NCBI GenBank assembly: GCA_964036295.1
Contig: OZ038463.1
Location: 15,212,069-15,276,068 of the forward strand
Source: Plumapathes pennacea
Taxonomy: Eukaryota; Cnidaria; Anthozoa; Antipatharia; Myriopathidae
Direction of reading: 5' to 3'
Length of the DNA stretch: 64,000 nucleotides
Notes under the pieces: model-generated
What the model was told of the DNA's origin: nothing
The model's database searches: none
The model's input: only the letters and a program-made list of their open reading frames with translations
Part shown: piece by piece, positions 1 through 64,000 of the stretch
Layout: the number at the start of each line of letters is the position of its first letter
Position numbering within the stretch: the stretch's first letter is position 1
Position numbers and translations under genes: made by a program

Positions 1-78
1 CAGGAAAAGACGATTTCTCTTGCACGGCGAGACTCGTTCTCAGGCTCCTGTTTGCTCAGTACTGGAGCCTAGGAACAA

Positions 79-378
79 GTGAACATGTGGGGAATACCCA
101 AATACGGAATTGGCTTCAGTGATCAACCCTGGCTGATATGTTACATTTTGCGGCTTCTGAGAATAGCATGGGATAGGGGACTGATGTTTACTATTGGTAC
201 ATCCAACACATCAGGACAACAAGAGACAGTGGTATGGAATGAAATCCACCACAAGACAGAAGTATTCTCCAATCACTCAGGACATGGCTACCCAGATCCT
301 AACTATCTGGACAATGTGCTCGCAGAACTGACTGCACATGGAGTGGAAGAGGACGAGGCCAGTAGTAAATCTAACTGA
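79..378 (+). CDS. Deltex-type E3 ubiquitin ligase, C-terminal fragment
   Basis: The reading frame from about 150 to the stop at 376-378 encodes the end of a Deltex C-terminal (DTC) domain. Recognisable blocks are [41 protein letters not shown] and a closing HGVEE. These are hallmark blocks of DTX1/2/4-type proteins, RING E3 ligases in Notch and ubiquitin signalling, whose DTC domain binds ADP-ribose or NAD. The first 25 or so residues after the ATG at 79 do not resemble Deltex, so they are probably intron or unrelated sequence. The true exon may start near 120-155, for example after the AG ending at 127 or at 152. The RING and WWE domains would lie upstream of the window. It could also be a truncated duplicate. 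The family call is strong; the exon boundary and functional status are not. Confidence 0.72.
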
Positions 379-2108
379 GCATACACACCAGGAAAAAGAG
401 ATTGCACTGAAGGGAAATGTCAGTATTTATGACCCATCAAATATTTCCTCTCGTGCGTGATTGGTTCAAGCGTGACACGTGACCAAATAACGTCCACTGT
501 CAGCAAATAACCCCCGCCTGGCAAACTGCCGCTACAATAACAAGCACATGCGGTACAGTATTTTAATCAGTCACAAAAAAACATTACGTGATGAAACTAT
601 TTGCATTGGCTACTGAGGAGGACATTGGTCGAAAAAGCAGTTCAGGGAGTCTACATCTTTTGCCGCTCGAGAGGATATTTGATTGTCCTTGGACATCATC
701 TGTTCCTCTAAACTGTTCACTTCTCGACAATATTACCTATGCACATCAGTTTCCTCGTCAAAAATAGTTTGTTTCATATCTGGGTACAAAAGATTGACCC
801 ATTACACAAATTCTGTCTTTCTAATAAATTACTCTAACAAACAATCAGAACATATATTAAATCAAGTAGTTTCATTATTTTGCACAAGCTCTCTGAAACT
901 GAATTCAGCCATTATCAACTGCCAATGAGTGGTCAAAAGCTGCAGACTTGCTCTATTGGGCAGTATACATATATCTATGCTCACAAAACCAGTATTACTT
1001 AAAGAAAAATGCTATAAGAGAAAAATTGTCAAACTCGATGAAAAAAATTCACCGCCCGGCGGTCATGAAAATTTTCTGAAAAATGTTACCACCCTGCGCC
1101 CTCTTTTCCTATATGCCTGCAAAGTGGCATCGTGAAGACGGGGCCTGTGCTATGAACTTAGTCAGACACAAGAACTACACTTCAGCCGATCCGCGATGTC
1201 TATTAATAATTGAAGCGTAAGTTTTCTTCTCTAATTGTTATTAAATATGCAAAGAAAGCCAGGCCTTGGAGCTTGAAAACTTTGAAATCGGGCAGGCGCA
1301 AGTCCAAGCAATTCTTTAAAACGGGAATCTCCTTTCCGCTTTCAAAAGTCACGGAGGGCCACAAACAAAATGTTGTAAATTTTCGTAAAACCAATCGCAA
1401 TTACTTGGTTTTGATTTTGGTATTGCTTGTACTTCTAATTGGTCTGACATGTTTTTGCTCGCCACATTGATTGGCTCTGTGATTACTTTGGTTTTGGCTT
1501 TGGACAGTCATCCGAAAAGCGCTCTATTCGGAATCAAACTAAACCTTCCAAAATGCTTTTGCAATTAAATTTTACCAAAAGAGGATACTTATGCTGACGT
1601 CCCAATCTTAATCAAACAATTAAGTTATTTAGAGTTTAGAATCTTGTACTTAGAGTACAGAAACTTGTACTTTTTATCCGTACTTTACTTGTCTCTAGCT
1701 CCTATATTGTATCCTATTGTAATATATATTTAAAGTTCCCTTTTCCTATATTGGGTCTTATGATGCATCCTACATAATGTCCTATTTATATATTGTAATA
1801 ATTGTGCCCCAATTCCGTAATAACGAATGTTAAATCCGGTTCACTTATCCTATTTTCCCTCTACTTTTGTATCAGTATGTAGTTTTTCCCGCCTCGACTA
1901 GCTTGTGCTTCCAGCGGTGCAGCGTTAATTCCTGTAATGCATTCTGTAATAAAATATGAATCAAGTGTAAAAGAGTGTCTAAAGCCCAGTGGCCTGTTTT
2001 ACACTTTCTGACTCCATTATCAATGAATATGAACTAAAATTTGGTCTGTAAAGATATCAAAATCCTCAACTTAGCGTTCTTATAGTCACTACTGGACATT
2101 TCGCTGCA
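379..2108. other. no gene recognised
   Basis: This is AT-rich sequence between the Deltex end and the TPR-CHAT stop codon. Short frames here (683-928, 929-1135 and 1210-1470) show no known domain and no consistent composition. AATAAA-like motifs near 825 and 1950 could be polyadenylation signals but cannot be assigned to a transcript. Confidence 0.5.
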
Positions 2109-5100
2109 TCATGGCTTTGGAAAAGGAGTCACATCTTCTCCCAGGAGAACAAAAGGAGCCCAGTAGCGGGGATGGTGGAATTTCTTGTATTCTCTTACGT
2201 CCTTCATAGCTTGATTGAGTGCCCCATTTGCACTTTCGCCATTCTTAAGGTACTCGTAGAAACGAGACATAAAACACGTAGTGGCCCCATCGTCAACCGC
2301 CCACAATGTTACAAGAACAGCTCTAGCTCCAGCTCCGAGAAACGCACGAGCTATACCGACTACTCCCTCTCCTTCCATGACGTCACCACATCCACTGTGA
2401 CAGCAACTAAGAACAACCAGCTTTGCCTTGATCCGTTTGCGTTCGAGATCGGAAATAAGAAGCATGAGATCAGCAGCTTGAGGAATTTCAGGCATTTCAG
2501 GAGAACGGGCAAGCAAGATCTCTCCCCTATCTTTATTTCCGTGTGCTGCAACATGAATTAAACTGGCACTTTCAACTCTCCGTAGAAACCTCTTTTTGGT
2601 CGCCTTATTCCCCACAAGTGGCTTAACGTGGAGAATTTCACTGATCAATTCCACTTCTTTCATTGCGAATGGTAGTCTTGGCGCAGTAATAACTTTACCA
2701 TCCTTCCACACTTTGCCCACTTCTGGCTCTCCCACTATTAAGGGTCTTGCCTGGCCTGACAGTACCTCAACCGGGTGTTCTTTAATCATCTTTGCTGTTG
2801 TTAGAGATGGAATTAGTCTCACTCGTAACGATTCTCCCACGTAGTGTCCGTTCTTATCCTTGAGGGCGGCAAATGGAACCAGAGCGAGTCTTCCATCAGG
2901 AACGATAATTAACTGAGACCCCACCACATGTTGTCGAACAGGCTCCAGAAGAATCTGGTAAAGAGCTTTCAGCAAAGCGTTCATTTCTAAATCATCCGGC
3001 TCTTTAGAAGACCCCGCGGATACCGTCCTACTGCCCACACCCTGTTTTTGCGCAGATGCGAATAGTGGGGACCCGGGCTGAGATGAAACTAATTCTTGAA
3101 CTCTTCGATCGACAGGCTTGGCGGCACGAGCTAGTACCCATTCTGATTTCTTCTTAAAGGGTCTCGACAATTCTTTTGGGTAAAGAAACGATAGTGAGCG
3201 ATCTTCGCACCTGGCATTCTTACTTGGTTGTATGGACTCTACAGCCTTACTAATAAGAGAATCCAAATCCTCAGTACAAGTTTTGTGATGAAACAAAACA
3301 TCTCCATTTGGCTGAATGACCCAAGTACAAATATCACGGCTAAGTAACGCAAAGAAAAGGACCGTACTTCCCAGAGTATTGACCACCTTACAGGCTTTAT
3401 TGAGATCTTCAATCCTGGATTTCCACTTGACGGGATCGGTGGACATCAGGTCAACTAAAGCTCTTGAACGCCCGTTTTCAGAAACAATTAGAGCCTCACC
3501 CTTTTTCTTTTGATACAGAAGGGTTTTAACCAAATGTTTATACGTCTGCACAAACTTCTCGATGAAAGTAACTTTATATTCATCCCAGTTGGGCACAGCT
3601 TCCAGCAGTTTAAAGTAGCACTTTACACTTTCCCTTAAATTGCTTTCAGCATCACCATACTGGCCGATAAAGTCGTAAGAAGCACCAAGGTTGGCATAAG
3701 CTCTTCCTTCTCCATTTTTGTCTCCAATCTCTTTTGCGGTAGTAAGGCACATTTTCTGGTATTCAATACCCTGGTCGTACTGGCCGAGAGAGCTATAGGA
3801 AACACCAAGGTTGCCATAAGCTGTTCCTTCTCTATTTTTGTCTCCAATCTCTTTTGCGATAGTAAGGCACATTTTCTGATATTCAATAGCTTGGTCGTAC
3901 TGGCCGAGAGAGTCATAGGAAACACCAAGCTTACCATAAGCTGCTCCTTCTCCATTTTTGTCTCCAATCTCTTTTGCGCTAGCTAGGAAAATTCTCTGAT
4001 ATTCAATAGCCTGGTCGTACTGGCCGAGAGAGTTATAGGAAACACCAAGGTTGCCATAAGCTCTTCCTACTCCCCTTTTGTCTCCAATCTCTTTTGCGAT
4101 AGTAAGGAACATTTTCTGATATTCAATAGCTTTGTCGTACTGGCCGAGAGAGTCATAGGAAACACCAATGTTGCCATAAGCTCTTCCTTCTCCATTTTTG
4201 TCTCCAATCTCTTTTGCGATAGTAAGGCGCATTTTCTGATATTCAATAGCCTGGTCGTACTGGCCGAGAGAGTAATAGGAAACACCAAGGTTGCCATAAA
4301 CTGTTCCTTCTAGCTTTTTGTCTCCAATCTCTTTTGCGATAGTAAGGCACATTTTCTGATATTCAATAGCTTTGTCGTATTGGCCGAGAGAGTGATAGTA
4401 AACACCAATGTTGCCATAAGCTGTTCCTACTCCCTTTTTGTCTCCAATCTCTTTTGCGATAGTAAGGCACATTTTCTGATATTCAATAGCTTTGTCGTAC
4501 TGGCCGAGAGGGCAATAGGAAACACCAAGGTTGCCATAAGCTGTTCCTTCTCCATTTTTGTCTCCAATTTCTTTTGCGATAGTAAGAAACATTTTCTGAT
4601 ATTCAATAGCTTTGTTGTACTGGCCGAGAGAGTCATAGTAAACACCAATGTTGCCATAAGCCCTTCCTTCTCCATTTTTGTCTCCAATCTCTTTTGCGAT
4701 AGTAAGGCACATTTTCTGATATTCAATAGCCTGGCCGTACAGGCCGAGAGATTCATAGGAAACACCAAGGTTGCCATAAGCTGCTCCTTCTCCATTTTTG
4801 TCTCCAATCTCTTTTGTGATAGTAAGGCGCATTTTCTGATATTCAATAGCCTGGTCGTACTGGCCGAGAGAGTTATAGGAAACACCAAGGTTGCCATAAG
4901 CTGTTCCTACTCCTTTTTTGTCTCCAATCTCTTTTGCGATAGTAAGGAACATTTTCTGATATTCAATAGCTTTGTCGTACTGGCCGAGAGAGTAATAGGA
5001 AACACCAAGGTTGCCATAAGCTCTTCCTTCTCCATTTTTGTCTCCAATCTCTTTTGCGATAGTAAGGCACATTTTCTGATATTCAATAGCCTGGTCGTAC

Positions 5101-6302
5101 TGGCCGAGAGAGCTATAGGAAACACCAAGGTTGTCATAAGCTGTTCCTTCTCCATTTTTGTCTCCAATCTCTTTTGCGATAGTAAGGCACATTTTCTGAT
5201 ATTCAATAGCTTGGTCGTACTGGCCGAGAGATTCATAGGAAACACCAAGGTTGCCATAAGCTCTTCCTTCTCCATTTTTGTCTCCAATCTCTTTTGTGAT
5301 AGTACGGCACATTTTCTGATATTCAATAGCTTTGTCGTACTGGCCGAGAGAGTAATAGGAAACACCAAGGTTGCCATAAGCTCTTCCTTCTCCATTTTTG
5401 TCTCCAATCTCTTTTGCGATAGTAAGGCACATTTTCTGATATTCAATAGCTTGGTCGTACTGGCCGAGAGTGTTATAGGAAACACCAAGGTTGCCATAAG
5501 CTGTTCCTTCTCCATTTTTGTCTCCAATCTCTTTTGCGATAGTAAGGCACATTTTCTGATATTCAATAGCTTGGTCGTACTGGCCGAGAGATTCATAGGA
5601 AACACCAAGCTTACCATAAGCTGCTCCTTCTCCATTTTTGTCTCCAATCTCTTTTGCGCTAGTAAGGAACATTTTCTGATATTCAATAGCCTGGTCGTAC
5701 TGACCGAGAGAGTTATAGGAAACACCAAGGTTGCCATAAGCTCTTCCTACTCCCTTTTTGTCTCCAATCTCTTTTGCGATAGTAAGGCGCATTTTCTGAT
5801 ATTCAATAGCTTTGTCGTACTGGCCGAGAGAGTCATAGGAAACACCAATGTTGCCATAAGCTGTTCCTTCTCCCTTTTTGTCTCCAATCTCTTTTGCGAT
5901 AGTAAGGCACATTTTCTGATATTCAATAGCCTGGTCGTACTGGCCGAGAGAGTTATAGGAAACACCAAGGTGGCCATAAGCTGTTCCTACTCCATTTTTG
6001 TCTCCAATCTCTTTTGCGATAGTAAGGCACATTTTCTGATATTCAATAGCTTTGTTGTACTGGCCGAGAGAGTCATAGGAAACACCAAGGTGGCCATAAG
6101 CTGTTCCTTCATTATTTTTGTCTCCAATCTCCTTTGCGATTGCAAGGCACAGCTGAAAATGTTGTATAGCCTTTTTGTACTTTCCAGTAGAATGGTAATG
6201 AAAACCAATTTTGTTGTGAACTTGTATTAATAGTTTTGATTGCTTGTTCCTAAGCTGCTCCACGAACTCTAAGGAGTTGGGGATCGAAAGCAGTTCTTCC
6301 AT
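2109..6302 (-). CDS. TPR-CHAT protein (tetratricopeptide repeats plus caspase-like CHAT domain)
   Basis: This is one uninterrupted frame of 1397 residues. Residues ~1-40 form a divergent N-terminal cap. Residues ~41-880 comprise 22 units of 40 residues with the pattern AYGNLGVSYxSLGQYDxAI then EYQKMxLTIAKEIGDKxGEG, a Kinesin-light-chain-like TPR. Residues ~880-1140 are a linker, and ~1150-1395 a CHAT domain ending in YWAPFVLLG. The CHAT dyad is visible as H1254 in HVAAHG and C1301 in LSCCHSG, so the peptidase fold looks catalytically competent. In the family the TPR solenoid binds partners and CHAT acts as a caspase/gingipain-like cysteine protease; the substrate here is unknown. An AG at the end of TTATACAG just upstream (about 6317) could be a splice acceptor with the frame open through it, so the ATG at 6302 may not be the real start. 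Such genes are expanded in cnidarians. Confidence 0.9.
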   Translation of the reverse strand: MEELLSIPNSLEFVEQLRNKQSKLLIQVHNKIGFHYHSTGKYKKAIQHFQLCLAIAKEIGDKNNEGTAYGHLGVSYDSLGQYNKAIEYQKMCLTIAKEIGDKNGVGTAYGHLGVSYNSLGQYDQAIEYQKMCLTIAKEIGDKKGEGTAYGNIGVSYDSLGQYDKAIEYQKMRLTIAKEIGDKKGVGRAYGNLGVSYNSLGQYDQAIEYQKMFLTSAKEIGDKNGEGAAYGKLGVSYESLGQYDQAIEYQKMCLTIAKEIGDKNGEGTAYGNLGVSYNTLGQYDQAIEYQKMCLTIAKEIGDKNGEGRAYGNLGVSYYSLGQYDKAIEYQKMCRTITKEIGDKNGEGRAYGNLGVSYESLGQYDQAIEYQKMCLTIAKEIGDKNGEGTAYDNLGVSYSSLGQYDQAIEYQKMCLTIAKEIGDKNGEGRAYGNLGVSYYSLGQYDKAIEYQKMFLTIAKEIGDKKGVGTAYGNLGVSYNSLGQYDQAIEYQKMRLTITKEIGDKNGEGAAYGNLGVSYESLGLYGQAIEYQKMCLTIAKEIGDKNGEGRAYGNIGVYYDSLGQYNKAIEYQKMFLTIAKEIGDKNGEGTAYGNLGVSYCPLGQYDKAIEYQKMCLTIAKEIGDKKGVGTAYGNIGVYYHSLGQYDKAIEYQKMCLTIAKEIGDKKLEGTVYGNLGVSYYSLGQYDQAIEYQKMRLTIAKEIGDKNGEGRAYGNIGVSYDSLGQYDKAIEYQKMFLTIAKEIGDKRGVGRAYGNLGVSYNSLGQYDQAIEYQRIFLASAKEIGDKNGEGAAYGKLGVSYDSLGQYDQAIEYQKMCLTIAKEIGDKNREGTAYGNLGVSYSSLGQYDQGIEYQKMCLTTAKEIGDKNGEGRAYANLGASYDFIGQYGDAESNLRESVKCYFKLLEAVPNWDEYKVTFIEKFVQTYKHLVKTLLYQKKKGEALIVSENGRSRALVDLMSTDPVKWKSRIEDLNKACKVVNTLGSTVLFFALLSRDICTWVIQPNGDVLFHHKTCTEDLDSLISKAVESIQPSKNARCEDRSLSFLYPKELSRPFKKKSEWVLARAAKPVDRRVQELVSSQPGSPLFASAQKQGVGSRTVSAGSSKEPDDLEMNALLKALYQILLEPVRQHVVGSQLIIVPDGRLALVPFAALKDKNGHYVGESLRVRLIPSLTTAKMIKEHPVEVLSGQARPLIVGEPEVGKVWKDGKVITAPRLPFAMKEVELISEILHVKPLVGNKATKKRFLRRVESASLIHVAAHGNKDRGEILLARSPEMPEIPQAADLMLLISDLERKRIKAKLVVLSCCHSGCGDVMEGEGVVGIARAFLGAGARAVLVTLWAVDDGATTCFMSRFYEYLKNGESANGALNQAMKDVREYKKFHHPRYWAPFVLLGEDVTPFPKP
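3661..6180 (-). repeat. 120-bp coding tandem repeat, 21-22 units, inside the TPR-CHAT gene
   Basis: The landmark tggccgagag (with rare single-base variants) recurs every 120 bases exactly from 3661 to 6061, and a diverged unit starts at 6181. No indel breaks the register. Units differ by only a few bases each and share synonymous sites, which points to recent unit duplication and/or gene conversion. All units are read in one frame as 40-residue TPRs. The other frames and the opposite strand stay open only because the unit itself lacks stops there. Confidence 0.97.
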
Positions 6303-6537
6303 TGGTGGTTCTCGCCCTGTATAACCGAAGAACTTCGTGAGATCTTCCTAATATCCTTGTAAGGATAAATCCGTTTTCGTGTGCTTAATTTTATTTCTAT
6401 TTGCAAGATCACGCTTTGAAAGCGTTTCTACGATTAGTCAATTTAAGTGTTGATTTTTGATACAGGTAAGACTATGTTGTTCGTCAGTTATTGACAATTT
6501 ATTTCATAATGACTTTTTTGAAAATAGTTTCTTTTGG
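6303..6537. other. 5' flank of the TPR-CHAT gene
   Basis: The upstream side of the TPR-CHAT gene. A potential acceptor lies at about 6317 (minus strand). No clear TATA box or donor-bearing upstream exon was recognised. Confidence 0.4.
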
Positions 6538-7040
6538 ACTGAACACACTGTAAACAAAACCGCAATGATAGTGTAAACATCTCTCGTGTGACATTCCTCG
6601 CTTTCAATTTTATATTTGTTACAGAGCACGAATACTCGAAAGCCTGATACAAAAAACGTATTGAGTTAACAAAAGAAAACACATAAGTAGTGAAGCGAAG
6701 GCTGGATTAATCGTGGCCTCTGATTAGAAAAAAGAGTCAAGGTCAAACTGTCGTAATCGATTGTGCATAAAAAGATATGTCACGCATTCTCAAGATGCAG
6801 GGTCGCTCAACCTCTAAGAAGCAAGTGTATGAGTGTTGTAATAATAATTTTTAGTTTAATCAAGGTGTCAAAAGAGCAAGGTGTCAAAAGCCAAGTTCTC
6901 TATACTGTGTGATATTTTTATGGTGAGAAATTGGAAGTCTCTCTTGGGAGTTCCGCTCTTGTCCCCTACTTTCCATTTTATATTCTGGTCTCGACCCAAC
7001 CCACGCCGCGAGCTCACTGGTAAGGCCAGTCTAGTTTCTC
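6538..7040. repeat. dispersed repeat, copy 1 (partner at 60727-61276)
   Basis: Long stretches match the sequence at 60727-61276 in the same orientation. They begin at ctgaacacactg, pass through gcgaaggctggattaatcg, and end at the gccagtctagt block. The copies differ by many substitutions and small indels, so the event is old. Fragments of the same family occur near 37325-37522 and 35965-36055 (the aagctcaaaat and aagccaagtt blocks). No coding capacity is seen. Confidence 0.75.
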
Positions 7041-7130
7041 TAATAGTACTATAGGTAGTATTACGTAACATTAGGTATGTGTATGGTGATAAATTTGTAA
7101 AAGCTATATGTTTTCCTAATTTGAAAACAC

Positions 7131-7565
7131 TCATATATATTTTACTATTTCCGTTTTGTGGTTTTGGGGTGAAATAAGTTCTTTGTAGTTGGCCACTGAC
7201 TTGTTAATTTCTTGAAAAAGAGCGTTACGTTTGTCGGCATATATTTGACATTTGAGGAGGAAATTTTTTCGTCTTCCATGTGTTGACTGGGCTTACGTAA
7301 TTTCTGTTATAACGACCACACTCAATTTCTAGTATGTGATCACTAATTCTCAATTTAGTTAGAGCTCTGCGGTGTGTTCTGTATTTTGAATCTCGATTAA
7401 GTAATTCTCAAATTCGTATTTGGTTTTGAACTCAGGGTAGGTTCTTAGTTTGTTCCCTCCTACCGATCTGGATTCATCATTGAATCGTTCGTCCTTGCTG
7501 ATTTGCAACATTTCACGTCCCTCGGACTGACGTCCAAAAAGAAATGCTTCCAAAATTTTCCTCAT
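7131..7565 (-). pseudogene. decayed C-terminal end of a non-LTR retrotransposon polyprotein
   Basis: On the minus strand, pieces in two frames read as GNKLRTYPEFKTKYEFENYL, then TKLRISDHILEIECGRY, then CQIYADKRNALFQEI, and end at a stop near 7131. Blocks of this type (LRTY-F-K, LRISDHxLEIExGRY, then a short Cys/His region and a Tyr-x-x-Lys-Arg tail) are typical of the region after the reverse transcriptase in cnidarian non-LTR elements. The expected CxxC-H-C stretch is missing and the frame shifts, so this is a dead fragment. It is a separate insertion from the element at 10.6-16 kb. Confidence 0.55.
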
Positions 7566-7851
7566 AATAGCTTTTGGTAATCCTTTTTACGCTATAACTG
7601 ATTGCAAAAATATTATAGTCTGGAATAACACGCCATTCATTCTCAGTTAAAGTGCACCAAAACGGCTTTGTATCTGTCTTTGTTGAAGATGTATGTCTGT
7701 GAGACCAAACAGCGAGTTTGTTTAATGACTTTAGATAAGTATAAACAAGAGAGGAAAGAATAGGTTAAAAACTAGTCTATTTTCCTACAGCATGCAAATG
7801 TGGTCAAAAAATCAGAAAACTAAAATGTTTACTGTCAGCAAAAGTTGTAAA

Positions 7852-8563
7852 TTTATCATGACACGCTTTTTTCTTGCATGCCCTTCAACTCTCGCCTTTC
7901 AGGAGCTCGAAACTTGCAGAATTTATATTTCGGTTTCACAGACGGAACGACATCATAATTTAGATATTTTTTATTTAATTTTTACTTTTGTTATTTATTT
8001 TTTTGCTTTTGATTCAGCGATAGTCATCATAGTAATAAAGTTTGTACGACATTCATTCACTTTTCATATTATTTTCAAAAGATCTATCGAACCAAACGTA
8101 AAAAGAAACATCAATAAGAATACTAATAACGGTAATAATTGTTGTGAGATTCCTGTAACCACTGAATGACGCAATTAGTGACACGTTATGCGCTCGACCG
8201 GTGTGTTCTGTTGGTGTAGATAGACAAAAATATGTAAAGAGAATTTATTATATCCATCAATGCCACGTAATCATGGTAAATATTTTTCTTGTTCCTTGCG
8301 TAAGGGTTAGACGTAGTTTTGTCACACTCTAAACATCCCTGTTGCACTTTCTGTGCCGCATAGTTGGTTGAAATCATGTTTTGATTCTAGAGGTATAAGG
8401 TCATTTGCCAGATCAGTTGCCCACATATCAAAAAATTGGGCACGTCGAAAATTTAGTCTCTTGACGAAAGTGTCGTGGACATAAAACGACACTTTTCAAC
8501 AAATGCTATAAATATGAAGAAAGTCAGGCCATTCGCCCATTGATCAAAGAAAATAAAATCATA
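7852..8563. repeat. dispersed repeat R, copy 1 (partner at 19212-20042)
   Basis: Starts at tttatcatgacacgc, runs through cttgcatgcccttcaactct and gcgctcgaccggtgtgttct, and ends at gatcaaagaaaataaaat. It is colinear with 19212-20042. Copy 1 lacks the (TA)n/(CT)n cassette found in copy 2 and so serves as the empty-site reference. Short frames within it are not conserved as proteins between the copies. Confidence 0.8.
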
Positions 8564-10619
8564 TGAAACTCACTCTTAACAAAAGGTCTTATGACGTATC
8601 TACTGCCACGCCCATAACAATGGCTCACTCAGAATCATCGCGTTTTTCGCACTTTTTCTTCTCGCGCTCGTTTCTCGTTTAAAAATCCGTCGATGCACCT
8701 CCGGATTTGAAAAATGTAATCTTCATGCTTTCCAAGTATATATTTTTTGGCCCTTATAACAACATTTTAGGTGCGGGTTTTTTAGGTTATTTTCTATCAG
8801 TTGGATGAAATTAACAAGGCATTTTGGCGTTTTGAGACAACTGGCCGCAAACATTGGGTTCTAGTTCTTCTGCGCAAGCGTGTATCTCAGATGCACCAAC
8901 GGATTGCGAAAGATGGTTAAATTCCCCGCATTTTGGTATATAAAACTTGCACATTCGGTAAAATTTAGGTGCGGGATAACGACATTCAAATCTCCAGATG
9001 TGCTCGATGTTGAGATAGCGGCCAGCGTCGTGTACGGTGCAGCTGAAGAGGATTTGTCAAGGTTCGGAAGGCGCCTTTGGAGCACAACTTTGGTCAGTTG
9101 GCTACAAAATAAGCAAGTAAATGAATTTCGTATTCCTGTTTTGTGATTCGGAGAGTCTCGAACGATAACAATAACTTTTTAATACAGTATTTATACACCG
9201 AAAATGCTCTCGCCGGCATATTTCGCGGGGAACCATTATAGCTTTGATTTCTCAGATGTATAGTTTTGTAAAGCACATGAAATATGAAAATGGCTGGGTC
9301 ATTAAAAAATAGAAAACTTGTTCCTCTTTGTATTTTGTGTGAAAGGGGCTCTAAAAGAACACATATAAAGCTGTCTCGATGGGTATATTTTTAGAATGAG
9401 GCATATATCACAAATCAGAAGATTGAGTGTATTTGCATGGTGTGAACCAGAGTTTGAATAGCATGTAGATTGTGGTTGTCTGGGTAAGAGTACTCTTCAG
9501 GAAAATTGTCACTCGGACAATCACAACCCACATTTAGTGTATTTCTTGTCATATATTCCAGTCAAAAATTGATATAGCTCTGTATATCAACAACTGTGTA
9601 CACTTTGAACTTAAGCTTAGAATGTACAGTATACTTCCAACTAGTGAATACACTAATACTAAAAGATTGAAGTGCAGTGCAATGCTGTACTAATAAATTG
9701 TACATACTAAAAAATGTATGTCTTAGTTAATATAGTATTAATTATGGTGCAGGTGATATAAAAAAACTTAAAGTTAAAATACTCATGTTTTAGCCAACAG
9801 TTAAAATCTCAGAGTGTGGATTTCAGTTAGCACTAGTTTAAAATGGAATGACTTTGTACACATCAATTTATCTTCAAAATACTGTTGGCTGAGATAAACA
9901 GTTTAGAAACACACTTTAGACCTATAAATCATAATGGAGTTGATTGTCTTCTAACAGGTTTTTGTAAACAGGAAATTTAGTTTCTTGAAGCAGCAGCTGA
10001 CAAATGGGTAAACTGTATATCTGTCAATAGTTTCCACTTTTTTATGTGCAAAGCATTTAATCTCTGGCCACATTATAGAATAGGATGGCACATGGAAGCC
10101 ATGTGCAATGTGAAACATTGGAGGATGTGCTACATTTCTGTTTTCAAACAGCTTGCAATTTATTGTTATATTCAAGTTAAAACATTGGAAGGAGGGGAAA
10201 ATAGGTAGAATAAATCAGTTGTCTCACATTTTGTGTGGACAGTTTGCGAGCCAGCGTGAAAAACATTCTTTAAATATAAACTCCTTGTAAAATTCAGAGA
10301 GGAAACATGATCAGTATAAATGCAGATAACAGCCATGCATGTCATGTTTGAATCTACATGGCGTCATAGGCCACAGCTTTATTTTAGTTTCACGGGAAGT
10401 CTGACCAAAGAATCATATTGCTTGATCATTAAACGGCTCACTGCTCAGGACAAACATTTTTGTACACGCTGGAATGGGAAACACCAAAGAGCCTCCACAT
10501 CGAACCGCCACCAATCATCGAATTTCGAAGTTCAGTCTTTATAGTCATCAATCTTTATTTAAACACGGTATTTCTCTCATATAAATGCTCTTCTAGAAAT
10601 CCGTATAACCTATACTAAT
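8564..10619. other. no gene recognised
   Basis: AT-rich sequence without a recognisable gene. Overlapping frames on both strands near 8861-9276 show no domain. A short imperfect inverted pair (gattgtggttgtctggg near 9470 and cggacaatcacaaccc near 9515) is visible but has no assigned role. Confidence 0.5.
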
Positions 10620-10621
10620 TG

Positions 10622-10630
10622 ATAATAATA

Positions 10631-10660
<30 letters not shown>
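10622..10660. repeat. (TAA)n microsatellite, 3' tail of the retrotransposon
   Basis: Tandem taa/ata units lie directly after the 3' UTR of the retrotransposon (read on the minus strand as an ATT tail). This is the usual 3' terminus of CR1/L2-type elements. Confidence 0.85.
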
Positions 10661-10662
<2 letters not shown>

Positions 10663-10800
10663 TTATAATAATTGCAAATATTTCAAAATGCTAAAAATGT
10701 ATTACATACAATCATTTAAATTCTAAAAAATACATTATATCCTAGTATAAAAGTTCCCCTAAAGTTATTGTCCTTTTAAAAACTATGAAGACTAAAATGG

Positions 10801-12642
10801 TTATAAAAGATTTAAAAAGGATCTTAAATTTGTCTGACTTCTAAGGTCATTCGATAGGTTATTCCAGAGAACCGCCCCTCTATAATGGAAGCTATGTTTC
10901 CCTGCTTCAGTGTGTGGTCTTGGTACAAATATGTTATATGATGAGTTTCTTAAATTATAGCAATGTACAGAGTTTGTACTATCAAAGATTTGGGTCAAAT
11001 AGTTTGGTACAATTTCATTAATTGACTTGTACATTAATATAGCTAACTGTTTTGACCTTCCTGTCCCAAGATTATCCCACTTTAGTTCATCCAGTATGTC
11101 AACTGACCGCCTATCATAATTTGAGAGGGTCACCACCCTGGCAGCTCTGTTTTGGAGGGTTTGTAGTTTGTCAGCCATCCCTTTCGCACAGCTTCCTCAT
11201 ACTGAACTACAGTAATCGAAATATGGTAGTACAAGAGAGCTGTACATCGTGAGTAATGTATCATATGGTACAAGATGTCTGACACGCCTTAGAGCTCCAA
11301 TCCCCCCTGATGCTTTCTTTAAAATTTTGTCTAGTTGCTCCTTCCAAGTTAATGATTGGTCTATCTCAACTCCTAGATAATTATATGTTGTTTCCCTTAG
11401 CAGGGGTTTGTGATCTACCAGTACTTGAAACTGATGCTCAAGATGCTTTATCTTATATTGACTAGCTATTATCATATATTTTGTCTTGACCACATTCAGG
11501 CTCAGTTTATTTGCTTTTAGCCATGTATGTACTTTGCATAGGTCATGATTCATCTGTTGTTCTAGTATTTTCTCGTCTGAGTTTGCGATAGTTAAGCTAG
11601 TATCATCTGCATACATCCGTACTTTAGAGTAGAGATCACAATTTGGAAGGTCATTTATATAGATTATAAAGAGTAGCGGACCAAGGATAGAACCTTGGGG
11701 TATTCCACATTTTATTGTACAGCTATCTGACAGCACACCATCAACAAAAGTTTTTTGTTTTCGTTCTGTAAGGTATGAAGCAAACCAGTTTAGGCTTGCT
11801 TGGTCGACACCATAAAGTTTCAGTTTACCTAACAGAATTTTGTGGTCCATGGTGTCAAAGGCCTTTTTTAGGTCCAGAAAAATAACTCCGTTTAGAAGAC
11901 CCTTATCTATATTTTGGTACCAGTCATTTGTGGCATCTAGTAGAGCCGTCAATGTGGAATGTAGGGGTCGGAAACCTGATTGTGAATCTGTAAGTATGCC
12001 ATGTTCTGTAAGATAACTGTAAAGTTGGTTAAAGATAATCCTTTCTATGAGCTTAGTGACAGCTGGCAGAACTGAAATAGGTCTATAATTATCTGGAATG
12101 CACTTCTTATCATCTTTGTATAATGGTGTCACTCTAGCAATTTTCCAATCATTTGGGAAGGTCATAGTTCTAATAGAAAGGTTAAATAAAAAGGTAAGAG
12201 ATGGGGCTATTATTGTGTCTGCCTCCTTTAACAGCCTAGTGCTGATACCATCTAAACCGCAAGCTTTATTTGTTGGTAGAGCTTTTATCAACTCAATAAC
12301 CTCTGTATTTGATGTCTCTTTAATACTGAAGGAGTGTTCAGTAGGAGTGATATAGTTTGAGAACTGCCTTGAAGAGGGTGGCAGTCGAGAAGCTAGCTTT
12401 GGCCCAATTTCAGTAAAATGGGAGTTTAGAGCATTACTGATTTCCTCTGGGGTAGTATGGTTTATATCATTATATATGATATTTTTAATAGATATTGTAT
12501 TAACTCTGCTGCCCAGTAAGTTATTAATGCCTTTCCATGTTTGTTTTATATTCTTAGAATTTTCTCTGAAGTACAAATTATAGTATTCCTCTTTAGCAGA
12601 TTTAATACTATAATTGACTCTATTTTTAATATGTTTATACTC
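10801..12642 (-). pseudogene. reverse transcriptase part of the non-LTR element (premature stop)
   Basis: RT motifs appear in order: YRPISVLPAVTKLIERIIF, then SGFRPLHST, then FLDLKKAFDTMDH (motif A Asp), GIPQGSILGPLLF (motif B) and MYADDTSL (motif C, catalytic DD). A C-terminal region ending NLRSFLNLL follows, with its stop at 10801-10803. The frame from 12642 is open to a TGA at about 11197. It then continues in the same frame as GSCAKGMADKLQTLQ, so one point stop separates the two halves. In related elements a Trp is usual at this position. The N-terminal linker to the endonuclease is cut at 12642 by the inserted DNA element. Confidence 0.9.
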
Positions 12643-12699
12643 CCCTTACCAAACGTTTAATATGGGTAATACATTGGCTTAATATGGGCCACATATGTC

Positions 12700-12709
12700 C
12701 CATATATGG
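12700..12709. promoter_or_regulatory. perfect CArG-box palindrome (CCATATATGG)
   Basis: Matches the SRF/MADS consensus CC(A/T)6GG exactly. Four further perfect sites sit in the same element at 14597-14606, 14704-14713, 14811-14820 and 15034-15043. Whether SRF binds here is inference; the motif itself is directly visible. Confidence 0.5.
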
Positions 12710-12876
12710 TAATGATATGGGTCCTAGAATTTAAATACGGATTTCATATGGGCACCATTTTCGATATATGGGGAAAACATGGGTAAGAAAATGTGAGTCA
12801 GTGATGCATGGGTAAAATATGGGAATGAAGCTTCCCATGCACTTCCCATATTTATCTGAATCTATGGGAAAATACA

Positions 12877-13255
12877 TTATATGGACAAAATATGGGTAAC
12901 AGCAACCCATACATTTTCCATATTATTTCATCTCAATTACAGAGATATTATATGGGCAAAATATGGATAACAACAACCCATACATTTCCCATATTATTTC
13001 ATCTCAATTACAGAGGACATTATATGGGCAAAATATGGGTAACAACAACCCATACATTTCCCATATTATTTCATCTCAATTACAGAGGACATTATATGGG
13101 CAAAATATGGTTAACAGCAACCCATACATTTCCCATATTATTTCATCTCAATTACAGAGGACATTATATGGGCAAAATATGGTTAACAACAACCCATACA
13201 TTTCCCATATTATTTCATCTCAATTACAGGGGACATTATATGGGCAAAATATAGG
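12877..13255. repeat. 72-bp tandem array, about 5 copies
   Basis: The landmark tatgggcaaa recurs at 12951, 13023, 13095, 13167 and 13239, an exact 72-base period. Each unit contains attatatgggcaaaatatgg, then aacccatacatttcccatat and catctcaattacag. The repeated frames here encode nothing recognisable. It lies near the left end of the TIR element and is probably a subterminal repeat block. Confidence 0.95.
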
Positions 13256-14552
13256 TAACAAAAGCCCTTGCAAGCTGAAATGTAAATGTCTGTGTTTACA
13301 CCATGTATGTGACAGGACTGCAACAATATAGTTCAGTCACACAAGTAGTCATTAGCGGAAGTGTTTCAGTTTATTATTCTGTTCATCAGTTCAGTCACAA
13401 GAAAGTTGACATCAAGTATCTTGACATTTAATTGCTGCACTAACCTCGATCACCCGTATGGTAAATTTATAGTCTCACTCAGGAATCAAAAGGCAGTCAA
13501 TTTTTGCGAGCGTAATGGCAATTCCTCGCAGTTCCATGTATTTACACATCCTTGGCTTCTTTGGTGCAACGGTTTACAGTGACATTTCAAGTTCCTGCAG
13601 TGGAGTCTTCGAAATATTTCAAAATGTCTTCCAAGTTCCAATACGGTACATGTGCAAACAGCTCCAGCACGAATAGTATTCATCACACAGTTTTCATGTG
13701 GAAGATACTCCTCCAAACATGGCCAAAGGAACAAACTCTCGCTGGAAAGTGATGTAATCTTGTGGTAAACTCCATAGATTTAGTTAAAAGCCTTGGAAAA
13801 CTGCACAAACACTCGATCGACACGCAACGTAAAAACGTCATAGAAAATTACCGAGTGGACACTGGAAACCAGTCACATGTTGCATTTTGACCAATCAAAA
13901 TCACAGAATCGTGAAGCGGGAAAATCGGTGCGCGGATGTACATTTTCAGTCGAGAGCCGGACAGAAGTGCAGTTTTCTTTCATTGCAGTGTACTTTGAAG
14001 TTATTACAAGCCTTTTGCACTGGTTTTGACCGATTAGGAAAGATGGAAAAGATAACAAAAGGACTAGGAACTTGAAAGGAGATAAGAGCCTGGAAAATTC
14101 ACTGGCAAGGAAAGGAAAAGAGATGGATTGTGCTAGTGCAAAATTCAGCAAAAAGCTAAGGTCAGGCAAAATCTATACCTGAATATTTTTACTGTTGACT
14201 ATTTGAATCTTGACAACTATAAACAGTGAGAATGATGCATGTATTGCATACAATCATTTTTTGATAGCTTACTTGTTCAGGATGAATTGTAAATTTTATA
14301 TGCAGAGATTAAACTTTGCATTTTAAAATGTTTGAATAAAAAAACCGTTGGTCAAAATTATTGCAAATCTGTGATGTTCAGCTTCCATTTGAACGAGTTG
14401 CAATGTTTAACTAGATTTTATAGGTCAAATGTATGCAGGTAGCTATTCCCATTTTGTGAAGTCCATTATAGTCAATGATCCTAAGGAGTGACTCAACCAC
14501 ATTTTCCAGGCTTGAATGCATCACCCATACTTTCCACATATATGGGTTCATG

Positions 14553-14905
14553 GCAAAATACGTATTAATCCCATATTAAGATTGTCCACATTTTCCCCAT
14601 ATATGGTTTTAACATGGGAATCTCTCATTTACCCACATATGGGTGAAATATGGATTTTGGCGAAATACGTATTAATCCCATATTAAGATTGACCATATTT
14701 CCCCCATATATGGTTTTAACATGGAAATTTCTCATTTACCCACATATGGGTGAAATATGGATTTTGGCGAAATACGTATTAAACCCATATTAAGATTGAC
14801 CATATTTACCCCATATATGGTTTTAACATGGAAATTTCTCATTTACCCACATATGGGTGAAATATGGATTTTGGCGAAATACGTATTAATCCCATATTAA
14901 GTGCA
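14553..14905. repeat. 107-bp tandem array, about 3.3 copies
   Basis: The landmark cgaaatacgt recurs at 14661, 14768 and 14875 (period 107), with a diverged first copy near 14555. Each unit holds one perfect CCATATATGG palindrome, plus catttacccacatatgggtg and ggattttggcgaaatacg. It lies near the right end of the TIR element. Confidence 0.95.
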
Positions 14906-15067
14906 AAGAGAGCTCCAGTTGCACAAAAATATGGCCATACATTTATCAAGTATGGCTTAAACATGGCCATGTAAATGCCATAAAAGAACCATATTGTGCC
15001 CATATATATTTCCATATGAAACCCATATCAGGCCCATATATGGTCCATACTACTTTTTTGGTAAGGG

Positions 15068-15991
15068 CAACCAACTGTTTCCTGTATTGAGCCTTTTAGC
15101 TATCCTCTTTATCTTATCCCTTTCAAACATGTCGAGGCTTTTAAGTTCTGATGTTAACCAAGGGGTTGGCTTGGCTCGTACCCTTTTGCGTCTTAGTGGA
15201 GCATGATGGTTACAAACAGAAAGGAAAGTTTCTTTCCATGTTTGCCAGGCAAAATTGGGATCGTTGTAATTTTCTATATTTTCCCATGGGATCAACATAA
15301 GATCCTCCCTAAATCTATTTTGATCAAAGTTTCTATATTGTCTTGATTCAATGATCTTAGGACTCGACTTCAGGGACGGTATTTTTCGTATAGCATATAT
15401 TAGATTATGATCACTGATACCAATCTCTGATACTCCATGATGAGAAAATTTCGCAGTTTCATTTGTCAAAAAAAGGTCTATTGTGGTAGATGTCTCTTTT
15501 GTGACTCGTGTTGGCTGTCTTATAAGCTGCTGGTATTGGAGAGTATTGCATATTTCAAGTAATCGTGATGTATGGTGGTCATAGGGAGTGGCACTAACAT
15601 CGCAGTTTAAATCACCAAGAATGTTAACTTCAATCTCTTGTGATTCTAGTTTTTCTAGGAGGCACTCAAATGTGTCCATCAAATTTATTTGTGAGCTTGG
15701 GGGCCTATACCATGTTGCAATTAAGAAGGGTTTGGCTTTTGGTTTCTTGATTTTAACACAGAGCCATTCCAGGTCTAGCCCACTCAGAGTTAGTGTGTTA
15801 TCACAATCGTAATCAATAACATTCCTGATGTATAGTGCCACGCCCCCTCCATTTCTATTTCGGTCCTTTCTTTCAAGCACATAGCCGGGTATACTCATTT
15901 CTTCGCTACTAATACTGTTATCCAGGCGGGTTTCATTTATAGCAAGAACATCCACTGGTTTAGTGAGCATATAATAATAGTGGAACTCCAA
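15068..15991 (-). pseudogene. endonuclease domain of the non-LTR element
   Basis: An APE-type endonuclease with VDVLAINETRLD (metal-binding Glu), GGGVALYIRN, ATWYRPPSS, VNILGDLNCDV (active-site Asp/Asn), TTIDLFLTN and GISDHNLIY (catalytic Asp-His). The domain is near complete. Its expected N-terminus is lost or diverged upstream of 15985. Read-through into the inserted DNA element gives a false end (WLPLPKK) at 15050. The true downstream continuation resumes at 12642. Confidence 0.9.
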
Positions 15992-17130
15992 CTGCTGGCG
16001 AACCTTGTTGGCATAAATTACTTCAATCTCACAAGGTTTTCTGATATTTTTATCCGATTTTGTCTTCTAAACAAACCAATTCGGTTACTCAGTCCTCTTG
16101 AATCTATCCGCCATTTTGAAATCAATCGTGCCGCTTTCGGCCGCGTGAGATTGGGACTAGAAAATAACAAATGTACCCATTTGTATGGGAAGAGTTTGAT
16201 ATGCTTGTCAGTTTTTATCACTTATTCATATCGTTCATACTAACTTGTACACAGAAACATGTTGATACAGGATTTTTGTATGAAAAGAAAGACTGAGATA
16301 AAAGTTGCGAAAGACGCGTTCCAGAGCGAGTTGCGTGCGGGTTTTCAGGACGTTTATCTGTTGGAAGGCGTAAAAAAGGTGTGAATTTCTAATAGACGTA
16401 TATGAAAGGGTTACCATTTCACGGGCGAGCCTCCACGTCTAAAAATTCGCTCCACTGCGATACGGCGCATGTATTCCTCATAATTGTTCCAAAATATTTA
16501 GTGATGTGTTATATTCCTGGCCAGAGATACTCTACAGCGACGCGTCGCATGTAACCCTCATAAATTAACTGCTCCCTGACTTCAAACAGTCGCAGTGCTG
16601 AGTGGTTTTCTATGGATGGTAGTTATCAAGCGATCACGCGACCGCAACACCCTGGTTGACTCCAGAAATGAATCCCACATGAAAATGAAGGAGGTGGTCG
16701 TCGGAAATTTTTGTTTTGACCTCTAAGATGAAATGGGCGCGGCTCGAGCTTATTTTGATTCCTAAAAGGTAAAAGTAGAAGTATAGGAATACAATAATGT
16801 TTATTTGACTGAAACCAGACCTCTAAACGGTACCACGTCACATAAAAATGTCAGCTTTTCATGGTGAGCACCCTAAGCGGTACCAAAATCCGTGATTTTG
16901 ACTCAGAGTTCCGACGAGCGTCCCCTTCCTTTCTTATATGGGACTAACCCCCTCCTCCCTCGGGAGTTTTAACATGTTTTGGGAAGAAAAACATTATAAT
17001 TTAGACCACAAGCATCGATTTCAGATGACCACAAGCGTGACACACAGCTCTATTGTCACGGGGTGTTCAAATGTCCATAGTTCCCGATAGAGACTTCGTA
17101 TCGACCCAGAATTTTGCCGTAAATGCTTAA

Positions 17131-17653
17131 AGTGCCTATAAGCCTTCAGACGTTACGTTTTTATATGAAAGTAGGAAGTAATCTAAACAACTTATGGCCA
17201 AAGAAACTCCACTCCGAAGCGTTTTTTTATATTTTTCCGCCCGGCAAACATGCGATTTTGACCGCCATTTTGAATCTGACCGCGCAAAGTTTTTCGATCG
17301 AGAGCCTGGGTTATGACGTCAGAAGAGGGATTCGTTTCTTGCCAAACAAAACTTTCACACAGATTTTGCAGTTGGCGAGGTGAGAATTATGCCTCATAGA
17401 TGTGTTGTCGAGAATAACGTAACCAAGGGAAAAAAAACAACTAAGGCAAAGAGACGCCAAAGCGATGCCAGTCCCTTCTCTGACGTCACAGACCCAGTCT
17501 CCCATGTCGCTCGGTCAAGATTTCGGAATTCTGAATTCAACCGCGTGAAAAAAGTATAAGAACGCTTCGGAACGGAGTTTCTTTGAGTATAAGTTGCTTA
17601 GATCACTTCCTACTTTCATATAAAAACGTAACGTCTGAAGGCTTATAGGCACT
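17131..17653. mobile_element. piggyBac-like (TTAA) MITE, 523 bp
   Basis: Terminal inverted repeats of about 48 bp match exactly, and imperfect pairing continues to about 90 bp. They start AGTGCCTATAAGCCTTCAGA on one end, with the reverse complement on the other. TTAA flanks both sides, at 17127-17130 and 17654-17657. The duplicate locus at 21917-21930 reads aaatgcttaacacatt with a single TTAA and no insert, which is a clean empty site. There is no transposase. TTAA duplication is the signature of piggyBac-type transposases, though the termini do not show the common CCY start. Confidence 0.92.
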
Positions 17654-18963
17654 TTAACACATTATAATCTTGAAACTGTCAGTGTATCAGGCTTGTAGGA
17701 TGCGTATCTTCTGAGACTTTTGATGATGCCATTATCTAATTTTTGTACACAAAATGCTCTTTCAGAATCCGTGAAAAATAGACATGATTTAAACATTACC
17801 CGAAATGCACAAACTTAGATTTAGTAACTGTTTAAAGTCAGGGAGCAGTTAATATTATAAAGAATATTATCAAGCGTGTTCTTTGGTTGGAGATGGCTAT
17901 GGAACAGGACTGAGATGTCGAGCTATGCTGCCAGAGCGGGCACCGGACTGCGCATGACTTAGCGCGTATGAGTCTACTAATCGTGTTGACATTTAGCGCC
18001 ACAGAGCATTCGAGACCCTTGCTGGTTCAAAGTTAAAGTTTGCTGTGTTCCAAATCTATATCTCTATCTATTTATATCGAACGCACCCTAAAAGAGGAAG
18101 ATGTCCTCCAGAGAAATGTTTTAACTCTCGTTGGATGGCTGCCAAGCGCCCCAGAGGAATTAAGCACAAATGAGACAATACACTTTGATCAGAAAAAGGC
18201 AAGCACAGTTAGTTGTGACAGATCCGAGGGGATATGTGTATATTGTAGAGCGGCAGGGTACTTCAAATTTCATTAAGCCCTTTTCGTCTAGCTATGCATA
18301 GAACTGAGTAATCCCGCCCTCTCAAATCCAAACACCGAGCAGATCCCCCGCCCCGAAATCCTCCGCCTCATCCTCCATCCCCCGGCTCAACCAGGACACA
18401 GAAACGCAGATAAAAGTGGCTCACCCTTTAATTAAGGTGCTCTCAGTGCAAACATTAAATACATACGCACGGCGAAATCAATGAAGAACAGCCGAAGAAA
18501 CGGCAATGAAACTAAGTATCAAGAAATCATATCAGTCAACTGTATATAAGATGAACACAGCTTATTTGATAGAATCAGTGACTTGTAAAACTTTGCATAA
18601 TTCACTGAGTAATGAGTTGCTCCGCGTTATTATACCCAGGGCTCGGAGATTAACTAAAGTTATCTCTCAACTTCTTGATCAGCAAACTGGTAGAGCTTTT
18701 ATCAAAAACTAACTAAAACCTTGTTTAAAACGAGGAAATTAGCTGCATTGGCGATTTCGTGTTGTAAACGAAACTTTCTCATCTTCAGGCCTTAAAATGC
18801 CACACAAGTTTAGACCTTATTTACGATCAATTAAAGGAGCTTAGAACAACCGGGCCTACAAAAAAGTAAATCATTATAGATACGTCAAAGTTCAGTGGTA
18901 CAAACACGGATCGAGTCAAGTGTCAAAAATCCTTTCAGTGGCGATCATAAATCTCTGATCAGG

Positions 18964-19210
18964 TTACTGATCCGGCGGATGTGTCACACAATCTCCTTGT
19001 TTTGGATCCAGAATTTCTCCGACAAGGTGGAGTATGGCTCTACCATAGGCACTATCTTCTACAGGCAAGTCATGTGATGTCAACTCATACCATGTGATAA
19101 AGTCGTTCTCTCGACAGAACTCGTTCATTTCTTCTGCGCCCCCGAACATCTTCTCTGATCCAACCCCGTGGAATGTTGCACAAGGTGAATATTTTTGGAT
19201 AATGTCTTTC
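18964..19210 (-). pseudogene. truncated Rab32-like pseudo-GTPase fragment
   Basis: The minus-strand frame from about 19170 to the stop at 18964 matches the last 60-66 residues of the gene at 23221-23982. It has FCRENDFITWYELTSHDLP, EDSAYGRAI and GEILDPKQGDCVTHPPDQ. Upstream, about 45 bases present in the intact copy are missing. A short matching stretch (KDIIQKYS equivalent) then ends at 19210, where an unrelated repeat begins. It is a dead 3' fragment left by the segmental duplication and a later insertion or deletion. Confidence 0.9.
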
Positions 19211-19211
19211 G

Positions 19212-19311
19212 TTTATCATGAACGCTTTGCTTGCATGCCCTTCAACTCTCGCCTTTCAGGAGCTCGAAACTTGCTGAATTCTTATTTCGATTTCATAGAC
19301 GGAACGTCATC

Positions 19312-19346
<35 letters not shown>

Positions 19347-19383
19347 TCGAAGATAAATTTCATATCTCCGCGCGCCCATGTGT

Positions 19384-19454
<71 letters not shown>

Positions 19455-20042
19455 CTTTACATTTCTTATCTATTTTTTTTTTTTTTTTGCTTTTGTTTCA
19501 GCGATAGCCATCATACTAATGAAATTTGCATGACATTCATTCATTTTTCATACTATTTTTAAAAGTACTATCGAACCAAACGTAAAAAAAAAAACAATAA
19601 ATAAGAAAACTCACCACGGTATCAATTGTTGTGAGATTTCTGTAACCACTAAATGACGCACTAAGTGACACGTTATGCGCTCGACCGGTGTGTTCTGTTG
19701 GTGTAGATATAGACAAAAATATATAAAGAGAATTTATTATATCCATCAATGCCACGTAATCATGGTAATATTTTTCTTGTTCCTAGCGTAAGGGTTAGAC
19801 GTAGTTTTGTCACACTCTAAACATCTCTGTTGCACTTTCTGTGAATAGTTGGTTGAATTCATGTTTTGATTCTAGAGGTATAAGGTAATTTGTCAGACCA
19901 TTTGCCTACATATCGATAACTGGGCACGTCGAAAACTTAGTCTGTTGACGAAAGTGTCGTGGACATAATACGACACCTTTCAATAAATGCCATAAATATG
20001 AAGGAAGTCAGGCCATTCGCCCATTGATCAAAGAAAATAAAA
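19212..20042. repeat. dispersed repeat R, copy 2
   Basis: Colinear with 7852-8563. It sits between segmental copies A1 and A2 and interrupts the truncated pseudo-Rab gene. It contains the 19313-19452 microsatellite cassette as an insertion relative to copy 1. Confidence 0.8.
19313..19452. mobile_element. (TA)n - 45-bp core - (CT)n(TA)n cassette
   Basis: Within repeat R copy 2, the sequence after catcataat is replaced by (TA)n, then a core cactcgaagataaatttcat continuing to the ccgcgcgcccatgtg block, then (CT)n and (TA)n. Copy 1 has none of it. The core matches the right arm of the hairpin at 50240-50278, which is also followed by (CT)n(TA)n. Confidence 0.6.
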
Positions 20043-20068
20043 TGCTTCATTTCGCAAAAAAAGAAGTC

Positions 20069-23000
20069 AGTTTTTATCACATATTCATATCGTTCATACT
20101 AAGTTATACACAGAAACATGTTGATACAGAATTTTTATAAAAAAATGACGGAGATAAAAGTTGCGAAAGACGCGTTCCAGAGCGAGTTGCGTGCGGTTTT
20201 TCAGGACGTTTATCTGTTGGAAGGCGTAAAAAAGGTGTGAATTTCTACAAGACGTATATGAAAGGGTTACCATTTCACGGGCGGAGCCTCCACGTCTAAA
20301 AATTCTTGTGCCTCCCCCCCCCCCCCCCCCCCCCCCCCGCGACTTCTGCAGCGAGTTTCACTATTTGCGACCTCCATAAGGGGGAAACCCTTAGAGAACT
20401 TGTGGTTTTCTTTCAAAACAGTAATGTTGCATCACGCCTAAAATGGCAAATATTCTGCCCGTAATTTGTGTACGTCAAATGCGCCCACCTCCGGGGGAAA
20501 CCCTTTGAGAACTTGTGGTTTGCTTTCAAAACAGTAATGTTGCATCACACCTAAAATACCTCATTGTAATTTCTGTGAAGTTGGCTAAATCAAGTTTCGG
20601 CTATTTGCGAAATAAAGAATACAATACTAAGAAGAAGAAACATGAATAAGAATCAAGAAAAAATAACGCTCAAGGAAACATGAACCAATGTCAGTTAAAT
20701 ATCAAAACTGAAATAGTTTAAGTAAGATCCGCAAATTTCCAGTGACCTGGAAAATCCCCTGGTATTACATATTATCAGAGAGCACATCAACTAAAGCTTT
20801 ACGTGGTCGTCGCCGATTCAGTCAAATTTTTGAGATGTTCGAGTCGAAACGAACAGGCTATGCATTTTGGGCGAGTTCATCCAGTCATGCCACTCTTCGC
20901 TTCTTTTGTATATTACTTGTTTGATGCGCACAGAAACCCTTCGATATCATGTCAGGGTTTTACGTGCCAAACTAAAATACTCACCTTTGCAGAGGTTTAT
21001 CCCGATTTTCTGTCAATTACAGAATGACACGTTGGGTACAAACACTGACCGTTATACATGAATTGAGCTGATAGGTTCGTTTATATTTTCTGTCCAAAAC
21101 ACTTCCGCCTGATCGTCAATTTCATTTTCGAACAATGACGTGTGCGACACATGTCAATCACTCAGGGTGTGGTGTGTTGTATCTCGAAATAAATCGGGGA
21201 GGGACCTGAGTCTTGGGTGATCAGTCGTGATGTGGTATATTCTTAGTCAGGGCGGCTCCACTGCGATGCGGCGCATGTATTCCTCATAACTGTTCCAAAA
21301 TATTTAGTGATGTGTTATATTCCTGGCCAGAGATACTCTACAGCGATGCATCGCATGTAACCCTCATAAATTAACTGCTCCCTGACTTCAAACAGTCGCA
21401 GTGCTGAGTGGTTTTCTATGGATGGTAGTTATCAAGCGATCACGCGACCGCAACACCCTGGTTGACTCCAGAAATGAATCCCACATGAAAATGACGGGGA
21501 TGATCGTCGGAAATTTTTGTTTTGACCTCTAAGATGAAATGGGCGCGGCTCGAGCTTATTTTGATTCCTAAAAGGTAAAAGTAGAAGTATAGGAATACAA
21601 TAATGTTTATTTGACTGAAACCAGACCTCTAAACGGTACCACGTCACATAAAAATGTCAGCTTTTCATGGTGAGCACCCTAAGCGGTACCAAAATCCGTG
21701 ATTTTGACTCAGAGTTCCAACGAGCGTCCCCTTCCTTTCTTATATGGGACTAACCCCCCCCCCCCCCCCCCCCTCGGGAGAAAAACATTATAATTTAGAC
21801 CACAAGCATCGATTTTAGAGGACCACAAGCGTGACACACCGCTCTATTGTCACAAGGTGTTCAAACGTCCATAGTTCCCGATAGAGGCTTCGTATCGACC
21901 CAGAATGTTGCCGTAAATGCTTAACACATTATAATCTTGAAACTGTCAGTGTATCAGGCTTGTAGGATGCGTATTGTCTGAGATTTTTGATGATGTCATT
22001 ATCTAATTTTCGTACACAAAATGCACTTTCAGAATCAGTGAAAAATCGACATGATTTAAACATTACCCGAAATGCGCAAACTTAGATTTAGTAACTGTTT
22101 AAAGTCAGGGAGCAGTTAATATTATAAAGAATATTATCAAGCGTGTTCTTTGGTTGGAGATGGCTATGGAACAGGACTGAGATGTCGAGCTATGCTGCCA
22201 GAGCGGGCACCGGACTGCGCATGACTACGCGTATGAGTCTACTAATCGTGTTGACATTTAGCGCCACAGAGCATTCGAGACCCTTGCTGGTTCAAAGTTA
22301 AAGTTTGCTGTGTTCCAAATCTATATCTCTATCTATTTATACCGAACGCACCCTAAAAGAGGAAGATGTCCTCCAGAGAAATGTTTTAACTCTCGTTGGA
22401 TGGCTGCCATGCGCCCCAGAGGAATTAAGCACAAATGAGACAATACACTTTGATCAGAAAAAGGCAAGCACAGTTAGTTGTGACAGATCCGAGGGGATAT
22501 GTGTATATTGGGAGAGCGGCAGGTGCTTCAAAATTTCATTAAACTCTTTTCGTCTAGCTATGCATAGAACTGAGTGATCCCGCCCTCTCAAATCCAAACA
22601 CCGAGCAGATCCCCCGCCCCGAAATCCTCCGCCTCATCCTCCATCCCCCGGCTCAACCAGGACACAGAAACGCAGATAAAAGTGGCTCACCCTTTAATTA
22701 AGGTGCTCTCAGTGCAAACATTAAATACATACGCACGGCGAAATCAATGAAGAACAGCCGAAGAAACGGCAATGAAACTAAGTATCAAGAAATCATATTC
22801 AACGGTATATAAGATGAATACAGCTTATATAGAATCAGTGACTTGTTAAACTTTGCATAATTCACTAGTGAGTAATGAGTTGCTCGTTATTATACCCAGG
22901 GCTCGGAGATTAACTAAAGTTATCTCTCAACTTCTTGATCAGCAAACTGGTAGAGCTTTTATCAAAGACTAACTAAAACCTTGTTCAAAACGAGGCAAAG

Positions 23001-23503
23001 CTGCATTGGCGATTTCGTGTTGTAAACGAAACTTTCTCATCTTCATGCTTTAAAATGCCACACAAGTTTAGACCTTATTTACGATCAATTAAAGGATCTT
23101 AGAATAACCGGGCCTACAAAAAAGTAAATCATTATGGATACGTCAAGTTCAGTGGTACAAATACGGATCGAGTCAAGTATCAAAAATCCTTTCAGTGGCG
23201 ATCATAAATCTCTGATCAGGTTACTGATCCGGCGGATGTGTCACACAATCTCCTTGTTTTGGATCCAGAATTTCTCCGACAAGGTGGTGTATGGCTCTAC
23301 CATAGGCACTATCTTCTACAGGCAAGTCATGTGATGTCAACTCATACCATGTGATAAAGTCGTTCTCTCGACAAAACTCGTCCATTTCTTCTGCGCTCCC
23401 GAACATCTTCTCTAATCCAATCCACTGCTCATTTCTTGGGTTGTCAGTAATGAGGATTAGTGGAAAGTTGTAGGAAGGTGAATATTTTTGGATAATGTCT
23501 TTC
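20069..23503. repeat. segmental duplication, copy A2
   Basis: Partner of 16201-19210. It contains an extra block at 20305-21252 (starting with a poly-C run at about 20310-20338) and an expanded poly-C at about 21757-21773. It merges at its right end into the intact pseudo-Rab gene at 23221-23982. Confidence 0.9.
20305..21252. other. block present only in A2; no gene recognised
   Basis: About 950 bp between ctaaaaattc and gctccactgcg, which are adjacent in A1. It starts with a long poly-C tract and has an internal imperfect duplication of gaacttgtggtttgctttcaa-type sequence (about 20395 and 20510). The frames at 20742-21061 have no recognisable domain. It is either an insertion in A2 or a deletion in A1. 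Confidence 0.6.
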
Positions 23504-23982
23504 CAGGCTAATGCCTCCCCCAGGGAATTTGATCGCTCGGGGCCCCAGAAAATAAAAGCTCCTTGAATCTGTCCAAAAATCCTGAACATTGCAGAAATAT
23601 GTCTTTGCACAACAGTTTCCCAAAATTGAAGAAAACGTGACTTTTTCTCTGGGTCTGTGTCATCCGTTTGCCATTCTATTCGACGCTGACAAAATTTCGC
23701 ACCAGCAAGCGGACTGAAGTGCACTAGTGCGGTCCCTGTCCGCATGTACTCTGAAATAGTCATGTTGTGGATGCTTACAGTGCTCTCGGCACCACCAACA
23801 TGGATGATCGATAGTAAATAGGCCCCTTTCTCGTCTCTCGGTACTTGAGGGATGTTCGACTTGAATGTCTTCATTTCTACTTCCGGCCCAAGGGTCCGCA
23901 AAATATCTGAACTCTCTTCCTCCGGTTTGTGGTAATTTACATCATTTTCAGCTGATGAAGTGATTTCAAATCGTCTGAACAT
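23221..23982 (-). CDS. Rab32/38/29-like pseudo-GTPase, paralogue B
   Basis: An intronless 253-residue frame; the ATG has A at -3. Residues ~1-55 are an acidic N-terminal extension (MFRRFEITSSA, LGPEVEM) shared with C and D. Residues ~56-242 align to the Rab32-family G domain. Key blocks are RIEW, FLQFWETVVQ at the G3 position, GAFIFWGPERSNSL, LILITDN at G4 and DEFCRENDFITWYELTS at G5. The P-loop reads HVGGAESTVSIHN with no GK(S/T), G3 lacks DxxGQ, and G4 lacks NKxD. GTP binding is therefore unlikely. The tail GDCVTHPPDQ has no C-terminal prenylation cysteines. This is the most diverged of the three minus-strand copies. Its upstream 180 bp resembles that of C and D, consistent with tandem duplication including the promoter. 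Confidence 0.8.
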   Translation of the reverse strand: MFRRFEITSSAENDVNYHKPEEESSDILRTLGPEVEMKTFKSNIPQVPRDEKGAYLLSIIHVGGAESTVSIHNMTISEYMRTGTALVHFSPLAGAKFCQRRIEWQTDDTDPEKKSRFLQFWETVVQRHISAMFRIFGQIQGAFIFWGPERSNSLGEALAWKDIIQKYSPSYNFPLILITDNPRNEQWIGLEKMFGSAEEMDEFCRENDFITWYELTSHDLPVEDSAYGRAIHHLVGEILDPKQGDCVTHPPDQ

Positions 23983-25791
23983 TGTGCTTGTTGTTAGGCT
24001 TTGAGATCGTTGAATTCCTTTGATAATGTAACTGAAAGTACAGTACTATGGCGAAGGGAGCGAAGTGCGTATTGACCGCGAGGGGTCTGGTGATTATCCC
24101 GGCCAACGCACAACACCAGGAGCCGACAACACTTAGACCCCGCTTGGTTGTCATGGGGACCATGGGCATCCCCTCCCTAACCAACTTTATGAGGCATTCT
24201 TAAAATGGAAGAAAAATAAGTACCACCAGCCCCTACTAGCAAACGCATGGTGATTTGAAGGGCAACCTTGTTTCCAGGGCCTTTTCCTTTTGTTTTGAAT
24301 GGTAAACAAGAAGAAAAGGCCCTGGGAACGAGATTTAATAAAATGTGTAATTACATCCAGCTGGGACTCGAGGCTACATGTCTCTAAGATGCATCATAAT
24401 ACACTCTTTTGGGTAGTATTATGCCAGAAAACGGTACACTTAAAATTGAAATAAAGTCTATTATATTTTAGAATACCACAAAGCTGATTTTTTTGCGCAA
24501 CTGACAAAATCGTTTGCAAAATACGTTTGATGCGTTTGATTCGATGTGTTCGTTTACTAAACAATGACATTTTATTTATCTTTCTTGTCGGGAACCATTT
24601 GAACTGAAAATTTGATAATTTAGAGACTGGGGACATTTCAGACCCGGGATTTCAGACCAGAGGGGGACTTCAACCCGGGCCTAAATGTTCGGGGGTAGGT
24701 CGGCCATGTGAATTTGCGTCCATCCGAGCGGGACTGGAGCTGAGGGTAAAATATATTGGTTTTTCGGTCGTCTTGGACGTTTTAGATCGCCTTTGGGAGC
24801 GTGTGAGCTATCTCTTCTCGCGGAACTACCCAAGAATTCCTCCGGCTTATTCCCTCAATGCTTCGCTAAAAGTTTGCTGCGTTTCCTCGTCCAAGTCCTC
24901 GTGGAATCGTCGTGACGTCACCGGAAGCAAAGCGTGGGCAGTCAAGTGTTGCAGCATTCCTAGTAGGTGATTGCCTAGCGCCCCAGAGAAAAAGGCGACT
25001 AAGTACCAGTAAATTGCGATTTTGATTCCGCTTTGCCGCCCTAGTATATTTCAGCTCGTGTCTGGAATTATCCGTGGTGTATCACTTTTAGTTTACAATT
25101 GGTTGGCCATTAGTTTATTTTCTATTATGATCTTCCATAGTTGCTATCCATGCACTTTGACTGGAATTGCCTGCCAACATATAGTGCAGAATTAGCGTTA
25201 GTCAGATCTTTGTGTAATTGGTGTAATACGGTAAATGAACAGCTGTGCGATTTGTTCATATTTACCACAGAGGCAGGTTTGAAGTCATGCCAACCGAAGT
25301 CCGTCGCACATACGGACGGCAAGTTAGTGGTCGCTTCCTTGATCTGGTCACTAATAAATGGTTAATCAGTAGCACAATCTTCATGTTTTTGGATCTAGAA
25401 TTTCTCTGTTTTTCTTTTTTTTTTGTTTGTTTGTTTTTTGTTTTTTGTTTTTTGTTTTTTTTTGCACAAGCCACGCCTTCTAATACTGACCTGGCAAAGT
25501 TTTCATCGACTGAACAAACTAAAAATCTTCTTCTAGGCAAGACTACACGGACGATTTCGTGTTCATAAACAAAACTTTCTCATCTTTAGGCCATAAAATG
25601 CTACTACAACAGTTTAGACCTAATCCAGGATCATTTGATGGAGCTTTGAAAACCCGGGCCTAGGGCCCTGGGGCTGTCAGTAAATTGTTATGGCTGCCAC
25701 GGATCGAACTGTCAAACCGAAAACACCTTGACAATGACAACAGTATTATTATCTGATCAGGTTACTGATCTGGCCCATCTGTCACACAATC
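23983..25791. other. spacer between pseudo-Rab copies B and C, with duplicated segments
   Basis: 24040-24170 is the shared upstream block also seen before C and D (attgaccgcgaggggtctgg). 24720-25020 matches 26971-27127 and 29095-29330. 25021-25790 matches 27128-27916, including a T-rich ttttgttttttg tract near 25410-25460. Nothing coding was recognised. Confidence 0.7.
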
Positions 25792-26535
25792 TTACTGTTT
25801 TAAATCCAGTATCTCTCTGACAAGGCGATGCACGGCCCCACCAAACACACTGTCTTCTCCAGAGTCCCAGTCACGTGACGTCAACTCATACCACGTGATG
25901 AAGTCGTGCTCTCGACAGAACTCGTCCACTTCTTGTGTGCTCTTGAATATTTCTCCCGGTCCAATCCACTGCTCCTGCCTTGTATTGTCAGTAATGAGGA
26001 TGACTGGTATATTGTAGAAGGGTAGTGTATATTTTTGGACACAATCTTTCCATACTAATGCCTCCTGCAGGGAGTTTGATCGCGTGGGGCCCCAGAAAAT
26101 CAACGCTCCTTGAGCATCTCTAAAATACACCCTGCACATTCTAGAAAAGTGTTCTTGCTCAGAAATCTCCCAAAACTGAAGCAAGATTGGGTTTCCATTT
26201 GGGTCTGTGTTATCCGATTGCCATTCTATTCGATGTAGACGAAAGTCCGCATCAATAAGAGGATGACTGTGCATTCGTAGGGGCCTCGTCCGCATGTAGT
26301 CTGAAACAAGCAAGCCTTTTGTGTCTACCCCTTCAGTGTAACCACCAACACAGAGGATCTTCAGTAGATAGTCCCCTTTCTCGTTTCTCATTACTTCTTG
26401 ACGGACATTCGACTTAAATGTCCTCATTTCTACTTCCGGCCCAAGGGTCCGCAATAAGTCTGAATTTTCTTCCTCCGGTTCGTGGTATTTTATATCATTT
26501 GCTGCTGATGAGGTGGTTTCAAACCGTCTGAACAT
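25792..26535 (-). CDS. Rab32/38/29-like pseudo-GTPase, paralogue C
   Basis: An intronless 247-residue frame. The N-terminal extension covers residues 1-55. The G-domain-like part covers 56-243: LCVGGYTEGVDTKG at G1 (no GKS/T), DADF at the switch I core where Rabs have GVDF, FWEISEQEHF at G3, FRDAQGALIFWGP, VILITDNT at G4, and DEFCREHDFITWYELTSRD at G5. These blocks align closely with Rab32/38/29 (for example the FCKEHGF and WFETSAKD region), but every nucleotide-contacting motif is altered. It ends LDLKQ without cysteines, so no Rab-type prenylation. It is identical to D over residues 137-247 and differs at 15 earlier positions. A coding, non-GTPase scaffold or decoy role is inference. Confidence 0.85.
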   Translation of the reverse strand: MFRRFETTSSAANDIKYHEPEEENSDLLRTLGPEVEMRTFKSNVRQEVMRNEKGDYLLKILCVGGYTEGVDTKGLLVSDYMRTRPLRMHSHPLIDADFRLHRIEWQSDNTDPNGNPILLQFWEISEQEHFSRMCRVYFRDAQGALIFWGPTRSNSLQEALVWKDCVQKYTLPFYNIPVILITDNTRQEQWIGPGEIFKSTQEVDEFCREHDFITWYELTSRDWDSGEDSVFGGAVHRLVREILDLKQ

Positions 26536-27916
26536 TGTGCTTGTATATAGTTAGGCTTTGAGAATCGTTGAGTTCATTTGATACTGTAGAGTGAAAGTAC
26601 TGTGACGCAGCGAACGAGCTTTGTATTGACCGTGTGGGGTCTGGTGATTATCCTGGCCAACTCACAAGTCTACGGTAAGTCTTAGACACCGCTTGTGCGT
26701 AGATTGTCATGGAAACCAGGGGAACCTTTACCAAACCAACTTTTCAAAGCGTTCAAAAATTTAAGTCAGTCTCAATGAGACGACACCACGGACGAATTTG
26801 ACGGAGAGAGTCTGGCAGGAGTAAAATGATAGAGACAGTCCGTAGTATTTCTGGTAAATATATGCTATGAAAACTCGTCCCCCATGCGAGGCACAAGTAA
26901 CGTTCAAGCGATCATCAAATAATCGACCAACTATTTTTCAGTCAACGGCAGTCCTGGTCTGCATGCCAACTAATCCACCCGAGCGGGACTGGAGGCGAGA
27001 GACGTTTTTCTTTCGGTCTCTGGGACGTTTTAGATTGCTCTTGGAAGCAACGTATGAGCTATATCTTTTTGTCTAAGAATTGCTCTGGCTCCTTCCCTCA
27101 ATGTCCCGCTAAACGTTTTCTGCGTTTTTTGATTCCGCTTTGCCGCCCTAGTATATTTCAGCTCGTGTCTGGAATTATCCGTGGTGTATCACTTTTAGTT
27201 TACAATTGGTTGGCCATTAGTTTATTTTCATTTTGATCTTCCATAGTTGCTATCCATGCACTTTGACTGGAATTGCCTGCCAACATATAGTGCAGAATTA
27301 GCGTTAGTCAGATCTTTGTGGAAATTGGTGTAATACGGTAAATGAACAGCTGTGCGATTTGTTCATATTTACTACAGAGGCAGGTTTGATGCCAACCGAA
27401 GTCCGTCGCACATACGGACGGCAAGTTAGTGGTCGCTTCCTTGATCTGGTTACTAATAAAGGGTTAATCAGTAGCACAATCTTCATGTTTTTGGATCTAG
27501 AATTTCTCTGTTTTTTTTTTGTTTGTTTGTTTTTTGTTTTTTGTTTGTTTTTGTTTTTGTTTTTGTTTTTGTTTTTGTTTTTTGTTTTGCACAAGCCACG
27601 CCTACTAATACTGACCTGGCAAAGTTTTCATCGACTGAACAAACTAAAAATCTTCTTCCAGGCAAAACTACGCGGACGATTTCGTGTTCATAAACAAAAC
27701 TTTCTCATCTTTAGGCCATAAAATGCTACTACAACAGTTTAGACCTAATCCAGGATCATTTGATGGAGCTTTGAAAAACCGGGCCTAGGGCCCTGGGGCT
27801 GTCAGTAAATTGTTATGGCTGCCACGGATCGAACTGTCAAACCGAAAACACCTTGACAATGACAACAGTATTATTATCTGATCAGGTTACTGATCTGGCC
27901 CATATGTCACACAATC
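26536..27916. other. spacer between pseudo-Rab copies C and D
   Basis: Contains the conserved upstream block (26620-26720), the P2 segment (26971-27127) and a near-identical copy of 25021-25790 at 27128-27916. It includes a T/G-rich tract near 27510-27590 with ttttgt pentamer/hexamer slippage. No gene was recognised. Confidence 0.7.
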
Positions 27917-28660
27917 TCACTGTTTTAAATCCAGTATCTCTCTGACAAGGCGATGCACGGCCCCACCAAACACACTGTCTTCTCCAGAGTCCCAGTCACG
28001 TGACGTCAACTCATACCACGTGATGAAGTCGTGCTCTCGACAGAACTCGTCCACTTCTTGTGTGCTCTTGAATATTTCTCCCGGTCCAATCCACTGCTCC
28101 TGTCTTGTATTGTCAGTAATGAGAATGACTGGTATATTGTAGAAGGGTAGTGTATATTTTTGGACACAATCTTTCCATACTAATGCCTCCTGCAGGGAGT
28201 TTGATCGCGTGGGGCCCCAGAAAATCAACGCTCCTTGAGCATCTCTAAAATACATCCTGCGCATTCTAGAACAGCGTTCTTGCTCAGAAATCTCCCAAAA
28301 CTGAAGCAAGATTGGGTTTCCATTTGGGTCTGTGTTATCCGATTGCCATTCTATTCGATGTAGATAAAAGTCCACACCAACAACAGGACGACTGTGCATT
28401 CGTACGGGTCTCGTCCGCATGTAGTCTGAAACAAGCAAGCCTTTTGTGTCTACCCCTTCAGTGTAACCACCAACACAGACGATCTTCAGTAAATAGTACC
28501 CTTCCTCGTTTCTCATTACTTCTTGACGGACATTCGACTTAAATGTCCTCATTTCTACTTCCGGCCCAAGGGTCCGCAATAAGTCTGAATTTTCTTCCTC
28601 CGGTTCGTGGTATTTTATATCATTTGCTGCTGACGAGGTGATTTCAAACCGTCTGAACAT
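27917..28660 (-). CDS. Rab32/38/29-like pseudo-GTPase, paralogue D
   Basis: 247 residues, intronless, colinear with C. G1 is VCVGGYTEGVDTKG (63-74 region) and the switch I core is VVGVDFYL (93-100). G3 is FWEISEQERC (121-130), where Rabs have WDxAGQERF. G4 is ITDNT (181-185), and G5 is TSRD (219-222). The switch I core GVDF and the ER after the altered G3 are closer to canonical Rab32 than in C. The rest of the domain is the same as C. There are no C-terminal cysteines. Its promoter side faces the divergent paralogue E across 885 bp. Confidence 0.85.
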   Translation of the reverse strand: MFRRFEITSSAANDIKYHEPEEENSDLLRTLGPEVEMRTFKSNVRQEVMRNEEGYYLLKIVCVGGYTEGVDTKGLLVSDYMRTRPVRMHSRPVVGVDFYLHRIEWQSDNTDPNGNPILLQFWEISEQERCSRMRRMYFRDAQGALIFWGPTRSNSLQEALVWKDCVQKYTLPFYNIPVILITDNTRQEQWIGPGEIFKSTQEVDEFCREHDFITWYELTSRDWDSGEDSVFGGAVHRLVREILDLKQ

Positions 28661-29545
28661 TGTGCTTGTATATAGTTAGGCTTTGAGAATCGTTGAGTTC
28701 ATTTGATACTGTAGAGTGAAAGTACTGTGACGCAGCGAACGAGCTTTGTATTGACCGTGTGGGGTCTGGTGATTATCCTGGCCAACTCACAAGTCTACGG
28801 TAAGTCTTAGACCCCGCTTGTGCGTAGATTGTCATGGAAACCAGGGGAACCCTTACCAAACCAACTTTTCAAGGCGTTCAAAAATTTAAGTCAGTCTCAA
28901 TGAGACGACACCACGGACGAATTTGACGGAGAGAGTCTGACGGAGCAAAATGATAGAGACAGTCCGTAGTATTTCTGGTAAAAATATGCTATGAAAACTC
29001 GTCCCCCATGCGAGGCACAAGTAACGTTCAAGCGATCATTAAATAATCGACCAACTATTTTTCAGTCAACGGCAGTCCTGGTCTGCATGCCAACTAATCC
29101 ACCCGAGCGGGACTGGAGGCGAGAGACGTTTTTCTTTCGGTCTCTGGGACGTTTTAGATTGCTCTTGGAAGCGACGTATGAGCTATATCTTTTTTGTCTA
29201 AGAATTGCTCTGGCTCCTTCCCTCAATGTCCCGCTAAAAGTTTTCTGCGTTTCCTCGCCCAAGTTTCTTGTAAAAACGTCGTGACGTCACCGGAAGCGAA
29301 GCGTGGGCAGTCGATGTTGCAGCATTCCTAGTGGTCAAAGCGCGGGCAATGATTTGATATGCATGTACAATGACGCTGTTTCTCTCGTGAGAATGTCGTC
29401 TTAAATTAACACTATCCAGTCTGCGTAACACTTACCCAATATTACGAGACAGGTCAAGGAGATAGCGGAGATTCGTACCTGGAGACATGATCAGCTAGTC
29501 AAAGAAGGGCGAGTTCACGATACCTCGCAGGAGAGCACAGACACG
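28661..29545. promoter_or_regulatory. divergent intergenic region between pseudo-Rab D and E
   Basis: 885 bp separates two head-to-head genes. The D side contains the block shared upstream of B and C (attgaccgtgtggggtctgg). The middle contains segment P3 with a CRE-like TGACGTCA near 29282. Whether this is a shared bidirectional promoter is inference from the geometry only. Confidence 0.4.
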
Positions 29546-30334
29546 ATGCTCTCAAATTTGGGAACCGACGAGATAACTAGAAATGATCTAAATCTGGCCG
29601 CCGAAGAACACGAACCCGGAGATCCGTCAGAGGCTTTAGACCCGGAAGTTTTGGCCACTCATCATCAAGAAGGAATCGATGATTTATACGATAACGAGAA
29701 ACTGGAAGAAAAGAAATGGGACTTGTCACTGAAAATCATCTGCGTTGGTGGCTACACGGGAGCAGCCGACACGAAGGGATTGCTAATTAGGGACTACATG
29801 AGGACAAGACCCGTATTACAACACTCCAACCCGCTCATCGGCGTAAAGTTCTTGTGTCATGGGATTCAATGGCCGCCTGCAAGTGACTCTTCGCACGACA
29901 AAGGAAGGGCGGTCATGCTTCAGCTTTGGGAGATACCTGAACAGGAACGTTTCCGTTCAATGGCACGGTTTTACTACAGAGACGCTTGCGGTGCGCTAGT
30001 TTTCTGGGGACCCAAGCGACCGACTTCCTTGCAGGAAGCTGTAGCGAGCAAAAACGACATCCTTCAACAACAAACATCTGGTTCTCCTACATTACCTATT
30101 GTCCTTGTCACTGACAACACAAAACGGCAACAGTGGGTTGGGCCGCGTAAAATATTCGAGAACACACAAGAAGTAGACGATTTTTGTCGAGAGCACGACT
30201 TCCTCACATGGTGCGAGTTGACATCACGTGACTGGGACTCTGGGGAACACAGTGTATTGGGCCAAGCTGTGCATAAAGTTGTGACAGAGATTTTTAAACG
30301 TGGAATTAGTTTCTCCAGATCTCAACGGTCATGA
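29546..30334 (+). CDS. Rab32/38/29-like pseudo-GTPase, paralogue E (divergent)
   Basis: An intronless 262-residue frame. The N-terminal acidic extension (1-60) is unlike B-D in detail but similarly rich in Glu/Asp. The G-domain-like part starts at LKIICVGGYTGAADTKG (G1 without GKS/T). It continues with NPLIGVKF (switch I), LQLWEIPEQERFRSMARFYY (G3; Rab has DxxGQ), RDACGALVFWGP, VLVTDNT (G4, no NKxD), DDFCREHDFLTWCELTSRD (G5) and AVHKVVTEIF. The QERF-SM-R-YYRDA block is the closest of the cluster to real Rab32/29. It ends SRSQRS with no prenylation site. It may be nearest the ancestral pseudo-Rab form. It is probably a separate gene rather than an exon: the frame has its own stop and no splice signals are needed. 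Confidence 0.82.
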   Translation: MLSNLGTDEITRNDLNLAAEEHEPGDPSEALDPEVLATHHQEGIDDLYDNEKLEEKKWDLSLKIICVGGYTGAADTKGLLIRDYMRTRPVLQHSNPLIGVKFLCHGIQWPPASDSSHDKGRAVMLQLWEIPEQERFRSMARFYYRDACGALVFWGPKRPTSLQEAVASKNDILQQQTSGSPTLPIVLVTDNTKRQQWVGPRKIFENTQEVDDFCREHDFLTWCELTSRDWDSGEHSVLGQAVHKVVTEIFKRGISFSRSQRS

Positions 30335-32239
30335 GTGATGGGAGGTAAACATCTGTTAATCAATCAGCTTTACATGTTGTTCACTGGAGTTCAGCTCTTT
30401 GCAACCCATCTCGATCATATGTCAATCTCCCTCAAACAAGCTGCTTTATTACATTTCTCACACGTAGGTGCCACATCTCCTTAAAATTTCCACCTTGAAA
30501 GAGCTTTAGTTCAAACTTTTTTCTTCAGATAACCACATAACTCACATGACATGAAGATAGCTACAAACAGGTGTATTTAGAGTCAATTTTATGGTAAATA
30601 TTTTAAATCTTGGCTTACCAGTCATCTGCCCCACCCCACCCCAACCCCTGAGGTCTCATCCTTGTCCACAGGCTTTTCTCCCAAGAAATCATGCATCTCC
30701 CACTTACGCAACGCTATTGATATAGTATACATTTCTTCTTAAAAAATTTAAGTACTGTAACTGTAACTTTATATCACATCTAGCAAAAAGATTCGATTGT
30801 TTGGCATAATTTGGCTTCGGTTTTAAATATGTCAGCTTATCAACCAACCTCTACCTATAGTGTCACTCTCATCCCCTGAGAGCTTCTTTCTGCCGATAAA
30901 ATGTTAGCCCTGTTAACCATGGCTAAACTAGTACTAAAGCAAGAGAGAGCCCAACAAACACTTTATTCGGCCATGACTTGATCACGTGACATCAAGCATC
31001 AATCACGTGACATCATAAGCAAAACCCTAACTAAAGGGGAAGTACTATAGTTTCCTTTTACCCAGGCCTTACACAGACCACATAAACCATTTCTCCACTC
31101 TGCACAACAAGTATGATTTTCAGTTAATTGCGCATGACCGTGCAAGTAACTAATTGAGGTTCTTGTTAGGCCATAGACATTTTCAAGCCCACATATACTT
31201 ACGTACACTGCAAAACAGTCCCTTCTTTGTGCTTGGATAACTGAGCAAGCATTAGGTGAATGTGTGTGGCCTGGGTAAAGTGAAATCAGCACACAACTGT
31301 TTGGAGACCCTGATTCTCCCAGGAAAGTGGTAGCTCACTTTCTCCAGACCATAAGTGTTCCCTTGCCTCTGCTTGATTATACTAGTAGTGCAAAAATTGG
31401 ACTGTTTTGCACTTCTACTACTTGTACCCTGCAAAGAGAACCTCCAACCTCTGCATGAGCTAGCATGTGTGAGCCCCATGTGACCAAGCCTGCCATAGCC
31501 TACCATACTATTGGATAATTTTAAAGAACACTGGGCTGATAAAATTTAATACCAAATTGCACATGCATGCCTGAACTTGTATGATCAGTTTTTTATGAAG
31601 GAAAGAAATTGGCTTGATTCATCCAGATGTTTGAAAGAGTGGTTCATGCATTCTCAGCGGAGAAAGTCAAGTTGGTTGGCAGAGCCCTTTCTTCTTTTGA
31701 AGGTGGTTCTGCTTGCAGGGTTCTTCAATACTATCAATAATATTTCTTCTTCCTCGGTTTTGGGTATACACATGGCAATTTTACTTTGCATGGTACCCAT
31801 TAACTGTGTGAGTAAGAGTGATCACCTGCCAAAGTGCTGGGTAATATTTTTTAAAGGAACTGTCTGAGCTTTTGTTCACATCTGGAACATGTTTTAAAAA
31901 ACCTAAGGCTTAACTTGGTTCCAATACAAATAAAAAACAATAAATCAATAGCAAAATAGGTAATCAGCACTCTTAGGCAAAAATAAACTAATAATTTTTC
32001 TCAAAGGAGTTGGATGGATATGGATTACTAATTCTTCTTTTGACTTTCGGGGGCCCAAAAATGGTCAATATCAAAGACTGTGCTTGAGAGGGCCCCTTTA
32101 AGTTTAATAAATGATTTACTTATACAATAATATAACTGAAAACAGAAACATGACATTGCACTACTGGTCTGCAGTCAAATGCAAATTATTTAACATGCTG
32201 GATTTTTTTTAAAAAAGCATTCATCCGATCAACAGTAAT
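30335..32239. other. no gene recognised
   Basis: AT-rich. Two closely spaced atcacgtgacatca motifs lie near 30980-31015. The frames at 30999-31506 and 31577-31867 have no domain. Confidence 0.5.
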
Positions 32240-32404
32240 CAGCGCTCGACATTAACGGTTGGCCACTTGCCCAGGGCAACCAAAACTTTTGGTCGGGCAG
32301 GTAAATTCTGGGCCAGGCAACCAGGAATTATGAAACTTTCTATTGCTTAAAGTCAATCTACAGTCCGAAGGGCAGCCAACCTAAAACCTTAATGTCAAGC
32401 ACTG
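32240..32404. mobile_element. 165-bp MITE, family CAGTGCTCGACATTAA, copy 1
   Basis: Ends cagcgctcgacattaa and the inverted aatgtcaagcactg. The interior ttgcccagggcaaccaaaac and gccaacctaaaacctt match the reverse complement of 43326-43490. CAGTG-type ends resemble hAT-derived MITEs, but no convincing 8-bp duplication is seen. Confidence 0.7.
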
Positions 32405-35323
32405 TTAATTCATATACCAAAGAGCCACTGGGAGTACATCTTTTTGCTTTCTTGCAAGGGAGCAAGATTTATACAGCCTAACTACTATTCCGTGATAAGT
32501 CAAGAAAGTGCAGAAAGTCTGGTTTGGGCCAGCAGTTGTGGTGTTTTATGTGGACTGAAAGAAATACCTCAAAATCTGAGTTGTATCGTGTGCATGTTTA
32601 TTTGTCTGCATAAAACACTACAACCACAGATATTTAGGATTGCTGGTGAAAATGTGAGCAGCAGTTGCAAATATATGGCCCTTAAAAACATTGATGCCAT
32701 GTTTTTTTTTGTTGTTTTTTTCCCCCCTATATTTATCGTTGCCATCCATATGACATACTCCATAGATCACTTATGCTGCTCACATTATTGTTGCAAAGAT
32801 CACTTTTCACCAATATTTTCTAAACTGTTGTACAAAAGGTGATAGTCATGCTTACATTTTTAGAATTTCTGTTTTTACTATTTATTTGGACATGAGAACA
32901 AAGCTAAGGTAAAATATGGCAAGTTCACAAAACTTGTATTTATAATTTTTATGTTTATGTATTATGAATAAAATCAATGTTATGGTGTCCATTTCAACAA
33001 CTCAAAATAGCAGACTTCCATTTAGTGAATTATATGTACTGTAGAGAGGAAATATTTAAATCCAATGGCTGAAATAAAAAGAATAGGACTTGTGTAATAA
33101 AAGTGTGAAGGCCTGTAAAATTGTGAGTTGTGAAAGGCAGGAATACACAACCTTACAGGGATTAGCCAATATTTATGGGCGGGACACAAAAAGTTTTGAG
33201 TCGTTTTTTGTGAGACCAGGTCATCAAAGTTTTGTCTCGGCGGCCCGCGTGGTTCCCTACGCTACTCTCGTGTTCTCCCAACTTAGGAGGGGTGGTCCTC
33301 AAAATTTTGGGTGGAAGTGTGCCGCCCGGGACTGAAAACCCTTACCCTATTTCAGACCAGTTTTCGACTTTCTACCGTTTTTCAGACCAAAATTGGTGCT
33401 TTCGACCATGTATTACTCGGGAACGCGTTATATATTTCTTAATTCTTTGCATTGTGCTGCTTGGCCGAATTGATCCTTACCACTCTGTCCTCGACGAGCT
33501 CTGGTCAGATTGAAGTCATCGCAAACTGCCGCTTTACCTCGGTCTCGACCACTTCAGTTTGGAAGGTTTTCCTTGCAGGCCTTTGCATGATGCTGCTTGA
33601 CCTTGCGGATCCTTACTAATGTCCTTGACGGAGCACTCGAGCTTCTGGTCAATGGAAGTCGCAAACTTCCGCCTCACCACTTAAGTTGGGACAGGTTTTC
33701 CTTTGCTGTGCTTGACCGTAATGCGGATCCTTGCCAATCTGTCCTCGACCCGCAAACTCTTTGATGGCTTCCAAGTTTTCTCGCATAATTCCTCAAAATC
33801 AAGCACCATCTTCCTTTTCCGTTGTGGAAACGTTGCTGTCAAGTTAGTAGCAAATCTTTGAAGTGGTTACCACCACGACATCAAGAGAGTGCTGCGAATT
33901 AATTTTTGAATTGCGCGCAAGGCTACTGTTACAAGGTCCTAAGGAACTCTAGTTCACCAATAAGCCCGGCGTATAATGCGGTTTCATATATAGCCAAAAA
34001 ATCACCAAAAATGCCTGGCATAAAAATAACCCAAGGACAAACATTTCATTAGTTATTTAATCATTGCGCTTTATTGCTCGTTGTTCCAAAAGGATTTTCA
34101 TGCCGTTCAACACAAATAACTGTGAGTTATTTGTCTTACCTGCTCCAAGCTTGTTTCTATTTAATTTACGCATGTTTGCGTATCGCCTTAAATGCGGGGG
34201 CAACAAAATGCTGTTCAAAATTCGTTATGTGAAATCAGGAGGGTAATTTATCCACACGCAAATGTTTGTTCTTTTTAAACAGCTGTGTTGTTACTAAGCT
34301 CAATTTTGATCTCTCTTTTTTATGCTATAGTGAAAAGACTTTGTTGCTTTGAAGAGTATATAATTATCTTCCTTTACCATTTCATTTCGGCCTCTATTTC
34401 CACAAGCAAAAGAACATGCCGAGTCACACTGTATATGATTAATTTATTTAGTTACATAGCAGTTAGGAGACGACCTGATCGGCTTGTAAAGTGTGTTTAC
34501 AGTTGCCACAGCAGATGTAGAAGTACGATAATTGCAGATACCCCCTTCCCCTGGCCGGCATAGAAGAGCAGCCCCGTTTTTCTCAGTGAAGAGTTCTGAC
34601 ACAAATGACGAACAATCAGGCGATGACATGGCGTCAAGTTTACAAAGCCCCTCGCAAAGCTCGGGGAATAATTTGCTTACTGGTTTGTATATGATTTAGG
34701 CCATGTCCACACGGCCACTATCTGTCATCTTTTTTTTCTTTTTTTTTTTTTTCTGCATCCAAATGATAGCACGGTTTTCGATTTGTTTTATCCCGTCCAC
34801 ACGAATTCGGACTAGGAATACACAAACAACTAGCGATTTAGACTTTCGCTTTCTCTGCCCACATTCCTTCATTCTCCCAAGTCAAACAAATTAAAGACCA
34901 GTTTGTGATGTAGTATTATCATTTATTGTATATATATATATTTTTAAATACAGGCGTTTCATCCATAAACTGGTTTATCAGTTTTATTCACATTCATGAC
35001 CATGAAAACTGGTTTCTTCCTGCACTTGCTTTCCCGGCAGCCGGTCCCCCGGCGAAGGATGGTGTTTGCCATTTCGTGGCTGGGCAGACTTTATTTGGCG
35101 GAGGCGGTCCCTTTCTCGTCTGACCGGCGGTTCGAAGTTTCGTCGCCTTCGTAACTGACTACATCGTTTCATTCTAAGCATCTTTTTATATAGCATTATT
35201 TCTCAAGAGAAACTAACAGAATTTAAATCTAATTTTTTTCGTATAGCTCACAAAACAACAACAAAAAATCAATTCACAAGTTGCAAATTGTCTATTCCTT
35301 TTAGTAGCTTTTCTTGGTGACCG
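32405..35323. other. non-coding region with degenerate tandem repeats
   Basis: 33445-33775 holds about 2.5 degenerate copies of a roughly 135-bp unit (gctgcttgaccttgcggatccttac, gaagtcgcaaact and ggttttcctt landmarks). 34697-34815 carries gtccacacg half-repeats around a poly-T tract. No gene was recognised; frames here lack domains. Confidence 0.5.
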
Positions 35324-35641
35324 TCACTTTTTCTTGAAGTTCTCTTTCTTCGGCTCTGGCTGGTTCCCAGGCATCTCAGTTTTTGCCATATTTGGCTCGG
35401 GACTTTCTTTCGGCATTGGGCCTTGCTTGTCCGGCTCGTTATCTCGTAGTCGAAAAAGAACTTCATCTTCATCTCCAAAATCTGGAAAAGCCGAACGGGG
35501 CAATTTGACAGCCACTGAAACAAATTCTCCCGTAGTGACATTGTACTGAAGTTCACTGGCTGGCTGAACCAAAATCAGCCATGGACGGGGCGATGGAATC
35601 GCTGTTCTGTGTCCTTGATCAGACATACCTTTATTAGGCAC
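35324..35641 (-). CDS. hypothetical small protein or exon
   Basis: A 105-residue frame from 35641 (or 100 residues from the internal ATG of MSDQGHRT). It reads like real protein: PRPWLILVQPASELQYNVTT, GEFVSVAVKLPRSAFPDFG and DEDEVLFRLRDNEPDKQGP, followed by a Pro/Lys-rich tail. No family is recognised and no splice or homology support can be given, so it may be a lone frame or the last exon of an unseen gene. Confidence 0.3.
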   Translation of the reverse strand: MPNKGMSDQGHRTAIPSPRPWLILVQPASELQYNVTTGEFVSVAVKLPRSAFPDFGDEDEVLFRLRDNEPDKQGPMPKESPEPNMAKTEMPGNQPEPKKENFKKK

Positions 35642-37925
35642 AACTCCTGGAGTTACGACTATACTTCAAAACGGATACTGTCCCGAAAGATGCCGCTAAT
35701 GCGGTACTGCTGGTTAGACTGTATTTGGCCTTTGTGCCTACCGAGAGCCAATAGCGTCGAGCAGTTATCGACAAATCACTTAGGCCCGGTTCAGACATCG
35801 CTCTTCACACGCGCCGAATTTGCGTTAGGTTCGGCGCATGTGAGAAACAACGTATACACCGAGCCTTAGTGACAGTTTATACGTCTGTGCAGTCGAAGCG
35901 AAGTTAAGTGGTGCCGCATTGGCAACAGTGGCTAGCAACGACGCTCTGACAAACACAACATTTATTTATTAACCATTCACTCTCAAGTTCAAAATGACTG
36001 ATGTTGTGAGAATTTATCAAAAGCCAAGTTATGGTATCCTTACTGTGTGATACATCAGGAAACCTTTTGACAGTTTGTAAACAACAGGCTGACTATATAT
36101 TTTCGGTCCAGTATCTGTTTCCAGGAGTATTCGAAATTTGGTCAGGACACCTTGGTGGCGACAGAGCTCCGTTTCGAAGCGGTATCAATCGAAATAGATT
36201 CACAACGAGAATGGAAATCAGTGAAGAAATCAATGACGGCCAACAGCAGGAGGACTACTCAGCGTTTCTATGGTGAAGAAACGAGTTGAGACAAATCGCC
36301 AGGATGACCAGAAGGTTTGAGGGGATAGAGATGAGGATGCCAAACACGCCCAACAAACACGACAGGACGCAGGGAAGAAGAATATTTGCTACTAATGAAG
36401 AAAGTCTCTTATGGTCGGTAAAAAAGTGAAGCTTTTCAAAAGATAAATAAGATACTCGAGGAAAGAGTTCCGAAAGAGTTACTGGTTTCTTGCGTATACT
36501 TTTTGACATCGCCCCAAGAAGGAAAGCTGGCTGCAACCTCGTTCCCAGGCTCTCTTCTCCCGGCCCCCGAAGAAAGACGCAAAGAGCCTGCGAACGAGGC
36601 TGATTGCGACTGCCAAATAATGGCTGAACAGGCAGATTTCCTCAGGGTTTGCACTTGGCTTCATTTCAAGGCAAAATGGTCTCCATGTTACTATTCAGAG
36701 TAAATTGCACAGTGCGCAACTTTGCAACCAGTTTAAACAACATTCTAAGCGGTGTGTGAAAAACTGGTTGAATTGTCAGAATTAAAACCACAGCCCCACT
36801 TCCTTTGGTTTTTGCCGCGAAACCCAAAATTTAGACGGATGTTGCTGAGCACAGACTTAAATTTTGGCATCAATTAAGCTCCTGGAGACGGTCAAATCAG
36901 CCTCCAGTACCACCTTAATTGCACCATTCTGATTCCAAGTAACTCCACACAGAAATAAGAGCAACAACCACAAGCTGTACACTAACTTTTACAAAAGCCC
37001 TAAAATACAATATTTCAGCAAATAAATGACACATTTTAAGCACCCTGCTACTGGCTTATTAATGTCCTCGGCAAGCAATAAGCATTATTTTTATTCCCTG
37101 AACACACCATTGGGCTGGGTTCTCATATATGAACCTTATTTAGGCACCAAAAAGTGATCAAAGGCAAACTTCTCCTTTCAATACACAGTCAGCTACATGT
37201 GGTTCAGTATGAGAAAAGGTAGGTGAACACCTGCTCAGGTTCAAGCTGTTACTTCTCCTAACACTACTCATACACTTTGTTCAGGCTAGGTTGGGAGAAT
37301 CTGGAGCTGGATCTTTTGGCTTAGCCCTTTCACTCCCAAGCTCAAAATACAGATTCTCCCAGCATTTTTATAAAAAATGTATGAGTGATGTAGTGAGAAC
37401 TGATAGTTTAATCAGCTGTCATCTGAGCAAGGTATCATAAGCCAAGTTCTCCCTACTCCATGATATATCTGCTGAGAGACTGAAAGAGAAAAATGAAGTT
37501 CATCACTCTTGCAAGTGAAAGGGTTGAAGAATCAATTTGTAAAGATATTATGAAAGCAGTGTAAGATATAATAGTTTCCAATATTACAACTTACAGAAAT
37601 AAAATGAAAAATTTGAAGTGCTCTGTAGCTGATATTACTAGTTCTACATTGAGCAGATACAAGTAGATACACTTCCCTATATATGGTAATGGTTTGTGGC
37701 ATAAATACAATGGTGTCATTTTATACAGGACAGGACTGTATCCCAAGGGGGTGGGTATAGTCTGCTACAGTGTAACTTCCCCTCGTGATGTCCTGACATC
37801 TAGTTTGTTAGCCGAAGTAAATGAAAATTATGTTATTGTGAAGAGCTGTTGTACACAGCTCCTCTAATTCCAACAAAATGACTTATCAATGGTAAATTCA
37901 CTAGACCCAATGGCACCTCCAGGCT
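35642..37925. other. 3' flank of the MTG gene; no further gene recognised
   Basis: 35783-35870 is a short fold-back piece (taggcccggttcagac ... accgagccttag). 35965-36055 and 37325-37522 are fragments of the 6538/60727 repeat family. A polyadenylation-like aataaa lies among many AT-rich stretches, and none can be assigned with confidence. Confidence 0.45.
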
Positions 37926-38222
37926 CTACGTGGACGGGGTCTTCATGACGTAATCACTTAAGGACGTGATGGGGTCAGAAGAGGTGGTAGGTGTGGTCAT
38001 TCTTGATGCCGCTGGGCTGGTTGCGCTACTGGAATTCTTGGGTGACCCGACCGAGGTTGCTGGGACTTTTTGTGCATTTTCTTCATTGGCTGCCTGTGCT
38101 TGCTGTCCACAAACATGATGATGATTTTCCCAGTCCTTGTGTTGACAGAATGAGCCACAGTAGCGAGCCACATTGCACCCACTGCATGTTTCAGTTGCCT
38201 TGCGCCCACAGTTCCAGCAACT
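37926..38222 (-). CDS. CBFA2T: MTG terminal exon: MYND zinc finger (NHR4) and tail
   Basis: Acceptor TGATTAG precedes [17 protein letters not shown]. The zinc ligands are all present: C429, C432, C440, C443, C449, C453, H461 and C465. The exon continues as [14 protein letters not shown], almost invariant across animals. A Ser/Thr/Pro-rich tail ends VMKTPST and a TAG at 37926-37928. Confidence 0.96.
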
Positions 38223-41200
38223 CTAATCAGAAACAAGGCAATAGGTTGAGATACAACACAGTGCAGTTCCCTGTACATTATACTAGTAAGCTACTGTTGG
38301 CCTTCATGAGCATGGATGGCTAAACATAGTGCATGCTACTCTTTATTTACCTCTTCTGACATTGATTTGTGTTTTTGCTGCTGTTGTTGTTATTGGGAAC
38401 CAAAGACCGCTTTTAATTTAACATATTTCCAGATGTAAAAACAAAACAAATTGCATTGGCTGCAAGGGCCCTTTTGATAAACTAAAAACAAACAAAGAAG
38501 AGTTGATTCCTGTTTATTTTCTACAGGGTAGATCCAATCCACCTAATCCTTTCTCAGAAATGATTCATCAGATCACTGATCTGTTAATCCAAGTCTGTTT
38601 TTCTCGATTCTAAATTACTTGCTGTTCCTTTGATAAGGAAGTGGATGACACTACCAATGGAAAACCATATTTTGTCCTCGAGCATTCTCGGATGCTATCC
38701 AAATGCTTTATGCCATGTGGAACAGTGCAGAAGGAAAATAGTTGAATTTCTTGAATCCCATTTCTAGATTTGCCATTTCTTTGGCCTTAAAAATCCAGAT
38801 AAACCAGGACCAGAAATCCATCTTAAGGATCACACTCATTTGGAATGTACATGTGGGGACAGACACCAGAGTGAACCAAGAAACAGTAACATAACAGAAG
38901 TCAATAAAGACCCTAACCTCACTAGAGTCACTCTGATGGTTTGTCACACTCAGCGTCTCTTCAGTTGCCTGTCTGCGAGCTTCAAGCACAGCTTTCTCCA
39001 TTTTTGCATGTGCAGTTGCCACAGCTTCATTGGCTTTCTCTTCTGCTGCTCTTACTGCTTTCTGAAGTTCGACTACAGCTTGCCTCTTCACATCACTAAC
39101 AGCCTCCTCAGCACGCCGCTTCACTTCAGCCACACGCTCGTCAGTTTGCTTGATGGTCTTTGACATTAGGTCACCTGGGCAAATTCAAAATAATGCATTC
39201 TAGTCAGCCTCAAGTCTAATATCGCACTTTTATGAGTAGTCTTTTGCTGACACATTTCCTCCCTTTCTCAACTAAAAATAATGTTCAGTAGTCTAGCATT
39301 AATTCCCCTGTAACTTGCAGAACAACAGTTTATTTTAATAGGGGAAGGGAGGGGGGTAATAAACAGTTTTCTCTACTTTCAAAGGACACTTGGCACGTGA
39401 TTTTGTCCAAATTATGTCTCAAAATGCAGGTATTGAAGGGAAAAGTTTTCCTCTAATCTCTCACCTGCTCGTCTTTTCACTTCAGCTTCCGTTTCATCAG
39501 CAGTCTTCCTCACCCAAGTCAACATCTCCTCACGGTCCTGCTGGCAGCGTTGCTGCAGGACAGATACTGCACGCTTTGTTTTATCGACCATACCAATGAT
39601 ACACTGCAACATCTGCATGTGTCAAACAGAATATTACTGTTACAGCACACAAAATGTAAGAAACCTGATAAAAATGTTGCAGTTTATTCACTGGGGGTAA
39701 TTTTTCTCAACTAAATAGCTGCATGTACATAATAAATTTTGGTATTACAGTGAACTCTCTCTAAGGCAGACACCCTCGGAACTAATCATGTGTCACAGAA
39801 GAAACAAGTGAAAATCACATGCTGTTCGCCTTAGAGGTGTCTGTTTAAAGGAATTGACTGCACTCAGCTATGCTATCACTGCCAAAGGTAAAGTTGGCTC
39901 AACCCAAATACTTTCTAAGTCTTGAAACTTACAGTACTTATGTACAGGGTCGAGTGAGCACTCAAATAGCTGTTCCGCAAAGTTTACAAGTTTTGCACTC
40001 TGAAGTACTGTACGATATATTTATTGGACAAAGAGCATTCAGAGGGTTCAATACTTTCTTATCAGTGTCAGTACCTCAAGGGTCAGTACTTCAGTACTTC
40101 TTTGGGTGACAAGGCATTTCATTCTTTTTTTTTTTTTTTTTTTTTTTTTACTGTTCTTTTTCTTTTTCTTCTTCTTTTTCATTCTGGCTGTACTTCAACT
40201 TCCCTTTTACCAAGACTCACTCCTGTTGGCTCACGACACAAAAATGTACCACTCAGGTAATCAATGATTGATGTCAAATTTTTCAGTTTTTGAACATGCT
40301 ACTGTATCAACCCCATATTCAGTATTTACAAACTCATTTCTGATTTCTATTGAAACCCTTGTCGATTTAAATGCCAAAAATTCAATGCCTTTCTTTTATT
40401 TGCTTCAGGAGCCACCATCTTTGAGTGACGTCATAGAGGAGGCCTACCTGGGAATAAGTGTTACAGACACAAGGATGTACAAGCATACCATTATAGTTTT
40501 TCCTTTACTCACCGTGTCTACATGTCTCCAGTCATCACCACCATCATGTTTTCCATCCATGAGCCCTTCAAGCATTGCAGCATCACCATCACGAGAGCTG
40601 CCTGCTGGAGAGGACATTCTGTTGCTCAGAATTATCATAATATTTAATCACAAACTCTTGTGCACTTTGCTGTAACACTTGGTTACCAGAAGATTTTTTA
40701 TCAATTGAGCATCGAGGCTGTGAGTGCACACTGAGTGACGAAAATGTTTGGAAACTAACTTCCAAACTCCACCCTTTCATGGCCAAAAAAATAACAAGCT
40801 CTCCAATACAGTAATTCTATTCAACCCCAAACAACATCCATAACCCCTCTCTTTATCTTTCTTAAGGTGCTTTAAACCTCTAAACCTGGAAGTGTGTCTA
40901 CAGTACAGCAAAGTAAGTACACATAGGTTCCGTCTCGCAAGCTGCCCTGAACAAAATATATCCATAGCATCAGGAGTCACTTTGAACCCAAAAAAGAAAT
41001 CACTCCAGATTTTCCCAGTACCAGACTACTTATAGCTCCAGGGCTATGGATTGAAAAGAAAGGTTTGTCTCTAACCATTCCAGACTGTTCCATGTTTTAC
41101 CTTGAGGCACGATATCCTCCATCCGCAGCTGGCCGGGCTTGTGAAGACTTGTATTATTACCTGCAAAAGAAAGCCTGGTCTTACTTCATGAACATTAATT

Positions 41201-44200
41201 TTGTCAACACAAACACACAGAATTGATAGATCTCACATCCAGAGCCTTCTGATAGCACATGCTTGATAAAACTGAAGATCTCTGGAAAAGATTGATTTTT
41301 AGATGATTATGACTGAATGCAGTGCAATGAAATAAGCTATTTGCAAACTATGAGGACCTTTTTGCAGATAATTATGTTTGTTTTCACTGAGCATGTGCGA
41401 TAAGAAGTTAGGAGGCTCTGGGTACAAAAGCAAACAAAACACAGCTGTGACTAAAATACCAAACTAAGGTAACGTTTCGATAGCCAAACACAAACAAAGC
41501 AAATATGCTACATTTGACTTGTTACTCTGGGCAGTCACTAAGGAATTGTGTGACTTACTAAGGCATGGTCGTTTGGGAATGGGCTTGCTGAGTTCATTCA
41601 TCATCTGCAAGAACAAAGAAGAATTTTAGAGAAAATATAAGTCACCCATGAATGCAAGACAATGAGCAAAAGCAATAATATTGAAATAAACTAACCATTG
41701 TAAGGTCTGGAGCACCATTTTCCTTTGGCCTGCTACAAAATAAAAGACGTGTGAGATACAGTTTTGCTATCAACTGCTGCCCTTTACAGGACTTTAGCAA
41801 CGCAAGTTGCCAGTGAAAGGAAAAATGATTACTTTATTCTGTCTACAAATACAAATCTCTCCCTGTGCGTAAAATTTAAAAATGAATTATTCAGACAATC
41901 AGTCCCAGGAAACAATTCATCTGGGTGATCACTTTCATTGAACCTCAGATCATTATGCCTTGCTTGGTGAAACTCTCAACTCATATGAGGGATACACCTT
42001 GAAGGTTCTGTGGCCGCAATAGTAAGGGTAAACAACAACAGATCTTTGGTAAACAAAGTACAGTAGCTTTTTACAGGAATGTAGCTCTTGTCCATGAATA
42101 CAGGGTGTCTGTGATAGTACTGTATGACGTCCAAAAAGCAAGACTTGTCAGAGTTACATGCTGTCTGTATTGTACATGTTCGAATATGTGCATAAAACAA
42201 AGTTGGTGCTGTTCTTGTTTCCAGTAAACAGAAACCTTCACCATACCTCAGACTATCTGGTGCTTTTCGCTTTCCATTTTCATTCACCTCCACTGAACCT
42301 AGGGGGTCCTCATAATCCAGGGGGGTGGCATTGCGTTCATTCAGCAGTGTCTCATGCTCCTGTAGATAGTTCTGTGGAGTTTGCTTTGCCATCTGTGCAC
42401 ACTGAAGTAGTTCACGCTGTAGTAATGGCAGGTTGGCCTGAAAGAGAACAACCACATAAAAAAAGCCTTACAAACAGTAAAATCAGTCATTATGGTCATT
42501 TTAACACAACCTTAGATGGGTTAGTTGGCACAATAATTGATTACATTAATCAGTTTTGATTAATGACTGCAAACATCTAAACAGGTTTCTCTTGTGCTGT
42601 TTCTCGATGACAAGCATCAAATTACCAGTAGATATTCCATTCATGCTTGATATATTATTTAGAAAATCTTGAACTTTTCAAAACCTGCTGCCTAAATTCA
42701 AGAACTTTTCAGTGCATCGCACAAATTAACAAGCAGTCAAATTCATTTGAGATTCTACAAACCCTGTAAAAAGGCTACAATACATGTACATGCATAAACA
42801 ATAACTATGTGTAATGACCATGTAAGGGTGAGACTGACAAACTGGCCACAAATGCTGTAAAGTACATGTACTGTGTTCCCACCTTTAAAAACGGAATGAC
42901 AAAAGGCCGCAGGGGAAAGTTGGTTGCTTCCTGTAGCTGTGCATGAAACTCTTCAATCGTTATTGCTGAATTCTGTAATCAACACATGATGTACAAAATC
43001 AGTGAGTGACAAAACGATTCACACAGCAATTTTTAACTAAGTAAGACTTAAAGGGGCAATGTCATACGCGTGAGTTTAGTCGAATTTTGAAAACATTTGA
43101 CCAGTGTTTTTTAGTTTGAAATCCAATATGGCGTCCACAACGGTGATGAGTGATCAAGCAGCAGATCCACCAGTGAAACACCATCTTGGATTTCAAACTT
43201 GAAAACACTGGTCAAATGTTTTCAAGATTTGACCAAATGCACACGCATGCTTATCTCATGACACCGCCCCTTTAAGCTAAAGTTGACTTAGTTCGTGCTC
43301 TAGTGTAAGCCAAGTAATGAAAGGCCAGTGCTCGACATTAAGGTTTTAGGTTGGTTGCCCTTCAGACTGTAGATTGACTTCAAGCAATAGAAAGATTCAT
43401 AATTTCTAGTTGCCTGGCCCAGAATTTACCTGCCCAACCAAAAGTTTTGGTTGCCCCGGGCAAGCGGGCAACCGTTAATGTCGAGTGCTGTCAACATTTT
43501 TCTTGGTCACTTTGGTAGTGAAATAGCTACACTGTAACTGGCAAAAGTTGATTCAACTATCAGTTATCACGCCTCACACAGTGGTTGGAAGAACCTGTTA
43601 TCAACCTACCACCAAGTTCATGACTAATCCCCTGACACGTTCCCCAATCTCTGGAGAGATGTCCGACCCAAATTGTTGGAGCGTCGTAAGGAATCGCTTC
43701 AGCTTGCTCAGTTGTCTGGCGCCACAGGCCGGAGGAAGCTGTGACACACTGTTGCCAACACTAGTGGGCGAAACAGGTCCAGTAGGGCTTGGATGAATGC
43801 CATTCACTACAGGTGAGGTAGAGCTTGACAGTGACCGCACATCTGCTACTATGGGAACCGAGGGATTTGAACTGGGCGAAGAGACGGACAATCCTTGAGG
43901 AGGATGTGCAGCTGGGTCGGATGGTGAATCTGGCATACTTGCCTCTCTCAAATCTGGCAAAACAAAATAATGAGACTGGTTAAGGGGCTAAGTGATCTGT
44001 ATTCCTCAGAGTCCCTTCCATCATTCCTATTTCCACTACATCAAAAACTAATATATTATAAATCTAGTATTCATACAGAGACCATATAACAGATGAAGAA
44101 AGTAAGGAAGCAATGCCATACAAAATCATAAAATTCTTACTTTCTGCACTTTTGTCAAAGTATAGTGGTTCCCAAATACTGGCTATAGAATAAATGCTAC

Positions 44201-45940
44201 ACTTTTGATTGGTCCAAAGAAGTTTAGCAGCAAGAACCTAGTATGCGCTCTCAATTAAACCATTCACTCACATGTTTCTCCATCGAAATCTCTACAATAT
44301 GAAACCCCATGCTGTAACAGTAACATGAGTGCTGCTCTTAACTTACTGTCAACAGAATGTGCTCGATAAAAAAGCCTTCGTTGAGTATTTACACCATTAA
44401 ATTTCATCTGACAGGTAAGGAGCAGGACATTTTCTAGGTTGAATCAAGTTTGCCTTTATCTGGGAACATTATGAAAACAGCTTTCAAGTTTCTACACAAT
44501 TGGATTGCTCCCTGAATCTCTTAATCCCTCTACTATATGCGGATGTCATGACCAAAATAATTACAAGTGCTAGATACTTGTCAGTCTTATCAACTTGAAC
44601 CTGCCAATTCACCTAAAATATGACGTGCATTATACAGGTAGCCCGACTTAAAGAATTGAAAGGATAATTTGCCTTTGATCATTGTTCAGGTCTAAAGAGC
44701 AATATATTATTCCATGAATATGTACATCCCATGGAGGTTTGCCATTTTGCATAGCACCACTGTTTAACACATTTTGACCAGCTTTAGAATTACCAAACAT
44801 AAAAAGCAAAACTTTTACCTTTAGGGGAACACATCTGCCCGTCCCCATCCCCGCAAGGACAACAAAGCGCGATTATTTGTTTTAGTTGGTAATATATTCA
44901 AAACCCACTCAAAGACTGAATTTGCTGCGCCATTAAGAATTCCCAAAGACGAAATTGTGTTTATGCCTGTACCTAAAGATGTTTACTTCAAAGAATGGCT
45001 TATCACTGACAGAAATATATTATATAGTGCAGTCAACCGAAGTTTTCAATATGGACACCTAGCACGAAAATTCGATTATTTGTTCTCCATGTAATCTCCA
45101 TGTAAACCAGATTCGGAAACCTAAGTGAAATACGTTTGAAAAATCGGCACAAAACCTTTTTCTACGTAAGGCTATTTATTTCATCGTTTCCCATCATCGC
45201 CCGACAGTAATCATGGCCGCCAGCGACAGCTAGGAATGTTCTTGTAGAGTTCAACTCGCGCATAATCAAAATAAATCACTGATGTCGTATTTGGAGCAGC
45301 TATCCAAACAGAAACAGAAACAACAGAAGACGAAACACTGCAAAGCTGAAATAAAACAGCACAGCCACAGAGAGAGACTCGACATTCGTCAGTGTCTTCT
45401 TGGTTACAGTGATCACCGAGGCACAAACTAGAACAGAGTTGATCACACGTATTTCGTATTTTTCTCGATTCGTCTTCATGACCATATAGTTCGATGCACA
45501 TTTTCCACACAAAAACTAGATTTTCTTTTCGTCCGCGTGACGCGAATATAACATAAATAAATAACAAAGGTACAGACGACCGGCCATTCTATCGCGGAGG
45601 CCTTTGTAGAATTCCGATCTAACAATACTTCACAATGTGAAAATAGGGGGCTCGAAAACCTCCTTGAAACAGTACCCAAACAACACAAAATTACGAATCA
45701 ACGCAATGGGAATAGAGAACAAGAGCAGCGACTTTGTCCTATACAATTTAAAGACCCACGACTATAAATACGACCGCAGTCAATTTGCCTCAAAGAAACT
45801 ACAAACTTGGGCCAAAATCGTTGCGAAATCTTTGGCAGATATCACAACGAACTCATTTGGTAACCCAAAGGAACCCTATTTGTCAAATTCTATGTAAAAT
45901 ACGCAGAATTAGTGAGGTTACCTGAAGTTACAGCTGGCAT
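37926..45940 (-). CDS. CBFA2T: MTG/ETO-family transcriptional corepressor (CBFA2T / nervy), 11 coding exons
   Basis: Exons on the minus strand: 45922-45940, 43610-43953, 42883-42972, 42247-42437, 41696-41732, 41559-41604, 41101-41160, 40513-40601, 39465-39612, 38918-39174 and 37926-38222. All junctions are GT-AG and the phases join, totalling 1578 bases = 525 residues plus stop. Domains are NHR1/TAFH (~80-180: [40 protein letters not shown]), NHR2 oligomerisation helix (~285-341: [20 protein letters not shown]), NHR3 coiled coil (~343-425: [18 protein letters not shown]) and NHR4 MYND zinc finger (429-465). The family is nuclear and bridges DNA-bound factors such as E proteins and RUNX partners to NCoR/SMRT-HDAC. 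Human paralogues are 575-650 residues. The first exon is the least certain part: it encodes only MPAVTS plus one base. Confidence 0.92.
38918..39174 (-). CDS. CBFA2T: MTG exon: NHR3 coiled coil
   Basis: 257 bases, phase 1 to 0, with acceptor CCCAG and donor GTTAGG. It encodes charged heptad-like helix sequence: [39 protein letters not shown] and [15 protein letters not shown], ending QSDSSE. This corresponds to the VKRQA-MTELQKAV helix of vertebrate MTG8. Confidence 0.95.
39465..39612 (-). CDS. CBFA2T: MTG exon: NHR2 oligomerisation domain
   Basis: 148 bases, starting at phase 0 after CATGCAG. It encodes [20 protein letters not shown], then [20 protein letters not shown] and VKRRA. This helix drives tetramerisation of MTG proteins. 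The coral form keeps the MV-KT-R--VL-RCQ-DREE pattern. Confidence 0.95.
39748..39860. mobile_element. 113-bp Tc1/mariner-like MITE in an MTG intron
   Basis: Ends cagtgaactctctctaaggc and (inverted) ccttagaggtgtctg...gaattgactg, with TA on the left side. The family motif of aggcagacacc facing ggtgtctg is an imperfect inverted repeat. Non-coding. Confidence 0.5.
40118..40149. repeat. poly-T tract in an MTG intron
   Basis: A run of T followed by ctttttctttttcttcttc. It could be the tail of a retroposed sequence on the minus strand. Confidence 0.8.
40513..40601 (-). CDS. CBFA2T: MTG exon before NHR2, with tandem NAGNAG acceptor
   Basis: 89 bases encoding [18 protein letters not shown] and DDWRHVDT; donor GTGAGT. 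The acceptor region reads TCCTCTCCAGCAG, so splicing could use either AG (exon start 40601 or 40604). The longer form adds one Ala residue and keeps the frame. Confidence 0.85.
41101..41160 (-). CDS. CBFA2T: MTG small exon (MEDIVPQ region)
   Basis: 60 bases between TTTTGCAG and GTAAAAC, encoding [19 protein letters not shown] with split codons at both ends. The MEDI block matches the RLDDMA / TLEDIA region of vertebrate MTG proteins. The neighbouring 41559-41604 exon encodes [15 protein letters not shown] (KRPC matches vertebrate SKRPCTIS). The 41696-41732 exon encodes [12 protein letters not shown]. Confidence 0.85.
42247..42437 (-). CDS. CBFA2T: MTG exon: end of NHR1/TAFH and linker
   Basis: 191 bases; acceptor TTTCAG, donor GTATGG. 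It encodes [20 protein letters not shown], then [20 protein letters not shown] and [23 protein letters not shown] is the last TAFH helix, and VNENGKR is a conserved linker motif. Confidence 0.96.
42883..42972 (-). CDS. CBFA2T: MTG exon: NHR1/TAFH core
   Basis: Exactly 30 codons, phase 0-0, encoding [20 protein letters not shown] and [10 protein letters not shown]. Acceptor GATTACAG and donor GTGGGA. This block is nearly unchanged in vertebrate MTG proteins. Confidence 0.97.
43052..43271. mobile_element. 220-bp fold-back MITE with TTAA flanks
   Basis: TTAA at 43048-43051 and 43272-43275 flanks terminal repeats AGGGGCAATGTCAT and ATGACACCGCCCCT. Pairing of the two arms extends to the ccagtgttttt / aaaacactgg region, covering almost the whole element (fold-back hairpin). 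A TTAA target again suggests piggyBac-type mobilisation; it is unrelated in sequence to the 17131 element. Confidence 0.82.
43326..43490. mobile_element. 165-bp MITE, family CAGTGCTCGACATTAA, copy 2
   Basis: The inverse orientation of 32240-32404. The ends cagtgctcgacattaa and ttaatgtcgagtgctg are perfect inverted repeats. It lies in an MTG intron, 51 bp from the TTAA MITE. Confidence 0.8.
43610..43953 (-). CDS. CBFA2T: MTG exon: N-terminal Ser/Pro region and first TAFH helices
   Basis: 344 bases. An in-frame MPDSP motif (start of one human isoform class) is followed by a Ser/Pro-rich stretch. Then comes [20 protein letters not shown] and [19 protein letters not shown]. The acceptor is TTTTGCCAG; the donor follows MNLV at GTAGGT. 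Confidence 0.96.
43954..45921. other. MTG first intron
   Basis: No additional coding exon was recognised. The minus frame 45211-45567 (Cys-rich in part) has no domain and lacks supporting splice phases. Confidence 0.5.
45922..45940 (-). CDS. CBFA2T: probable first coding exon of MTG
   Basis: ATG then CCAGCTGTAACTTCAG, followed by the donor GTAACC. The remaining single base joins the AT that starts the 43610-43953 exon in the correct phase (MPAVTS-D-LREAS). A short N-terminal exon is normal for the family, but the evidence is only the phase match and the ATG. Confidence 0.5.
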
Positions 45941-48900
45941 TACAGAGTTCTACTCCAGGACCTAACAAGGTCTAAAAGACTCGCTCCCTGCAGACCACCA
46001 GCGGCCAAATTAGTGACGTCACGTTCTGGTCACGTGGCCACAATGCATAAAAACAGTAATATTTCATCGCACGTGTGTCTGGTTTCTTACAAAAAAAATA
46101 GCTTAGTGAAGTTAAGTTATTCAGTTCTCAGATGTAAATAGGAGCACTGAGTGAAAAAAAGATGCCCGATTTAAGATAAAAGCATATGCATCACTTATGT
46201 TGACAGCAAGGCATATTCATTTCGCTTTATGAAACTTGTGAAAACAAATTGCATCCTATTTCCTCCGTTGATAAAAAATTTAATCTGTTATTGCTCTCGT
46301 GACAGTTGAATCTATTTTGAAGTCGAAACAAAATGAAGAAAAGCAGATGACAAAAGCGGCAAATTGGGATGAAAAACCTTACTTCACATTCAAACTTTTC
46401 GAGGGGTTACCCCTCTAAACTCTATCCGACAACTCTGCGTTATGAATATCCATAAAAAGCGATAAGGCCTCTTATCAGCAATCAGCTGTCGCTCTTGCAG
46501 CTGCGCATACGGGAACTCGACAGTTCTCGCGGCAGGTGCATTGATGGCCGAGTGGAAAAGGGGACTGGGTAGGACTATAACAATATTCATGCTGTGTTGC
46601 CGCGATTTGAAATTTGGGGATTTATCCAAAGAGAACAAGGTCAACTTGCACGATTGAAAACGCTTCGAGTAATTCTGTCCTGAAAGTAAAAAAAGTAATA
46701 GTAATAAAACAAAATAAAATAAAATAAAAGCAATAAAAAAGTCCAATTAGAAATGCACACCGGAGAACACTGTTTTTCGGGTATAGTAGCCAAATGCAAA
46801 TTCCGAACTTTCGCCCTCATTTGAATTACCTGAGGCAAGCCATATGTTTTTCTAACCATCCACTAAGCTCTCAGACCGCTATTAAAAGCATAATTTCCCA
46901 CATGTGCATAAATGTTCTGAGTCTTCTGGAAAAAAAAAAAAAAAAAAAAAAAAGGCGCGTCTGGTAGCTCTCGTGTTGTCGACGAAAACAAACGGCGTCG
47001 CGCGCAATTTTAAGATTTCTTCTTCATATCGCTATTCAGCCGCACAAGAGGGAAGCCGGAGTTTAGCCAAGTGTCTGATTTTGTTGTTTATATCTGTAAC
47101 TTATTGCAAAGTGTCGTTCGAAGGGGAAAAAAACCGTGGGTTTGGTATCTCTCTTCCTATTGGTCGAAACGCGTGTTACTAATCATCCCATTGTAGGTGA
47201 GTTATTGTATCTCACATACATCTGCCGTCGTTCAGTGGGAGACATTACGAAAGCGACGTGTGTACTTGTCACAATGCCGTCCCCACCTTATGTTTTATTT
47301 ACACAAGGCCTTTCTAAGTGCTTCTGGGAGGAACTGAGTGAAGGAAAACAACTGTTCCCCACAATTACCCAGCAAATAACTTCTCTACTCGCCTTAAGCC
47401 TCTCGAATAAAAAAAACATCTAAAACTCTACCTTTCTAAGATCTCTCGAGAGAAAATTATGGGGATTACTTTCCTCACACACGCTCACTCGCAAAAAAAA
47501 AAAAGATAAAATGCAAAACAAAACGCAGGATCTTATAGGGCTGCAGATAAAAATTTGAGAGAGTTTGCGAGGGAGGAATAATTCCAACTGCAAAAAATAC
47601 ACTCGGAATAAAATTTGAACGTACCGTTGAATTTGGTATGATGCATCGCCGGCGAGAATTTCATTGATCTGACGGGGTTTGGACGCGAGGAACAAATAAT
47701 GGGCAAAGCTTCCTTGTCGAGAAAACCTAGATCGGAACGTCTTACAACACAGACTGCTATAGACCACAAGGCTGTAATGAACGACAACAGAAGTTTTCCC
47801 GCGGAACTGCACCTGCACATCCGGGTATTTCGGGCAGCTGTAGCAAGCTGCTGGCAAACTGTACGTCATAATTAATTTACGAAAACACAGCATTTGACAT
47901 ATCATTCCGTGAGTTATTTACAACTGGCTGAGCCAAAGTGAATTAATAAATTTCGGAGACAACCTTTCGACTCGACGAGATGTTTGATAACAGAGTTTTC
48001 GAACCGATAAGAAAATTGTGAATCGACGAGAAAAATTGAAGTGTCCAGGCCTATACAGATTGAGCCTGAAGCGTGTGTGACACCGCAACGAACAAGCTCC
48101 ATGCACCTGGATGTACTTGCCCATATATGGCACGGACCTATGATGGAAGACTTTTTTTTTGTGGATTGACAGACATGAACACTTAAAGTAATTCGCCAAG
48201 GTACTATGGGGGGCTGTCATTTTCCTGCGAGTTTCTCGTTCGACTAAATGGTACAATGAGGTTTCACTCTCCTTTGTAAGGCGATCTACTGCCTTCGCAG
48301 TTTTGGGAAAGCATGTAAACTACGACAAAACTAGGTTACTGAAGGTGTCGTCAGGGGAGTATTTGCCAACAAAGTCGTGAATATATGCGTGATTTATGAG
48401 GTTCTGTGGGAAGCGAACGGATGTAGAAATAGTAGCGGGCGTATTTTTAGCCGGTAGAAATACTAAGTGGCTCGTCACTTTTGCGACAGTTTCACGAAAA
48501 TTTCGGGCAACAACAAATTAAATTTTCACTGATTTCTACCTGAAGTGCGATATGACGCCAAAAAAAAAAAAAAAAAAAAAAAATGGTGTAATTTGCAATA
48601 TTCATCGAGTAAAAAGCATAGACTTTCAGTGAAGAGGTGAATGCATTCATTTCGATTAAAAACGATGTAGTTTCAACAACAAACGAAGACAAATAGAGCA
48701 AATATTGTGAAAGGGTGCCGGAATCGACAAATTCTTCTTGCGCAAACAGCGACAGCCATATATTGTTCAAATATTCAATTTGCGCTCGTCACTTTTGTGC
48801 TTTCCAATCCTATCCTGCAATTAAAAAGCCTATGTTTTCATCTATCGCACTATTGTTCCCCAAAGGCATATCTAATGGAGTTGCAAAAATATATTTCCGA

Positions 48901-50147
48901 TCCATTTGATCACTCGCTGCTTTCTTAGAAAGCATTTTAACTCGTTTTCCGTGTAAGCCGTGTTATTCAAGTATGCGTGTCACGCAACTTTACTTTTGAC
49001 TTTTTTTTTTTGAGATCGGTCCGATGTGTCACACTTTTATTTTTTTGATGGCCACAGCGGATCAATTAAAGCAAGCAGAGGACAGATGTTCACCATCTTT
49101 TTAAACTTTGATTATAATAGTCAGGCTTGTCTTAACGAACCTCGTGACTTCTTTATTTTTCTTAAGCGGTAATATTGCAAATTCACTGCGATTACTAATT
49201 TCCTCGTAAAGCGCCGGAGACCTTGATTAGCAGCTGCCCTGTTAAAAAGCAAAAACTAATAGTTTCCGACAGTGTGTTCCCCACTAACAAAAATCCGGTA
49301 GCAACACGGCCTGCATTTCCCTTTCAGTTTCACGAAAAGTTTGCGCACCCGAGTGAATAAATTCAACCTTGAGAAGCCAAATGTGGATTCTTCGGTATCA
49401 TTCTTTTTGGTAATTTAGAAACCAGTGTTGAACAGATTGTTTTACTGTGCATCGCTTCTATATTACTTTCTTAGACCGTGTTTATCGTTCGTGTTTGTCG
49501 TAAAGTTACACACGTCATTTTATGAGAAGTCCGTGATATTTCTCGCGCAATTTCATGTATCCTATCCAAAGGTTAAGACTGTGCCAACAGCGATAGGAAC
49601 CTTATTTCACTATCGGCCGATTAAGTTGTTTATAGTTTGATGAGAAGCCGTCGGGCTTTTTCTTTACTTTTTTTTTTTTTCGTCCGGATTAGTCTTCGAA
49701 TTTCTTTCAAGGCAAACAAATCGAAAAAAATGTATACCGGCAAATCATGCCAAAGAAAAACATTTTCTCGCAAAATTAGCGGAATTTATATCCATGCATG
49801 CATCCTCGCGACCAAAAACGAACCGCTGGCCGGTTTGACTTACATTAACTATTATTTCCGGAAAGCGAGTTGCACTGCACCAAGTAAACTCCAGAAATAA
49901 ATCCCTCCCGAAAAGGTTGTTCAGTATAAATATATAAATATACAAATATTTATTATATAGACACGAATGTTTTACTGGAAAATATACCGTGCGTAAAATC
50001 CATACGAAACTACACCCGGGACCCGAGTGGCGTATTTTCCATATCCTCACTAGTGAGGATATCGCTGGAATCATTTCCCGCTTTTGCACGGTTGTTTGTG
50101 CAATTTCTCGCAAAACACTCGTGTCTAATATAATAAAAAGAAAGTTA
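45941..50147. other. upstream region of MTG; no gene recognised
   Basis: A/T-rich sequence with homopolymers (poly-A near 46930-46953 and 48559-48583). Possible promoter or 5' UTR for the 45922-45940 start. Otherwise nothing was recognised on either strand. Confidence 0.45.
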
Positions 50148-50278
50148 CACGGCGGCTTGAAGATATGGATTTTATTTTCTTGTGGTAAAAACAATATTTT
50201 ACTCACTCGCGAAGCGCTTGTTCGTAAAATATTGTTTTTACCACTCGAAAATAAAATTCATATCTTCGCGCCACCGTG
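50148..50278. repeat. perfect-type hairpin, about 54-bp arms
   Basis: The left arm runs from cacggcggcttgaagatatg to gtggtaaaaacaatatttta. The right arm is its near-perfect reverse complement, ending gcgccaccgtg. The loop is about 20 bases (tcactcgcgaagcgcttgt). The adjacent 50025-50075 contains a further palindrome, atatcctcactagtgaggat. It is followed by (CT)n(TA)n. Confidence 0.85.
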
Positions 50279-50282
50279 CAAT

Positions 50283-50284
<2 letters not shown>

Positions 50285-50340
<56 letters not shown>
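50285..50340. repeat. (CT)n(TA)n compound microsatellite
   Basis: A CT run followed directly by a TA run, at the right end of the hairpin and immediately left of the 50341 MITE. The same order occurs at 19388-19452. Confidence 0.95.
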
Positions 50341-55846
<5,506 letters not shown>

Positions 55847-55961
55847 ATATTCTCCGCACGGTCGGGAAAGGCTTTGCGATAGCGTTACTTTCCAGCATCG
55901 AACCTGACGAATGTCGCCTACTTGGGAGAGATCTCTGCGCCTGGAATACAAACGGCAGCAT
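55847..55961 (-). CDS. candidate distal first exon (possibly of MTG)
   Basis: A frame from ATG at 55961: MLPFVFQAQRSLPSRRHSSG, then SMLESNAIAKPFPTVRRI. A textbook donor GTAAGT follows after one base of the next codon. The phase is compatible with the 43610-43953 MTG exon. Alternative first exons are common in MTG genes. A phase match has a one-in-three chance of occurring at random, and no homology supports the protein, so this is only a candidate. Confidence 0.25.
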
Positions 55962-58866
55962 TCGAGAGCGTCTTTGGCCTTTAGTTTCTCAATTCATGTC
56001 CGTTGACCCGTTCTGGTGTATCTCTGTTTGCGTAGCTGTTTGAGAAGCAATATATTCACGCGTCGAATCTGTCCCCTCCGTTCATTGCAACTCGGGCAGG
56101 TGCAAAAAAACCCAAAACGCGTTCACTGAGACGCTCGCACGTGCGTTACTGACATATGCCAGTGTATGACAGAAGTACGGCTATTACTTTAACTTTATGA
56201 CCTACTACCAAATGAAAGATGCGATTAGACTTAGTTCGCGAGAACACAACGCGGATAAAACACGTGATACTCGCGAGCGCGCTTTTCCGTTGCGAAGCAG
56301 GTGTCTATGGGGAAATTTCTTTCTCACAAATTTGGCTTATTGTAATCAAGAGTGGCTTGAAACAAAACAAGGTCTGAAAAAAGCACTCTGTCCTTCTCAC
56401 CTTACAGTGCAAATTAATTTGGCCTGGTTTGGTTTTAGCATGGTATTTCGTTCGGTGCGAATAATAATAGTAACAACATTGTAATAAAAATAAAATAGTA
56501 TAAGTAATTTTCGAGCAGGGCAAAGGAAAAGGCTCTTTTTTATGCGGTGCGATAAAGATAGGCCGCAGAGCAATTAAAAAGAATCATAATTTTTGGAGAT
56601 TAATCAGTTTGGTTGGGGTGTAATTAATGACTAAATAGGCCTTGGCGCAGGTGTTTCTCAGTACATGTCACCTGATACTAACACAGGGAAGCTGCAGGTG
56701 AAGAAACCCATGAGACGTACAATTAACATACGACCAACAGGCGACTACAGCAAGATTGCAGTGTTTTTTTTTTTCGTCAACTTAATATATTAAGTTTACT
56801 AAATCGATCCATGACACCGATGGAGTCAAGGAAAAGTTGCCAAAAAGTAAGCCACTCATTTTGTCCCCATCGACTCACACAATGTGTTCCAAGCTCACCA
56901 CTTTTTAATTGACAGGGAAGACAACTATGCCTGATTGCATGCAAGGCTTAATTGCTCTTTTCATAACACCGCTGGAAAACCAAGATCAATTTCCTTGCTG
57001 CGTTTTCTCAATCTTGTTGGTGTACTTTCGACTATAACTTGGGTGTTATCGGCGCCGTGCATATCACGAGAGAGAGAGAGAGAGAGAGAGCCGGATCGTC
57101 CAATGGGTCAAACGTTGACTTTTTGAGGCCATCATAGCTAGCCAAGGCTTTGGCGATTTATTGTGATATATCGGTGGAGGCTCCGCCCAGGCTATCACCC
57201 CCCCCCCCCCTCCCCCCCTGTCCTTTATTATAATACGATCCTGAGGTCAAAATAGTGACCCCGTTATATATCTTTACTAAAATTCTGCCTCTTTTTTACA
57301 CCAGGAGCCGAAGACAGGTAGAAAAACTTCATGCAACAACTCGGCAACGCGAGTTTTGCGAAGGTCTAAATCGGGGGACGAGCTTACAAACTCTAAAGGA
57401 TTTCTTTCCGCTAGCCGTTCTTACAAACCCCTTAAAATACCAAAAAGCATCGTTTTTCTACACCCCTTGATATACACGAAGCTTGAACCTCCCCGTATAG
57501 CCGATTATAAAGGAGTGCTCCTTATCATTACATCATCAATAATATTTTTCATTAATTTTTGACCAAGGAAGGTGTTGATAGTTTTATTTCCATGAATTAA
57601 GCTCATCTACAGAAACATGTCAACAGTTTAGACTCGTGCCTAACCAAAAAAATTACTTACCGTATAACAAATACACGTGCACTAACAAGGCACAATAATA
57701 GCTACGTCCTAAGCAGTGACCTTTGGTGTCTTTTGCCTGTGACAATGTATTGATTTTCATTCAAATTTTCATCCTGGTCATAATTTTTCACCGTATGGAA
57801 AATGGTGCTAAAGGGAAGGCGAAACCTGGAGGAGTATACCAAGTTTGACGGTTGTATTTGTCGAAACTCCCATATACTATTCTTGGTTGTAAGAGTAGCA
57901 TTGCCCAATTCCAGCTGATTTTAGACATGAAAACCCGCCAAAGCAATAATAATATATAATGGGAACTGTTTGTTCAATTTTCGCTTTTCGATTATTATGC
58001 AAACCAGCCATGTAAACAAGCACAGGTTCATCCGCCAAATATTTATAAAAAAAGCTCCAAAGCTCTCTAACCGTTGTTATCGCAAAACCTAACCAAATAC
58101 AGTTTTTTTTTTTAATTTTTAACGGGTCCCCAATGTTGATCAAATTTTTAATTTGGATAGTTTCTCGATCTATACGGGCCGAATGCTGCGTTATTAGTAT
58201 ACATTCCAACTTGTGTATTCATAATACATCAAGTAGACATATACTGTCTCCATTAAAATCAGCACCTGCATGCCTGAAAATTGCGAATTTCAAGACTAAA
58301 CCCCAACTCGATCATGAAATGGCACCAAGAGATGGGAAAATTTAAGCAAGCTCTCGATGAGTACTTTCGAGCTATTCTTGAGCGGACTTCATATTTTTAT
58401 TTTACCGTTTAATCTGGACACGAGAGATGACATCGAGGGCGCAACATTATCTAAATCATGATCCGTTGGCAATTTCCGTTGTTTGAATTTTTTGGGGGCT
58501 AATTGAGCATTATGCAACTCGTTTAATATAATTGAAAATAAGAGGGGCTCACTAAATTGGTGCAAGACCATTTTTAATAAAAACTTGAAATTAAGTTTGT
58601 AATGAAGAGGCATGGCCGGTCGCACGAGCAAAAAGGAGCGGTCACTAAGCGCGTACGTTTTCAAGAAAGAATGGACACCGCGCGGACTCAGAACAGCACG
58701 ATTAAAATCACTTTTTACCACAACACACTAGTTTCTCGCTCTCTTATTGGTCGATTTACCGTGGTAAATAAGAGTCCAGACAACGATGCTGACGCCAGCA
58801 TGTCACGTTTTGCAGCGAAATACAACGAAAGTTTCCTGTATATTTCTAAATGTTGTGGTAAAAAAC
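55962..58866. other. no gene recognised
   Basis: Contains (GA)n near 57069-57090 and a poly-C tract near 57200-57220. 58735-58790 has a lone half of the following hairpin family (ccgtggtaaataagagtcca). No coding sequence was recognised. Confidence 0.45.
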
Positions 58867-59047
58867 AAATTTCCACTGGTTTGCCGTGGTGTGGACTCTT
58901 ATTTACCACGATTTACGTCATCACATAGTCAAAATTAGTTGCGGACTCACTTGGCAAAGCGTCTCGTGAGTCCACAACATTTTGACCATGTGATGACGTA
59001 AATCGTGGTAAATAAGAGTCCACACCACGGCAAACCAGTGGAAATTT
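58867..59047. repeat. 181-bp near-perfect hairpin element
   Basis: Arms of about 70 bp: aaatttccactggtttgccg onward to atttacgtcatcacat, mirrored by atgtgatgacgtaaat ... ccagtggaaattt. The loop itself carries gcggactcac / gtgagtccac. A related half-copy lies at 58750-58790. Fold-back MITE-like; no clear target duplication. Confidence 0.85.
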
Positions 59048-59341
59048 ATCAATTAGACTGCAACAACAATAATTAGATTACTTTGCACGGATAGAGCCGT
59101 TTACGGATGACTGTCGAAAGTAAACGTGTAATCGCTCTAGTGTTGCGTTTGCAACGCTGTCCGATTGGTCCAAACAAATTCAGCAGCATTCTTGGCCAAT
59201 CGAGAACAAGTGGCGATGGCGTCTTCTCGCACTTGCTGATTGTTTTTTTTTTTTTTTTTCGTCAAAGTAAAACCAAAGGCCGATTACTTTGGCTCCCGAA
59301 TGGTTGAAGTGTTTCTTACAGCCTCTGTAAAGCCTGGTCCT

Positions 59342-59491
59342 CACTAGCGCATAAGCATAAGCATAAGCACAAGACAGTGGCGACATAAGCATAAGCAACG
59401 GACGCGTTTGATCCTTATGCTTATGCTTATGCTTATGCTTATGTCGTCACTGTCTCTCTCTTAGTCTTATGCTTGTGCTTGTGCGCTAGTG
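59342..59491. mobile_element. 150-bp fold-back element built of GCATAA units
   Basis: Inverted ends CACTAGCGCA / TGCGCTAGTG enclose opposing arrays of gcataa and ttatgc hexamers, with gacagtggcgacataagc paired to ttatgtcgtcactgtc. Non-coding, MITE-sized. Confidence 0.8.
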
Positions 59492-59916
59492 CTTTGGTTT
59501 GGTTTTTGAGTGTAATCCGAATACGGCTCTATCATATCTGTTCCGAGAGCTGAGCGAAGACCTAATATTTTCTCTCGCGCGAAGCAGGGGTAAGCCATCT
59601 TATGCCGCCTTGGCGAGACGTTATTAGGTCACATGTCATGATCCCACCAATTGCATGTAAGAGACTCCATGACGCAAGCTCTCACTCTCAGATAGTGGAG
59701 CCCCATTCCTTTTCTTTTTTCATTATTCCTTCGACTTTTTTTTACGATTGTAAAAGTCAGGCTGTTTATTGCTCGTGCCTGCGGAGCTGCGGCGAGCTTA
59801 AAATTGCAATTTTTTTTTTCTTTTTCTTCTTCTTCGGGTTTTTTCTTTTCTGGGTCGAGAATCAGCACACGGTGATTGGTCCACATTGTCACATGACATG
59901 CGATGACGTAAATTGG

Positions 59917-60198
59917 AGGCAGTGTGGCCGAGTGGTTAGAGCGCCGGACTTGAAATCGGGAGGTCCCAGGTTTAAGTCCCGCTCTGACCACTAGCTGAAT
60001 TTGCATTACGGTACCCTGAGTTAAAATCCTCGGCCACACTGTGTAAATAGCCAACTGGTTAGTTGGACCAGTTGGGATTCTTAACGAATTTGCGTTCAGT
60101 TCATGATATTTCGTTTCTGCATTTTCAAGTCTCCCCAATTAGCACGGCAGTGCTAAATACATCGAGACTTAAATAAAGTGATTTATTTATTTATTTTA
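59917..60198 (+). mobile_element. tRNA-derived SINE
   Basis: The 5' head has an A-box-like tggccgagtggttagagc (59925-59942) and a B-box-like ggtttaagtcc (59969-59979) at tRNA spacing. A 5'/3' tRNA acceptor does not pair properly, so this is not a functional tRNA. An unrelated body follows, containing atcgagacttaaataaag, and the 3' end is (TTTA)n. Pol III promotion is inferred from the boxes. Confidence 0.8.
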
Positions 60199-60726
60199 AA
60201 TGACTTCGCCAACAACTTGAGATGTGGGCTATTGAATTGCTCGTTTCTTGTGTGTAAACGTTAACTGCATCCCATTCAAACTTAACACATGTTGGCTCTG
60301 TGGAACGCGCACAGATAAAGTGGATTTTAGGGAATGATTTGGGTTTGCGCGGGGGCTTGCGTTTCTAAGTTCACCGCGAGAAATTGGTGGATTCAACTAT
60401 TTTGATGGATACCGCTACGGGATTGCAAATATACTCTGTCGCCGCTAATGATTTAGTCCCGACGAAACTTTCTGTGGCGACACGAAAACTTCTGGGAAGA
60501 TACTAGGCCACGATGAGCTTTAGCCGTAAAACAATAGCGATTTTATATGCAATACACTGTACATGACATCTGTTGCCTCATAAAATGCTTCTGCTTATCG
60601 TACATTGCCTGTTGAAATGTTTCTTCCATTCGATCATGTAGCCTTTGTTTCGCAATGGTCACGGTATACTAGAAATGAAAAATACACCGAAATAGTCCTA
60701 AGCATTGAGTTTGCAGTCACAAATGA
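60199..60726. other. no gene recognised
   Basis: No coding or repeat structure was identified between the SINE and the dispersed repeat. Confidence 0.5.
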
Positions 60727-61276
60727 ACTGAACACACTGTGAACAAAACCGCAATAATATTGTAAACAAGTATTGTGTTACATTCCTCGCTTTCAATTTT
60801 GTATTCGTTACAGAACACGAATACTCGAAAGCCTGATAGAAGAAACACATTCACATTCAGTTAAAAAAAGAAACAGATAAGTATTAAAGCGAAGGCTGGA
60901 TTAATCGTGGCCTCTGATTAGGAATAAGTGTTCGAAGTAAAACTGTCAAAATCGATTGTGCATCAAAAGATAAGTCACGCAATACTCTTTTCTTGCTGGC
61001 AGACGGACCCTTTCGCTCCTAAGCTCAAAATGCAGAGTCGCTCAACCTTTAAGAAGCAAGTGTATGCGTTTTGTAAAGATAATTTATAGTTTATTTAGGT
61101 TTCATTTTAGCAAGGTGTCAAAAGTCAAGTTCTCTTTTCTGTGTGATATTTTTGTGGTGAGAAACTGGAAGTCTCTCTTGGGAGTTCCGCTCGTCTCTAA
61201 TTTTCATTTTAGTTTATTCTGGCCTCGACCCAACTCACGCCGAGAACTCACTGGCAACGCCAGTCTAGTGGCGAGA
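60727..61276. repeat. dispersed repeat, copy 2 (partner at 6538-7040)
   Basis: Same orientation as copy 1. It carries an extra cctttcgctcctaagctcaa block near 61013 that also occurs around 37330. Confidence 0.75.
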
Positions 61277-62234
61277 GTTCATCTCGTAATGCAGACAAAT
61301 AGGAAATAACGAAAGACACTGTTTAAAATAATACATTCTTGATCCTTCATGATATTCTGATGTGTAATTATCAACTCTATATTTCTTTTTACATAATTTT
61401 GTTCGGCGAGTGGTTAAATTTTGATGAATCAACAAATTAATCAATTTTTACAGATTCCAGCGGTTTTCAAATGACTATCGTAAACTAATTGTAACCAAGT
61501 AACAAGTTAACAGAAATAGGAAAAAAAAATCTCCAATTCCCAGCAGAGGTATGTATTTCCTGACGTGGCCAGTCGTGAATATCCCACCTTGTTGGCGGAG
61601 CACAGCTCCTAATCTGATTGGCCAATGTTACACAAGGGTGCGCACGCACCTATATAAATAGGCCCTTTGCATCAAGCTAGTCACATGACCAAAACACGGC
61701 TTGCGTCCCAGCAACAGTTTCCGATACAAATCTTCTTATATTTCTGAACTTTAAAATGCCGCCCAGTAATTCGATCTACAAATGCTGCGACCCTGAAATT
61801 TTGCACTCCTTTATATTTTTCACGCTCTCCAATTTTGACACTCAAAAAAACCCGGTGATTAATTTTCAGTCACGTGATAGATATGCAAAGGGCCAATTCT
61901 TCTGCATGCATGTATGCCAATTCTGCAGGAATGTCTTCACACCCCTCTAGCAAGTTATCTCGCAATTTTTGCCTTGGCGCCATCAAGAGCGCAGGTGCAC
62001 TTCTTTATAATTATTCAAATTCCACTGTGTTGACCTTTGGAATTTACAACGCGCCAATCACAGTTTCTCCCTAATTTTCTTCAACATAAATCGTTACAAC
62101 TTGCTGAGATCGCCTTGCACAGTGTAACACCCCACCTCCGCAACTGCAAGGATGATTTTTCAACCGTTGCGAGACAAGCTGCTGAGAAAATTGCATAGTG
62201 TAACAGCGCCTCAAGCTAGACGCAAGTTTCAGAT
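61277..62234. other. no gene recognised
   Basis: A cacctatataaataggccc TATA-like stretch at about 61648-61666 could be a core promoter for a plus-strand transcript, but no convincing coding exon follows in the window. Confidence 0.4.
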
Positions 62235-62414
62235 TAGGCCCATCCACAGTAATAAGCTTCCATTTGAAAACGCATCTTTATCTCAGCGCTTGGGTGTGGA
62301 CAACGGTTTCCGAACACGGTTCCCAAAGTAACGGTTTTCGAAAACGATGCGTTATCAAATGAAGACGCCGTGGACTTGTGACTTAAATTTAAACGCATTG
62401 GTGTGAACAGAGCC
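62235..62414. mobile_element. 180-bp MITE with TTAGGCYC ends
   Basis: Left ttaggcccatccacag and right gtgtgaacagagcctaa are imperfect inverted ends. Inside, gaaaacgcat and cgttatcaaatg face each other, and ggtttccgaacacggtt pairs loosely with aacggttttcg. Similar ends occur near 34697 and 35783. Confidence 0.5.
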
Positions 62415-62908
62415 TAAACCTTCTAGTGTTGTCTCTAGTATTGAAAAAGAGTAGCATGCAAGAAACCAAATGAATATTAAAAACTCGTTACGGTCGAAAG
62501 TCATCGGAGAACCGCTCCGTTTTGTTTGGCTGTATACTCAGGAACTTTGTATTGACACAGTGATGGTATTTCAACCAGTCGACATCATTGGTCACGTGGC
62601 TTACTAATTTAAAATCGTTGGCCTAAGATTTTAGAAAGAGCAGAGAAGGGGTCAGTGTGTATACCACTGAAAATATACTATTTGGTGACATTTCAAGAGA
62701 ATTGGGGAAAAGACAGAGTTGCTCCCAGACTACTCGAAAACTTGGCGGCTTCGCATTACTGTCACCTAAATATACAACATTGGGTTAAAACTACTGCACC
62801 ACATGACCCACTGATAGACCAATCAGAGGCAGCTATTCTTGCTCCAGATCAGGCCCTCCAAAAACACACCCAAACTCAAGTCCAAGAACAAAACTGGGGC
62901 TGCATGAA

Positions 62909-64000
62909 CTAAAATATCTGACAACAGGCGCTGGACACATTCGCGACTGATGGATGCTTCAGTACTCGAAGGGTCTGGTGACCAGTTCCGGCCGGCCCCA
63001 CATCCTTCTTGCGCATGTTCATAGAAATGTACTCTAGTTCAGTAGACGGCACGTGGCACTTGCACGTGCCTTCCAACGTTCTATTGTCCTCGCACGTGCA
63101 GTGATGAATGTACTTCGCCGCACTGCTTTTGCGCTCGCGTCGCAGAAAGCTACTGCTCCTCCGGTAGTCCTTGTCGCAGTCTTCGATTAGAGGGCTGCGT
63201 TTTCCCGACGAGCTTTGCGCGCACCCCTCCCCGCTCGTCTCGGTGCCGAGTCTTTGGTTTTCTCTGTTGAGCCTCAACGTATCCTGCATTGCTTTGTCGC
63301 TGTCCTGTATTAAAGACGCGGCACGCTTTGTGTTGCCGTGATCTTCACAAGTACTTCCTTCGACGCTTGTCTCGGAGCTTAGCCTCATTTGGTTCTCTCT
63401 GTTCACTCTCAACGTATCCTGCGTTGTGTTACTGCTGTCCGACACCAGTATTTTCTTCCTGAAATCATCGACAGTGCTCCCTTCGCCATCAGACAAAAAA
63501 TTCCCGCTGATGTTTTCTTTGTTGCTCTCGTCAATAGAAGTGAGCGAGTGCTTCTCTACGGGCACAAAGCCATTGGCACTCAAACAATTCGTTTTCCCTC
63601 CGTGGCCTTGCTGACACGAGCCCTCCCCTTTTGTAAGGCTGTCATTATTTGACGAGTTCATTGAAGAGCCGCAGGTCGTTCGACCCAGCCCCCTACGACC
63701 TCCCCCGGCGCAGCCCGTCCCATCGTCCCCTTCGCTGCTACCGTCGTCATGGCTACCGCGCCTCGAGCTTGGTTTTTTACATCCGGCCTGCGCTTGGTTC
63801 GTTTTCAGTCTCCTCATGTGCTTCTCCAGCTCGTCCTCGTCGGAGCTACTGCAGCTGGAAGAGCGACGACTTCCCGTGGAGGGGACGGGTGAGAGCCTCC
63901 GCGTGTTACGCTTCGTCTTCATAACCCCACCCCCGGTGGGTTTCCGATTGCGTTCGATGCGAGGAGAGGCAGCGGGGCTGTCTTCTAGATCGGACTCACG
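62909..64000 (-). CDS. C-terminal part of an unknown Ser-rich protein (runs off the window)
   Basis: The frame is open from the window edge to the TAG at 62909-62911. An internal ATG at 63922 is preceded by 26 in-frame codons without a stop, so the gene very likely begins outside the window. The sequence is low-complexity and phospho-site rich: RRSSSCSSSDEDELEKHM, a Gly/Ser region, and two related blocks (TQDTLRVNRENQMRLSSETS and MQDTLRLNRENQRLGTETSG). A Cys cluster follows (HHCTCEDNRTLEGTCKCHV), and the tail is SSACCQIF. No folded domain is recognised. The final four residues CQIF fit a CaaX prenylation box. It probably acts as a disordered tail of a signalling protein, but the family is unknown. 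Confidence 0.7.
   Translation of the reverse strand, partial: RESDLEDSPAASPRIERNRKPTGGGVMKTKRNTRRLSPVPSTGSRRSSSCSSSDEDELEKHMRRLKTNQAQAGCKKPSSRRGSHDDGSSEGDDGTGCAGGGRRGLGRTTCGSSMNSSNNDSLTKGEGSCQQGHGGKTNCLSANGFVPVEKHSLTSIDESNKENISGNFLSDGEGSTVDDFRKKILVSDSSNTTQDTLRVNRENQMRLSSETSVEGSTCEDHGNTKRAASLIQDSDKAMQDTLRLNRENQRLGTETSGEGCAQSSSGKRSPLIEDCDKDYRRSSSFLRRERKSSAAKYIHHCTCEDNRTLEGTCKCHVPSTELEYISMNMRKKDVGPAGTGHQTLRVLKHPSVANVSSACCQIF

Follow-up and report, generated by a model that had tools for sequence, protein, structure and literature searches.

The window analyzed here, a 64,000-nucleotide stretch of the Plumapathes pennacea genome (290 Mb in 24 contigs), sits on a contig of 37.9 Mb and carries a small array of genes related to Rab32. 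Four intact pseudo-Rab32 ORFs lie within it. Paralog B (23221..23982, minus strand, 253 aa) is a more diverged member with 60% identity to D. Paralogs C (25792..26535, minus strand, Pfam Ras 5.6e-9) and D (27917..28660, minus strand, matching Rab32 5oed with an E value of 3e-19) each encode 247 aa, and paralog E (29546..30334, plus strand, 262 aa), on the strand opposite to B, C, and D, has its closest relative, P0001, in another species. A fifth copy, F, lies on the minus strand about 15 kb past the right end of the window (L005:1468-2211). The array genes are apparently intronless, judging from open reading frames as long as those of their relatives. Two further whole-genome searches found no other clusters, returning weak Rab-like matches only, and the copy counts given here are lower bounds.

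C and D occupy adjacent units of about 2.1 kb (25020..27127 and 27127..29252) that stand head to tail and are 96.3% identical, and their divergence was computed base by base. An older version of the unit is present at B, and 24719-24964 matches stretches upstream of both C and D. The array has also lost or truncated copies: segment 17654-19166 is 96.3% identical to 21921-23423 but holds the 3′ end of B alone, making it a truncated duplicate (the B-like fragment, found by tblastn, is at 18997..19209, minus strand), and a second fragment, with stops, lies to the left (L006). The probable history is one recent 2.1-kb tandem duplication that gave rise to C and D inside a small array of pseudo-GTPase genes derived from Rab32/38. 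We consider it very unlikely that C and D are instead alleles of a single locus misassembled in tandem, with allelic variation between them. The roughly 1.5% divergence of their flanks would fall within the range of heterozygosity, but the units abut head to tail in a window that contains no N, B has its own older copy of the unit, and the concentration of diversity described below would still need explaining.

Elsewhere in the window, a 1397-aa ORF (2109-6302, minus strand) encodes a long series of 40-aa TPR repeats and then a CHAT domain (Pfam CHAT 5e-57), and its DNA matches itself at steps of about 120 bp. The ORFs at 11197-12576 and 15050-15991 (both minus strand) appear from their translations to resemble the reverse transcriptase and endonuclease of non-LTR retrotransposons.

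Kinship with Rab32 and loss of GTPase features

Both sequence comparison and the predicted model of D place these proteins in the Rab fold with specific similarity to Rab32, Rab38, and Rab29, and the best PDB matches of the model are Rab32 chains, so this kinship is well established. The loss of the nucleotide-binding motifs is equally clear. None of 80 family members has the P-loop (GxxxxGK[ST]), the G3 motif (WDxxG[QL]), or the G5 motif ([ST][SA][AC]K), which are present in 4/4, 4/4, and 3/4 Rab controls, respectively. The G4 motif ([NT]KxD), accepted at any position in the sequence, occurs in seven of the 80 (two fast and five F-type members, as defined below) and in 4/4 controls, and is absent from C and D. 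A cysteine in the last four residues is found in 3/80 members, none of them with a double cysteine, and in three of the four controls; C and D end in DLKQ. To judge from their sequences, C and D are Rab32/38-like proteins without nucleotide motifs or a prenylation tail, and as such they should not act as GTP-driven membrane switches.

A predicted GTPase fold together with lost nucleotide-binding motifs makes these proteins putative pseudoGTPases. They differ from Rab32 and Rab38 in lacking the nucleotide motifs and the double-cysteine tail and in being encoded by one open ORF. The likely true Rab32 gene of this genome (G000 C10:3693317-3694918), unlike the single-ORF pseudo-Rabs, matches in four pieces with 42-77% identity to P0079. 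PseudoGTPase domains such as those of p190RhoGAP and the septins, as described in the parts of the papers available (PMC5593906, PMC10731463), likewise join a GTPase fold to degenerate nucleotide motifs; unlike these, which belong to larger proteins or to filament subunits, the pseudo-Rabs are free-standing, duplicate in tandem, and have a fast-changing switch face. Pervasive tandem duplication has been reported in corals in a paper whose accessible text contains no word beginning with Rab- (PMC10236652), and we found no earlier description of a cnidarian pseudo-Rab family in a literature coverage that omits most subscription papers.

The differences between C and D and the neutral rate

The initial annotation reported that C and D are identical at residues 137-247 and differ at 15 residues before them, and comparison of the two ORFs bears this out: the differences, out of 247 residues, are at 7, 53, 55, 61, 86, 91, 93, 94, 95, 96, 99, 129, 130, 134, and 136. 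Eight nonsynonymous changes and one synonymous change had been counted in 54 bp; both counts are correct and in fact fit within 45 bp (CDS nt 252-296), and four further nonsynonymous changes lie at CDS nt 386-406. The last ~330 bp had been described as nearly free of change and silent where changed, and there are indeed two silent changes in 336 bp (nt 537 and 558), but a difference in the stop codon (TAA/TGA) had been missed.

With the published limits of the Rab32 switches (I, 48-61; II, 84-97; available text of PMC4059916) and D aligned to human Rab32 (5oed, residue numbers as in the accessible part of PMC5752668), switch I corresponds to codons 84-97 (26245..26286 in C and 28370..28411 in D, both minus strand) and switch II to codons 126-139 (26119..26160 in C and 28244..28285 in D, both minus strand). 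The proposed placement of the first group of differences in switch I is right, with residue 93 on T57 and residues 95 and 96 on G59 and V60, except that residue 99 (A63) lies two positions beyond switch I. Those assigned to switch II do lie there, with residues 129, 130, 134, and 136 of D on R87, F88, T92, and V94. The predicted model agrees with the Rab32 alignment that these positions are switch-equivalent. In this AlphaFold2 model (mean pLDDT 77, with 61 and 79 in two ten-residue blocks around switch I), residues 86, 91, and 93-95 lie in the loop preceding strand 96-105, residues 96 and 99 where that strand begins, and residues 129, 130, 134, and 136 in short helices (126-130 and 134-138).

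The clustering is firm: ten of the 15 differences fall in the 28 of 247 positions aligned to the switches (hypergeometric P 1.4e-7), or ten of 12 when only the G domain is considered (P 5e-8), with the reservation that all P values for C/D carry ascertainment because the pair was noticed for this very pattern. Only 72 of 24310 pairs of 14-residue windows match or exceed the switch count, and a scan statistic for nine changes in a single 45-bp window gives P of about 1e-4.

An excess over the neutral rate is also established. The DNA flanking the two genes is 1.4-1.6% diverged when counted to about nt 1050, where we chose to end the main neutral 3′ flank; the repeat-rich 3′ stretch past that point is more diverged than the other flanks. 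Flanks and silent sites outside the switches together give 18 changes in 1025 sites, a rate at which 1.17 nonsynonymous switch changes are expected and ten are observed (conditional binomial P 3.5e-6). Adding the repeat-rich stretch (32 changes in 1380 sites) raises the expectation to 1.55 (P 1.7e-5). Within the switches themselves, the ratio of nonsynonymous to synonymous changes is 10:1 for 66.8:17.2 sites, which taken alone is not significant (P 0.31).

In the 111 codons for residues 137-247 there are no nonsynonymous changes against about five expected (P 0.007), and silent divergence is near the neutral level; the numbers are small, and they indicate purifying selection on the C-terminal half rather than recent homogenization. 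Neutral change in decaying copies under relaxed constraint is accordingly a very improbable account. Loss of the nucleotide motifs would be in keeping with it, as would the gene death that the 3′-end fragments record in the array, but the ORFs are intact, and we disfavor it because the C-terminal half is constrained and the switch changes stand about eightfold above the neutral rate.

In a codon model of B, C, D, and E, the switches evolve with an omega of 7.9 along the C and D branches and of 0.76 along the others (2dlnL 19.4 for letting the two differ). The foreground value exceeds 1 with 2dlnL 17.5 (P 2.8e-5), and none of 64 null simulations with foreground omega 1 reaches the observed value, the largest statistic being 8.2. 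Taken across all branches of the B, C, D, E tree, the switches have an omega of 1.08, which does not significantly exceed 1 (P 0.72). Pairwise, the switches of B-C and B-D have dN of 0.55 and 0.57, dS of 0.23 and 0.25, and dN/dS of 2.4 and 2.3; in the rest of the G domain, dN is 0.28 for both, dS is 0.48 and 0.47, and dN/dS is 0.57 and 0.59.

These results, with the recurrence at the protein level described below, support the part of the original proposal that invoked diversifying selection, although a local increase in rate fits C and D almost as well: giving the C and D branches a 10.7-fold local rate in place of selection, with omega left as it was, costs just 1.6 lnL units. A mutation hotspot in the switch-coding DNA, acting without selection, would have this signature, and in comparisons with E, silent divergence in the switches equals or exceeds that of the other regions, though saturated (17-19 sites). 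We nevertheless regard a hotspot as improbable. Two separate segments are affected with 28 codons between them, silent sites of B and C have diverged less within the switches than across the remaining G domain, and the F type, like several fast pairs, has switches that hardly vary.

The other part of the original proposal, conversion from a paralog, finds no support among the present copies in the genome, as neither B, E, nor F supplies a tract. A run-length permutation test on the codon alignment with B, E, and F as donors detected no shared gene-conversion tract at the switches; the shared runs with low P lie elsewhere (B-C and B-D at codons 28-37, C-E and D-E at codons 221-225). At the 21 sites that differ between C and D, matches to B, E, and F alternate between the two. 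Sites with agreement among B, E, and F, or between B and E, place the derived state in C at some positions (D95, the first base of R99, L86) and in D at others (V93, C130, E53, Y55). Short conversion or recombination tracts from a diverged paralog or allele, possibly lost or unassembled, could still have replaced the switch segment in C, D, or both, a reading we rate as rather unlikely. A tandem array should be a good substrate for such exchange, the C/D changes are clustered, the local-rate model fits nearly as well as the selection model, and P0003, P0004, and P0005, which come from one or more other animals and whose pattern is nearest to that of C/D, also have indel differences in switch I. 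The alternating matches and the derived states on both copies speak against such tracts, and no additional full-length copy was found in the genome. Both a hotspot and conversion from an absent donor fit C and D almost as well as selection does, and they are opposed mainly because F is conserved.

Recurrence across the family

Family members with named hosts come from hexacorals (Montipora, Stylophora, Desmophyllum, and Nematostella). Our tree contains 80 members with four Rabs as outgroup; P0052 (a fused gene model), P0077 and P0078 (partial), and P0079-P0101 except for the four Rabs were left out of it, and the rate comparison omits P0076. In this tree the F-type members make up a clade of 21, in which F clusters with P0063 and P0054 alongside a larger clade, and switch I (limits 84-99 and 125-137 for the two switches) changes at 0.013 per site and lineage there versus 0.236 in the 58 fast members. 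Across the entire fast clade, the rate of the switches (0.23-0.24) is not unique and hardly exceeds that of loop 100-118, the N-terminus, and residues 156-176 (0.20-0.22).

Sister pairs were then compared, those from other species at the protein level only, and excluding pairs with short coverage or a divergence above 0.40 in the rest of the protein left 25 fast and ten F pairs. By the published limits, 218 of 924 G-domain differences in the fast pairs lie in the switches versus eight of 196 in the F pairs (P 3.9e-12, with differences treated as independent). With our own limits (84-99, 125-137) the counts are 226/1139 in 24 fast pairs and 7/297 in ten F pairs. A switch excess at P<0.05 occurs in 13 of the 25 fast pairs and in none of the F pairs, and the remaining 12 fast pairs show none. 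Recurrence at the protein level is thereby established; the pattern is statistically strong in C and D and recurrent, not universal, in the family.

Nine fast pairs outside the window have contigs of matching length and are therefore probably genomic neighbors, and seven of them have the excess (P0020/P0039 and P0030/P0033 do not). Within the window it is present in B-C, B-D, and C-D and absent from B-E, C-E, and D-E. Among 27 pairs of our choosing, P0003/P0004 (P 1.2e-5) and P0003/P0005 (P 8e-5) have an excess like that of C/D, and these pairs were not picked for the C/D pattern; no excess was found in P0016/P0018, P0015/P0019, P0007/P0014, P0011/P0012, or E/P0001. P0087, of 121 aa, has a start nearly identical to that of P0003 and P0005 and loses register inside switch I, and indels may occur there.

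A face that is conserved in some lineages and changing in others is compatible with selection for new partners acting episodically. Heterogeneity among 24 fast pairs (published limits) is clear, being reached by seven of 20000 simulations, but becomes weak (798 of 20000) when C/D and P0003/P0005 are removed, so that the argument for episodic change leans on those two pairs.

Possible role of the former switch face

Rab32 is a GTPase of phagosome and lysosome-related-organelle defense. Several of its interface residues are known: V60 and V94 contact VARP (PMC4059916, as far as its text is available), and a Salmonella protease that targets inactive Rab32 binds a surface with I58, G59, V60, and F88 and cuts between G59 and V60 (from the available part of PMC5752668). 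Between C and D, the residues matching I58, G59, V60, F88, and V94 (94, 95, 96, 130, and 136) all differ, while those matching D61, F62, W80, and Y95 are the same. Accessible passages of the literature further describe pathogen effectors that target Rab32 at switch I (PMC5752668, PMC5927477) and restriction of intracellular bacteria in mammals by Rab32 with BLOC-3 (PMC5927477). For cnidarians, a Rab32 gene appears in a heat-bleaching expression study whose authors, in the text available, suggest relevance to symbiosome upkeep (PMC6643889), and the Rab32 pathway has been proposed as relevant there in the available portion of a second paper (PMC7563517).

We think it probable, on balance, that positive selection re-tooled the vestigial switch face of a Rab32 mimic that is no longer a GTPase, with a change of partner and, more hypothetically, a decoy role as possible consequences. 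C and D would keep the Rab fold, with the C-terminal half under purifying selection, and would expose the former switch I, interswitch, and switch II face as a static surface for binding. Positive selection after the duplication would have altered this face in both copies, after which each may bind a different partner or escape one. Their most likely use would be as soluble Rab32 mimics, competitors or decoys for proteins that recognize the Rab32 switch face, whether the animal's own effectors or those of intracellular microbes. Such a decoy or competitor role would fit by analogy, because the changed positions touch Rab32 interfaces, Rab32 restricts bacteria, and a link to the symbiosome has been proposed.

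The IRG proteins, which are not Rabs, offer a precedent for a relative of GTPases whose interaction surface has diversified. The mouse IRG-tandem protein Irgb2-b1 has a G-domain under diversifying selection and is reported to interact with an effector of a pathogen; the available text does not use the word decoy (PMC3810784). Unlike Irgb2-b1, for which a pathogen partner is described, the pseudo-Rabs vary at a vestigial switch face and are candidate decoys only.

A wider and more tentative version, which we hold to be possible though not likely, is that a cnidarian Rab32 gave rise to an expanding array of nucleotide-free mimics whose fast-evolving former switch face serves as an intracellular decoy or sensor for proteins of pathogens or symbionts that attack or recruit Rab32, with the conserved F keeping the ancestral face. 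In a Rab relative that no longer switches yet keeps altering its switch face, recognition would be uncoupled from the nucleotide cycle, and such a protein suggests that cnidarian cell biology has a fast-evolving layer at the Rab32 pathway. The question becomes testable as one of host or microbial binders of the conserved F face versus the variable faces. The F-type P0063 and the E-type P0001 come from contigs of identical length, which suggests that the linkage of these two types is kept in another species.
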